Shown: positions 1 through 64,000 of the stretch, in pieces
How positions within the stretch are numbered: the stretch's first letter is position 1
Layout: every line of letters starts with the position of its first letter
DNA from: Sclerodactyla briareus
Taxonomy: Eukaryota > Echinodermata > Holothuroidea > Dendrochirotida > Sclerodactylidae
Direction: 5' to 3'
DNA length: 64,000 nt
Assembly: GCA_026419785.1 (NCBI GenBank)
Contig: JAODTK010005683.1
Coordinates: 105,716-169,715, forward strand
Translations under genes and position numbers: made by a program
The notes under the pieces: model-generated
Told to the model about the DNA's origin: nothing
Database searches by the model: none
The model's input: the letters and a program-made list of their open reading frames with translations, nothing else

Positions 1-253
1 GAAAATGGTTTGTCCTAATGTAGGGGGGGGGGGGGGGGGCAGACACGTTGTGGAGGTTGGTTAATACGATAGGTACCATTGAAAAGACCTGGCATTGACT
101 GGCCTCTCCCCTCGAGACACAGGTGGGAGAAGCTGTGAATGATTCAATTTTTTTCTGCAGCTATAGCAAGGAGGTTGAAGTCTGCCGAAGACCATAAAGC
201 GGAAATTGGACAGAAATGTATGACACACGGCCGGGGATCTACAAGTGAGGGCG

Positions 254-1070
254 TCAGCTGAAGGCACGAGAGAAGAAGAGCAAAGCAGTGATCCCCGATA
301 GCGAAGATTCTGACAGCGATCAAGAATAGTATGAGCCAAACCTTATAGAAGTTCTGCAATGGAAACTCAAGCCTCAAGATTCTAAAAAGAAATTTTGGTT
401 GGAGATTCTTCCCTTTCACCTTCAGCTGAAGGCACGAGAGAAGAAGAGCAAAGCAGTGATCTCCGATAGTGAAGACTAAAGCGCTCAAGAACATAGTATA
501 AGCAACCGTATAAGACAGTAGGTCTTGCAATGAGAACTCAATCCACATAGATTCTAACCAGACATTTGGCGATTACTTCCCTCCCCTCAGCTGAGGAACG
601 AGAGAAGAGAAGAAGAGCAAAGCAGTGATCCCCGATAGCGAAGATTCTGACAGCGATCAAGAATAGTATAGCAACAACCTTATAGACAGTTCTTGCATGG
701 AACTCAACTCCTCATAGATTCTAAACACATTTTGAGATTTCTTCCCTCACCTTAATTCAGCTGAAGGCACAAGAGAAGATAGCACAGCATGATCTCCGAT
801 AGTGAAGACTAAAGCGATCAAGAACAGAGTATAGCAACCTTATAGACAGCTATGTTTCTTGCCATGGAACTCAACTCCACATAGATTCTAAACATACATT
901 TTGAGATTTCTTCCCTCACCTTCAGCTGAAGGCACGAGAGAAGAAGAGCAAAGCAGTGATCCCCGATAGCGAAGATTCTGACAGCGATCAAGAATAGTAT
1001 ACAACCTAGCTTATAGACATGTTCTTGCCATGGAACCAACTCGACTCCTCAGATTTTTTCCTCACCTTAT
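254..1070. repeat. Tandem satellite-like array, ~167-bp unit, about five copies
   Basis: A unit starting with CAGCTGAAGGCACGAGAGAAG recurs at 254, 423, 588, 758 and 923, a spacing of 165-170 bp. Each unit continues through a GATCCCCGATAGCGAAG block and ends in TTCTTCCCTCACC. Copies differ by scattered substitutions and short indels. The minus strand is open across parts of several units and yields similar peptides each time, but 167 is not a multiple of three and the frame is lost between units, so it is not read as coding. No relation to a known satellite is claimed. Confidence 0.85.
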
Positions 1071-2800
1071 CACAGTAAACATGAGTTTTGAACGCCTTGT
1101 TTTTACTCTTGCAATGTTCTAAGCTAAAGAATCATAAATACTGCGGAGTATTGAATTAACTCCAACATAGAATTTGGCTTATTCCTTACATTATTCATGC
1201 ATATTTTCTTGCCTTTATTCTTGCCTTTCTCTTGCAAAAGCTCTTACATCATCCATACATAATTTTACGGCCAGTTTGGTATGGGCATGGCCCAGTGGAG
1301 AGCGATATAAGCGCACTTATGGATGCGGGTGGCGATGCGTAGTAGAGAGCAGCGAACACTGGGACACCTGGTGCCCCCAACTGGTTGGAGCATTGCCCCA
1401 ACTGGTGGCGCTATTAGGGCAACGCAACCGCAGTATGGGTAGTACACCGCAAACCTCCTGATGTTGGGAAGGAAGAGATCACACTCCCCGCAGATTCCTG
1501 ACTTTGGGTCCTGCCAACCTGTTTCAAGCTCAAGGATTGGAAGACTATGTCAGCCAGCTTAACACAAGCAACAGGCACGATGCCCAACACTACCACAAAC
1601 CCAAGCAAGCTGGAAACGAGCTCAGACGCCGCATGAAGCTTTAACTACGCATACTGGAAAGCTACTATCAAGAAGGTAACCCCTTACCTTTTACTTTTAA
1701 GAGTAGCAGATGAAGAACAAGGTGCTCACCTGAACCACCTCAGTCCGCCATTAGGGCGTAGGAATGACAATCACTGACATCTGTTAGGTCCGCCTGAACC
1801 CAACCTCCACTTTTAAGCTGAGTGGGATTTAGCAGGGGCTGACATCCTTTCCCTCCACCCCCCCCCCCCCCCCACCGAGTTTCTCAGTGAGGGAGGACAC
1901 AATGCCTGTTTGACAACAATGGATTTTTGCGGGTGAACAGTCATAGGCCAGCAGCATTGTCTCCAGCCCTAGCTAAGAAGTGGGGAACAAAGCATGTTGA
2001 AGATGTTTACCGATTCTGTGGCTACTGTGAAGGGCATTATTTATTCAATGATATGCCAGTAAGATGATGATGGCTCCTTCGCTTATTAATATATTCCAAT
2101 GATGCATGTTTTGGGCTGTTCAGTGGAGTATACTGTAGGCAGTGTAAGAAAGATAAGTTAACCCAAAACTTTCCACCAATCTCTCCGTGAACGTCGTCAT
2201 GGTGGTTGGGACGCCAGATCTCGCTCCTCGGTCAATGACCCGATTTCTTTCACTGAGTGTGATTTGGACAAAGGCCCTGTTTCGAGGAAAAATGCACCCT
2301 CAATTACCATATTCCAAAACAGAACGTTTTGAGAATTGTGCTGTGTCTGTTACTACTACTTACTCTCATGCATCCATCTCTTACATGCATGCATTGACTG
2401 TTGTTATCGTTTTTTTTTTATTATATTTTTAATATTTTAGCTCAAAGGTTAGTGGAAAGATCACATTCACCAAAAGGTACAGTAGTTCACAAGACTTCAG
2501 GTAAGTGGTGATAGTTTTTTTTAGGAGTTTTGGGGTATAGTCAAAGCGTGAAGTAACTGCCCTCCAGTAAATGGACCCAATAATGATTATCACACTACCT
2601 ATTCTAAACACATTTCTGCACCAACAGCAGTACTATTCCTAACCCAGACCATTATTGGTAATTCTGTGATCACATATTGATTATATGGCAATGTTCAGTA
2701 TGGAGATTCATTTGATGTTCATGCTTACGATAACATCAATTTTGGTGAATAATGTTGATAATCTCACGAAAACTACTTAAAGAAGAGTTTAATTGCTTCC
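1071..2800. other. Unassigned AT-rich stretch
   Basis: No coding sequence, RNA gene or transposon signature was recognised. It contains a ~15-base C tract near 1860 and an unidentified moderately GC-rich block at about 1270-1460. Short open frames occur on both strands but have no recognisable motif or clear splice sites. Confidence 0.5.
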
Positions 2801-2804
2801 TATT

Positions 2805-4600
2805 CAAAAACCAGAAAGACCAAAAAGGCCTTAGTGATTCCTTGCCACTGGGAAAAGGGGAAATTGTGCAAGCTCATTGATATGCAGGATATGACTTTCT
2901 CACTAGATATTTCCCAGTTTTCACAACCAATTGACACCAATTCGACAAAACAGTAGGGTCCTGTACCTCTCTGATGAGACGACTTACACACTAAATTTCA
3001 ACTTGATCAGATCAAGGCATTCTGGACTTAATCCTGTTTGCCGTCTGACCTGACCCCCAACAAATAGGTCTTGTATCCCCACATAAGAAGAAAACTACAC
3101 CACCAAACTCAGCTTCATCCGACCGGACTGTTCTAGAACTTATCGTGTGTTTACAAAGGTTTCCAGACTTCCTGGTGACCTCAGATGACATTTGGGACCT
3201 GCCCCAAAACAATAGGGATCATGTACTAAAAATATGGGGGCACACACATACAAGTAGGAGCTTCATCCATGGCAGGTGGGGTTGAGTTAGGTTGTTTACA
3301 AGCCAAAATTGGACAAAACATCAATTTTGAACAATTCAAATTTCTCTCAAAAAGGTCCCCCACAAAAAACAAACACCAACAAATAATAGGATTATTGCCC
3401 CCATAGAAAAGATACACACCAAAGTTACCGCTTGTCGGAACCAAGTTTTGAACTTAGCGTGTTTTACAATGATTCAGACTGTGACTTCTTGGTGACCTAG
3501 ATGACATTTGACCTGACCCCAAAACCATAGGGATCATTTACTAAATATGGGGAACACACATAAAACCAAGTATGAGCTTCATCATGCAGGTGGTCGAGTT
3601 AGGTTGTTACAAGCCAAAAGGACCAAAATATCAATTTTGCTATTTCCCAATTTCTCCCAAAAATGACCCAATCAACACCCAAAACCTAGGTCTTGTACTC
3701 CCCATAAAAAAAGCTACACACCAAATTTCAGCTGATTAGAAACCAACTGTTCTGGACTTATCGTGTTTAAAAGGAGTTTCAGACTTTGACCTATGGGGAC
3801 CTCAGATGACCTTTGACATGACCCCAAAACAATAGGGAGCATGTACTCAGCATGGGAAACACACATAATAAGTAATGAGCTCAATCCATCAGGTGGGGTT
3901 GAGTTTATTGTTTTTACAATCCCCAAAAATTGGCCAAAATATCAATTTTTGAACATTTCCTAATTTCTTTTTCTCCCCAAATTACCTCAATCAACACCCA
4001 AACCAGTAGGGTTCCTGTACTCTTATTCTCCCCATAAAAGCTACACACACCAATTGTCAGCTTGATCGGACCAACTGTTTTGGGGACTTATCATGTTTAA
4101 CAATGATTTCAGACTTGACCTCTGGTGACCTTCAGATGAAACCTTTTGACCTTACCCCACAACCAAGGGATCATGCACTCATCAATGGGGAACACACATA
4201 ATAATATGAGCTCACTCCATCCATTTATGGGGGTTGAGGTAGTGTTTTACAACAAAGACCAAATTGGCCAAAATATCAATTTTTTTACTATTTCCTAATT
4301 TCCTCCAAAAATGACCCTCAATCAACAACCCAAACCAGTATGGTTCTTGTACTCCCCATAAGAAAGGTAAACACAACCAAATTTCAGCTTGATCGGACCA
4401 ACTGTTCATACCAAGTATGAGCTCAATCCCTTTCAGGTGGGGTCGACTTATGGTTTTTACAAGCAAAGCATCAACACACATACACACCCCACATACATAC
4501 ACACGCACCAACACACCCACACACAATTACACACACATACGACATGACTACATAGATTCGTCGACTTTTGTCAAGGAATCAAAAATAGTGTGCTTGAGCT
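2805..4600 (+). mobile_element. Repeat element copy 1: head + ~4-5 units of ~310 bp + CA-rich tail
   Basis: The head (ACCAGAAAGACC, then TTAGTGATTCCTTG) is followed by units whose core TGACCTCAGATGAC-type block falls near 3176, 3492, 3797 and 4126. Each unit also carries a CAAAACAATAGGG-like motif, a GGGGAACACACATA motif, a CAGGTGGGGTTGAG motif and a CCAAAATATCAATTTTTG motif. The last unit is shortened by a deletion near 4405. The array ends in a CA-rich microsatellite and the tail CATAGATTC. Head, units and tail all match the larger copy at 60.9-63.9 kb, so this is one element family. No protein is encoded. Orientation is set by convention. Confidence 0.8.
4468..4545. repeat. CA/CATA-rich microsatellite at the end of the 310-bp repeat element
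   Basis: Interrupted ACAC/ACATAC repeats lead into the element tail. The equivalent microsatellite closes the second copy at about 63790-63843. Confidence 0.85.
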
Positions 4601-6610
4601 GATTGGTTAATTACTAAATCTGTCGGGGGTGAAACGAAAAGTCAATTTTGCCTAGCACAAAAAAATTTCACCAATTGTCAAATCCATGGATGTGATGTTC
4701 GTACGGTGTCAATTATGATCCCAAGTATACAACATTTAGTGCAAGTCCAATGCACAGATGGTTTCCAATGATTTAGGGCAAAATTAGGGTGAGGAGGTCC
4801 CTGACATTACAACCAGAAAAAAAAGTATCTCACCTACATATGCTACTCTTGCTATGTTTGGCTTTATTTTTCCCCATGCATGCTTTGATGACATGAACTC
4901 GCTTTTCTTTCCAATGTTCTTACAATTTTTTCACTCGTTTCCTGATGTTGAAAGTCTTTGAAATTGTAGATTTCAGATTTTGGCACAGTGAAAGGAATCT
5001 TTTCCGTCTGGAAATTTGCTAAATGTGACGCGATATGATCAAGCTTTGATACATTTTAGATTTTGGTCTTCAGTGAATGACAAAGCGTTCCACTTGTTTT
5101 CCCCGTACATATGTAGCAACTGGTTTGGCTTGGGGACATTTAATGATTCTACCAGGTTTGTCGACAGCGCACTCAACAAAGACATCTTTTATTATAACCC
5201 CTTTACCCACTTGACACAGGCCTCGCCCACACTGGTGCTTGTGATTGTAGACATAAATCCAAGAAAATTTTAGTGCTGGACTCTGCCAGTAGGAATTCTA
5301 CGGCAGCTGGACTCATTCGATTACGTATTTTTTTTTATCTCATAGGGCGGCATCCCAGTGGCCAGACCCCCTCGATCACAGGACTGGACCTATACAAGTT
5401 TTCCTGATGCCCCTCAACAATCAAATATCTACTATTGCGGATTTACGGGTCATATAAATAGCTATTTCTGTAATAACAGGTTCAAATCTGGGATGGGTGT
5501 CGAACCAAGCTCGTCGGCGATGGGTTGAACTTCACGTCCTAACGCTCATACAAACTTCCACAACGGGTACTAAATCCAACAAGAAGAATGCCGTTCTGTA
5601 CGAGCACGCGTCACAACCACCTCAATCAATCAGAACAAATGATTCGAGAATGCCATCAACCTGAGCCATTGGGGACATCGATAGTTCCCTTGTTAGTAAC
5701 ATGGGATTGGATGAGACTTGGGTCGTTTTGTGCACTGCCTAGGGGTGTATAAATAACGAACACGTGGATCGCAATGCCTATGCGTTCCCGTGTTGTATCT
5801 GGTATCAACCGAATTGTATAACCAATTTCGCGACAGCGAAGCCTCCATGATACTATCCACTGTGAGATGCGTGCCATAAGGAACTCAAATCGGTGGTGGC
5901 CTAGATGATACGTTTATACGCGTACCATTACGCTTCCCGATGATGTGCTGGAGTTGATCATAACGACGGCAGTTGCTCTTCACCCCAGTATAAGACAGAA
6001 CCTATGACTTGTAAGCTGTTTTTTTCAAGATGGTGGTTGACAAATTAATTAGTTCAGAACATCAATGTGATCACCAAGCAATAAACGTCGGAAGGTGCAT
6101 TCACTCGCTGTCCCCCTTTACCGATCGTGGGAATCCTGGCGAGATGGCACCTCGAAATCCACTGGAGATAAGGTGTTTAATAATAGTACTGGTGAGATTC
6201 CCCCCCCCCCCCCGCCACCATAAATAAATGTAAATATGGTAGGAAACTTGTGGTCAGTTGTATCCATGATTTAGTTTTAAAAGGGCACATGGTTGTCTCA
6301 AGTAGGATGCCGCCCAAATAGTGACAATCCACGTTTCCTTTCCTATATAATTTTTTGTTCTAGTTGTGGATTTGGTCATCAATATTCACCACCACAGTAC
6401 GTATAAATCACGTCCCACGAATCCGTCCCCCAAAAACAAATTCTGCAACTTCTCTAGAGATACGATTTGTTGTCTCTAACTACTGAAATTGATGGGTGGA
6501 GTGAGAGAACAACAATGCATGGAATGCTTCTAAAACAGCAAAATTCACCACTGCCACTTTTACAGCGTGTGATTATTAGGTTTTATCAAATTCAATGAAG
6601 TAAAGGAACG
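4601..6610. other. Unassigned non-coding stretch
   Basis: No gene or mobile element was recognised. A GGTTCAAATCTGG stretch near 5481 resembles a pol III B box, but no A box lies at the right distance. A C tract of about 14 bases lies near 6200. Confidence 0.45.
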
Positions 6611-6615
6611 AAGAT

Positions 6616-7680
6616 ATGTCTCACATAGTGAAGGGGAAGACGACACAAAAGAGCAGCCAGCGAGCCATTCCGGAAAACTCCACCCGCCTAAAACGAGAAG
6701 GTGTATTCATTCACACAATGCCAGCAAGGAAGGCCGGGGCCTATGATAAGCAGAAGCAGGCATGTTTTGCGGGCATTTGGTCCAAGTCCTCATTGCCAGG
6801 CACATACTGGCGGTTCATAGCAATGAACGGGAAGTTGCTGCTATACGGGCATTCGATGATAAACAGGAGAGGAGGAAGCGACTTGACCTGTTGCGTAATT
6901 GGGGGAACTACCTCCACAACATGCCGGCTATTGAGTCATGGCGAAATAATCCTAATGCTGCGACCACCCAAGTCCCAAGATGTGGATGCAGCGACTAGGG
7001 CATGCCCAAAGTGCCTGGGATATGTCCGTCTCAGCGACCTGTGGAGGCATACGCACCACCGCTTTGTTGGCAGGAAGGACGTGCCAGGCTCAGCTAGGAA
7101 GGGGGACCTCATTTTGGAGTCTGACATCCTTGGCAACAGTGGAAATATGCATGGCGCCAGCGAGGATTCGAGAACTTTCGTGCTCGCCACCATGTGCATG
7201 AATGACACTTCCAGAATTGTCAAAAGTGACCCCACTATTCTGAAACTTTTGGCTTAGGAAAGTTGGCGGTCAACTTAAGTCACTTACATCGAATGGGATG
7301 TTGTTGGCAGGACGGGAGTGAAGGAGCTCAGAAAGATTCGCCCTGGGAATGAAAGTATGGAAGATTTTCTCATGCCACAGTGCTTTGACGATGTCTGCAA
7401 AGCAGCCAAGATACTGGCAGTGGAGGAAGTGTCATGTCTTGGAAATGCCACTTTCAAGAAGCCCAGCACCATCATCAAGTCTGGCCATGACATCAAAAAG
7501 TTGGCAACAATCAAGCTATGTAATGCATTGAGGAGAGGGGATGAAAGGCAGGAGGAAGAAGCTCACCTTGCACGAGAAGGAGTGGGGACTCAAGATGTCC
7601 TCCGCAGCACTGAGCACCCTGAGAGAACGCCGTTTCAATAAGGATGACAGCCTGCCTCAGACAGCGGATCTAACCTTCAA
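6616..7680 (+). pseudogene. Transposon-type protein of unknown function, zinc-finger-like, frameshifted (copy 1)
   Basis: Two overlapping frames carry one decayed protein. The upstream part lies in a frame around 6762-6998, then shifts into the frame ending at 7257. It contains a C2H2-like element, CPKCLGYVRLSDLWRH, near residue 130 of the 6616 frame. A second block at 7318-7641 is basic and includes KKPSTIIKSGHDIKKLA. I recall similar proteins as abundant and multicopy in fish and invertebrate genomes, probably mobile-element borne, but cannot name the family. The C-terminal part is duplicated at 9575-10020 with only a few differences. Stops and frameshifts make a functional product unlikely. 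The start codon is not meaningful here. Confidence 0.45.
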
Positions 7681-7689
7681 AAATTGCAT

Positions 7690-8930
7690 AAACCATGCAA
7701 ATTAAACACATTAAATGACCTCCAGTAACCCAGACTTCACTTTCAAATTTCTCGGGAAACAATGGTCGACCACATCCACCAAGTTTCGTGAGAATCGACA
7801 AAGTATAGTGATTAAATTGAACTTACATGGAAGTAGTGACGACCTCTAAATGACGGCACGGAGCTAGTCCTCACCAAATGGCAAGACGATCATCCCACGC
7901 AGAGCCATGACCAGTGCTGACGGACCTACCACACGGGACAAAGCCACTCCCGGTCTTACTGACCCAGGCTATACGCCAGTCACCGGCCCAATACACAGGC
8001 CTCTGCTTCTTGCAGCCGCCGAACTGCTCATGACAGTACGGACATTCAGAGCGAAGTGCTACTCCATTACGCCCCGAAATTTATCGAACACGCTGCCACG
8101 TCCTAAAACAATACCGAATTCTATAGCCTCCTATTGTGTTCAGTGAAGCAAAACGTCGCTGTATTGTATCACTTTGCGTATAGCGTCTCGCCCAGACTCG
8201 CTAATTAATTGATAAACAATAAACTATTACGTAATCTCATGCTATGCAAAACATCACGCAACTCTTCCTGACCTGAAAATGACCCATGACTACTAGTAAA
8301 CCACTGACGTCACATCTGCTCAGACGTCACACCAGACTTGATAATGCTGTCCAAAATTTAATCAGATCGTGTACACCAACCCGGTGCTACACACAAAATT
8401 TTGTCAGTCGGCCTCACGGTTATAGAAATCCTGCTCAGGGAATTGACACACACAGCAAGGTGACCACTATGTCGCTTCTGAATTTCATTCAGGCAAGGAC
8501 AAAAAGGCGATTCCCCAGTTCAGGGATCAAGTGAAAAGATTTTAGCATGTAGCTTTATGCATAGCCATTACTGTTTTTAAATCAGTGTGATTAAGGGGAT
8601 CACCTCAACAATTAACAATTTCTCCACCATAATGCCATTTGTTGAACTGCAGGTTACGTAGTAATTCAGGAACCATCTAAACAACTTCTTACCCTGTCTG
8701 TTTCACATTCCATGCATGTATTTGAGGCTATATGTCAGTGGTTGGTAATTGCTTAGTCAGGATTATTTCTTTCAAATTGCAGGTTGAACCTCTCCTTTTA
8801 TCGTAGTTTGTTGTCTTCCTCGCGTCAAATGCGTTCTGTAACGGGTCTCCGTCAGTCAGGCTAGAGTGAATTGCGCCACCACCCCCTCACAGCATGGCTC
8901 CCGTCAACTTAGAGCTACAGGTCAGTCAAC
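7690..8930. other. Unassigned stretch between transposon fragments
   Basis: No recognisable coding or RNA signal. Short open frames at about 7907-8146 and 8286-8534 lack motifs. Confidence 0.4.
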
Positions 8931-8944
8931 TCTCTTGACTTGCA

Positions 8945-9570
8945 ATGAATTTGCTAATTCCATCAATGCTCGTTCCCAGGTTGATGGAATCCTGTTTGAC
9001 TTCGAGTAGGCCTCTGACAAAAAACCAAACCTTATGGAATTAGCTGGTAGCCTCTCTGGGCACAACCTTGCCAATGTAAACTCCCACCCATACTTGGTGT
9101 CTCTCGGCTCGACCTACATTCGCCAAAGTTGCTGCTAAATTTCCTCTCGAGAAATTTCTACAATTGCCCAGCTCATGTTGAAGAGGCTGCCTACAAAATC
9201 TGTGCATCCCCACCTTGGGTATGCCTCTCATGTCTAGTCACCCCAAAACAGTTACAGGCAAAAGGAAATTAGAAAATGTTCAATCTAGAGCTGGCAGGTT
9301 TGTCACTAGATGCTTCAAGCATACCAAAAGTATCACTCATATACTGTAATTGAATGGAGGTCGCTGGAGCCACAGAAGAAATGCTGTTGACTTGCTTACC
9401 TGCCCAAAATGCGCAACAAACTCGGAAATCCCGACACAAGACATTTTCATCCAAAAAAACAGTGGTACTAGGTTCCAGCACTCAGCCTTTCCAAACCATT
9501 GCTCGCTGTGTTGGGGCCTTGAGATTTTCCAAGGACCATTGCGAAATGGAACAAGCTCTCTCAAATAGGC
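8945..9570 (+). pseudogene. Non-LTR retrotransposon (LINE) reverse transcriptase fragment, internally deleted
   Basis: Translated pieces match the order of a CR1/Rex/jockey-type reverse transcriptase. At 8950-9030 there is an RT palm-like motif, QVDGILFDF, followed by an in-frame stop and ASDK where the family has a KAFDK-like motif. At 9240-9330 is the C-terminal motif KLENVQSRAGRFVTRCF. At 9520-9560, in another frame, is FPRTIAKWNKLS, the usual LINE C-terminal block. Most of the catalytic domain between the first two pieces is missing and the frame shifts at least twice. The fragment abuts the transposon-type protein copy at 9575, so one has inserted into or recombined with the other. Confidence 0.7.
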
Positions 9571-9574
9571 TGGG

Positions 9575-10020
9575 AACATTTGGCTTAGGAAAGTTGGCAG
9601 TCAACCTAAGTCACTTGCATCAAGTAGGATGTTGTTGGCAGGACGGCTAGTGAAGGAGCTCAGAAAGATTCGCCCTAGGAATATAAGTATATATGGAAGA
9701 TTTTCTCATGCTTCACTAGTGTTTGACGCTGTCTGCAAAGCAGCCAAAGATACTGGCAGTGGAGGAAGTGTCATCTCTTGGAAATGCCACTTTCAAGAAG
9801 CCCAGCACCATCATCAAGTCAGGCCATGACATAAAGTTGGCAACAATCAGGCTATGTAATGCATTGAGGAGAGGGATGAAAAGGCAAGGAGAAAGAAGCA
9901 AGGGATTACCTCACCTTGCACGAGAAGGAGTGGGGACTCAAGATGTCCTCTGCAGCACTGAGCACCCTGAAAGAACGCCGTTTCAATAAGGATGACGGCC
10001 TGCCCCAGACAGCATAGGGT
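9575..10020 (+). pseudogene. Transposon-type protein of unknown function, C-terminal part (copy 2)
   Basis: This nearly repeats 7247-7680, starting at TTTGGCTTAGGAAAGTTGGC and ending past CGCCGTTTCAATAAGGATGA. Copy 2 keeps a short stretch lost from copy 1 (near 9900) and has its own indels, for example the extra ATAT near 9685. The duplicated segment includes the basic KPSTIIKSGHDIK block. No function is assigned. The LINE fragment immediately upstream is not part of it. Confidence 0.5.
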
Positions 10021-10890
10021 AAATGTACACAATTTTCGGCCCGTGCGTAATTTCAGCCCCCCTCCACTAAAATGGAATGCCCCAACATGTGACCACTAGA
10101 TAGTCAGAATTTTCGTATCAGGTCGTTCACAACACATATCATCAGCAATTTCAAATCCAAATACATCGAAAAAATTCAAGGATTTCAGAAGGACCAGAAT
10201 CGATGCCGATTGTTCCTCGAAAGCTACACAACCTGCATAAGCATTGAATATTGTTTCACTTTTAGGTGTTTTTTTACCACAAAAATCCAGTGAAAATGAC
10301 ACGAGCCGTGTGACGCCATCATCGTGACAGGTACAGGAGGATTTACAGATAGAACATATCCTTAACGTGTGAGGTATGTGCTATTTTCTTTTCTTTATTT
10401 CATATTGTTCCATTGTGTTTGCATTGTGTAGGCACCCCTCCCTCTAAAGTGGTCTTGAACTGGACCAAGAAACTCCAGATGGCATACGATGGGAGCTTCC
10501 TCCAAATTCTAACCAGAAAGCTAAAAAGCTTGGTGGCTCCATAATTGCTGTTTTGCATTCGAAACTTTCAAATTCATGAAAATATACGTAATTATTGGAC
10601 GCGACTACTATTATTGTGGGACTGAAACTTTCATTTACAGTAGATTGCTCTGAACACTCCTCACTTAGCTGGGCGAAGAGAACTTTGCTCATTTATTAAT
10701 TTATACAATTTAGCTCATTTATCCTATTAATAGTCATTTGATTTAGTTGTTTTTTGTTAGTTTTGTAGATCAGTATTGAAGTGTCTATTTCAGTGTTGTA
10801 AAGTGTCAACTCGGTAACACCCTGGAAGCTTTATCACATCATTTTAGTGGGGTGTCCGTTGCGTTTCCCATAGATCACTTTTTTTCCCGG
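10021..10890. other. Unassigned AT-rich stretch upstream of the parvovirus-like element
   Basis: Two modest minus-strand open frames (10096-10302 and 10444-10692) show no recognised motif. A TAGGGTAAATGTACAC start near 10015 resembles ends of small TIR transposons, but no matching inverted end was found. Confidence 0.4.
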
Positions 10891-10892
10891 TC

Positions 10893-10991
10893 TTAGTCTC
10901 ATTCCCTGGTCACTGTATCTTTGTTCGACTACAGTCGCTGAAACGAAGGCCGACAAAGCTGCCTTGAGTATCGCTTTCGATCTATCAGAAG
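10893..10991 (+). pseudogene. Parvovirus NS1-like helicase, C-terminal remnant (lineage A)
   Basis: This stretch aligns with the end of the helicase segment at about 15.93-16.03 kb. It keeps the residues just after helicase motif C and an ETKADKAAL block that is identical in both copies. Everything upstream, including the Walker motifs, is missing, so this is the broken left edge of the integrated element. Relative to the other copy it lacks about two bases near its end, which puts it out of frame with the next exon. A GT donor follows directly. Confidence 0.6.
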
Positions 10992-11071
10992 GTTAGTTAT
11001 TTTTTCTTATTTGGTTTTTTTATTAGTTTTGTTGATTAGTTTCTTACTTAGGTTTCTTTTTTCTTTTGCAG
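10992..11071 (+). other. Putative 80-bp intron, lineage A
   Basis: It begins GTTAGT after AG and ends TTCTTTTGCAG before GTGAAG. The 3' half is strongly pyrimidine-rich. An intron of exactly 80 bp lies at the same place in the other lineage (16031-16110), although the two intron sequences have diverged. Confidence 0.6.
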
Positions 11072-11982
11072 GTGAAGACTGTGCCAGCCGAGTGGCGGAA
11101 CCTGAATCAAGATCTCCATCCAGCGGTGTTTGTGGGCTATCTGCAGCGGAATCCCCTCCATCCCTTTCGCTCGGTGCTAGCGCCCTCTACCGTCGTAGAC
11201 GGAGGAAGAGAAAGCAGGAGAGTGTCAGTTCTTCAAGAAGAATAGAAGATTGTTTACGGGCAGTTGGAGATAGTGCAGGCTCGACGTGCCCAAGTTACCC
11301 AAGAATTCGAGAACTACAAGAAGAAGTCAGAGGCGTTGTTACAAGCGGGTGGGTCGAATCCCGACCTAGTGGATCTCCAAGCCGAAAAGATCATATTCTA
11401 TATGAACTGGACCATCTCCAAAACGAAAGAGATGAACTAAAATCCGAACTGGATCGTGCCCTCTCGCTCAATCGTGACCTGGAAGGTCAACTCCGCCAGG
11501 TCAAGAAAAGACCATATGAGCACGATCGAGCTATCTCCCGTAAGCTCGATAATATCGATGTGTCGTAAAGGCGAAGATCGCTGAGAACCATAATCTTAAA
11601 CGTCGTGTCGCCGAGTTGGAAACTGGACGTGTGCGAAGCAGAACAAGTCTCTTCGCAAAACTATTGATTGGCTGCGACGACAGATTCCATCTACTTCTAC
11701 TCCGACGAAATCTTGCTCTCCTGTCTCTGATTTGCTAGATCAGGAGGGATACTTGAAGGATGGAACCCCAGAAGCCAGAAGAGGGGGGGGGGGATCCGCC
11801 GATGATGAATTAGCGACGCCTAGTTGGATGCTATCGATGTGATGGAAGAAGAGTTAGCAGTCACGAAGCAGTTGGCTGAAGAGTACCATGTTCAAGTTAA
11901 TGAATTGAAAAAGTTAATTCGTACATGTATTCTTGCGATTATGACTGTTAGTAAATTTGCAAGATGTTTGGTAGAAATGTAG
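11072..11982 (+). pseudogene. Coiled-coil region of the parvovirus-like element, lineage A, frameshifted
   Basis: After the intron, one frame encodes a conserved head containing VFVGYLQRNPLHPFRS. It then shifts into a heptad-patterned coiled coil around 11385-11520 (LDHLQNERDELKSELDRAL), followed by a conserved DWLRRQIPSTSTP block near 11670 and a C-terminal ELKKLIRTCILAI helix ending in a stop. The same blocks occur in the same order in lineage B at 14.2-15.3 kb. AATAAA signals follow at about 12024 and 12048. The overlapping frame starting at 11011 is Arg/Ser-rich (YRRRRRKRKQ) in the head. The role is unknown. It is probably the C-terminal part or an accessory product of NS1. At least two frameshifts and a G-run insertion break it. 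Confidence 0.6.
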
Positions 11983-12107
11983 TGCCTCAGAAAAGTATCA
12001 TTTTATAAGAGCAGAGCACGCAAATAAAGCACTTGTGCTGTTTTTTCAATAAATGCTTTGCTTTTGCTTTTCTAATAAATGATAAAGTTTGTGGCGCATT
12101 GACTTAA

Positions 12108-12283
12108 CCCTAGAGTTAGGGTTAGGGTTAGGGTTATGGGTGCTCCATGTGCGCGCTCTGAGTCGTATTTATCGGCCAGGGTTTTAGTGCGGAGTAGCAA
12201 CCCTAACCCTAACCCTAACCTAGGGTTAAGGTCAATGTGCCACTACAAAAAATATTCGGGTGAGGGGTAGGGTTAGGGTTAGG
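12108..12283. repeat. Telomere-type TTAGGG/CCCTAA blocks at the 3' end of the lineage A coiled-coil region
   Basis: Three short telomeric runs lie at about 12112-12137 (TTAGGG), 12199-12228 (CCCTAA) and 12266-12284 (TTAGGG). They face one another around the motif GCGCGCTCTGAGTCGTATTT. That motif recurs at 12485 and, inverted, at about 16850-16870, so it belongs to the viral end and is not random telomeric DNA. Confidence 0.8.
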
Positions 12284-12289
12284 GCTAAG

Positions 12290-12450
12290 TGCTTCGGTTG
12301 CGCGTTTGCTTTAGGAGGATTTTCTAAAAGCTTTTTTAAAGCACCCAAGTGCTCATATGCGGCTCTGCTTTATTAAAATACAGGAGTTTTTTAAAGCAAA
12401 AATAAACATATATACAACATCACCACACATCTTGCAACTTTACAATTGTT
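12290..12450 (-). repeat. Inverted copy of the coiled-coil gene 3' tail (lineage B type)
   Basis: This is the reverse complement of the 3' untranslated and terminal region at about 15115-15290, including the TTTTTTAAAGCAAAAATAAAC block and the TTGCAACTTTACAATTG block. It sits tail-to-tail with the lineage A coiled-coil gene across telomeric repeats. A second inverted copy is at 16522-16715. Confidence 0.8.
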
Positions 12451-12477
12451 TCAGGTAGGGTAGGGTCGGGTTTATCC

Positions 12478-12795
12478 GCTCATATGCGCGCTCTGAGTCG
12501 TATTTTTAAGGGAGGGTTAGGGTTAGGGTTAGGGTTAGGGTTAGGGTTGGGGTTAATGATAGCTGAGGGCCTAGGGAGCGGGGTTAACATTAATGAAGCA
12601 CAATCTCGTATGCAGGCATCAGATTGTGCAAAATCAATGTTAACCCCTAACCCTAACCCTAACCCTAACCCTAGCCCCTAACCCTAGCCCCTAACCCTAA
12701 CCCCTAACCCCTAATCCTAACCCCTAACCTAACCCCTAACCCTAACCCCTTCCCCAACCCTTACCCCTAACCTAACCCCTAACCCTAACCCTAGG
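12478..12795. repeat. Terminal hairpin H1 with telomeric stem and palindromic apex
   Basis: A leader ending GAGTCGTATTTTTAAGGG precedes about six TTAGGG units, then GATAGCTGAGGGCC and GGGGTTAACATTAATG. The apex lies at about 12598-12631, with 9-bp arms GCACAATCT and AGATTGTGC around a smaller TATGC/GCAT palindrome. A long, imperfect CCCTAA/CCCCTAA array follows to the VP promoter region. The right stem lacks the GATAGCTGAGG partner seen in H2, so it is truncated or rearranged. In structure it resembles a parvovirus terminal palindrome built on telomere repeats. Confidence 0.7.
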
Positions 12796-12975
12796 GTTAA
12801 CTTTTGCCGCGTATTAATTTCCCGCCAATTGTTAATAGAGTCTTTGTCCTCTACTGCGTAAACAGATCAATAAAATTATTGACCCTTAATACTAATATAA
12901 TAATCCGCCCTCCCAGTTTGATTTATAACAATACGTGCAGTATTGATTTCAGTTAGTTTATATAAATCGGACACC
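12796..12975 (+). promoter_or_regulatory. Putative VP promoter region, copy 1
   Basis: It starts GGGTTAACTTTTGCCGCG directly after the telomeric block and contains TTTATATAAATC, a TATA-like box, about 15-20 bases before the VP ATG. The same 180 bases precede VP copy 2, including the shared AATAGAGTCTTTGTCC block. Confidence 0.5.
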
Positions 12976-14204
12976 ATGTTTCAAGGTTCACCATTTGCTG
13001 TTCTCGCTGGATTGGAGACAGAGTACTACAAGAAGGTGATCAACTGGCAACATAACCAACGTAGTTGTATAACCATGCTGTTAATACTGCAATAGCTGAG
13101 CTGCTGCAAAACATACTGTTCAAATTCCTGGTCATGTTTATACAGGAACCGGTACTGGATATTGAACACGAAAATCGACCGCCCGTATCTGCCGTAGATA
13201 GTGCTGCAAGGGAACATGATTTAGCATATAATGATCCTAATGTAAAGACTGCTGACGCTGATGAACATTTAATTTTCCCATAGCAGTAGATGCTAATAAT
13301 ATAGAAGGACAACTAGTTACACCGCTGCCTCTCCAAGGCAAAAAACTAGTTGATCAACATTTATTTAATACGGATCCTATTTTCAGACCTAACTTAGTTC
13401 GTAAACGTCCTCATTCTGGTTCGATTTCTGAACCAGAGATTAAAGTACCCAAAATGGCGCCTAACAAACCTGGTGCGAATAGTGATGATGTTGATATGGA
13501 AGATCCTGATAGTGTGTCTGGTGGAGGTATTCTATCTGGTACACCTATTACTACTAATGCTCATCTGGGTTTCTTCCGAACTTGGGAAGTGGATGGTAAT
13601 AGATTAAAATGCGGTCGTACTTTTCAACATTATAGTGATATTCTATTCTGGTGCGATTGTAGCAGAATAAGATTGTACAGAGTAGTAAGATAGTCATGCC
13701 TCGTTTAATTTAGAAAACAAGTGGTTACGTGTTCCATGGGATCGCATGTCGGCATATATAAGTCCAGCTAAGTGGCAATGGCTAAAATGAACTTTGAGAA
13801 ATTAATCATTAATTCTGTCACTGTAAACATTCATGATGTTCAATTTATATGCGAGACTACACTTACCGGTGATAACGTTGGAAGAGAAGTTGAAGGACAA
13901 AATATATTTTTTTATGTAGATACTACCTGTATTTTTGGTGCTCATCATGCTGACGACAGTGAAATTAATCATAATATGACTGCACCACTGTGTGATCGTG
14001 CTGATTCCCAATTACCGACGTTAATTTAGATATTACTCATCTATTGAAACCTTTCTACAATGTATTACGTCACACTGCTAAAGAGGTGGTTTCCCAGATA
14101 GTTCAGAGAATGAAAGGAAAAGCAATAAATAATCAATGAAGCCATATACATAGTTTTGTTGTTGTACATGAATTACCAGGTATTCGATGTCAAAACTGCC
14201 ACGG
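12976..14204 (+). pseudogene. Parvovirus-like capsid protein VP, copy 1, broken and 3'-truncated
   Basis: VP forms the capsid. Parvovirus VP1 N-termini carry a secreted-PLA2-type domain used to leave the endosome. Here the ATG follows the TATA-like box. The PLA2 signature is visible around residues 50-80: a calcium-loop-like YTGTGT near 13142 in one frame, and PPVSAVDSAAREHDLAY near 13181 with the catalytic HD pair and Tyr. A Gly-rich linker (SGGGILSG) follows. The jelly-roll start lies around 13565-13900, with YISPAKWQWLK-like and VNIHDVQF motifs. Several frameshifts break it, for example near 13060, 13280 and 13660. It lacks the last third present in copy 2 and is joined abruptly at about 14204 to the coiled-coil gene. 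Family assignment is confident; genus is not. Confidence 0.8.
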
Positions 14205-15325
14205 GATCAGTCCCAGCACAGTGGGTGCAGCAGAACCAAAGATCGACCCGTGCCGTTCGTTGGCTACCTCGAGAGAAACCCGCTACATCCCTTCAGATCG
14301 GCAATAGCGCCCTCTACGTCCGTAGATCACAGAAGAGAAGCGCGGCGAGTCTCAGCCCTGAGCGAAGAACTAGACGACGTGTATCAGCAACTCGAAGTTG
14401 TCCGAACGAAGCGTTCCCAACTGACCGAAGAGTTAGAGACATCCAGGAGGAGGAACGAAGCATTACTACAAGTACGATCGAATGACGAGATCAGAGAAGA
14501 GCTACAACAGTTGAAGGAGAATTGTGACACGTACACCTCCGAGATCACGAACCTACAGTCAGATAAGGATCAGCTAATCTACGAAGTAGATCACCTACGT
14601 GAGGAACGAGATGAGGTGAAAATAGAACTGGATCGAGCAATCTCCCTGAACCGCGAACTAGAAACCGAACTGTCTAAAATCAAGGCCGATAACATAGAGT
14701 CACGATAGATCGGATCTCGTCACTGGATAACATCCGGACGGTAGTGAAAGCGAAATAGCAGAGATACAACACTGAAGAGGCGTCTCGCTCAATACGAGAC
14801 TGATGCTCCTGACCGAAAAGTGAAATCTCTGAGGAACACCATCGAATGGTTAAGAAGACAGATCCCTTCCACCTCCACGCCGAAGAGGACCGGGTGTCAC
14901 CAGTATCGAGGATACGACTCTTCGTGGACGATAGACGGTATCTGAAGGATGGAGCAACCAATACGAGAGTCTCGCAGACGATGAACCTGTAGCAACGATA
15001 ACTGCCGTGACGCCCAAGCCTTGCTAGAGGAAGATCACGCTAACAAAGTTTAGTGAAGAGTGACCAAGAACACTTAACAGAACTTAAAAGATTAGTTAGA
15101 GTATGTATAATAGCTATACATGAAACAATTGTAAAAGTTGCAAGGATGTGTGGTGATGTTGTATATATGTTTATTTTTGCTTTAAAAAACTCCTGTATTT
15201 TAATAAAGCAGAGCACGCATATGAAGCACTTGTGCTTTAAAAAAAGCTTTTATAAAATCCTAAAGCAAAGCGCGCAACAGAAGCACTACAGCCCTAACCC
15301 TAACCCTAACCCTAACCCTATATAA
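14205..15325 (+). pseudogene. Coiled-coil region, lineage B, copy 1, joined to a truncated VP
   Basis: This is the fullest copy. The head contains FVGYLERNPLHPFRS (around 14250-14295), followed by a long coiled coil (14355-14700) with heptads such as LREERDEVKIELDRAIS. A WLRRQIPSTSTPK block lies near 14850 and a C-terminal amphipathic stretch, ELKRLVRVCIIAIHE, near 15072. An AATAAA at about 15200 lies inside the final open frame, which runs on into telomeric repeats. The upstream exon (helicase) and intron are missing, because VP sequence replaces them. An overlapping Arg/Ser-rich frame spans 14156-14485. Frameshifts occur near 14706 and after. It matches the partial copy at 16111-16316 almost exactly. 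Confidence 0.7.
15293..15319. repeat. CCCTAA telomeric run at the end of coiled-coil copy B1
   Basis: About four CCCTAA units terminate the coiled-coil tail and are followed directly by an AT-rich TATAATATATATAATATATG stretch. The helicase segment begins just after. The junction resembles an element end joined to a truncated NS1 segment. Confidence 0.85.
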
Positions 15326-15336
15326 TATATATAATA

Positions 15337-16030
15337 TATGACACTTTATCCTAGCCAACAGAAAGAAGTAACCAAACTGGATAAGATCTTAATGTCAGCG
15401 AGTGTTGATCGCTAATTCGAAGTAGCAAAGTCCCGAGCACAGCTAATATACGCGGAGCATTCTATCCAGTACCTTGCGGAGACGTATTGCGTAGTATACG
15501 GTACTTCCGCACACATCGGGGCATTCGGAGAAAAGATTTATGGATTGCAAGAATCGTACTTCCATCTGGAAAGATGGTGTAAATTGCAGGGACTGGACAC
15601 AAAACAGTTCTGTACTGATGTTGTTCAATGGTACAACAGATCCCAAGGTGACAGAAAGCGCAATACTATCGTGCTTTACGGGGAATCGAACGCAGGGAAA
15701 TCATGGGTATGCAAACCCCTGGAGAAACTATCCAGAAATGTCGCTCGCCTATCATCAGAACGAGGGAATAAAAACTTCTCGTTCCAAGCCTTACCGAACG
15801 TCAGATGGGCCGTATTCGACGACTTCAAAGTCACGTCCGAGGATCTCGACACCTTTAAGAAGATCTTAGGCGGAGAACCAACAGACGTCGCGAAGAAGTT
15901 CTCGACTACGCAGGTCAGAGTGAATCCAATACCATGCTGGATGTCGTTAAACTACGACATACTCGCGACAGTATGTGAGACTAAAGCAGACAAGGCCGCG
16001 CTGAAGAATCGTTTTCTTCTATATCAAAAG
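15337..16030 (+). pseudogene. Parvovirus-like NS1 superfamily 3 helicase segment
   Basis: SF3 helicase of the replication protein NS1, which unwinds viral DNA in the nucleus. The open part runs from about 15421. A Walker A motif GESNAGKSW lies at 15685-15711. A Walker B-like VRWAVFDDF lies at about 15801-15827, with DD where many parvoviruses have EE. A motif C region is IPCWMSLNYD, and ETKADKAAL comes near the end. A possible upstream start at 15337 is interrupted by an in-frame stop at about 15412. The HUH nickase domain expected upstream is absent here; a candidate lies at 19080-19912. An AG/GTTGGT donor at 16030 leads to an 80-bp intron, and splicing would keep frame with the coiled-coil exon. 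Unspliced, the frame stops at 16078. Confidence 0.8.
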
Positions 16031-16110
16031 GTTGGTAGACGTCACCTTAGGGTAATTAAATTTCTTATCATTAATTAGATATTTAAATATAACTCTTATT
16101 GTTCTTCCAG
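16031..16110 (+). other. Putative 80-bp intron between helicase and coiled coil, lineage B
   Basis: GTTGGT donor after AAAAG, and a TTATTGTTCTTCCAG acceptor before GTGAAAGC. The helicase frame ends on a complete codon at 16030 and the downstream coiled-coil frame begins on a complete codon at 16111. Length and position match the lineage A intron. Confidence 0.65.
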
Positions 16111-16316
16111 GTGAAAGCAGTCCCGCACAGTGGGGGGTGCAGGCCGAACCAAGATCTACACCCGTCCGTTTTCGTTGGCTACCTCGAGAGAAACCCGCTA
16201 CATCCCTTCAGATCGGCAATAGCGCCCTCTACGTCCGTAGATCACGGAAGAGAAGCGCGGCGAGTCTCAGCCCTGAGCGAAGAACTAGACGACGTGTATC
16301 AGCAACTCGAAGTTTT
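16111..16316 (+). pseudogene. Coiled-coil region, lineage B, copy 2, truncated by a telomeric hairpin
   Basis: This is the exon that follows the 80-bp intron. It has the same head as copy B1 (FVGYLERNPLHPFRS) and the start of the coiled coil (ELDDVYQQLEV). It is cut after about 68 codons, where the sequence changes to a TTTTAAGGGAGGGTTAGGG hairpin stem. A second, Arg-rich frame through the same DNA stays open into the telomeric repeats, but that extension is only repeat-encoded Gly-Leu. Confidence 0.65.
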
Positions 16317-16490
16317 AAGGGAGGGTTAGGGTTAGGGTTAGGGTTGGGGTTAATGATAGCTGAGGGTCTAGGGTTTGGGGTTAACATTAATTTTGCACAA
16401 TCTGATGCCTGCATACGAGATTGCGCTTCATTAATGTTAACCCCGCTCCTAGACCCTCAGCTATCTTTAACCCTAACCCTAACCCTAGGG
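16317..16490. repeat. Terminal hairpin H2, the most complete palindrome, apex inverted relative to H1
   Basis: The left arm is TTAGGG units, then GATAGCTGAGGGTCTAGGG and GGGGTTAACATTAAT. The right arm is its complement, ATTAATGTTAACCCC, then CTAGACCCTCAGCTATC, then CCCTAA units. Each arm is about 60-70 bp with a few mismatches. The apex at about 16394-16428 is the reverse complement of the H1 apex, with one base difference (TTGTGC versus TTGCGC) in the cross-arm. This matches the flip and flop forms of a parvovirus terminal palindrome. Confidence 0.75.
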
Positions 16491-16521
16491 TTAGGGTTAG
16501 GGTTAGGGTTAGGGTTAGGGC
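16469..16521. repeat. Head-to-head telomeric array (CCCTAA)n/(TTAGGG)n
   Basis: About three CCCTAA units meet about five TTAGGG units at CCCTAGGG with no spacer. The left half is also the base of hairpin H2. The array is followed by an inverted coiled-coil tail. Chromosome fusion would give the same pattern, but the flanking viral sequences favour a viral end-to-end joint. Confidence 0.85.
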
Positions 16522-16715
16522 TAAGTGCTTCGGTTGCGCGCTTTGCTTTAGGATTTTATAAAAGCTTTTTTAAAGCACAAGTGCTTTATATGCGTGCTCT
16601 GCTTTATTAAAATACAGGAGTTTTTTAAAGCAAAAATAAACATATATACAACATCACCACACATCTTGCAACTTTACAATTGTTCATGTATAGCTATTAT
16701 ACATACTCTAACTAA
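16522..16715 (-). repeat. Second inverted copy of the coiled-coil gene 3' tail
   Basis: It is nearly an exact reverse complement of 15087-15290, running from GCTTCGGTTGCGCGCTTTGC to ATACATACTCTAACTA. It lies between hairpins H2 and H3, in the same arrangement as the inverted tail at 12290-12450. Confidence 0.85.
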
Positions 16716-16918
16716 TGAAGCACAATCTCGTATGTGAGCATCAGATTGCCAGGCATCAGATTGTCAAAATAATGTTAAACTCCCAAACCCTAGCCCTCAT
16801 CCGATCATTAACCCCAAACCCTAACCCTAACCCTAACCCTAACCCTCGCTTAAAAATACGACTCAGAGCGCGCATATGAAGCGGATAACCCTAACCCTAA
16901 CCCTAACCCTAGGGTTAA
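16716..16918. repeat. Terminal hairpin H3, rearranged, leading into VP copy 2
   Basis: The apex (AATGAAGCACAATCTCGTATG) is in the H1 orientation, with a small internal duplication of CATCAGATTG. It is followed by a degraded stem, CCCTAA units, and the leader complement AAAAATACGACTCAGAGCGC. Four more CCCTAA units follow, then GGGTTAACTTTTGCCGCG of the VP promoter region. The left stem is missing. Confidence 0.65.
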
Positions 16919-17082
16919 CTTTTGCCGCGTATTAATTTCCCGCCAATTGTTAATAGAGTCTTTGTCCTCTACTGCGTAAACAGATCAATAAAATTATTGA
17001 CCCGTATATAATCTCCCTCCCAGTTTGATTTATAACAATACGTGCAGTATTATTTCAGTTAGTTTAGTATAAAATCGACATC
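16919..17082 (+). promoter_or_regulatory. Putative VP promoter region, copy 2
   Basis: Same sequence as upstream of VP copy 1. The TATA-like element here is TTTAGTATAAAATCG, about 12-20 bases before the VP ATG at 17083. Confidence 0.5.
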
Positions 17083-19053
17083 ATGTTCAATTGTTCGCCA
17101 TTTGCTGTTCTCGCTGGATTGGAGACAGAGTACTACAAGAAGGTGATCAACTGGCAACATAACCAACGTAAGTTGTATAACCATGCTGTTAATACTGCGA
17201 ATAATGCTGTAGCTGCTGCAAAACATACTGTTCAAATTCCTGGTCCTTTTATACAGACCCGTACTGATATTGAACACGAAAATCGACCGCCCGTATCTGC
17301 CGTAGATAGTGCTGGGGCAAGGGAACATGATAGCATATAATATCCTAATGTAACACTCTGACTCTGATGAACTTTAATTTCCCATGCCGTAGCGCTAATA
17401 ATATAGAAGGACACTAGTTAACGCTGCTCTCCAAGGCAAAAAACTAGTTGATCAACATTTATTTAATCGGATCCTATTTTCAGACCTAACTTAGTTCGTA
17501 AACGTCCTCTTCTGGTTCGATTTTTGAACCAGAAGATTAAAGTACCCAAAATGGCGCCTAACAAACCTGGTGCGAATAGTGATGATGTTGATATGGAAGT
17601 CCTGATAGGTGGTCTGGTGGAGGTATTCTATCTGGTACACCTATTACTACTAATGCTCATCTGGGTTTCTTCCGAACTTGGGAGTTGGAGGGTAATAGAT
17701 TAAAAATGCGGTCCGTACTTTTCAACATTAGAGTGATATTATATCTGGTGCTATTGTAGCAGATAAGATTGTACAGAGTAGTAAGAATAGTCATGCTCGT
17801 TTAATTTAGAAAACAAGTGGTTACGTGTTCCATGGGATCGCATGTCGGCATATATAAGTCCAGCTAAGTGGCAATGGCTAAAACTTAATTATGAGAAATT
17901 AATCATTAATTCTGTCACTGTAAACATTCATGATGTTCAATTTATATGCGAGACTACACTTACCGGTGATAACGTTGGAAGAGAAGTTTAATAAAGGACA
18001 AAATATATTTTTTATGTAATACTCCCGGTATTTTGGTGCTCATCATGCTACGACAGTGAAATTATCATATATGACTGCACCACTGTGTGATCGTGCTGAT
18101 TCCCAATTACCAGACGTTAATTTAGATATTACTCATCTATTGAAACCTTTCTACAATGTATTACGTCACACTGCTAAAGAGTGGTTTCCCAGAAGTTGCA
18201 GAGGAATGAACAGAAAGCAATTAATACTAATGAAGAACTTATACATAGTTTTGTGTACATGAATTACCCGGTAGATTCGATGTTCAAACTGCCACGGGAT
18301 CAGAATTCTCTTATACTCAGAAAGTGAATGTAACTAAGACTTTACGTAGTTCGATGATTACTCCTATTCGTTGGAAACCGCATAATACTGATGATAATAG
18401 AAATCCTGAGATAGGAGATAAATATTTCACCACTAGACGTGTACATCAATCACCCTATGATTCTCCTGTAACACCTGTTGTAAGAGGTATCGCTGTTGAT
18501 GAAACTACACATGATACTAAAAATCTTACATGGGCTGAAGGTTTCCGAGAATACGATGCACTCATGGTGGTTTAGTATGTCCGTTACCTCTAGTACTAAT
18601 CAGAGCAGAACCAAACAATTACCCTGCGACTATTAAGCATTATATGAAGATGAAAATCGATTATATATTAGATATTTCCCTAGTGCCTATTTCTCACCCA
18701 TCATTATATCCATTGTACATATACGAGCCATTCTATAAAACCGATAAGAGTACATTTACCTCTGCGTCCGCGCCTGATGCATCATCTATTTTAACTCTAA
18801 CAAAATTACTCAAATACCTCGTGCTTTGGTGGCTGATCTCCCGCGGTAACCTCCTAACGGCTAGTGGGTACTGATTTAACGGCGGTTGGAAATAATGTTC
18901 CTTTGTATGACTGCTCAGCAGCTAATATTCGTCAAAAAGTATGGTACAACTACTACACCTCAGCCTGCAAATCATGGTGAAGTTACTGCAAACAGTATCG
19001 TAAATCCTCATTATACAGGATTTTATGGTCCATGGTCGGCCGATCAAATATAG
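17083..19053 (+). pseudogene. Parvovirus-like capsid protein VP, copy 2, near full length but frameshifted
   Basis: Covers the whole capsid gene, about 650 codons long if frames are ignored, in the range of parvovirus VP1. The N-terminal PLA2-type region has PPVSAVDSAGAREHD, with one extra residue compared with copy 1 and a disrupted calcium loop. The Gly-rich linker and the start of the jelly roll follow. The C-terminal part is absent from copy 1: open blocks at 18324-18575 (with VHQSPYDSPVTPVVRG) and 18644-18874, ending FYGPWSADQI and a stop at 19051. Frame changes are needed near 17340, 17600, 17880, 18260, 18575 and 18874, most of them 1-2 base indels relative to copy 1. All are consistent with decay or read error. 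The NS1 N-terminal region follows within 30 bases. Confidence 0.85.
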
Positions 19054-19079
19054 TAAGTATGTTTTCTTTTCATTTTCAG

Positions 19080-19912
19080 ATGGCATATATTATTAGAGAC
19101 CCAAGAGACGGTCCGGTCCCTTCCGCCCGATCGCCGAACAAATTTCAATGCTAGAGATGCGATTTTTAGGAGAAAGATGTGGTATACAACAGTACTGTTT
19201 TGTGACACTATCACGTCAGAGCTCCGCAGTGAAATCGTCGAATGTACGAAGTCAAAGTTTGAACATTCACGGGATGCTGCACGACTTTGCATTGATACGT
19301 CATCCAATCCCAGTATCAGACGAGGCGCACGATGAAGTAGATTTTTGCTTTTTGCAGTATGACGACCAAAGACCACTACCACTTTGTATGGTCCGCGGAA
19401 GCTAACGCGTTAAGCCATGGGACGGTTAGATCATGGCACAACAACCTATACCGTATCGTACGCAACGATAAGAATATCGCGGACACCAAGTCAACACGCG
19501 TCAAATCAGAGAAAGTTAAATCGTCGCAATTCTTTGTGTACCTAAAGGTCCCTCCTCGCTCCGTTGATTTTGTGTTCCATGAGTCGGGTAAGGATATTAC
19601 AGAGATGATGGGATCTGTCACACAGGCTGACATAGATGACATGATACATACATCGATCGAAGCACGAGAAGACTCAGCGGACGAAGCAAGTGAGCACCCT
19701 ATACATTTTCTTGAAGGATTTATTCTGAAGAATAACGTGTGGAAAGTCCTCAGAAGCAACACGCTGGCTATAATTACTCGTCGGAGGAAACGGGACTAAA
19801 AGTCGGTTCTCCTGGCCATCAAGAGAGCGCTCTCAAGGGAGCCGAAATGATGCCGCCGGCGTCTCTGAGGAAAACTGGCTCGAGCTGGCATTTGTTCACC
19901 ATTGACTGGCTT
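19080..19912 (+). pseudogene. Candidate NS1 N-terminal (HUH nickase-like) region
   Basis: It follows VP by 26 bases. The ATG at 19080 comes directly after TTTTCATTTTCAG, a good splice acceptor. The first part shifts frame near 19150. The longest open block, 19359-19799, starts with a DHYHFVW motif, the H-hydrophobic-H pattern of HUH nickases, and has a later FFVYLKVPPRS stretch. It then becomes acidic (EAREDSADEASEH). The nickase Tyr cannot be assigned with certainty. A further shift near 19795 leads to a final short open stretch. With the helicase at 15.3-16.0 kb this would make a split NS1. The assignment rests on the motif and on context, not on clear homology. Confidence 0.5.
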
Positions 19913-19924
19913 CTACCTGTGGAG

Positions 19925-19985
19925 TACGATAGCTCAGCAGGTAGAGCCTGTGCACGTTAAGCACAAGGTCCACAACGTTCTTTTC
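19925..19985 (+). repeat. tRNA-like 5' half (possible tRNA pseudogene or SINE head)
   Basis: TAGCTCAGCAGGTAGAGC is a good pol III A box and D arm. The next stem-loop, TGTGC-ACGTTAA-GCACA, is an anticodon arm with GTT in the anticodon position, although C precedes it where tRNAs have T. No B box (GGTTCGAATCC) follows, so it is not an intact tRNA gene. It lies just past the right edge of the viral element. Confidence 0.35.
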
Positions 19986-19989
19986 ACTT

Positions 19990-21330
19990 GTCCAAAATGG
20001 CAAGGCGCCAGTACTTGGGATACGAACCTCCACTGGCATAGAAACTTATTCTTGCCACAGAGTGAGTGTCAGTTCTCAATATTTTGCATATGCCGATACG
20101 CCAAGCTTTCATCAGTAAATTAACACATTTCTATCATTCAATTATGGAGAATCACTACATTGCAGATTATTCTGTAGTTACCGAAGCAATCCATGACATT
20201 ACCTGCAACTGATCGAGTCTTCTCGTATACAGGTTCAAGACCAGGAGACTGAGAACGACTTACACAGAGGTCCCCAGCGTGCAGGGCTATATAGGGCGGA
20301 TTATGGCCCTGTCGATGCTGCCACTATCGAGACCATCCGACCACAGTTTTAAATATATGGGAGGTGGAGGCATCTACAGAACTGCTTAAGGATATTTGCC
20401 GCTACGTGGGGGACACCTGGATGGACGAGACGATGTGGGAGCGGAGTTCGTAGTGCGTATATGAGATGAGTATACGCACCAACAGCGACGTAGAAGGTAT
20501 GTCTGGTTAATGCTTCTATAACGGCTATATTTTAGGAGTTGGGCAAAATTTTTGAGTGTGCTTCGTCAAATTGAAGATTTTAAAAAAATATATTAAGAAT
20601 ATCTACTTCATTCCCGCGAGGCTCGCAAACTAGATTCATTTCCTGAATGCATTCCCACAATGGCAAGTTGTGTATCGTTTCGGAAGTGCTGGAGTAGTTG
20701 AATGATGATTGGATCTTAGTGGAACCATACTGAACAGGGCCATGGACAACATAAATTTATTAGCATAAGGATAACCTGCTCTCAAACACCAAATGCTCTT
20801 CAAGTATATGTGACAAAGTTCCATCACAAAACATGCAGCTACGAACCATAGCAGGGGAAATGTAAATGTTATTGTCTTTTTTTAATGTGAACAGTAAACC
20901 AAATTTGAATTTAAAAAAATCATGATGGCACGAGGGAGCGCACGACAAGGGTTTTGTGGTTCAACCCCTTCCCGTGACCCGAGTGACCAAAAAAGTTAAT
21001 CCTGAAACAATGCTCATTGAAAGCTTGATGCACCTATTTGCAGAGCCTACATTTCTTGATTTTATATGCATTGTTTTTCAAATTTGTTCCCTTACGAACA
21101 GGTTGGCACAATGTCTTTAACCGCAGTCTGGCCAAAGTCGCCATTCTTCTCATGGAAGGACTCATGGAAGGACTCCATGAAGAGGCAAAGTTTGTGCCAA
21201 TTCAGGTGCTCCTAGTATCCGAGGGTAAGCTCCGAAGGATTCAGAAGAACAGGTCCGTCCAAGCGCGGCTCTTCCGCTACTGTCGAGCACAAGGTGGTTG
21301 TCTGCTTGACAGCGAGATGAAGAACTGCTC
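19990..21330. other. Unassigned stretch between viral element and Helitron remnant
   Basis: A short open stretch at about 20330-20450 (+) includes ELLKDICRYVGDTWMDETM and could be a further piece of NS1 or of an unrelated gene. Nothing else was recognised. The open frame at 21038-21337 (+) has no identified motif. Confidence 0.3.
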
Positions 21331-21339
21331 AATATGAAT

Positions 21340-21725
21340 TGGCATGAAAAATCTGACCTCATTCGAAGTGTTCCTGTTACGTGTGCTTGCCATCGATTCA
21401 TCAATGATATCCTGTCCAGCTCACACCATCCGATTGGTGAGATCCTCGATTATTTCTATAGAGTAGAATTCCAGCAGTGAGGTTCCCCTCACATTCACAT
21501 GTTAGCATGGATCAAAGATGCTCCTCAATATGAAAAGGATGCCAATAAAGACATCACCATTCATTGAGCAATATATAAATGTGACCGGTAGCAAACTTTC
21601 TGAAACAGTCAACCACTCATTCAACTTGCATCCACATCCGCTATGGGCCAAAACCTTCTTAAGAAGGAAGAAGGCATTTGTAGATTTTAGTTTCCCCAAT
21701 ACCTCATTCAATTGCTGAATGCCAC
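21340..21725 (+). pseudogene. Helitron/Helentron Rep (HUH) transposase fragment
   Basis: The RC/Helitron Rep domain nicks DNA during rolling-circle transposition. Here a frame reads FYRVEFQQ, then a TGA in place of the usual Arg codon, then GSPHIHMLAWIKDAP, which contains the HUH-type H-I-H motif (21491-21499). Downstream, in another frame, is KTFLRRKKAFVDFSFP, matching the Cys/Phe-rich block that follows in this family but with its cysteines lost. Upstream CACHRFINDIL also fits. The stop and a frameshift near 21565 make it inactive. The helicase domain was not seen. Confidence 0.65.
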
Positions 21726-22019
21726 TTCCATGTTTGATTTGCACTTGCAAAGTGAGGTGACTGGGGTTCGACTGGACCTCTCTGCAGATAGGTACACCGA
21801 GTTCCCAATCCTCCCCGATAGGCCAATCTTACACTACAATTCAGTGAAATTCCTGCAAGTGACCTATGGATTTTCTGCCCCTTCCACCCCCCCCACCCCC
21901 CCTTGCCTGTAACTAGTTTGTATGAGGTGGAGGAGGTGATACTACCCCCAGGAGTTCATCACTACATCCCTCCCTCTTTCTGACAAGGACTAAACAGCAT
22001 TCCTCTTCATATTACAGGC

Positions 22020-22410
22020 ACTTATCATCGGCACTTGCGAAGTCGATCAAACTTCCAGGTCCTTCACACTTCGACAGTCTTCAAGGATCGGTTTGCTGCT
22101 GCCTTTTCTGAGAGGGCCTCCATACCTGCCGCAAATACGACCATATGGAACTCAAGCTTCAGCCAGTTCCAAGCTATACTCTCGTACGACCACCCAACCC
22201 CCTAAGTGATGTCTGCTCCCCACAGTGGAGTAACTTGGTTTTTACTCCTCGGGAATGGAGCCAGCTGGGGGAGCTGGTGGATGTCCTAGGCCCTTTCCTG
22301 GAGGCTACAGACCTTACACAGGGGGAGAAGCCTGTCACAATCAGCCTAGGTGGGGCGTGCCCCGTCCCCTGTCCTCTACTCGCACTTGGAGAAGATTGAG
22401 AGAGAGGGAG
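22020..22410 (+). pseudogene. hAT transposase, central fragment 1
   Basis: Two adjacent frames carry hAT-type motifs: TTIWNSSFSQFQAIL at about 22138-22182, then after a frameshift WSQLGELVDVLGPFLEATD at about 22257-22313 and GEKPVTIS. These match the region before the catalytic core of ZBED-like hAT transposases. Later pieces of the same protein occur in order on the same strand at 23.8 and 25.0 kb. Confidence 0.65.
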
Positions 22411-22439
22411 GTACTAATCAGGCATACCCAATCTCTGAA

Positions 22440-23775
22440 GGCGTCTTGAAATAAGCGCTTCATGGGATCTTCGCAATGTTGGGTGAGTATTGTTTTTTTT
22501 TTCGAAACAAATGTTCCTTCATAGGCGGGGGAAGAGATCAGTGCAAGTGTGTACTCATCCCATCTGCTCTGGGGACCGCCATTTTAAAGTCGCCCATCCG
22601 ACAGACTAGAGTGTGTTCACCAGTCCTCAAACCACTTTCTTCAAAGGGCTTGGGGGAGATGTGGTAGCTCCTGGACACCATAGCTGCCACACAGCAGTGG
22701 CAGAACCTAACCAAGAAACCTATTGGTTTCTGTAGATCAACGGATACAAACCCCAATTACAACGAAACAACCACACAATGCCATCAACGACTGGAGAACA
22801 GCTCCCGATGAGCCAGGTGCCTCCAGAGGATTCATCCTGGACCTCTTTACGTAGTGGCACCTCCGATATACACTACCACCTCGTCATCACTTAGAATAGG
22901 GAATTCTTCAATGGAGTGTCCGAATCCGGTAGGGTTGCAGGTGTCATGGACCAAGACCAGATCCAGTCCTTCGGTGGTGTATCTTGGACAGTACCACTGA
23001 GTCATCCCGGTGTTGGGCGAGAGTGTGGAAGTCACCGAAGTTCGCTTCGCCGCATCTCTGGTTACTGCTGGCAGGACCGCGTGTCCAACGTCAGGGTGCT
23101 CGAGGTGGCGGGGATGGGGTGGAGGGTCAGCTGCCTGATACGTGACCGCAACTTCGCTTCTGTCTTTGGGCACATGGCGCCCTCCCGGTGGAACGATCCT
23201 GTCCACCGGTGTTCTGTCGGCACGGGAACCCGGTGGGTGTGGGGTCGGCCGCCGGGAGGCATCGTGTCTCTTGGTTGGCGTCAGCTTCGCTTGTACTCAT
23301 GATTTGGTGGGGAATGGGTCAGGTCCAGCTGGTCTCTTGCTCGGAGGAGGCCAGGCGAATGGAAGCAAACAAGTGGATGCGGCTATGGTGCCTTCCCGGC
23401 ATGTGCTCCCATGAGTGAGTGAGTGAGTGTCCGAGCTAATTCAGCACTGTGATACCCAGCGGTGTATGGAGAAAATAGTGTAACAGAGAAGAGACAGATC
23501 TGTGATGACATAGGAGGATTCTACCCCATGTTACACTTGACCATCCTTGGTTAGTAGATAATAAATATCGTAGATCTCATCATCCTCACCTTAATTAATC
23601 ACCTGCAGGATGAGTGGGGGGGGGCCGTTAATGGCAGTTCCCTCCCCAGACGTGCCTCCCCCAGCTGTGCAGGTCCCAGTGGAGAGTGTTTCCGAGTCTC
23701 CAGTTCTTTTGGTCTGCCTCACAGTGCTCAACCAGGTTCTTTTAGTCTCCCCCAAGTTGTATTGACAAGAGAATA
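22440..23775. other. Moderately GC-rich block inside the hAT gene, unassigned
   Basis: The block at about 22850-23415 is more GC-rich than its surroundings and open on both strands, with no recognised motif. It may be an insertion that splits the hAT transposase. A G tract lies near 23616. Confidence 0.35.
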
Positions 23776-23779
23776 ATTT

Positions 23780-24005
23780 GCCTATGGTTTTTCTATATTC
23801 CTCTCTTTACACACAGGATGATGGGAAGACCGACCAGGCCTCCCTTCTACGAACGGATCTACCTTTTAAGCAAACGATGCTCGATCCCACTTTCGCTCTG
23901 CACTGGGTCGACATACTGGTACGTCCGGAGGTCAAAGCAGCCCAGACATCAAGCTTATGCAGGCATACCTGAAGATTCTCTTCAAAGTATTCGAACGGTT
24001 TAAGC
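23780..24005 (+). pseudogene. hAT transposase, central fragment 2
   Basis: The frame reads FKQTMLDPTFALHWVDIL, the LDPxF block that precedes the C-terminal part of hAT transposases. It is preceded by DDGKTDQASLLRTDLP and soon stops. It lies between the other two hAT pieces in the expected order. Confidence 0.5.
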
Positions 24006-24839
24006 ACCATATGAGGGGACGACACTGGTAGCGTCAATGCATAGGAGACATAGTGTGGTTAACTCTATCAGTCTGAAGGGATTCGTTCCTACCTACCCGA
24101 GAGGACATGGGTGTGAATCCTGAACGAGTCTTAGCCAAAGACCTAGCACATTGGTAACCCATTGCATTTATCCTTGTACTCTGCCATGGGGAACTTATGT
24201 CAGTGGCCCCCCACCGTCACAGCCAGGTCATGCATGATGCATTGGGAGTACTATTTACTTTGGCATCTTGTCGAGGGCCCCACTGACTTCCATAACACGT
24301 CCGGGCTTATTAATGATCGCTATTCGGTTGATGACAGACGTCAACATTCTTTCGTGGAAGTGCTATGTGGCCTCAGCACAAACTGTGGTTGCAGGAAGGT
24401 TATCAGCGCAGCTCGTCCAAAAGGAGTGACGATGGCAAATTCAGTGCCTTCTCAAGTGAGCAAATGGGTGGAGAATTTCATATTGGATGATGACTGAAAC
24501 ACGTAGGAACAAACCTCATCAGAAAGCTCCACTCTAGGTGTCTGTCATTGCAGGGTTTTTTTTTCCAAACATCACCACCCGTCTTTCCTTACTACTACTG
24601 CTTTCTTCCCTAGTGTCCTTCATGCCAGTTTTCATCCTATATAGGTTGTCTGTGTGGAATTCAGGTCTTCCATTCAGAATGTTATTCCACTTTCACTCAT
24701 TTAGTGTTCCCTTCATACGACTTGCAAGAGTTATCTTCTCCACCTTCTATTCCAGTCCACCCTTTTACTATCATACTGATCAGTTTCAATAAAATCTAAT
24801 TTACTTCTATCACAGAGTTTACTGCAGACAGAGATAGAA

Positions 24840-25245
24840 TTGTCGCTGAGAATGTTCTCCCACAGATCTCATTGGGGACGAAGAGGAGGACTGTCCAACC
24901 AAGCCCCCCAGCGAAGGTGCCAAAGCTGTTTGCAGTTCTCCACGAACCAGGCATCGCAGTGGGGACATAAGTCACATGTCTTCACTGGTCGCAGGGGAAA
25001 AGGTCCGACTACCTGCGAGACGAACTTGGACTGTCTCGTGTCGAGAAAGGCCCTTTGGCCCATTCTGGCAACAGTGGAAACCACTTGCCAAGCAGTTAGC
25101 ATTGCCATGAAGGTAGTTGCGTAGTAGCCACTAGTGCCCCCCCCAGTTGAGCGGGTGTTTAGTAGAGGAGGTAATCATATGAGGCCCCACCTGCGCCTCT
25201 TTAGGTCCAAAGATGCTATCCACCGCTTGTATTCCTCAAGTGTAA
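24840..25245 (+). pseudogene. hAT transposase, C-terminal dimerisation domain
   Basis: One frame gives LDCLVSRKALWPILATVETT, the usual approach to the hAT C-terminal domain. After a shift near 25105 another gives VATSAPPPVERVFSRGG and MRPHLRLF, the typical hATC motif, in which ERVFS is the hallmark. The frameshift and an inserted proline codon break it. No terminal inverted repeats were identified around the three fragments. Confidence 0.75.
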
Positions 25246-25249
25246 TGAA

Positions 25250-27100
25250 GGTATGTTTTGACATTGCAAGAGGTTAGCCTAGCACCCAGGTTCCAAATTC
25301 CGGGGGATTCAAACTGCCTTGGAGCAACTTTTGAGGTCTACTATGGCTGTGGCTCACTCAACCTGCACTAGCGGATTAAAGGTGGGGCAACAGGGGCAAC
25401 GTGCCCCGGGCCCACACTTTGAGTAGCTCTGGAAAAATAAATGGGACGAAAACACACTTTTTCCACTTGGCAGTTCACTGCTACCGATTTTTTAGTATTT
25501 TTGAATTTTTAAAATCAAAGGGGAAAAGCGGTCTTTGACGTTCATATATTGTTATTTCGTGAGGAGTGTAATCCTATATTAATTGTTCCACATACACACA
25601 GATAACTAACTCCGGAGAGCAAATCGTTACCGTCATTCACATCCTGTCTTCCCCCCCCCCCCTCCACTTTTCGAACTTTGGTGCCGCCCATGTGTAGGGG
25701 TGAGATGGGCAGTATTCTAATGGATGCCAGCATGTGCTGAGAGGAGCCATACGACTGTACATGCCGAGTTACCAAGGAGATGGTTCTGATGTATAAATGT
25801 CATGTCAGGATGGTAAACTTCACTGCATTCTGGGGCCATTTTTGCCCAACATTTTTTCGCGCGTCTGAACCATGTGATGGCCTCGCTTATTTTTACGCTT
25901 ATCATTGCTTGGTTTACATCCTCTCTCTCCCAAGCTGAAAACGCACTGAATACCTAAGGTACTCAGATTGATGACCCATCGGACAAGACATGACAAATAT
26001 CAAGAACACCAACTGCATAATACACCGCATACTTGCCATCGTGCATTCATTAATCATTTTCACGGCCCACAAAAAAAAAGAAAATCCCTGAATTGATTTG
26101 GCAAACGACACCAAAAAAAACCTAAAAAAGGGAAGCGTACCCCAACGGGAATTCTTCATAAATCAGAAAATCCCGGTTCTCTCAAGGGATACCAAAAAAG
26201 GTCAGACCTGCCCCGAATCCGATGAAGTTCGTGACCCACTGGCATCACTGCGCGGTACTGTTTAGTGGAATTTGAATCCCACCCAAAAGAGGGGCCCCAC
26301 ATAACCGGCCCGCCCGCCCCCCACCACCGCTAATTCCAGCCTGTCAACCTGTTGCATTAGCAGAGTCCGAACAGTATAATACTGTATTCATTCTATATTA
26401 GCTGATGCCCTAATAGAAGCACATATGGAATTTGGCATTGAAAGATTTTTTATCCCTTCATATAAGCACACTTTTTGAAATACCAGTAGGTAAAGGCACA
26501 AATTACAGTGGCCTCGATGGGTCCCTCTCGACTGTACGGTATCATTGGCAATGTGAGTGTCCATTAACCAGTTCTGCAAATCATCTGTCAGCAGAGTACC
26601 CTCGCATTGGTTTTCCAGGATTGTCTAAGCAACGTGCGCGTCTATCAGAATGAATACGTAGCAACTTAGATTGCCTACCGTCACACAATTGTCGTTATTA
26701 AGTGCAATTTTATACCTATTGTATCCTGCTATTAAAGTGGCTAATTTTCAAGGCGAGATGTTTATTCGCCCTGGTGTGGGATTGTATGGTAATTTTGTAG
26801 TAAGTAGTGCTTCAATAGACATGTGAAAAATCTGTATGAACTGTCTCATTTTTTTTCATTCATAAGATCTGTCATTCATGAAGGATTCTCAGTACACCGA
26901 GAAGGCTTCCGCTGTGTACATTATTCTACCTAGCAATTCTGTCGCAAAGTTCTTTGCACACTAAAGGTGCCGCTGATTTTTACTTGGCAAATTCCTTTAA
27001 TCTCACTCATACCCCTGCTAGAAAAAACCATCTATGGCCCTGACAACACCCCCTCGCCGTGTCCCAGCAGAAAATGTAGGACTTTGTAAAAGGTTTAAAA
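25250..27100. other. Unassigned intergenic stretch
   Basis: No gene was recognised. A C tract lies at about 25651-25662. The open frame at 26432-26653 (+) is unremarkable. Confidence 0.4.
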
Positions 27101-27106
27101 TGTTAC

Positions 27107-27236
27107 TGGACGCGAGGACGCTTGCGCGGACTCGACGTGACTTGGAGACTTCCGGCTCGGCTTAGGACTCGACGTCTGTTGGGACTCGGCTCGGCCCTGG
27201 ACATCGGCTAGTCTTGGACTCGGCTCGGCGCGGACT
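27107..27236. repeat. Degenerate short tandem motif, GGACTCGGCTCGG type
   Basis: Imperfect repeats of about 10-13 bases (GGACTCGACGT, GGACTCGGCTCGG) give a GC-rich island in AT-rich surroundings. Confidence 0.6.
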
Positions 27237-27239
27237 GAT

Positions 27240-28560
27240 TTGATGGACTCACTACAAAACAGCCCTGACCCCAGGCTATGACAGAAATCCTCACCCACGA
27301 AACACTTAACAGGGGACATGGGTACTAATGAGAATAAGGAACTCAAAAAGAAAGAATTCTAACTCCACCGGGATAAACGTGAAGAGGTAACTATGTCATT
27401 TGAAGGAATGCCTCAGGCTCTTGATACCACAAAAGAACAGTATATCCTAAGGCCTTCGGAAAACTTTTTCCTAAAAAGATCACCCAGTGAAATCAGAGTC
27501 GATGAATATAACAAATTCCTTCTAGAAACTTGGAAAGCAAATATGGGGACATACTATGTTCCAGACCAATTATGCCTCTACCATGTACAGTAGACATCAG
27601 GGGCCCTTAATGGGCATCATGAGTGCGTCCTATCTGGAGGGTGCAACAGAATAAAATCACTCTTCCATGGTAACCTGTGGAGTGACACATCAGATAATTT
27701 TGTGATCATCCATGAGTGAGGTAACTGTCTAACAATATGGGGCAGGAACTCCTCCCAGGTGTGGATACCACTAATGCAGTACCGAAGGACGAGTTACAAA
27801 TACAAATGGGTCTTCTCGCTATTGGTAGCCCACACTGTGTGTTGGAGAGAGGGGACGCCCTCCCTCCAACGGCCAAGCCCAACAGCCACGCCCAAATGAC
27901 ACCCAGCATCGCCTGTGTGTCACACAACCTACACCTTCGAACAAGCGCAGAAAGGGAAGCTACAGGTTGGTGCGATGTGCGCGAAAATGTAGGCTGCCAC
28001 TTGCCAGACTAACGCAGAGGGGTGGCAGTCTGTTTGCTCGATGGGGGAATCGAAGCCACACTTCAAAACAAGTGTGGCACCATGCCAAATCTTCTTCTTG
28101 TGATGAATAGATAAGAACGCTTTTGTAGCTTACCACACATCAGAACAGAGTCAAACTCACTGTAATGCAGTGTAGCGCCGCCGCAAATTTTACGTACTTT
28201 AGTTTGGGGTACATCTGTGCTAGTCATGTAAATCAGCTTCTACCTGAAGAATTTGAAGTCAGAAGGTAATTATGTATTTTGGGTGTAAATTTTTGCAGTC
28301 CCCTGTTTCCACCTGTTTGGGCGGTCCTGAATGCTAATTAGTAAGTTTAATTATCTATAAATGTTGGACGTCTCTAAAATGTCCAAATTTTCTCAAATAG
28401 ACACCATCGTCATCACAATTATGGCTTAGATGAAACACAATCTTCAATTACTCTGAAAAGATTGAAGTGCTGCGGATGGGAGAAGGTTAGAGTCCGAAGA
28501 GCGACAGTTTAACATTGCATGTAACTTTCTTCCTCAGCCGTCCTACACCGCCTTTTCAGA
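27240..28560. other. Unassigned intergenic stretch
   Basis: Short open frames only (27393-27593, 27737-28012, both +), with no motifs or matching splice sites. Confidence 0.4.
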
Positions 28561-28569
28561 TATATGCAT

Positions 28570-28910
28570 GATGTAAATAAGCCCCAAGAACAATTACTTC
28601 CGACATAACTGCAGAGTTATTTTCCGTGAAAAATGAGCTTGATTTATCCATGTGGGGTTGAGTTATTTGTGCCCACAAGGTCCCCACAATTAGCCAAGTA
28701 ATCAGTTTTTCACAATTCTCCAGTTTTTCACCAAGAATGACCCCACTCCCACACCAAGAATATGCATAGTGAAGGAAGCCCCAATGAAAACACTACAAGT
28801 CATATAACGGCAAAGTTATTTCCATGATACCCTTCCTTCCATCAGTTGAAAAAGCTTGAAAATGAGCTCCTCCATCCATCCAGGTGGGGTTGAAGAGTCA
28901 AGAATCACGT
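28570..28910. repeat. Relic of the 310-bp repeat family
   Basis: GAGCTCCTCCATCCATCCAGGTGGGGTTGA-like and ACCAAGAATGACCCC-like segments match the units at 3-4 and 61-64 kb. An AAGCCCCAA to AATGAGCT segment occurs twice about 205 bp apart. Confidence 0.6.
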
Positions 28911-29429
28911 CGATAATGTCGAGAAACTCTGTATATAGTTAATGGTGGCCCTAGTTTCATTTATAGGCGTTGGTTTTGGATGGTTTATTGTTCCATTTTG
29001 CGGTGTGTATTATTCATAAGTTTTACCACGTTCATATTGTATTGTGGTTAGCTATCCTATTAAAAGGATGCGGGGCGAGGATTCGTGCAAAGGTTTGTAG
29101 TTTGGTTATGATCACATTGTTCGGTTTCTTCCACCGGGTTGGCTAAATACCGCCACAGAAAGAACCGAAACTGCTATCACAGCTGTTTTCCTGCTGGATT
29201 TATAATGGACTAGTTTCGCAAGAACTTTGTTATCTCGGAGCAACTTACGTCTCCGATCCTCATTTCACAGGTTAACACCAGAGAAACCGTGTAAAACACC
29301 CAGAGCATTTACTGGGATGGACGAGTCAACGAACAGGTCCAAAAGACAACCAGAGTTCTTCCACACTGTCAAAAGGAGAGGACAGGACGGTACCCATACA
29401 AAAGATGACAAACCAGAAGGAAACTGGCT

Positions 29430-30300
29430 GTAGTTGAAGAAGATTGATGGCCATGGGAGGGCTGTGGAATTGGTATCACACTTTAACACTGATCCTCGCA
29501 CCTCCTCGCAGGTGACCTTATCAGCAATACAACAGGGATTAGGTAAGTACCTGTTACCTAATAACATTCGCCCAATCTATATAACAATCAGGAGACCCAT
29601 AGACATACTGCCAACTGGTGGCAGAAAGGTCATTTGCCTGACCGTAGTTAACAAAGAATGAAACCCCTGGGGGGGGGGAAGCAGATCTGGAAAATAAAAC
29701 AAAATGGAGGAATCGGTGCTTGTCTAAAGACAAGTCAAGTTCTCCCACTATTTCAAAAATTACAGAAGGAAACCTGTAGTATTAGGTTCCCTTTCCGGAA
29801 ACACTAAGCCAGTTGTGACATATGTTCTGGAAATTGTGAAAACACGATTGAATTCCATGGAAGCGGAAGTGGAATGCATGCATGCCTACATGTGAATCTG
29901 TGATAAATGGTTAAGACAAAACTGACCCTCGTACGCCTTACAGGTGACCTTGAATCAGACTAAATACAACAGGGGATAGGGATGTTCTTAACATTCCCAA
30001 TGTATTCACATCAGGAAACTCTTATGCCATTATGCATTCAATATTTTGTTTTAACACTCCCCTCAGACTCTGACCTCCAGATGACCTTGGACCAGACCCA
30101 ACCACAGTAATAGTAATCATCTACTCCATATGGCCACCCTACACACCAGCTATGAAACCTTGGCTAGCTAATTTACATTTTATAGGACTTTTTGCCTCAT
30201 ATGACCCCAGATAACCTGGACCCACAGCCCAATCCACTGAATAGGAAGTAGTGGTTCCTGCAATACATTTTCTTTTAAGTAGCAATATTGCTTGAAAAAA
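29430..30300. repeat. Two diverged ~430-bp repeats related to the 310-bp family
   Basis: CAGGTGACCTT followed by ATACAACAGGG occurs at about 29510 and 29941. TGACCTCCAGATGACCTTGGACC near 30071 is a degraded copy of the TGACCT half-site cluster. Confidence 0.5.
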
Positions 30301-30930
30301 AAAGTCCAACAACGATGTCATTCCACCATCAATGACCTTTCATCATGTGTTTATTTTCCCTTGGCGACCCGCCGTCAATTAATAAACCCACTTTTGCTGA
30401 ATGTGTAAGACTAGACCACTTGGGAAAACCTATGGCCTTCGGCGAAATAGTCTCTTTCAATAATCGCCCATCTGTGATGCATCAACCATCAATTGCAGGA
30501 GAAAATAGGACATAACTTAAGTACACGTAAAAAGAGATACTGTCCCCAGAAATTAAAATATGCCTCAATGGATACAACAACACTTTTGTTGATTTATTAG
30601 AGAACCTGTAAGAATTTTCAGAGGACACCGACTGTTCTGTTCGAGTCATTGTCTCCCACTTAACGTTTCAACACAGGAAAAGAACTATATAGTTGGTCAC
30701 CATTGCATGGGAGGTGCAATAACTTGTTATGGGAAATTCTCGCAGGATTGTAGTAAAAGTACTGTCCCGTGACAACAATTGCGTATGGACATGAAAAGGA
30801 TATTGTCTTAGGTTGGATCTAGTTCCTAGATGCTAGCAAGCTGATGTTTGTAGTACATCAAACATTTTTATTCTTCCCTAATTGCATATAGAAAGGACAC
30901 ACCACACAATCAGGATGTACCAAGGTTCCG
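30301..30930. other. Unassigned intergenic stretch
   Basis: Nothing was recognised on either strand. Confidence 0.4.
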
Positions 30931-30932
30931 CG

Positions 30933-31075
30933 AAAAAAAAAAAAAAAAAAAACGGCGCACGGGCGGGGGGCCTGGTACGTCGATAGTGCGACCAGCGACT
31001 CGAGCATAATCGGAGCCCATTCCGCCCCCGGCACTAAAAAAGAAATAAAAACAGAAGTAAAAAAAAAATTTTTTT
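30933..31075. other. Poly-A tract followed by a ~75-bp GC-rich block and A-rich tail
   Basis: About 20 A's are followed by CGGCGCACGGGCGGGG and other GC-rich sequence, then A-rich sequence ending in a run of A's and T's. The abrupt change suggests an inserted retroposon-like piece, or an assembly artefact. Confidence 0.4.
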
Positions 31076-31351
31076 AAAGTCATGGATTCTTATTGTCTAA
31101 TGCACAAATATAGGGTCCATGATGTGAAGTCCCATTATTGTCACAAAATATCACAATGGCCCCTCTGTTTGGACCGGGGCCCCAGCATGACCCGCTGCGT
31201 CATAACCGGCACCTACAAACAGCATCCGTTACTAATCTTTCAGAATTAAGATGCAGAATGCCCGGCAATCAAGATTCTCTAGCTACAACCCTTGCACACA
31301 ATACCTCCGGTGTCTTTGGAATAGCTTGACCAGAGTTTGCACCTTAGAGAG

Positions 31352-31432
31352 GAACACGCCTTGTTGAACCCCTGGGTCTCTTCGCGCTCACCCGGGAAGC
31401 GGCAGCTGCTCCAACCACTAGACGACGCTACC
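31352..31432 (-). repeat. tRNA-derived SINE head
   Basis: On the minus strand GTCTAGTGGTTGGAGC is a good pol III A box of tRNA-Glu/Asp type. About 35-40 bases further, GGGGTTCAACAAGG approximates a B box. The anticodon arm does not fold cleanly, so a SINE or tRNA pseudogene is more likely than a tRNA gene. A G-rich run (C on the plus strand) lies just upstream. Confidence 0.5.
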
Positions 31433-31454
31433 ACCCCTCCCCCCCCCCCCCCAC

Positions 31455-33880
31455 TCTTTCCCCAGATTCATGAAACCATCGTATGAGCATAGCTATGTAG
31501 AAGTTGACGTCTGGCCAGTAGGTAGGGTGCGCTCTGTAATGACTATGGATGTCACAGGCAATACAGTGGTGACAACCAATCGTATCCCACCCCCGGCTTG
31601 CAGGCCAATTTACCAGTATCCGCCCAGATTGGCATAAGGAGGACGTTCCCTTCAGGTCTTTGATACAAAACTTGACCAGATTTGCTGATGTTTCATCTCA
31701 CATCGGTGTAATTCACATGGAAGGAATCCCACACAGTGACACTGGCTCACTACCATCACTCCAAAATGATGGGGCCTCCTCTGAGCAGAGCAGAGCTAGA
31801 CTTGTACTCCTCCTCTCTAGAGGAGCCCTTTAAAACTGCCCCTCAGCATTAGGAGTGGTGAGAGGATACTGCTGGTTCCTGATGAATATCTGATGACCAA
31901 CAACCTCCCACATATAACTGTATAGTTTTCTCTTTTCTGCGATTAAATGGATCACGATCTAAGCACAACAGTTTTTATTATACCCGATACCACCACGGAG
32001 GTTTGTTCGGTGACTTTATACCCCCAGAGACTCAGCCAAAGCTCTGCCATTCAACTATGAGCCTGGTCTATTACGGTGGCCATAGCCCTCCCCAGAGCGA
32101 CTACTACTGGTACTTTTAAATAGCTAACATAAGCTAATCAAGTGAATCTCATTAAGTTATAAAGTTGATAGATTGCAGATGGTAGGAACCTGGCTGCCTT
32201 GAACCCCGCAAGCCACTCCATCAGTAGACACGTCTTGCCAGTTGGTTACGAGGATATGAGAGTCCAGCTCATGCCACAGTGCCTTCATGTTGTTACATTT
32301 CCTCAAATAAATCACTGGCGTGCAGTTCTGGTGCCTGTCCCCTTCTAGGCTGGACCGTGGTGTTCCTCAGCGAAGCAGTTCTTCACTCTGGTCGAGCTGC
32401 TCTACTACTGGAGAGGAGACCAGGATAGGTGGTAAAATTCTATTTGAATTGATTTCATTTGCATGTGTAGTACTTGGTGACAGCCTACCCACTAACATGT
32501 GAAGTAGCAGCCTATTTGTAAGGCAACACGTCATAGTTCGAGAAGTTCAAGCCCAACTGCCGTGAAAACCATAACGAGACAGGCGAGTCCAGGTGAAAAT
32601 ATATATATATTAATAGGGCGAGCGGACACAAGTGTCTCCTGGTTTGCAGGTCCTGGTTGTCAGGGGTTTAACAAGCTCAAATTGGCCAAAATGTGCTTGA
32701 AAAATTTTGTCCACTCTTTTCCTAAAGCAACCCCTCACCAATACCAATAGACCAATTTGCATCCCCCTTAAAGGAACAAGACGCACGAATGCCAATGCAG
32801 GAACTTTGTACTAATAATTTCCAGGATGCACTGCCTTTCAGCTGCTTCAAGCGAACACAGTAGTCAAGATTCATCGGCAGCCATTGCGCCAGAGAATACC
32901 TTCTTCAAAGGATACCTCCAATGAGATCATAGAATTCCCAAATTGGTTTTGTGAAAGGTTTCTCATTTTAAATTTATGTTGACTTCAGCCCCTGTTGGCC
33001 TTTGACCTGATCCAGGATACAGGGCTATAGTCCAAGTAGAGCAGTTGCATAAACAAAACAACACACCAGTTCAAGCAAAGCTATAGAGCAACCCGCTTTT
33101 GAAATATATCTACACAATTTTCACTGCACAATCTGCTGTTGAATGTACACGTTCAGTCACTGTTCACAGAAGACTATTACCTGGCATTCTTGAGTGCTTG
33201 GTACTCTCTTGGAATGGATGGTTTGGTCTGGGTCGAGCTGCTTCCCCTCTACCTTTCTCTTTCCGTCTGTGAATATCGACAGCATTTTTACACAAATTGT
33301 TTGAGTTCATGTGGGTTTTGGATGTGACTTTTTTATTTGAATTGATTTGGCAGGGGTTGAGATCGACCATAAGGGACCATAGACCAGGGGTTACTTTTCA
33401 CAAGAAAGCCCCTGTTTGTTGTCCCTGCAGATTCTGGCATGAGACCAGGGGTTCGTTTCGCTAGAAATGGGGGCATTTATCACTTTCTCAGCTCATGCAT
33501 TGAAGCCAAGGGCTCCTATGAGTAGTCACCCAGACAGTGTTAGCGCTAAGGAATAATTTCTGGAGGGAATTTCCTCCCAAGAATTTTTTTAGAAGGGATT
33601 TTTCAAAATTTGGAGTGACGTTTTTTCCGGCCATTTTTCGCACAGTTCCCCTGCGAGTTCAGGCGGCCCATGTGCGGCGATAAAAAATAACTTTATTACT
33701 AAACTAACTAATGCACTCTAAATAAGCCCTATTATATTGTGTTTGGTCATGAGACCTACTAACCACGGTATCTGAGACTCTTTTTCAAATCCTACAGCAC
33801 CAAAAAGGTACCATATCCCACCGAGAGGCACATCTTCCAGTCCATCGGCAATTTTTTCGCTCCAGTTTTCATGTAATCCT
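31455..33880. other. Unassigned stretch with minor 310-repeat relics
   Basis: CAAATTGGCCAAAATG near 32678 and GGCCTTTGACCTGATCC near 32998 are short echoes of the 310-bp repeat. No gene was recognised. Confidence 0.4.
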
Positions 33881-33889
33881 ATCTCGTGC

Positions 33890-34895
33890 GTTGGGTACTA
33901 GAATATTTGCAGGGCAACCCCATGTGAGGATGGGTATCCCATCTCTGAACCACATATTATTAGTACCTGGCTCTCCTCCGGGCTGTGTACTCTCCCCAGT
34001 ATTGTTCTGCCTGTCCCGATGCTTAAGTTCTTCTAGCGGCATGCACTCTGATCAAGTACGGCGATGACACTGTGCTAACTGGTCTTATTCAGGGTATGAC
34101 AGCTCTGGCATTTATCACTGAGTTCAGAGGATTTGTCAGTGTGCAATGATAACATTTTATTGCTGAACTTGGCAAAAACTAAAGAATGGTGTTCGATTTC
34201 GGAAGGTCCAAACCATTATGATCAAATTATTATCGATGGTAAGCTGGTTGAACGATTTGGTAGTTGGTAGTTATAAGTACATGGGTACCCACATCGACCA
34301 ATGATTTAATGGAATGCCCAAACAAAAGGCTAGAGGGTAAAAAGCTTGTCAACGATTATTTCTTCATAAACTAAAGCAGTGTAGAGTGGGGGGGGGAAGG
34401 GATACTACAATTATTGAAACCTTTCTACCAGAGCATCATTCAAAGCATCCTCACTTTTTGTATAGTCTGTTTGTAGGTTCGGTAGTTCCACAGAAACAGA
34501 GTAGATCAGAATGAATTCGAGATCTTTTACGGAACGCGCATCGGCCTAGATCTTCCAACCAATTGGACTTCTATCTATGAGGAAAGTTTGCTGAAGAAGG
34601 AAAATGCAATAACGTGCGATGACACTAATCCCTTTCCATACCCTCACACAGTACAAACAGATATGGCATTAGAAGGGTTCAAACACCAAAACAAGCCGTT
34701 TCCGCATATTTCTTCGGAAGCTATCCACTTGGATAAATTCCCACACTACTCGTGTATTTAGTTTTCTGTTTGTTCGATTTCAGCATTACTATGTAAGTAT
34801 ATTTGTATATTTGTCTTTAATGTTCTGTACTGTCGGCAGAAAACCATTTGTGTTTTTTCTTAAAAATGGACAATAAATTACTATCTATCTATCTG
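33890..34895 (+). pseudogene. Rex1/CR1-like LINE, 3' end of reverse transcriptase with 3' terminus
   Basis: Reverse transcriptase of a non-LTR retrotransposon. Seen in order: TGSPPGCVLSPVLFCL at about 33967-34014, the catalytic IKYGDDTVLTGLI near 34055-34090 (Y-G-D-D in place of the usual F/Y-A-D-D), LLNLAKTKEWC near 34162, and KYMGTHID near 34278. Frameshifts separate them. The 3' end carries AATAAATTACTATCTATCTA, the short tandem terminus typical of Rex1/CR1-type elements, and marks the insertion end. The 5' part is missing, as is usual for 5'-truncated LINE copies. Confidence 0.75.
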
Positions 34896-35420
34896 GCAAA
34901 ATTGTATTGTTGCAGGGAAACTGGCATATATAAAATCTAACTAATTATTACCATTAATTCCAGAGGGTAGGCCTATGCTGTTGAATTTGCCATCACTTTA
35001 ATAATGAGCCCAGTTCGGCCTAAAAAATAAAATCCAATGTCTGAAGACACCTCGGAATAATTGTGCTTCTGACTTTAGTGAAAAGTATTAATATTAACCC
35101 ATTTATATGTCTTGTTCACCATGTAATGTTATTTGAAAGGAAAAAAAGATGCAGTTGTTTACTAGTATTTTACACTGAGTTGCTAACAGAGCCACATGGT
35201 AAATTGAATATTGAATTTGGTACCTGTGCCAGTTCTGTGAAATGTCAACGAGAAGCACTTGTTGCTCATCTAAATACCCACATGTGTGTGCACACTGTCT
35301 GATGCTAAGTAAACCGTGTTTTTCTCCTCATATGTCCTGCACGGTGAACGATGTATGAATGCAAACATTGTGCAGTGCTAAGATCGCGATCGACTCAACA
35401 TTATATTGTGGAACCATTTA
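34896..35420. other. Unassigned stretch
   Basis: A weak zinc-finger-like echo (YECKHCAV near 35350) is too short to call. Nothing else was seen. Confidence 0.35.
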
Positions 35421-35421
35421 C

Positions 35422-36147
35422 ACTAGGGTTGCACGGTTATACTGGTCGGAACGGTATATGGTTGTTGCAACGCTAGAATCTGACGCCAACTAATCGGAGC
35501 CACTAATTCATCCATGTTAAACCAACCAATGGACACCTCACGCTACCTGCCAACATCGGATCACGTCGACCATTTGCTGAACGTTGATGTATATGGGAAG
35601 AAATTCCCAAGTGAGTGATAGAAAAAAATACAGTTGTTTAGTTTGCCTCAAATTTCGGAAAATATTCACAGCCAATTGGAATTGATTTGGCGTTATACTC
35701 AGGGCTGATGAAGGGTATTCCACGTAAGTTTTTTGTTCCTTTCATTTCCCAGTGTTAAGGTAAGAGAAAATCATTTTTTATTTGGAATGGAAAAAATTCG
35801 TACTGAACCAAACAATCCCATAATAATGTTGAGTCGTTGGTCCCACAAAAATTAACGGAATGATCACGCAGTCCTTGGAAATTGGTCAACATTCAGTTAC
35901 TGACAAGCAAAATTGTGATTTTTACTATAAAAATTTATTTTTATGAAAAGACATTTTTAGGAGGCAAATTTAATGCTGAAAATACGATCCTTGTGTGCGG
36001 CCGCCGAAATTGACACTTACAAGCCACCAGTGAATTAAGCCGTACCGGTATTTTTGGCCAGTACTGGGAATGTACCTGTGCATACGCAGTCGGTATACTG
36101 CGAAGTACCGGTTACTAATGTGAATACCGGTAACGAGCCACCCTACT
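35422..36147. mobile_element. Possible non-autonomous TIR element (~725 bp)
   Basis: The left end ACTAGGGTTGCACGGTTATA and the reverse complement of the right end (AGTAGGGTGGCTCGTTACC) are similar inverted termini. Several ACCGGTA-type motifs lie inside the right end. No transposase frame and no convincing target-site duplication were seen. Confidence 0.4.
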
Positions 36148-36149
36148 GG

Positions 36150-36980
36150 TAATTGCACTAGCGACCTGTTTCGTGGGGATGGGCTTGTTACATATTTAAG
36201 TACGTACGTATGGAAGAATTGTTGTACATGTATTTCTGCCTGGGTACTAGTACTACCAGCACTACAGTGGTCAAACGTATGTGGGTGGTGCCATACGTTA
36301 TGTTGTATGAATTCTTTTCAGGGATCGATCAATATAGGAAACCCCGCCGACCCTATTAGACACAATTTTGCAAAACACCCCCGGTTGAGAAATCTGTGCT
36401 GGAATTTCCTGCACACAATTTATTCTTTGAGGGATTATGGCTGCATCATATGCGAATATGCATCCTACACGCCTCTTAGCCGGAAAGCCCCAGAGGCATG
36501 AACCTGGCCTCAAAGTACATATTACTATATATACAAATAGAATTACTGTTAGTCTGCTTACAAAACATTGAAATAGTACATGCTGCCCCTGGTCCGACCA
36601 CTTTCTTCGAACCTGGAGGTGCGGAAGTTGGAAGTTCACCGCCCGACCAGACTTGTTTCAAAAATCTTGAACGAACCTCTGGAACCCCAACAAGTACTTG
36701 CATCACACCAAACCATAAAATGGAGACCGAAATTTTGCCCATTGCAACTTCCAAGTACAGCCACCATAGACAAGATATGTCACATAACAGCAGACATGTC
36801 TCACTGTCATGAATCAGCTTGGATTTTCTCATTTGGATAGAATGTCAAAGTTACCCAGGATATATTGTCTATTATGGCACGGGTTTCATTGTCCAGGAAT
36901 GCTTGGAAAGCTCATGACAGATGTTACCAGATCAAGAGGAACTGGTACAACCCCCCCCCCCATTGGTAATACTGGTGGTA
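36150..36980. other. Unassigned stretch
   Basis: Overlapping open frames on both strands at 36298-36840 show no motif. None is called. Confidence 0.35.
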
Positions 36981-36985
36981 TCTAC

Positions 36986-37103
36986 CTTCTACGGTAAGAT
37001 GTTGTAGGTTTGTCTCTTCCTGTTCTTCATCCAGGATGAGAGAGTCCTCACCATCCTCATCATCAGGATGGTTCCTCTTTGGCAGCTTCTGTTTCCTTGA
37101 AAC
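36986..37103 (-). CDS. Putative coding exon, acidic/basic, candidate XRCC4 C-terminal exon
   Basis: On the minus strand TTCTTTATTGAAG is an acceptor and AGAAG/GTAGAT a donor. The 118-base exon encodes VSRKQKLPKRN, followed by a strongly acidic Asp/Glu stretch. The basic SRK..KRN cluster next to an acidic region resembles the C-terminal nuclear-localisation region of XRCC4, the DNA ligase IV cofactor in non-homologous end joining. A more convincing XRCC4-like exon lies 2.7 kb upstream on the same strand. Assignment to the same gene is an inference. Confidence 0.4.
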
Positions 37104-37249
37104 CTTCAATAAAGAATGTCAAAAAGATGACAAACGTATCAAACTTACCAATCACACCATACCATACAATTAGATAGTTGGATATAGTTTTCCAACATGT
37201 TAATAGTGACTCGAGTCATGACTTGTTACCACACTGCTTCTTTCTCTTC

Positions 37250-38060
37250 ATCTATTGACTTACTCTTCATGCAAGCTTGTATCCCCCATGCCATCATCTG
37301 TGAGGGACCCATCGATAGTAACCTTACTTGATGTTTGTGTTCTCGCTGATACCATGCTAGTCCCACCCTTTCACCATCTATTAACCACAGTACTTTTTTG
37401 ATTTTCCACAGGGCCCATAAAAAGTGACTCAACTAATGTTTGCATAGTGGCTGACCACATGTTCCAGATGCACCTGTACTACCTTACTCGACCTCCCACT
37501 AGTGCCCTCCCCCACGCACTTGATCCCATTGATCATTTTTGATTAATTTTGAAAAGCTTAATGATGATTAAATCGAATTCGTTTGCGTTTTTCAAGTAGG
37601 TGACAGTTACGTATTACAGGGCAGGGCTGAATCAGTAATTCTCTTGCACATTACATGTATCAATCACATAAATAAGGCTGACTGGCTGAGCTTCTCCGCT
37701 ACAATTATTAAGTGGGTCTAGAGTCTGAACACTGGTCAGCTCCAGATTAATCGCAACTTGATATTCTTATCCGAATAATCATTGTGCAACTAATAATCGA
37801 TTATTGTTTAGTTGAGCACGGCACCTACCGACTCATTCTTTCTCTCCATCCATGCTTACAACCCCCCCCCCCATTTCCATGGGGCAATCCATCAATAGTA
37901 ACTTCACCTAATATTGTGCCTCTTCCGCGATCCCCACTTCACCCAGGTGCACCCCTACTCCGACCATCGACCTCAGTACTAACTCTTTCTCTTATCGGTG
38001 CTTTTATCCCCCATGCCATCATCTCTGTGTGGGGACCCATCGGTAGGGTCATCGTCTTCC
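37250..38060. repeat. Three diverged copies of an ATCCCCCATGCCATCATCT-type repeat
   Basis: ATCCCCCATGCCATCATCTG at about 37279 recurs near 38007, with a weaker copy near 37864. Each is followed by GGGACCCATCGATAGTAAC-like sequence. The function is unknown. Confidence 0.5.
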
Positions 38061-38117
38061 ATGCATCTCTGCGACTGGAGCTAATGAAAGACATAAAAAA
38101 ATGAGGCATTTAGGAGG

Positions 38118-38620
38118 GCTTCCATGGAACCTTCGAGGGTTTCTCTGGATTCGGGTGCTTGATCAAGGGTACAGCAGAAAACCTGATCAGTCTTCCAACG
38201 GGTAAGAGCAGACGATCATTCGGGCTCCAGACCCTTGACCTTGAATGACTCTGCTGGCATAACGTTTCCTATGAAAAATGTTTCCCTTGATAATATGCAC
38301 CATGCTACAAAATATCAGCCATATTGCATACAGTAACTGGAAGTTGTTGCAGGGAAAAAATGTTGTTAATGGCAGTTATCTTGACCTTGAATGACGTTTG
38401 ATGACAGACGGTTTTCATGAGCCAAAAAGGTTAGTGATTCTTTGACTCTCTCTTCATCTGTGCTCAGATCCCCATGCTTTTCATGAGACCTCGAGGGTTT
38501 CCCTGGATTTGAGTGCTTGTACAAAGATACATCAGAGTACCTGATCAGTCCTACACAGAGTAGGAGCAGATCAGGTATGATGGAATGACCAAATCTGACT
38601 TTGACAAAGTCCTAGAGTTA
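38118..38620. repeat. Tandem duplication, ~357-bp period
   Basis: TCGAGGGTTTCTCTGGATT at 38134 and TCGAGGGTTTCCCTGGATT at 38491 begin matching segments that run through CCTGATCAGTC and a further ~80 bases. A CCAAAAAGGTTAGTGATTC near 38424 resembles the head of the 310-bp repeat element. Confidence 0.65.
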
Positions 38621-39180
38621 GCCACGTTTTCACAAACCAGCTCATAGCAAAAATGGGCGTTATTTGTTTTATCATTCCTGTCCTGAAGTTGATATTCAAT
38701 TTAGATGATAAAACTGTTCATCAATCTGTACCGCTCACCACTCAAACTGACGGAAATGAACTATACCATGTGTACACCGTAATAAACATGCAATTTGGAT
38801 GAAATGACCCCTAGTTAACCTTTGACCTCAAATTCCTGTGTTGCATTTTTCCCCTAAACACAATACATACCATTCTGGCCAAAGGTACACCTAAATGACC
38901 GTTTCATCAAATCCCTATGTAGCATTAGTACACAGTAGTACGAACATCTAATTAAATGAAGAGAGCATTTGGAAATATATGCCACAAATTTCAAAGTTTA
39001 CGGAATGACCTTGTTCTCCCCATTTTATTGACTAAGTGTCAGCATGAATCCATCAAAGAATGATGTAGGAGCAGCAATCTGAACCAACTGTGAAAGATGG
39101 ATCAGTGGTGGACATGTACAACCCAACAGCTCGTCCAGACACATGGCTGAGGTGAAATAGTACCCGACTCTGCCGCTTGA
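38621..39180. other. Unassigned stretch
   Basis: CTAGTTAACCTTTGACCTCA near 38810 is an isolated echo of the nuclear-receptor-like half-sites of the 310-bp repeat. Nothing else was recognised. Confidence 0.4.
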
Positions 39181-39338
39181 GTCAACTCAGCTCGGGCCAA
39201 CTCATTCGGGTCAACTCAGTTTAATTCAACTCACTCAACTCAGCTTAACATCAACTCAGCTTAAATCAACTCAGCTTAAATCAACTCAGCTTAAATCAAC
39301 TCAGCTTAAATCAACTCAGCTTAAATCAACTCAGCTCA
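39181..39338. repeat. 15-bp minisatellite (TCAACTCAGCTTAAA)
   Basis: About six near-perfect 15-bp units lie in the right half, with more diverged TCAACTCA units on the left. Confidence 0.9.
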
Positions 39339-39340
39339 GC

Positions 39341-39568
39341 TGGAGCCAAATTAGTAGCTGGAGTCAACTTAGTAGCTGGAGTCTAGCTGGAGTCAACTTA
39401 GTAGCGGAGTCAACTTAGTAGCTGGAGTCACTTAGTAGCTGGAGTCAACTTAGAGTCAACTTAGTAGCTGGAGTCAACTTAGTAGCTGGAGTCAACTTAG
39501 TAGCTGGAGTCAACTTAGTAGCTGGAGTCAACTTAGTAGTGGAGTCAACTTAGTAGCTGGAGTCAAAT
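39341..39568. repeat. 18-bp minisatellite (AGTCAACTTAGTAGCTGG)
   Basis: About twelve units follow the 15-bp array directly, several shortened by one or a few bases. The shared TCAACT core suggests that one array arose from the other. In one plus-strand frame each 18-bp unit encodes VNLVAG, and the last unit stays open for about 65 further codons, to 39766. Confidence 0.9.
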
Positions 39569-39763
39569 TAGGGAATGGGTTCCAGTGGTTATTGACTGCA
39601 ATAAACTCTGCCATGGATTCAGTCAGAAATTTAGAGCAATTGAAAAATCAAATTGAGAGAAATCAACATGTCCCAACCCAAGTCAAAACAGTTACACATC
39701 CTCCTAGTTGGAGGCAAGTAGTAGCCTATCCCTTGCCAGAGTGTACCCACATGCGGAGCTTAC

Positions 39764-39830
39764 CTTGAACTGTCCCATTCTGTTTCAGCTGTCTGATTTT
39801 GGCCTTCTTCTCGTTCAGAACGACACAAAA
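39764..39830 (-). CDS. XRCC4: XRCC4-like exon
   Basis: The minus-strand exon is flanked by a strong acceptor (TGTTGTTCTATTTTCAG) and donor (CAAG/GTAAGC). It is 67 bases long and encodes VVLNEKKAKIRQLKQNG. VLNEKKAKIR is a hallmark stretch at the C-terminal end of the XRCC4 coiled-coil stalk. XRCC4 bridges and stabilises DNA ligase IV in non-homologous end joining. Other exons would lie upstream at higher coordinates and downstream (candidate at 36986-37103); the head domain was not found. The peptide is short, so the call rests on that one distinctive motif plus the splice sites. Confidence 0.6.
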
Positions 39831-39839
39831 CTGAAAATA

Positions 39840-42800
39840 GAACAACAGACAGATTATCAGGAATGAGAGAGATTTAAGGGAGAGTAGAGGGAAACGTGGG
39901 GCATAGGCCATTATAGCATGGTGTATATCACACATATATGTGACACAGCTTCATCTGAGTGCTTGTTAGTAAAACCTAATTATGGTACCTAGCATGGAGG
40001 AGAGGGAGTACTGGTGTCATACACAGAGACACACTGCCTGAATTCCGGGGGTCTTCAATAGGTCTTCCGTCTGTGAGCTCTCACTAATGCGATCTCCGAC
40101 ACACTGTCTTGTTCAAGACCAAGACTCATTAACATCTTTGCGATCCACAAACGTTGAACGTTTATACGCACGACACTACGCCCCTACAGACTACGACATC
40201 GAGTCTGGGTTATAACTGTAGAAATGCTTTCCTACAGTAGTTTTGAGAAGACACGCGAGTGATACTCATCGGCGTTAATTCAGCTCCATCATACAATTCC
40301 AACCAGTAAGATCTCTCCCTACCGAGACCGCGTACCGTACCTGCCACTAGGCAGTGACGTTACAGGCAAAATTTACTCATTCCGAACTCCACGAGGCCCG
40401 CTTATATGTACTGCAGGCGTTAATACAGTTACCATTGACAACGCTGTGAGAAATGATGTGATTGGCACGGTAGAATATGAAGCAGAATAACAGTTAAGTA
40501 GGACTAATGTGATGACTACACCATGATGCATATATAAAACAAAACTGGAGGGTGTAATACGATCAGCCAAAGGGCGATTAGAGACACGGGGTCTTCATTA
40601 GAAGAGACACACACCAGATTCCAAAGCCTTGCTGTGTTGGGGATACAAGGCAGTTTAATCTCTCATCTCCTTCACAATCTACCGATATCGCCTTCACACC
40701 AAAACAATAATATATCTTTGTGTTGGGACACTGCAGAAGCTTAGTGCTTAGTGACTGGTTTTTAATCACAGAAATGGGAGTATGAACTCCACGACTTAGT
40801 ACTACAACACAACCTGCTCTAGTGGACTAGTAGGCTATGGATGCTGCTGTTGTAGCTTCTCAGAAGCAACTGCCCACCATACCCCATTCCCAGGATCACT
40901 GTCTCGAAGCGAGAAACAGCACAGGGTGAATTTTACACAAATATCTTGGGGATTAATACCTAAGGGGTTCATATACAATGATGTAACACCCTATTAGTAA
41001 GGGATTTAGCCCTTAATCTCTATCAATCACAATAGTTAAAGGCCCTAGTGCTTGGACAAGCTGAATCACCCCCATTGGAGGTTCTCAGTAGTGTTGCCAA
41101 GTATTACACAATAAAAAATTGGACAATTAAAGAAAAGCATTACCATACACTTATTTAATTAACCAGGGCTTTCCTAGGGTTGCCAAAAATAGCTTGTGAC
41201 ATCTAATAGTCATGGTTTCCTTCTCCCAGCGTGACCATAGGGTGTACCTAAGTGACCAATATTTCTATGTTATGTTTGCTGCGTTAAACATTGTCGTGTA
41301 TACATACTAACTACATACTGACTTTTCTTCTTTTGCTGTACAGCGCATTGAGATTTTTGATGTACATGCGCTACATAACAGGTATTATTATTATTACCTG
41401 AGAAACAGGTCAATAAGGGTAAATACCTTCGACAGAACAGAACAAAATTTATTTGTTGTGTACTGACGCACCTGTAAATATCCTGACTCCTAGGTAGATA
41501 AACCAGCATGAATCTCAGTATTGCCAGTCTCCTCCACCACACCGACAAAAAACTAGCAGGCATAGGCAAACAGAAGAGGGGGGAGAGGGGGGGGGGGTGG
41601 GGAAAGGGGGCAGGCCACTACTCAGGAGAAAAACCAGAAAAATGTTCCCACATTGAGAGTTGCAGAGTAGTAAGAAGGCCAAGCATTTTATTTGAGGTGA
41701 CAGAAACTATGACTAGTAAATTGGTCTTGTAGTTTTTTGTTTTTCATGACGACAGTCAGCACCCAAGGTTCCACCATGGTCCATCAGCCGGACACCTAGA
41801 GCTCATACATACTGTAAACAAAACACCACGGTAGCCATGCCACGTTGGCAACCCCGGGGCTATTACCCAGCTGACAGAAAAAACCCCATTTTTACATAGA
41901 AAATTTGGTCACTTTGAGTCGAGTCCCTGTCCAGGGTTTTCCTTTCATCTCTACACATTTTTCCAATCTCTGGAAACAAACCGAAAACTAATAATGAGGC
42001 GACAATATGAATAAGTCAATTATGTATAACAAACCATACGTGAATATATAGTAAATTTAGTTTGTATAAGCTCCATTCAGCCTTTGAAAAATTGGGAAAA
42101 TGACATCAGTGATATTGAAAATGATGCCATCGTTCGATACCGTCTCTACAAGAAGAACTCCAGTCAAAATTACAGCACTCCAATCAATTCTCCTATTTGA
42201 GAAAATGGTGGCAGTTCCAGCCTCTCGAATTAAAATTTTGGAAGTGGCAAGGCAATTTTTCCTGATGGCAAGCCAAAATTGCCTGTCGGTTACCTTCAAA
42301 TGGCAGGGGCACCACGGCATTTAGAACAATTTTTTAAGGGCAGCGAGGCAATCTGAAAAGACAAGGGCAAGAAGGCAAATTTTAAAATTACCATATACCG
42401 CAAATGTTTTATGCCGTGTAACGTCTCTCATATCTACGTACTGATAATGCGAGCTCCATGTATTCTATCGGTCGGTCAAACCGCTCAGACAATGTGGAGA
42501 CAATGGTTTTCCCACTCCGTATTAAGTTACTCTAGATCTCAAATGAGATCGTTTTTATATTTTCTGTGAAAAAACAAATGTATCTTTCTTGCAATTATAA
42601 TTCCTTCACGCGTAGCATGTAGTACTACTGATATATTGCAATGTATTAAATGCGATGTAACAGTTTTGTCGCTGCTGGAAGAAACCGCGCGAATCAACTA
42701 AAATCGTACCGTATCACCTTAAATCCCACACACTGTATACGACCGGCCGCACATCGCTTATCGCTGTCCTGCATGCTGCCGCCAACACGGTTCGAACCAG

Positions 42801-44395
42801 TTCAAACCATGTGCGCAGCACGGTAATGCATATAGCTAGCAGTAATTCTGTACCATTATGTGACTTACGTAGCCGTCGCGGTGGCTTCCGTACTGCCGTT
42901 TAAATTATTATGTAATTCGTGGGCCGCGCGCGGAGCCGGCCAGGCCTGAGTTAACGTTCAGTAGGCAACTTTATCTATTGATTCCACCACCAATTCCTAG
43001 ACAGAAATGTAGTACATGATGGTGAAGGATAACCTATTAATGTGCGATGCGGGGCAAGATTCGATAGGCCTACGAGATGAATTGTACAGTACGTTGCGGT
43101 TAATATAATACCTCCATGGGTTGCGTACGTTGTCAAGTTTTTTACTTTTCACACGCAATATACGTACCATTGGACATACACGTAATACGGATGAATGGTG
43201 CACAAACAATACAGGATACAATGAATAAAGGACTCAATCCAATGCCAGAAATTTAGTAAAAAATGTCATGCGAAATTCATGACACTTTTACATTATGGGC
43301 CTTGATGAGTCAATGGAACTTCCGAAAGTTGCTGCTAGGGTATTATCACTAGTTGAGAGGTGTAGGGCACCGACGGCATGAGCAATTAGGGTCATCGTGC
43401 AGTCACTGCGTCGGTGAAGCTTGAAATGTGAGGGCTTCACGGCAAATTGGCAGGGCACCGACGGCAAATTCCGTCGGTGCCGTCGGTTATTTCGAACCCT
43501 GCAGTTCGGCGAGTTTTCAGAAAGGCCGGCCGGCCGTAACAATGTATTTGTTTTTCGCCACAGGGACCAATTCCACGAATGTACAATTTTTTACCTAATA
43601 CTATTGTTCCAACAGATTCTTTTCAATTGTTTTTATATCAGTCCATACCATAGATTACTACAGTTGAGTAGCTTTCAAGGCTGGAAATGAGACAGAAATA
43701 TCGCCTTATGGAACTTGAAACGTTCAATAATACAGACATCCATTCATTTAATAGTTAGCCTACCTAAATGTGCCCAAGTGAAGACAATTTTCTCTCGCAA
43801 AATAGCCCCTGGTTCAGACATCAATCAGGAACCTGGAGTTATTGATGTATTTTAGGGGGCTAATAGCCCCTGGGCCCCCACTACCAGAACCCTGCTCTAA
43901 TATGAATTTTTAGAAAGCATCAGTGTTCAATTCCCACTTCTTTCACAACTCACAAAAAAGGTCAATGGTCATTGATTCACCCACCACGCCTGTCAGATGG
44001 GTATGTACACGGCAGTCCATGGAAGCAAGAATAATCCCCGGGTCCTGCCTCATTATCGAGAGGAGAGGGGGAGACTTCCATGGGGGAAACTGCTGTACAG
44101 TCCCCGTTTCTGCATCACTGGGAGGCTCCCGAAGTGTTGGGGGCAGCATTCGAATAGCTGGTGTAGCATCGCGAATTGCTCCTCGAATGAGCAAAATTGC
44201 TACACACTTTTGGAAGCGCAGAGCAGTCAGTTTGTACACAAAACTGTGGACAGCATACAGGTTTTCACAATTCCTCCCAAATGCTACCAAAGTGTCCGCA
44301 CTATTCAATGCTGGTCGGGGGGGAATGGGCATCCGGAGGCTAGGCCGATATTCCAGGTATGCTCTATAGGTAATAATTAATTATTACATTAATGA
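39840..44395. other. Probable introns/intergenic DNA, little recognised
   Basis: No further exon could be supported. A G-rich tract lies at 41576-41610. Blocks at 42230-42320 and 43370-43500 share short GGCAAATT and ACCGACGGCA motifs and may be repeat-derived. A CpG-rich block lies near 42890-42950. Open frames on both strands at 43923-44380 show no motif. Confidence 0.35.
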
Positions 44396-44401
44396 TAATC
44401 A

Positions 44402-44560
44402 TACCTTAGAGCTTGTGCTCTCTCTCTGGACAGCCGTCCATGCTCTCTCTGAGAGGTGTTTTATCTTCAGCTGAGAGGCGGGCATCTCATCCAGGCCTGT
44501 CCTGTAGTATCGACCTGATAGGATGGATGGATCATCCTCTGGGGACCAACTTCACTGCAC
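44402..44560 (-). CDS. Putative coding exon, unknown gene
   Basis: Minus strand: TATAGTTTCAG acceptor region and CTAAG/GTATGA donor. The open frame reads GRYYRTGLDEMPASQLKIK, then a Glu/Arg-rich segment, before the donor. Base use and splice sites are coding-like. The exon start is uncertain, because the most obvious acceptor puts a stop in frame near 44545. It may belong to the same minus-strand gene as the 45431-45484 exon. No family was recognised. Confidence 0.4.
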
Positions 44561-45430
44561 CAAGCTGAAACTATAGAGAGAAGTGGGCAAAATTATATAG
44601 GAGTTTCAAGCAGTGTCTTCAGCCATCTAATCCACACTGTACTACATTATTAGACAAGTTAAGACAGTGTTCTCAGGCATTATCCACACTGTACTACTGA
44701 AAATGCAGCTAAAGATCACAGAACATCAGTACATTTTTAGACGAGTGTAAGACAGTGTCTTTAGCCTTCTACTGTAACCCATATTGTACTACTGGAATTG
44801 CAGGTAAAAATCTACAAATGATCACGCATTCCCATGACTTTAGACTAATTTTTGAAAAGGACAACTGCATGATTCAATTACCCAACAGTTCATAAGACTG
44901 TCCATTGCCGAGGAAGAGAGAGGTTGAGTTAAGAGTTTGGAAATGTGTATTGCACAAAATCAGAAAGCACCCCATCATACTTCACAGGGGACATGCACAT
45001 TTTTTTTGGTTTCAGAAAGTGAAGTTATTTTTTAACCACAAGGAGACATGGATACGTTCAATATTATCGGTGTTAGTAACAGTGATACCAGCATCATCAA
45101 ACAATGGGCTTCTCTCTAACTTCTGTGCCTATGACCAAACATAGCAACATTCCTATTGAATAGGGTTTGGACCTATGGTATAAAGTTTTCATCCCCCACA
45201 ATAAAACCTTTGAATATCCAAATCTTGCAGTTGTCCTTCAATTAGTTTGGAGGGGAAGCACACACAATACAGTACTGTAATGAAGGACATGGTGTTAAAC
45301 AAAGACATCTTGCTTTAGGTTAGACTAGCGGTGTGCCGCGAACATCTATCAAGAGAGTTAATGTGTTTGAGATTCAGATGACCAGTCTCCTCAGTTTAGA
45401 GCCCCATATACAGACACTCAGATATGATAC

Positions 45431-45484
45431 CTTAATGTCATCTTCACTCATGACTTTCTTCCATGCGAGCTCTCTACAGCCATC
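45431..45484 (-). CDS. Putative 54-bp phase-0 exon, unknown gene
   Basis: The minus-strand acceptor GTAATGCTCTTAAG follows a pyrimidine-rich stretch, and the donor is AAG/GTATCA. It encodes DGCRELAWKKVMSEDDIK in 18 whole codons. The next candidate exon on this strand is at 44402-44560. The gene was not recognised. Confidence 0.4.
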
Positions 45485-46251
45485 CTTAAGAGCATTACCG
45501 GAACAATGGAAAACAAGAAAAATTTAACAAACTATGGATTACTGTACAACATTTGACTGAAAGCTCAAACTGGGTAGATTCACAAAATAAAATGACACAA
45601 ATCCCAAAATAGTGCAAAATTTGAAAGGGAGAATTCTTTTGGAACTCTTTAGATTTATTATCAGCATCGGCATCAGTATGTACATTAACATTGAAGTGCA
45701 ATATATAATCTCTAATTAGTATGGTGTGAATGCAACATCTAGATACCAAAATCGCTAAAACTGAATGAAACATCGTGGCGGCCCACTCTGTATCCCCCAG
45801 GACCAATCTTAAGGACTTTTAATCTATCAAGTTTAGTACAAGCCCTGGTTGTTAAATTGGAGCAAGTTATAGCAACATCCAAACCCAGAGCTCCTATGTA
45901 CCTTTCCATTCTCCTAACCACATATTAACCTTCTCTACACAACTTTAAACTGTAGAAATTAGGAAACTTGCTCACAAAAAAGATTCAAAGATAAATAGCT
46001 TTGAAGTGGTGAATTGTACGGATTCAATTTAAAATTTACCAGAGAAACAGTATGTTGATTAATTTTACAGCTGCAGTGTTGTGCACTGATCAATTGTATA
46101 GGCAACCGCCGTATAATATCCATGGTAATCCATACCGACTACTGTACGAAGATGACACCACCCCTCTGTCATTCAAGGACTCACAAATCCTCGACAATGA
46201 CCCACTAACAGACCAGCCTTTCCTGATAGTTTTCCATGCTATGACCAAAAA

Positions 46252-46412
46252 CCCCCCCCCCCATACCTCCAGGGTTGTCAGTCAGTGTGGGTCATTGTCA
46301 AATATTTCGTGACTGACCATTCAGGGAAATGACGGCTGTGATGCATAAGTCAGTCGCTTTATATTTGACAATGAACCCACACTGACTGACAACCCTGGGG
46401 GTATAGGGGGGG
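46252..46412. repeat. Long foldback (inverted repeat, arms ~50 bp)
   Basis: The left arm runs from a C tract through CCAGGGTTGTCAGTCAGTG to CATTGTCAAATAT. The right arm is its near-perfect complement, ATATTTGACAATG to CAACCCTGG and a G tract. The central ~55 bases contain a second short inverted pair, GTGACTGA and TCAGTCGC. It could be a foldback MITE, or transcribed as a hairpin RNA. Confidence 0.8.
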
Positions 46413-46456
46413 TGCATCATGCAATTGACAAATGTATTATGTAGTATAACTCTCAC

Positions 46457-46574
46457 CTCGTACTCACACAAAGGTTACCGCTCACTCCGTGAAAGCATGC
46501 TCGTTTCTTCTTTGACTTAAGCCACGGCTTCCCCAATCTTCTTGCTGATTCCTCAAAATCTTCTTTCGAAACTA
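46457..46574 (-). CDS. Putative coding exon, unknown gene
   Basis: Minus strand: acceptor ATCATTATTGTAG and donor CGAG/GTGAGA. The open frame begins VSKEDFEESARRLGKPWLK and continues through a basic KKKRA stretch. No family was recognised. It may belong to the minus-strand gene represented at 45.4 and 44.4 kb. Confidence 0.35.
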
Positions 46575-46579
46575 CAATA

Positions 46580-48560
46580 ATGATGGTGATATATATTAAA
46601 AATTTATACCAACATTTATTTCAAAATCGCCACTTTGGTGCACATTCATTTGTAGAACTAGCGAGTGAGGTAGACTATAAAATCAAAGATCAGGAAAGAG
46701 CATGACGAGCTCCGTTGAAACAAGGAAACAAGGAATTCATCGCTCACACACACAACCCCAATAGCCCATACAAATGAACAATAGCGATAAAAGTGAATTG
46801 CTTCACTGACATACCATGATAGATGAACTATTTCCGAAACTCTGAAACTAATGTTTACATTCAACGTCATGGCCTTATTCACAGCTCCCAGACCACTGTA
46901 ATCCTAGGTTTTTTCTCCTTATAGTGGGCCCATTCATATTTCATTATCACATTTTCACACCACCGTCAGTCAGGGACGCGTAACAAGAATCTGTACCCGG
47001 CCAGAGGTCAACCAAAAGTAGCATGCGCGTCTCGCCGGTGGCTCATTTCCAAGTCTGTTTTTGGTGTGACACCGCGTCCTAAACGTGTCCCCTGTTCCGT
47101 TTGAGATTATTCCATTTTCTTTTGTGATGCGGGCCGTTGACAGCGGAACGCATTGCTTTATTTATAAAGGACAAAAGGTATTAACAAATGAAACTTAGTT
47201 GAGGCTAAAAAACAAGATTGTCAAGTAAATGGTGTGGGATTTAGAGGCTAACTACATACAAAAATTTGTTACATGAAAATGAAATTAGGCACTGTGGTTT
47301 TTAGTATATTCCCTAAATAATAATTAGCATATCACCAGCGGCTTTTCACAAGCAGAAACAGATTGTACCACCGCCACCGACTTTTCCCTTCTCTTTGTCT
47401 GAGATTCAAAGGACCCAACCGTGCAATACTTCATCGTCAGAACATTATTTTGATGAGGTTTCTGTGCCGTTATGTTTACGCCGCAACAGGCCGCACACCA
47501 CACACGCCTGTGAAAATTTATGAATTGAACACGCATGAAATACGTGCAGCTGTGGGTTTCAGAAAACCACAGAAAGGGGAATTATGAAGGTGTGTAACGT
47601 TTATGCGGTCCTCTCCCCCGACTTGTCTGGCGTGAAGTCGGAACTGAGCTTTATCGTTAACCGTGTGATCGGGCTTAATCGTGACTGGTCTGGGAATGAG
47701 GGCCGATTTGGAATAGGACTGCAACAAAAATGAGATCGCCTATGATCTGACAACAGCGTCTATAACAGAACTTGTAGAGCGCCACCAAACTGGGGGGGGG
47801 AACAGTATTGGGCTGGCTTGGAGAAAATGGGTTACTTTTGGGGCGCTGTTCCTCTGAATCTTGGTATCCTGGGTGAATATCGCATTTGGCATTCTCAAAA
47901 ATCATTCCGCAACCACATGTTGAAAGTTGAGAGGTCCAAAACAAATTGGTGGGGAGAGGGGGATAAAATAGCAAGACAATTTTTTTGGGGGAAAAATAAG
48001 TAATCAGTCAACCCCCCCCCTCCTCCCTACCTTCACCCCCCCATCGCATGCTCAGCTCATCATATGACATATTGATGGAATTTTGACAAATTCTTGACAA
48101 GGAAGGAAAGACAAACAAGCTCCCTACAACCAGTCCAGGCAGTAACCGCATCGGTCAGGACACATCAAGTGCAATAGATGTCCTCCTGCATCTTCCTGGG
48201 TGGGTTGTTTGTGATGAAGTAGCTCTGATCACCGCCTGAATCCTCTCAGACTCTTCATCAATTGTACATGGGAGTTTGCCAAAAAGCGCAGATATAAATT
48301 TATAATAAATATGAAATTATAATATTATAAATATAATATAGCCTATATTCATTACCAATATATACCGTGTCCATATCTGACGTGGTCTGCTGATGAACTT
48401 ACTCAACAATTTAGGTAAATAAGACAGGCACAAGATTTCTCTCATTTTGGGTGATTTCCTAAATTATTGGGATCTGCCATTAGTAGGAACTATATTTGCA
48501 TTTTCCGTTCAGTTGAACTTGAAGGATGTCAAGTGCACATGGCCAGCTGACCGATCTCAC
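46580..48560. other. Unassigned stretch
   Basis: AT-rich sequence, with an AT-only block near 48298-48345 and C/G tracts near 47794 and 48011. A short minus-strand open frame at 48156-48293 lacks a clear acceptor and is not called. Confidence 0.4.
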
Positions 48561-48570
48561 TATGGGTAAT

Positions 48571-48621
48571 TGAAGATCCGCATTCCATGGTATTTAAAAT
48601 ACCATGGAATGACGAATCTTC
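48571..48621. repeat. Near-perfect palindrome, arms ~25 bp
   Basis: CATTCCATGGTATTT and AAATACCATGGAATG form a perfect 15-bp inverted pair around a single A. The pairing extends outward through GAAGATCCG and CGAATCTTC with one or two mismatches. Confidence 0.85.
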
Positions 48622-49423
48622 GTATTTTGTGCCCAATGTCGGGTCTTGGTGATAATACAGCTTGGGCATATGCCAATTTACGAGCTCTGTGGTAACCCCA
48701 GGGAGTTGGACTACAATCATTGAAATTGAATATGAAGCGTGCCCCTCTCTTGTACAATTTCAACTCAAGCCATGCGATTAACATTCAAATTAATGTAGCA
48801 GGTAGTGATTCCAAACAGAATAGTAAAGCCTTGCGTCCATGTGTTCGATTGAATAGGCTTCTACGTCATGCGCAATGAACGATGCGTATTGAACCTCGTA
48901 TAGCCGGTTGATCACGTATTGAACCTGCGCATTGGCGTCCTTGTGAGAAATAGAGCCACGGCTCGAAGGACAAAATGTGGTCCAAGTGTAGGAGAGAATT
49001 GAAGAAGATGATGATTTGGTGATATATTGGTTGTTTCATACTTGGAGAGAAGGCGCAAAAAGAAGCACAATTTGTGGATCTGTGACATATCACAGCGAAG
49101 GGAACAATTTGGGGTCAACCACCACACCATCTAGGAACTAGTCTTGACAGAATTCGATTTCTGCATATAGGCTACTGCATAAGCCTATATACTTTCTGCC
49201 TATAGGCAACGTGCGAACTTCATTCCATCAGGGCCAGGGTGCATTCCATGTTATCTCCGCCAATGTACGCCACATTTGGGTTTGTTTACGCAAGAATAAT
49301 CTAGACATGTTGTTTTTAATGGCTTCGCGATGTACCGGACGCCGAACGTTGTTTTTACCAAGACCATGACGGAGACAACAAGACGGCGCTGTCGGTCGAT
49401 AAACGCAAAGCTGCTAGCGTACA

Positions 49424-49523
49424 CGCCGAAGAACTTCGGCGAAGTTACCGATGGCATCAGGCATCGGTGACATCGCCGAAGAACTTCGGCGAAGTTACCG
49501 ATGACATCAGGCATCGTTTACAT
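49424..49523. repeat. Two tandem 50-bp units, each with an 8-bp-arm hairpin
   Basis: CGCCGAAGAACTTCGGCG, a stem with an AA centre, occurs at 49424 and 49474. Each copy is followed by AAGTTACCGATG and CATCAGGCATCG. The units differ at only a few positions. Confidence 0.85.
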
Positions 49524-50271
49524 GAGCGGTGATAGTGATACCAAGGTTTTGTCGCATTCGTCACATCGCTAGCCTAAATACTTGACCAACATGACTCCAG
49601 GACTCGAATAACTACATTGCCGCAATGCGCCCTCAAAATCATGGCTAACCGCGCCAAAACTGCCGTCGTGCCTTGGGTTTTATGGCCGCCGATGCCCCAG
49701 CCAAAATGAATTATTCGTTCAGAATGTATGTCTTAAAAAAGTTCCCAAAAAATCTTTTAAAATCGATGTTCGGCAGTGTAGCGCGAGGTGTACATTGGTT
49801 ATTTAAACATGTGATAAAAGTAACAATGCTCTGATTAGTTGGCGGTCAGATTTTTAGCGTCACAGTGGTACCACAACCTATACCAGTTCCGCAAAATGAA
49901 GGCTTTTTAATACATACCTGCAATCCCGCACTGGTAATTGCAATTGCGTATATAAGCATGTACGCCGTCAGTACCGCGATTTGGCTGTAACGTGTACATC
50001 GACTCGATCGACTTCATATAATTGGGCGGGGGGGCTGTTTTTTGGTTTTTTGCTTGGGGTGGGTAAAGGGGGGCTGTTCACAAATCATGCGTTGACGCCC
50101 TGTACGTAAGTTACCAGTGTGCGGACACAAAATAAGGGCATGAACCACTGTATATGTTTGTCATGCATGCAGGCTAATTGATAGCAGTAAAGGTGGAGTA
50201 AAAATACGGTATAACATCATTAATAATAGTAAACTCTAACTTTTTTGTCGCCTAGGCTACGCCTGCGTGCG

Positions 50272-50382
50272 ATGGCCGGCGGCGGAGTTCGCTGCGTTTT
50301 GTTTGCCAGCTCTCCGGCCCCGCTGTCCAGCTTGATTACCCTAGGATCAACTTTTAACCATACACCGCACGCCAACTGTCGA
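50272..50382 (+). CDS. Putative first coding exon, unknown gene
   Basis: The ATG in a GC/CpG-rich context (GTGCGATGGCCGGCGGCGG) opens 37 whole codons ending CGA/GTAAGTAT, a strong donor. The peptide begins MAGGGVRCVLFASSP and is mildly hydrophobic in the middle (LSSLITLGSTF), which could be a targeting or signal sequence. No later exon was identified in the window and no family was recognised. A pyrimidine-rich run follows the donor. Confidence 0.4.
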
Positions 50383-50722
50383 GTAAGTATCTTTTTTTTT
50401 TACGCCTGCGCCGGAAAACGGTCCCTTTGAACAGTTAGGTAAATTCGAATTTCAATTGTGCGATTTTATGTGGAGTATAGAAAACAAAATATCCGGACTT
50501 GATGGTGATAACAGGTACAATACACCCACAAATAGTGAAATATCGTATTTTACTGGCTTGCTCATCGACTGCTAACATAGCAATTGCCTCTAATGAAATG
50601 AGTTATTTGCACGTTGCCTATTTACTAGTTCCTGCAATCTTGCAAGCATGCTGGTTCCCCCCTTCCTCAACGTTACCTCGTAGGGGCCTACTGTAGTGTG
50701 TTCAGACGAGTTAGGAATCCTA

Positions 50723-51820
50723 GCCTAGGGTAGAGTGACCAGTATTCACCCCGCTACCGTATTCAACCCCTTTGGCATAAATCCCTATTATTCACTGATT
50801 TATACTCATTCAACATGAGAACCATATCAAAGCAAAGAGCAACTTCTCAGCTTGATTTGTCATGCCGTTTCATGCCAATCTTTTAGAGAGAATAATGCTT
50901 TGGAGATTGTGTTCATGAGAATTTTGGAATTCCTTTAAAAACAACAGACCTTTCTTACATGTTCCCATAAGGAACTTGAGGAAATGTTGTGAAGTAATTC
51001 CCATAATTCTTTTGGAAGGAACTGGTTTCCAAAAATAGTGAGTTGTTTATGCTAACATTTCATAATGCAAGGCAATCATAACATAATTTCAGATAAGAGC
51101 GACCTTCAGAGGAAATTTGGAGGGAGATTGGAGGGGGTCGAATACTGGTCACCGTATCTGGTCTGCTGCCCAGTATTCAACCCTCTGGTGCATTCCCGTT
51201 TTATTAAACATCTGGTAAATGAATTTGAATTTATTGTTTTTTTGGTCCGTTAATCCAAGGGCCATGCTGTCAAGTCATTTAAGTAATATTTGTGGCAAAG
51301 AACTCTGAGTATTTTAGGAAGGTATCCTAAAATAATCTATTGAATTTGCATTGAATGGTGTTGTATTGGACCATACTCTGACCTAAAAACAAACAACAAA
51401 GCAGAAACATTGAAGTCCTAAATTCGCTCTAAAATGCTTCATAAAGGTTGTTCTACATTAGTTGGCTTACCTTGCAGATACTTCAATTATTGTGTTAGTA
51501 TGTTCACCTTAGATGAATTGCACTCCTACTAAATGAATAATTTTGGGGGTAAAATGAACCTAGGGTCGAATCCTGGTCTTCGAAGTTGACTACTGGTCAC
51601 TGGGGGTTGAATACTTGGCAGGCAAACTCGAGTTTTCAGGGTGCCCTTTCTCTGAAGAGAAAGGCCTGAATTCATATTTTTTTTCATGGTGACATGTTTC
51701 CTATAACCAAAAAATGTCTAACAGAAACCTTTTGAAACATAATTTTATTCATTTCACCTCTGAAAAACTATTGGAAAAGGTTCCTTAGGGGGTCGGATAC
51801 TACGTCACTTTACCCTAGGC
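50723..51820. mobile_element. Non-autonomous DNA transposon with ~30-bp TIRs and internal copies of the end motif
   Basis: The left end GCCTAGGGTAGAGTGACC and the complement of the right end GCCTAGGGTAAAGTGAC match, and both continue into AGTAT(T/C)C and CCCC. Inside, the end motif recurs at 51136-51153 (GGTCGAATACTGGTCACC), at 51170-51188 inverted (CAGTATTCAACCC) and twice around 51564-51619. No transposase is encoded, so the element would depend on an enzyme supplied elsewhere. Confidence 0.7.
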
Positions 51821-54600
51821 CAGGGCTCTGTAACTGTAAGTTTCATGTTGTTACTCTACTAGGCCCTCGGTGCCTAGGCTAGTCATCGACCATTCTGTTA
51901 TATTACGGTACGTTTATTGTGATGTGGAGGTTGAGTGTAGCGGAGCGGCCGTACACACAGTCCTGTCAAGGAGTGACTAGTCCACATATTTGACGTGTGT
52001 TCAGTGGGTTACGCTTACTTCACATACAGTCAACATGAACAGTGCACACTGTATTCCACAGATAAGTATATTTTTGAAATTGGAAATAAGCCTTGAGAAT
52101 TTGGAATTCAGAACTATAAATAATTTACGTGGTTTTGACCCTGCTAACATGAAATATACTTTTCTGGAACTTACATTCATGAAATTCGTCCTTAATCGGG
52201 GCAAGATTTTCAACAACAGCTATGTTTTCTGAACTCAACAGTTTAAAATTGTAATCACTTGTCAGTTGTATTTTTTTCTATAACGATATGTCTCCAAGAC
52301 ACTGCGTAACGGCAAGATAAGTTTTTAAAAAAAAATCCGCAATTTGCCTTGAAACCTAGGTTAAATCAGGATCATTAGAAACCATGGAAGATTCACTCAA
52401 TAATTGGAAGAACGTCAGAAAAGTATTTTTTATTTTTTCAATTACCATTAGTCCGAAAATCATGTCACGTTCACGAAAGTTTTATTGGCCAATAGACCTC
52501 CACTCATAAAAAAAATGTAAACATCACGTCATTATGGGGTAATGCAGCGCAAACTACTACGATATACGGAAAATGAACCTACTTCCCTTATAGGGCCGTG
52601 AGGCGTTGAATCCGACTAGGGACGACAGTCCACTCTAAGGTTACAGGGGCTGGCCTATCTACTTCCATGATCCCTCGTCAGTTTTATCATGATAAAAAAT
52701 ACCAAATTCGCCGAATCACCCAAACTTATGCTCTGATTGAAATAGTATATGTTCTGAAAACCTAAACACATTTGATATTAATCATTTAAATATTGTCTTA
52801 TCGGGAACTGCTAGGCTATACTCAGGAAATTTATCATTGTTATCGAATTACATCAACGGTGATTTCCATCCCAAGTTGCTGTAATGCTGTTCGAAAGGGG
52901 CCTGGTAGAGTTCGAATCCGTAGAAAAATTTCTGGGAAAATCAGCAAGTACTCAACTCTTCACCCGAAAAAGTCTTATCAGAATATTCCTGTAGAAGAGG
53001 AAAAAAAGCTTGACAACTGTTGTCATTCTGCACGAAGCATGAGTGTTGACCTTGGCAATTTTGCGCCATTTTTGGGTCGCTTAAGTGATCAGTTACCATT
53101 GTATAGAAGATAGGGACCGTTTAAAAAGAAGTATTGGGGTCCGATTGGGAACTAGGAGTGGACTAGGCCTAGCTAGGCCTAGGTAGGTAAGTTTAGTTTG
53201 AACTGCGTGGGGTCAACAAGCTAAGGACACACGCATGCAACTGGCAAACGATTGGTAGGATATTTGTAATGGCATACTCAGAGTTCTACGGGGAACGGAA
53301 AAAGTTATAATATTTCGATACTGAAAGTGAAACGAGGTCGCTTTGCAGATGCAAGTACGAGCCCTGTCCAAATTTCAGTCAGAGAACACAACCTCGGAGT
53401 GAGGCGTGCAACAATTGGAGCAATCTCGATGGTGGTTCTCCGGCTGTATTCTAGAATTGTCAGTTGTACATCAGCGCAAAAAAATATTTGAACACTCGCG
53501 CCAAATAATCATCGAACTCAAGCCATGCATTCGATACTACGGATTTCCGGCTTCATATTGAGCTAGGCACGAAGCAACCAGTGCGATTCCCGCCGCCAGT
53601 GGGCTGGCGAGCCTGGCGTCACCAGATTTTTCGCTGGGGGTACAGAGGGGGCAAGACATTTTTTTAGGGGCACCAGAGGGGCAAGACATTTTTAGGGGTC
53701 ACGAGAATACTATCTGAGCGGAGCGCCATTGTAGGTTACGCGGATCGGACAAGAAACTCTGGTTCCTATGCCACCGCCATATGTCCCGGAAATTGGCCTT
53801 TCCCGGGCCGTTTTGGCTGCATGTACCAAACTTCAACATGGTATTGTATAATAATAAAACTTGTAATTCGGTGGAAAATTTGGGACATTTTGTTCAACCT
53901 GGGTCGTATCGTATCGTTACCCCCGCCGAATTTTGGCCAGAATGTTCAACAATTGCTGTGCCAACAGTGGCCAACGTTCTCTCTCCACTATCTGCTCGCG
54001 AAGGGGCAATTTTTGTCCCCGATATCAGAGCAATATGGAACCAAAATTTCAGGATCCCATCAAAAACTCAGTAAATTAGCCATTTACCTAATCTACGGTC
54101 AACCCATTATTGACGATGTCATGCCATAAAGCAGGAACTTCCAGTAGTTTTCCCTGGAGAAAACACGCGTTTAAATCCAATCGTCCCGGCGATAGGCTAC
54201 TGTCCACTTCAATATGTGAGTCGTGGTGTGAGAGAGGACAAACGGACAAGAGGCTAAAGGCCAGGATTTAGAATCCAAAGAGGTTGATTGTAATGTTCTC
54301 AAACCTGAGGTCAATGAGAATTTGTGTATATTTTCCTGCACCACACAGATATGTATAATTAGGGGGCAATGAGGCAGAATTCCATAGAGCTTGTGGTATG
54401 CCTATAGTTGCTGATATCAGGAGACAGAGAGCAACGGGACGGAGTTTGCCACCACTAATCTCACGCGCGAAGCAGAGCTTGTACCCTGGTTAGCAGTTTA
54501 GTGCATTCAAGGCAAATTGGGCACATTACTGCCTCCCTGTCATAACCAGGATTGTTGTTTTTTTGTTCTCGAAAATCACAACTCCCATTTGGGTGGCATA
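51821..54600. other. Unassigned stretch
   Basis: The largest open frame, 52793-53113 (+, 106 codons), is polar with a basic patch but shows no motif or supporting splice sites. Two copies of GGGGCAAGACATTTTT lie at about 53648-53692. A B-box-like GAGTTCGAATCC near 52909 has no A box. Confidence 0.4.
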
Positions 54601-54616
54601 CGATTCCCGAGGGTGC

Positions 54617-54648
54617 AAGTGCCCCCCCCCCCCTTGGCGACGCCACTG
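54617..54648 (-). repeat. C-tract-linked hAT-like terminus
   Basis: Read on the minus strand it starts CAGTGGCGTCGCCAAGGGG. CAGTGGCG-type ends are common for hAT elements. The opposite end was not located. Confidence 0.4.
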
Positions 54649-54649
54649 C

Positions 54650-55800
54650 CCCTTGCCCCCTGCGGCTGCTGCTTCCATGAGAACTTCAACAGACAACCTT
54701 CTCACACAACTGCACCCTCCTCTGTCAAGTGGTTTCGGAGATACGATTGGTTTTGAAGCTGTGTCCGCCGCCGCCGATCTCGCCGCCGTCTCCGCCACGT
54801 CGAGACTTGGGCGTAGACATAACTATAGTTACCTGATTGATAAACTTGGCACACATATCAGCCTAACAGTAGCAAAGCTCAATTCGCTGTTTCTTGCTGC
54901 ACTTGTCAACTCTCAACAACATAGACCTACCGACGGTGCGCCGGGCCCAAAGGTCGAATATTACCTTTTTTGTTGCATACCCTGGTCGGAGGCCGACATT
55001 CGTGTTGCTCGCCAAGGTCTGATATGATGACTAGAATCATTCGGCATCGCAGGACATCAAGAGTGACACCAGGGGGCGGAGGGGGCCAACATCCCCCCCC
55101 CCCGCCCGTAGGTAGAGCCTGCCCTCCCCTGGTCGGGACATGTTCCACCCCCGGACTGGGCACCCTATTGCATGGGCGTAAATACACCATCTCAACTAAG
55201 GGGTGTGACTTTGGGACGACAAGAAAATGTGCTGTCTGGAGACGACTTTTTGGATTGACTACTTTTGTAATTTTCCCAAAGGGGGTTTTTTTTTTTGCGA
55301 CCATGTGAACTGTTCACGACGATAGGGAGGAGGGGGAGGGGGGGGGGGGGGTTGTGGCCAATCTTTCCGTAGGTGGCCTTCCGTACAACGCCTATTTGTT
55401 ACAGTTTTCATGCATTCTTCGTTCAGAAGCATCCATCTCGGGGTCTATTCTGAGGTTCCTAAACTCGGCTTGGACGCTGAGAGACCAGCTTTTTGCCGCT
55501 ACGGGAACGACATTAATTTCTCAGGGGGTGTCACCCCACCCCCTTCCCTCAGTGTGCATTGATTTACGGATGCATGGATCTCTTCCGCAGGCGGTTACGA
55601 GAGATTGTTATGGGTAGGGGGGAGGGTTGAGGGTCGGAAACCCAAGGAAGAGCGCCCTCATAAATGGCCTCGCCTCCCTATTGGCAAATAAGGACCGTAC
55701 AATGTATGGACCCCTAGACACAATTTGCGCTGCAATAGTGAATAACAGCTGCAAAAACCTCCACGAACTGAACTGTTTTGTGTGAATGACAATTTATTGA
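54650..55800. other. GC-rich, homopolymer-rich stretch with shadow open frames
   Basis: Open frames over 100 codons overlap on both strands at 54563-55308 because of high GC and Pro/Gly-rich coding of C/G runs. None shows a domain. A G tract lies at 55336-55351. Confidence 0.4.
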
Positions 55801-55829
55801 TTAACGGGGGGTCATGGGTTCTGACACCA

Positions 55830-55855
55830 AACCCCCCTCCAGTGGTACGCCACTG
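55830..55855 (-). repeat. C-tract-linked hAT-like terminus
   Basis: On the minus strand it reads CAGTGGCGTACCACTGGAGG. The first 16 bases are themselves a near palindrome. Confidence 0.4.
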
Positions 55856-56048
55856 ATCTCTTCGTAAGTGATTACCATGTAACAGTTTTTCAGGCGGGCA
55901 AACACCTTAGAAGCGTATATGTTCCAGGGAAATGAAAGAAAAGAAGACTGAAAATGCGAGCCAATATCGCCCAACAAATGGGAGGGAAACGGGGAACTAG
56001 TTGAATAAGGGAAATGCTTGAATCGGCGGCGGAATTGTGCCCAAATAC

Positions 56049-56149
56049 CTGGCTTTTTTGCGTGCTACGTACGCGCGCAGTCGCTCCTTGGTCACCTCCA
56101 ACCTGCGGGGAATCTCCAGGATGTAGGGTATGGGCTGGCTATGCTGACG
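56049..56149 (-). CDS. Putative coding exon, unknown gene
   Basis: Minus strand: acceptor TGTTGTATACTTACAG and donor CCAG/GTATTT, although the frame stays open to a stop at 55997 if unspliced. It encodes RQHSQPIPYILEIPRRLEV, then a basic KERLRAYVARKKAR helix-like stretch. Codon use looks genuine. No family was recognised. Confidence 0.4.
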
Positions 56150-56731
56150 CTGTAAGTATACAACATGATATGGCCCCAGCACAACCAACTTCAAAATCGT
56201 TAAAAAGCCGAGAGGGCAATGTTCCCGCGTACTGACATTGCCCATATGGGCGGTAGCCAACAAGGTGATTCCCAGAAACATGCCTCTTCGGCAGGCAAGG
56301 AACTGTGAGGAGAGGGAGCATTGCATTCTGTGCTTGCTTTTTGCCCTCCCGGATTTCACGAATTTTTCACTCTCAGAAAAAATGGGGAGGGGGGGGGGTG
56401 GCCCCAGTCTTCACCCAAGGCCTTCTGAAATTAATCGAGGAAACGAAATTGATTCGAAGCATTACATCGCAATATTTAGCCTACAAGCTGGCAGAAAACG
56501 CCATTGCAAAAAAGTGGAATCAGATTTATAGTGTACAAAATCGGGCATTCCTATGTATTTTTATTACGGTACGGAAAAGTGGGGGGAGAATACACAAAAG
56601 GATATGTCCCCCCCCCCCAACACTTTGCAAGTGGGGGGACACCTTGTCCCCCCGTCCCCCACCTGTTGGACGCCCATGATTATAACTGTTTTAAAACCCA
56701 TCTTTTGTAGAATTTGGCGGCCCATCTAAAA

Positions 56732-56770
56732 CTCCCCCCCCCCTCCAGTGTTGGTCTAGATCCGCCCTGG
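56732..56770 (-). repeat. C-tract-linked hAT-like terminus
   Basis: On the minus strand it reads CAGGGCGGATCTAGACC, then ACACTGGAGG and a G tract. Confidence 0.4.
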
Positions 56771-56779
56771 GCCTTACTG

Positions 56780-58440
56780 ATGTAACCGCGAAAAACTGTG
56801 GGTGGACAAGGTATAGTCTCGAAAATTGTTCATGGTTCACCGGAGGTTTCAAATCTGTGTTTTTGCGGTGTTTCTAACATTATCAGATTTGAACGAAACT
56901 CGGTAATGTAGACTGTCCTAGTCCCAATAACAGGCATGAAGAAGGTCACATGAGGTGATGCAGATAATTTGGGGGAGGGGGGGAGGGGGGGCTGTTGAGG
57001 GGGGGGGCGGTAAATAACCATGGCGAGAGGGGGTTAGTATCTTGTATTCTCCGGGTGCACAAATAAAAAGTCCAGTGAGCCACTGACTCACTCATGGGAA
57101 GATAGGCCTAACCATGTCTGGAAAGGCATCTGCTGCGTTCTTTCGGATCTCGTATATACTGTACATACGAGTTCACGCCTGGTGAAATGCGTTTTTCGAC
57201 ACAAACTTCCAATACAGCGGGCTTTTCAACGGCCATATCGACCCCCACGTGTTATTGAATGCACAGAGAGTAGTGGTTCTTACGCGACGAAAAGTCCTCG
57301 ACTTTCCGACGTTCGACGCGCACTTAATTTGCGCGCGAAAATAGCCCGAGACGTAGATATTTTTCCTTCAATTGTATGAATTCAGGTCCTAGCCTTCTCA
57401 TCTATAAAGTTATCGACATGAATTACCTATTCATAGATGGAACATTTCGGAATGACTCTCGATTTCTGACTTGAGAGTATCGAATTGTGCCATTTTGCAT
57501 ACAGTTGTGGAAGTGGAGGAGTCCTGATAATTCACAAAGTCACCACTTGAGGTCACACTTTTGTACCGAAAAGGAACGGTCGTTTTATCTCGTAATCGGT
57601 AATGTACCAGTTCGGAAAGGAACGCACCATATGCATCCACCCAATCCAATAAAGCTGAGAAGACAATACAATTCCAGGCGAACCCTTTGGGATTAGTAGG
57701 GAATAGCGTCGGCATATGGCCCTAACAAAACATACGAGAGTCACAATGTATACCCCCAGGGCCACTATAGTGGTGGCGTCGATCTTTGCACCCCCCCCCC
57801 CCAACACACACACGCCATTACTTGATTATGTCAGAAAATGTGAGGTGATTTCTCGGACAGTACCCAGCTGAAGGGCGTAAAACACTCGCCATGGAAGCTG
57901 GGGATCCAAAACAAGGTGCAGCATTTCGTATGTGTGACCAAAAAACGTTTTTGGTTAGAGCAACTCAAAAAGTTGGGAGGGCCCCTCTCCGATCTCAGCG
58001 CTGTTAGCCTACCCTGAGCGGTTACGGGACGGAATTAATGTACAGTAGATGGAAATGAATGGACTACATTAATTATTAGAAGTCTCGTGCTATCACAAAT
58101 GGTCAGGTAACAAAGATCAATGCATGCAAAATGAAAGCACAAAATACAACAGTTTGGAGGAAAAAAAATTCTGGTCCTTCCTGCCCGAAGTGCCGGTGTT
58201 CTCTCATCTCTGTAAGAGCAGGTGTTTGATTGTCCCCCAGTCTTAAATAGACTAGTGGGCTGGAGCCTTCCTCGTTGAACCCCCTCCCACACGCTTCTAA
58301 ACAAATCATTAACGGAGAAATAGGGCAAGCCCTATGCAAGATCAGCGGAGTAGGTTACACTCTCAGAACACACCTCGTCCCGACTCCATAGATCGAAAAA
58401 TAATGCGCTTCGTCACTGGCATGATGCGATCTAAATAAAC
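56780..58440. other. Unassigned stretch
   Basis: G tracts near 56970-57008 and a C tract near 57791 are present. The open frame at 57182-57379 (+, 65 codons) is Arg-rich without a motif. CTCGTATATACTGTACATACGAG-like symmetry lies near 57149. Confidence 0.4.
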
Positions 58441-58450
58441 TGGTAGACAA

Positions 58451-58478
58451 CCCCCCCCCCCCCCCCCCCCCCCCCCCC
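58451..58478. repeat. Poly-C tract, 28 bases
   Basis: Uninterrupted C run, the longest G/C homopolymer of many in the window. Confidence 0.95.
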
Positions 58479-58555
58479 AAGTCGGACTTGGACTTCAGGT
58501 TAAAAAATGCTGGTCACTGCATGCGGGGACATGCCAAATGATGGAGTAATTTACC

Positions 58556-58682
58556 TATAATAATAATACTACTTCATATAATAATAAAAATAAAATAATA
58601 ATAATACTAATAATAAGAATAATAATAATAATAATAATATAAGAATAATAATAATTAATAATAATAATAATAATAATATAAT
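58556..58682. repeat. (AAT)n microsatellite
   Basis: Interrupted AAT/TAA repeats over about 125 bases. Confidence 0.95.
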
Positions 58683-58901
58683 ACTGTTCTTGGTCCCACA
58701 ATGTAATTACTTAGTGTTAGGAGGCAGAATTGTCCCCAAACACCCGTAAAATGATGTAAACGTCCTTTTGCAAACGCATTTTAATCGTCCCCACCACCCT
58801 TCAGTCGCGAGGACACTACTATTCGTTTTTGACGGTCCGTGTTGAACGCACCCATACTCATTGGACAGAGCGGACGAATAATACGCACGCATAACGACGT
58901 A

Positions 58902-59090
58902 TTGTAACGCCCCATGGTATGGGGGCGGAGGTAACCCGGCTAGCGGTGGCGCTGGTTGTCGAGCGGTTGGAGGCCACCCGACTCATGACTGGTGCCTAGA
59001 CGAGGAACAATATAAGACAGCCAGTGCAGAGGGAGATATACGAGCGCGTAGCCGAGCCGAGAAAGGGGATCCTCATTACCTACTAGATGG
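58902..59090 (+). mobile_element. Possible LTR fragment
   Basis: It starts TGTAACGCCCCATGG, a common gypsy-type LTR start, and contains CAATATAAGACAGCC, a TATA-like promoter, about 105 bases in. No second LTR, primer-binding site or internal gene was seen, so at most this is a solo or partial LTR. Confidence 0.25.
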
Positions 59091-59094
59091 GGAG

Positions 59095-59725
59095 TGTAGT
59101 GGCAAACAGACACCGAAAAAATTCAGAAACACGGAAATTTATGATGGGGGGAGGGGAATGACCTATAGGTCCTATGCCCCCCCCCCCCCCCACAATAAAT
59201 TTTCCAAATAATAAATAGAAACAAGCGCGGCGTATAAAACCATTAAACAAAAGATAAGAACAGAGGACATCTGAATAAACAAAAGCTACCGACCTGCGGC
59301 AAGAGTTGTAATACCGATCCATCATTATAGTAGGTCGAAACACTCATTCACCAATGACCAAAATTCCGGGTTCGCTATTTCTGGAACCAGGCCCTTTCTG
59401 GACTAGCTAGTTACTATAACGTTATTTCACTCAGATTCAAGTTAACAAAATGCCCGACGATTAATCGGAGAATGGGCCTTATCCATCATTTTTTCAAAAG
59501 GCGACATACAGTCGGTTAGAAATGTAGCGTGTTTCGACAGAGGATGGTTAGTCAAGTGGTGTACTGTGTATGCATAATTTATGACATTTTAACAACCAGA
59601 CAACATACTTTATGGGTCACTGGGCCAATATAAAGCAAATCGTGAAATAAATAGTCGAACAAAAACTATATAGTACGTGTGACTGAGCCTTTCAGGCAAG
59701 TAATGTCAAATTACCCCGCGTATAC
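59095..59725. other. Unassigned stretch
   Basis: A C tract lies at 59177-59191. Nothing else was recognised. Confidence 0.4.
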
Positions 59726-59728
59726 ATG

Positions 59729-60000
59729 CTAGTCAAAAATTAGCCCCCGATAGAAATTACAGTAAATCAAACGACCGCTTAGTGGATAATGATAGAGTTC
59801 ACTTCGGATTATTCGTGGATTCGGTTGAACCAGGCCGCAAACCCTGGAGACGGCTCGTCGGCACGCGGCCGTCTCTACGGTCGAGTATTCCCGCTTTCTC
59901 CTGTTGCTGCTGATGTCCTTCTGAGTTTCGTGAGGACAAGGCGTAGACGAACGTGAACCACGGTCACCGGGAGAATAATCACCAAGACGAGAACCCAAAA
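59729..60000 (-). CDS. Putative 3' coding exon, unknown gene
   Basis: A minus-strand acceptor (TCTTATTTTTATTTTTCCAG) is followed by 90 open codons to a stop, beginning LGSRLGDYSPGDRGSRSS and Arg/Ser-rich. A second frame from the same acceptor opens with a hydrophobic FWVLVLVIILPVTVV run. Which frame is used, if either, is unknown. Confidence 0.3.
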
Positions 60001-60380
60001 CTGGAAAAATAAAAATAAGAAAGTGGGATGAGTAGCAATGGAAACGCTATTTTAATTATTTATTTTATTTTATTTCACGGGTTAGAAGCCATCTAAGCCA
60101 TCTAGTACCGGGCTGTATTGATCGTGGATTGAGCACCGGAGATTATTAGTTTTCTCTTCTGGATAGTGCTCAGATGAACGAGCGAGGATGGGGGGATCCC
60201 GGGACCGCCCATTACGTCCCCATCGAAAAGGACTATCAGTGAACTCCCAGGACCCGAACCTGGAGGTGCTGAAGTTCAAGTTAACATGACTGCTCACAGC
60301 CGACAGACGAGACGAGACCTATGCGAATATCCGAATTCTCATACAAACCCCAGGAAATCCACTGCCACCCAGGGGAAACC

Positions 60381-60891
60381 ATGAAGCGAAGACCAAGCTC
60401 GCAATCGTCCATCGCGATTACGGTATGTCGTCACTATAAATAAGTCGATACTTTGAAAATTACGATATGCCGTGTGACGGCGGCATTACCATCGTGACGA
60501 ACGAATTACAACGGTTTTTATATCGATTTATTTATTTATTTTTTATTTTTATATGCAGTTCATTTTTTGCTAGGTTGGCCTGAGACGATGTTTCCGTATT
60601 GCATCGTCGATTGCCATTGGAACCTATAGGGAGTTCTTACATCGACAACCTTCAGGACCGAAGGTACACCGGCGTTGCTGTGGATGGGGCCGTTGCGTAA
60701 CGGTCGCTTCGGTGGATCATTGTCTTTACTGCAACAGAAGTAGAAAATTAGTCAAACAATGTCAATTTAAGTTAATTAAGATGTCAATGGCAATGTATAA
60801 TATTTTTAACGGATATGACGATGTGGACTATGTGATCGGAAGGCTACCAGCGGTTGGAGCGAATCGTACAAGGAAATTGGGAGCGATTTAG
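60381..60891 (+). CDS. Weak two-exon gene model, small basic Cys-containing protein
   Basis: The ATG at 60381 (GAAACCATGA context) opens 14 codons ending at ACG/GTATGT. An acceptor, CATTTTTTGCTAG, at 60573 is followed by 105 open codons in the same phase to TAG. The second exon is basic, with several cysteines (for example VDHCLYCNRSRK), and ends 13 bases before repeat element copy 2. No family was recognised. Both splice sites fit, but there is no independent support. Confidence 0.3.
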
Positions 60892-60904
60892 GCCGATAAG
60901 AAGA

Positions 60905-63138
60905 AAAACCAGAAAGCCATAAGACTTAGTGATTCCTTAGACTCTTTTGACAACCTTATAGCCAGACACAAAGGACAAATGAGAGATTGCACCAGCTCAT
61001 TATGAGAACTATAACATTTGAAAAATTTCACATATTCCCCAACCAACCAATAGGGCTCCTATATTCTTGATTCAGGAAGCTACACACTAAATTTGCGGGT
61101 TTTCAGACTCTGACTTCTGGGGACCTCAAATGAACTCTGGACCTGGCCCCAAAACAATAGGGGCCATGGACTCATCAGGGAAACGCACATACCAAGCATG
61201 AGGCTTTATCCATCTGGGTGGGCGTCAAGCTATATGTTTACCAATTTCAAAATTGGCCAAATATGACTTCACAATTTTTCTATTTTCGACCAAAATTCAC
61301 CCCCCAAACCTGAACCAAAAACAATTAGGGTTCCTGCACTCCCGATAAGAAAGCTATACACCAAATTTCATCTGTCGGGACAACTATTCTAGACGTAGCG
61401 GTTGTTACCAGGTTTCAGACGTTGACCCCTGTTGACCTCAGATGACCTCTGACCCTGACCCCAAAACAGGAGAGGATGCATGCACTCATCATGGGGAACA
61501 CCATACAGTATGAGCTCCTCCATCAGGTGGGGTGGAGTTATCGTGTTACAAGCCAAAATGGCCAAAGATCAACTTTCAGAATTTCCATTTTTGACCAAAT
61601 TCACCCCGACCGACCCAAAACCAATAGGGTTCCTGTACTATCCAAAAGAAATCTATACACCAAAGTTCAACTTGTTAAACGAACCATTCGGACTTGTCTG
61701 GTTTTACAAGGATTTCAACTTTTACACCCTGGTGAACCTCAATGACCTTGGGAACCTGACCCCAAAACAATAGGGAATCTTGTACTCAGCAATGGGAACC
61801 CACATACCGATATGAGCTCAATTCCTCCGGTGGGGTTGACAGTAGTGTGTTTACAAGCCAAATTACCACAATATCGATTTTTTTGACTATTTCCTAAATT
61901 TCCCCAAAATGACCCATCAACACTGCTGAACACATGGTTCCTGTACTTCCATAAGGAAGCTACACACCAAATTGCAGCTTGATTGGACCAACTGTTTTGA
62001 CTTATTCAGGGTTTCCAGGATTTCCGACTTAGACCTCTGGTGACCTCATATGATCTTTGACCTACCCCAAAACAATAGGGAATCAGGTACTCATCATGGG
62101 GAACAAACCGACATAACAAGTATGAGCTTATTCATCCAGGTGGGGGTTGATTTAGTGTTGTTTATAAACCAAAATTGGCCCAATATCAATTTTTGGACTA
62201 TTTCCTAATTTCTCCCAAAAATGACCCCCAATCAACGCCCAAAACAATAGGGTTCTTGTACCTCCCCTAATTGAGCTACACCTGAATTTTCACAGCTTGA
62301 TCGGACCAACTGTTGGACTTAGCGTGTTTACAAGGATTTCAACTTTGACCTCTGTGACCTCAGATGACCTTTGACCTGAACCCCAAACAATAGGGATCAT
62401 GTAACATCATTGGGAACACACATACCAAGTAATGAGCTCAATCCATCCAAGTGGGGTTGAGTTCGTGTGTTTACAAGCCAAAATTGGCAAAATAATCAAT
62501 TTTTGACTATTTCCTAATTTCTCCCAAAAATGACCCCCAATCAACACCCAAATCAATAGGGTTCTGGTACGCCCCATACGAAATTTACTACAAATACCAA
62601 ATTTCATCTTGGTCGGACCAACTGTTTTTGGACTTATCGTGTTTACAAGATTTCAGACTTTGTGACCTCTGGTGACCTCAGATGACCTTTGACCTGGGGC
62701 CCCCAAAACCACTGGGGATCATGCATCAATCATGGGGAATGCCACATACCAAGAATGGGCTCAATCCATCCAAGTGGGGGAAAGTTATCGTGTTAACAAG
62801 CCAAAATTGGCCAAAATATCAATTTTTGCCTATTTCCTAATTTCTCCTCCCCAAAAATCCCTCCCCCCAATCAACACCCAAAATAATAGGGTTCTTGTTA
62901 CTCCCCATAAGAAAGTTACACACAATTTCAGCTTGAATCGGACCAACTTGTTTTGGAACTTATCGTTTGTTACAAAGGAATTTTAAAGACTTTGACCTCT
63001 GGTGGACCTCAGATACCTTTGACCTGGCCCCCAAAACAGTAGTGATCTGCACTCATCATGTGGAACGACACAAACCTAAGTATGGAGCTCAACCAATACC
63101 AAGTGGGGTTGAGTTAGTGGTTTTACAACCAATTGGGG

Positions 63139-63170
<32 letters not shown>

Positions 63171-63890
63171 AAAATATCATTTATTTTGACTATTTCCTAA
63201 TTTCTCCCAAAAATGACCCCCAATCAACACCCAAAATAATAGTGTTCTTGTGTACTCCCCATAAAAAGTTACACACCAAATTTCAGCTTGATCGACAACT
63301 GTTTCGAAACTTATCGTGTTTACAAAGATTTCAGACTTTGACGTTTGGTAACCTCACATGACCTTTGACCTGGCCCCAAAACGATAGGGAATCATGCACT
63401 CATCATGGGGAAGTACATACCAAGTATGAGCATCATCCATTCAGATAGGGTCGAGTTTATCGGGTTTACAAGCCAAAATTGGCCAAAATATCAACTTTTC
63501 ATACATTTTCCATTTTTGAACAAAATTCACCCCCCACCAGAACCAATACAATAGGGTCCCCCTTTACTCCCCATAATAAAGCTATACACCAAATTTCAAC
63601 TTTGATCAGACCAACCATGTGCTGGCTGCGTGTTTACAAGGTTTTCAGACTTTGGACCCTCGTTTACCTCAGATGACCTCTTGACCTGACCCCAGAACAA
63701 TAGGATTAGGTACTTATCATGGGGAACACACATACACAGTATGAGATTCATCCATCCAGGTGGGGGTCGAGTTATTGTGTTTACAAGTCAGCGTCACATA
63801 CACACCACACATACATAACATACATACCTACACACCCACAACTGTCATGACTGCCATAGATTCCTGACTTCGTCCAAATCAAAACAGCAA
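60905..63890 (+). mobile_element. Repeat element copy 2: head + ~9 units of ~310 bp + CA-rich tail
   Basis: The same head as copy 1 (AAAACCAGAAAGCC, then CTTAGTGATTCCTTAG). Unit cores fall near 61120, 61432, 61733, 62040, 62363, 62672, 63001, 63348 and 63663. Well-kept cores, for example at 62673-62695, contain TGACCT half-sites with spacers of 4 and 1 bases, and most units have another TGACCT four bases upstream. A 31-base A run at 63139-63169 interrupts one unit. The array ends in ACATACACAC repeats and CATAGATTC as in copy 1. No protein is encoded. Confidence 0.85.
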
Positions 63891-64000
63891 AGACATTGCA
63901 TTGTTTTCTTATTCTTATTCAAGGCATTGACCATTCCATACATTTTATGGGCCTATATACCAATTATAATACTGGTGCCTATGGGTATTTAGTGCCCCCT
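63891..64000. other. Unassigned edge of the window
   Basis: Nothing was recognised beyond the repeat element tail. Confidence 0.5.

What the first reader, a model, noticed from the sequence alone, without database searches (positions are those of the whole stretch)
10893..19912. Endogenous parvovirus-like element whose ends are built from telomere repeats
Capsid, helicase, candidate nickase and coiled-coil genes are interleaved with hairpins whose stems contain runs of TTAGGG/CCCTAA. VP starts and coiled-coil 3' tails each abut such repeats in more than one place, so the repeats look like part of the viral terminus and not random host DNA. A parvovirus that carries host telomere repeats in its inverted terminal repeat could use them for integration at, or maintenance near, chromosome ends, as some herpesviruses do.
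Basis: partly seen in the sequence, partly recalled or inferred. Interest (0 to 1): 0.92.

Follow-up and report, generated by a model that had tools for sequence, protein, structure and literature searches.

The report
Parvovirus fossil with telomere-repeat hairpin ends
Inside an unnamed, probably animal, genome lie copies of a parvovirus-like virus whose hairpin ends contain the repeat that caps the chromosomes of many animals, and whose capsid gene comes before its replication gene, the reverse of the usual order.

Summary
Window 10931-19799 is a rearranged cluster of parvovirus-like copies: NS1 helicase (Parvo_NS1, E 1e-14), capsid pieces, coiled-coil gene, TTAGGG-bearing hairpins. The window lies in a 319 Mb assembly. 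A second locus (C2113) holds one unit of about 5.2 kb, ITR, VP, NS1, coiled coil, ITR, with TTAGGG at both ends in mirrored orientation (23 copies right, only 2 perfect ones left). Divergence between the loci is concentrated at third codon positions (159/103/390), so they derive from two distinct viruses that both carried the repeats; a third, more divergent copy (10931-12250) is also followed by them. All 3 VP starts and all 3 preserved coiled-coil ends found lie within 250 bp of TTAGGG. (TTAGGG)4 occurs at 8 places in the genome: these two loci and six interstitial arrays without element sequence. The repeats are part of the stem of strong palindromes, and the tip occurs in opposite orientations in two copies, like flip and flop of rolling-hairpin replication. 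Telomere integration is not supported: both loci lie in non-telomeric DNA. Gene order VP-NS1 reverses the described parvovirus layout. Capsid matches are weak, the 'nickase' rests on a recalled motif. What the repeats do is inferred, not shown.

The parts
10931..10996 (+). 3' end of an NS1 helicase exon of a more divergent copy, then an intron-like stretch
   Evidence: homologous to 15968 onwards and to L007; subs 5/1/13 of 24/24/24 by codon position
11060..11982 (+). coiled-coil exon, copy 1 (third lineage, about 60-67% DNA identity to the others)
   Evidence: subs 35/40/68 by codon position against copy 2
12091..12243 (.). palindrome behind coiled-coil copy 1, TTAGGG in its stem; apex probably lost; its core (12104-12183) is 86% like the inner ITR part at 16841-16918 reversed, so it may have been joined here secondarily
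   Evidence: fold -53.2 kcal/mol, z -13.0
12258..12457 (-). inverted copy of the coiled-coil 3' untranslated region with TTAGGG
   Evidence: 91% to the reverse of 15117-15318
12463..12800 (.). ITR in front of VP copy 1; arrays 12517-12546 (+) and 12645-12788 (-), hairpin tip about 12575-12640
12976..14205 (+). VP (capsid) copy 1, frames broken, cut off where it joins coiled-coil copy 2
   Evidence: 12591-14210 is 88% like 16713-18303; PLA2-like piece 13065-13280
14208..15150 (+). coiled-coil exon, copy 2 (3' border by eye)
15145..15320 (+). 3' untranslated region and TTAGGG array (15292-15315), followed after about 40 bp of AT-rich DNA by mid-NS1
   Evidence: inverted repeats I1, I4, I5
15363..16042 (+). 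NS1 SF3 helicase, front part missing; open frame 15416-16078
   Evidence: Parvo_NS1 1.3e-14; PDB NS1/Rep
16111..16314 (+). coiled-coil exon, copy 3, truncated; abuts an ITR
   Evidence: 16118-16314 is 92% like copy 2
16333..16487 (.). terminal hairpin with TTAGGG in the stem; tip in the opposite orientation to that at 12575-12640 (flip/flop)
16491..16716 (-). inverted coiled-coil 3' untranslated region with TTAGGG array
   Evidence: 96.5% to the reverse of 15091-15320
16713..16912 (.). ITR in front of VP copy 2: tip, outer array 16819-16842, spacer with AGAGCGCGCA, inner array 16889-16906
17083..19050 (+). VP (capsid) copy 2, frames broken
   Evidence: Parvo_coat piece 17791-17991 E 5.5e-3, PDB VP2 E 0.07; codon-position counts against C2113
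19080..19799 (+). NS1 amino-terminal part, candidate HUH nickase (HYHF in 19341-19799), directly after VP
   Evidence: collinear with C2113, where the helicase follows it; no relevant family, protein or PDB match and no usable fold; motif recalled

Best explanation
This is a cluster of endogenous, rearranged concatemer-like copies of a parvovirus-like virus whose genome runs ITR - VP - NS1 (candidate nickase plus helicase) - coiled coil - ITR on one strand. Each ITR folds into a hairpin whose stem contains TTAGGG (about 2 to 23 copies per array) next to conserved viral blocks. Shown by sequence: the repeats stand at the matching place in two viral lineages at separate loci (and behind a third, more divergent copy, where the join could be secondary), in mirrored orientation at the two ends of a single unit, and inside the palindromic stem; the tip occurs in two opposite orientations. 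Inferred: the hairpins prime rolling-hairpin replication by NS1 and host polymerase, and the repeats are replicated as part of the viral ITR. Inferred and least certain: their role is to dock host telomere-repeat-binding proteins (or form telomeric G-quadruplexes) on the exposed viral ends, shielding them or holding the genome in the nucleus. The confidence below is for the viral-ITR claim; given it, I put the roles at: host-protein docking or end shielding about 45%, NS1-binding array about 25%, homology-driven telomere integration about 15%, no role about 15%.
For: Second, non-telomeric locus C2113 with one unit: the same window ITR segment (about 12513-12612) matches its left end reversed (96%) and its right end forward (89%). 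Blocks next to the arrays are shared by C2926 and C2113. Substitutions between them by codon position 159/103/390 of 1115/1116/1090, so divergence was largely under protein-level selection before integration (two of the ten pieces, 17068-17337 and 13265-13690, show little third-position bias: 11/3/9 and 24/13/26). Third copy 35/40/68. (TTAGGG)4 at 8 places genome-wide, 24 of 37 matches in the two element loci; stretches of 4.5-5.5 kb around the other six hold no element sequence by blastn. Expected unrelated arrays near a 5.3 kb unit: 1e-4 each. Hairpins z -15.9 and -13.0. Flip/flop: tip 12550-12660 has 90 identities to the reverse complement of 16344-16460 (131 columns, about 98 overlapping) against 81 forward (117 columns, about 111 overlapping) (overlaps counted by eye). 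NS1 helicase.
Against: No exogenous relative was found: none in IMG/VR by helicase or VP piece, none in the protein database by helicase or nickase piece (that search is length-limited, and short pieces cannot reach full-length NS1). The left ITR of C2113 holds only 2 perfect hexamers. The internal order in the window may contain assembly errors, and the palindrome behind the third copy may not be its own. Candidate nickase unverified, its single-sequence model useless (mean pLDDT 34). The third helicase locus, C2011, shows no array, but its ends are not preserved. A genome-wide search with the hairpin tip did not complete (last try). No call tests any role of the arrays.
Confidence: 0.9

Rival explanations
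1. The virus integrated into host telomeric or interstitial telomeric DNA, or break repair added TTAGGG at the junctions, so the repeats are host DNA next to the virus.
For: Host interstitial arrays of 4-15 hexamers exist at six other places. Insertion of telomeric repeats at break repair is reported for primates and rodents (start of the abstract of PMC7215372 in the listing).
Against: In C2113 viral hairpin blocks lie outside the arrays, and beyond them no cluster of three or more hexamers was found in L007 and no doublet in L008 and L009. Orientation is mirrored at the two ends; the repeats form both strands of the palindromic stem; matching position in two lineages.
Confidence: 0.04
2. The TTAGGG arrays are the binding array of the viral NS1 itself (in place of the short tandem Rep-binding repeats of other parvoviruses, recalled), and their likeness to telomeres is convergent.
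For: They sit in the ITR stem, where Rep/NS1 sites of known parvoviruses lie (recalled). Tandem short repeats are a usual form of such sites (recalled).
Against: Copy number varies from about 2 to 23, and another motif, AGAGCRCGCA, occurs near the arrays at both loci (6 times in the window, expected 0.08; 2 in L007) and is a competing candidate. Its copies lie in repeats and are not independent, and it also occurs in two IMG/VR contigs, L014 and L019.
Confidence: 0.25
3. Herpesvirus-like telomere integration: the arrays let the virus enter host telomeres by homology, as proposed for HHV-6 and Marek's disease virus.
For: Same repeat at both genome ends; HHV-6 and MDV have TTAGGG termini and integrate at telomeres (passages of PMC3533235).
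Against: Both loci have non-telomeric flanks and none of the 8 (TTAGGG)4 places is at a contig end. Copies in telomeres might be missing because no telomere was seen in the assembly.
Confidence: 0.15
4. Assembly artefact: noisy long reads joined viral pieces to telomeric reads.
For: The assembly looks noisy: VP copies 1 and 2 differ by 24 substitutions in 1123 sites but 41 gaps, and adjacent actin pieces lie in different frames at C1260 and C2792 (frames worked out from the coordinates). The internal order of 10.9-16.9 kb is odd.
Against: The same ITR structure appears on two contigs with diverged genes, with conserved blocks next to the arrays.
Confidence: 0.03

Closest known systems
Parvoviridae (Densovirinae, Hamaparvovirinae, Parvovirinae)
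   Same: NS1 SF3 helicase, VP with PLA2-like and coat-like pieces (weak), unit of about 5.2 kb, terminal palindromes, flip/flop tips; G-quadruplexes reported in the ends of a whitefly parvovirus and of others (passages of PMC12297876)
   Different: VP lies before NS1 on the same strand, whereas NS is described as left and VP as right in all parvoviruses (PMC11357303 section 5); TTAGGG in the ITR stem; coiled-coil exon after the helicase
HHV-6A/B and Marek's disease virus telomeric repeats
   Same: host-type TTAGGG arrays at genome ends (passages of PMC3533235); HHV-6 U94 is described as an AAV Rep68 orthologue (start of the abstract of PMC4499131)
   Different: large double-stranded DNA herpesviruses (recalled) that integrate in telomeres; here a parvovirus-like hairpin and non-telomeric insertions
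Endogenous nimaviruses of crustaceans inserted in telomere repeats
   Same: animal DNA virus flanked by telomere-type repeats
   Different: insert into the arthropod repeat (TAACC/GGTTA)n and share a tyrosine recombinase family (passages of PMC10871703); here the repeats are inside the viral ITR, and no recombinase was searched for or noticed
Interstitial telomeric sequences
   Same: short TTAGGG arrays inside chromosomes
   Different: the six found here are arrays in one orientation without element sequence

Membership tests
Parvoviridae | NS1 with SF3 helicase | tested here: met
   Parvo_NS1 54.3 bits against a cut-off of 20; PDB NS1 and Rep
Parvoviridae | HUH nickase domain in NS1 | tested here: inconclusive
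   HYHF in 19341-19799 by eye (motif recalled); no relevant family, PDB or protein match; fold failed
Parvoviridae | Jelly-roll capsid protein VP | tested here: inconclusive
   one piece: Parvo_coat 15.8 bits, under the cut-off of 27, and a PDB chain named VP2 at E 0.07; other VP pieces gave no such match
Parvoviridae | PLA2 domain in VP1 (many, not all) | tested here: inconclusive
   Phospholip_A2_4 20.2 bits, under the cut-off of 23.9
Parvoviridae | Linear genome of 4-6 kb with palindromic hairpin ends, flip/flop | tested here: met
   L007 about 2672-7905 with inverted end blocks; palindrome and inverted tips in the window. Seen in endogenous copies only
Parvoviridae | NS genes on the left, VP on the right | tested here: not met
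   VP-NS1-coiled coil, same strand: full order in C2113, the VP-nickase part in window copy 2; norm. So I call it parvovirus-like and place it in no named subfamily
Parvoviridae | Place in the NS1 phylogeny | not tested
   no set of parvovirus NS1 sequences was gathered
Telomere-integrating herpesvirus type (mechanism) | TTAGGG arrays at viral termini | tested here: met
Telomere-integrating herpesvirus type (mechanism) | insertion in host telomeres | tested here: not met
   non-telomeric flanks at both loci; none of the 8 (TTAGGG)4 places at a contig end

The most novel reading that the evidence does not exclude
A lineage of small single-stranded DNA viruses has made its replication hairpins out of the host's telomere sequence, so that host telomere-binding proteins (and perhaps telomerase, which could explain arrays of up to 23 repeats) protect, lengthen or position the viral ends: telomere mimicry in a parvovirus, with a reversed gene order that could mark a new family-level group.
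Probability: 0.35. Interest if true: 0.93.

Novelty: new variant of a known kind. Interest (0 to 1): 0.82.

Why it matters
Parvovirus ends are called telomeres by analogy; here they contain the telomere repeat itself. That links rolling-hairpin replication to telomere biology, gives a small natural system for asking how cells treat TTAGGG hairpin ends, and adds a further virus type to the herpesviruses and nimaviruses with a telomere connection. The VP-NS1 order also departs from the layout described for all parvoviruses. Among the rows listed by the library searches (one search listed 20 of 1,975 and one search listed 20 of 64) no title or abstract start reports TTAGGG in a parvovirus end; most of these papers were not opened, and subscription papers and preprints were not searched.

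Tried and rejected
Related viruses: IMG/VR by helicase piece and VP piece: none. (TTAGGG)4 in IMG/VR: 17 contigs; tblastn of 7 window pieces against them at E up to 1 gave one chance hit at 0.28. L019, which also bears AGAGCRCGCA twice, looks like a phage by its open frames (by eye). Protein database by helicase and nickase: none, with a length limit that short pieces cannot get round. Nickase fold: useless; no fold search was run. Arthropod repeat (TTAGG)5: 1 match, as many as its reversed control, so there is no sign of TTAGG arrays. Host name: COX1 gave no match in the assembly; not pursued. Eight other long open frames of the window: no Pfam match at 0.01. tRNA and Rfam scans of the window: nothing. 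The genome-wide search with the hairpin tip (16353-16470) did not complete (last try), so solo ITRs elsewhere are not excluded. No contig-end telomere was seen among the 8 (TTAGGG)4 places, so that TTAGGG is this host's telomere repeat is inferred from interstitial arrays only.
Full report
Setting. The window is G000:C2926:105716-169715 of an unnamed 319,486,128-base assembly in 3171 contigs. Actin pieces spread over kilobases fit a eukaryote with introns; that it is an animal is inferred from the virus type.

What is there. All 43 near-perfect TTAGGG doublets of the window fall in 12116-16912. The genes around them are parvovirus-like: the open frame 15416-16078 is Parvo_NS1 at 1.3e-14 over its part 15545-16078 and matches solved chains named NS1 and Rep. 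By profile it is the only Parvo_NS1 match in the genome, and 0 of 14 control genomes ring; the broken copies at C2113 and C2011 were found by DNA, not by profile. Of ten pieces scanned, one matches a PLA2-like profile and one Parvo_coat, both below Pfam's cut-offs; one piece aligns with a solved chain named VP2 at E 0.07. Coiled-coil copy 2 matches only generic coiled-coil families, copy 1 none. The proposed nickase has no relevant match by family, PDB or protein search; its HYHF motif is a recalled sign only.

Order of pieces in the window (some borders by eye): NS1 end and coiled coil of a divergent copy (10931-11982), palindrome (12091-12243), inverted 3' untranslated region (12258-12457), ITR (12463-12800), VP copy 1 cut off at 14205, coiled coil 2 (14208-15150), array (15292-15315), helicase (15363-16042), truncated coiled coil 3 (16111-16314), hairpin (16333-16487), inverted 3' untranslated region (16491-16716), ITR (16713-16912), VP copy 2 (17083-19050), NS1 front part (19080-19799). 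This reads as a rearranged concatemer of replicative forms, or in part as assembly error.

The unit. Two other loci hold relatives of the helicase: C2113 (71% by DNA) and C2011 (68%). VP DNA was found only in C2926 (twice) and C2113. C2113 (L007) holds a single unit from about 2672 to 7905: hairpin end, VP, NS1 (front part and helicase), intron-like gap, coiled coil, 3' untranslated region, 23 TTAGGG in 7663-7805, and the hairpin blocks again, inverted. The left end has only 2 perfect hexamers. The DNA read on both sides of the unit has no cluster of three or more hexamers in L007 and no doublet in the 4 kb beyond on either side. C2011 has only helicase and coiled-coil remnants on the minus strand, no array in 10 kb, and its ends are not preserved, so it is uninformative.

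Are the repeats viral? Five tests. (1) Position: all 3 VP starts found have the nearest hexamer 179-242 bp upstream; the 3 coiled-coil copies with a preserved 3' end, of 5 copies in all, have one 133-187 bp downstream (points set by eye); the truncated copy breaks off 11 bp before one; the fifth, C2011, is cut off. (2) Lineages: C2926 and C2113 differ by 159/103/390 substitutions at codon positions 1/2/3, of 1115/1116/1090 sites in ten window pieces, with 236 gaps; the pieces include overlapping parts of the two window VP copies, so sites are not all independent, and two pieces show little bias (11/3/9 and 24/13/26). The first coiled coil of the window differs from the second by 35/40/68. The excess at third positions means that they diverged largely as functioning genes, so repeats at the matching place in two lineages are ancestral; the third copy agrees, but the palindrome behind it resembles the main lineage's ITR (86%) and may have been joined there later. 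(3) Structure: the repeats are in the stems of palindromes with z of -15.9 and -13.0. (4) Flip/flop: the imperfect tip is in opposite orientations at about 12575-12640 and 16384-16440, as rolling-hairpin replication leaves it (established parvovirus biology). (5) Background: (TTAGGG)4 has 37 matches at 8 places in 319 Mb, the reversed control 0; the six places outside the elements hold 4-15 hexamers in one orientation and, within 4.5-5.5 kb stretches, no element sequence by blastn.

Noise. Between VP copies 1 and 2 there are 24 substitutions in 1123 sites but 41 gaps. Neighbouring actin pieces at C1260:170309-170820 and C2792:267460-267940 also lie in different frames (frames worked out from the coordinates). 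So much of the breakage may be assembly error, not decay, and the age of the insertions cannot be read from it.

How it may work. Shown: repeats are part of a viral ITR hairpin. Inferred: rolling-hairpin replication by NS1. Not tested: the role of the repeats. I favour docking of host telomere-repeat proteins or end shielding (about 45%), because copy number is loose (about 2 to 23) while a separate motif, AGAGCRCGCA, lies near the arrays at both loci and could serve NS1. Rivals are an NS1-binding array, and homology integration as in HHV-6 and MDV (PMC3533235, passages). The last is not favoured by the two sites, but an assembly in which no telomere was seen could hide telomeric copies.

Comparison. 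A review states that all parvoviruses have NS on the left and VP on the right (PMC11357303 section 5). Here VP comes first, on the same strand, with ITRs outside. Hence I file it as parvovirus-like, not in a named subfamily. Of four papers on endogenous or novel parvoviruses I read passages only (PMC12297876, PMC5013282, PMC7737747, PMC13055364); the word count of TTAGGG (TTAGG in the first) in their main texts was 0. Library searches listed no title or abstract start that reports such repeats in a parvovirus; one search listed 20 of 1,975 papers.

Verdict.

Noticed in passing
L007:2672-7905; window 17083-19799: Gene order VP then NS1 on one strand, with a coiled-coil exon after an intron-like gap behind the helicase; reverse of the described parvovirus layout.
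   Followed up: partly
window 12013, 12150, 12485, 15210, 16591, 16865; L007 7524, 7598: All 6 window copies and both L007 copies of AGAGCRCGCA lie in ITR or 3' untranslated parts of the elements (expected 0.08 in the window); a candidate NS1 site. It also occurs in the IMG/VR contigs L014 and L019.
   Followed up: partly
G000:C1260:170309-170820; G000:C2792:267460-267940: Adjacent actin pieces lie in different reading frames, a sign of indel noise in the assembly.
   Followed up: no
L048-L053: Six interstitial TTAGGG arrays of 4-15 hexamers, the only (TTAGGG)4 places found outside the elements in 319 Mb; none at a contig end.
   Followed up: partly
L010:4390-5760 (minus strand): Third NS1-helicase and coiled-coil remnant (C2011), with minisatellite-like repeats nearby; carries AACCCTAGCC-type repeats near the end of its coiled coil (by eye).
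   Followed up: partly
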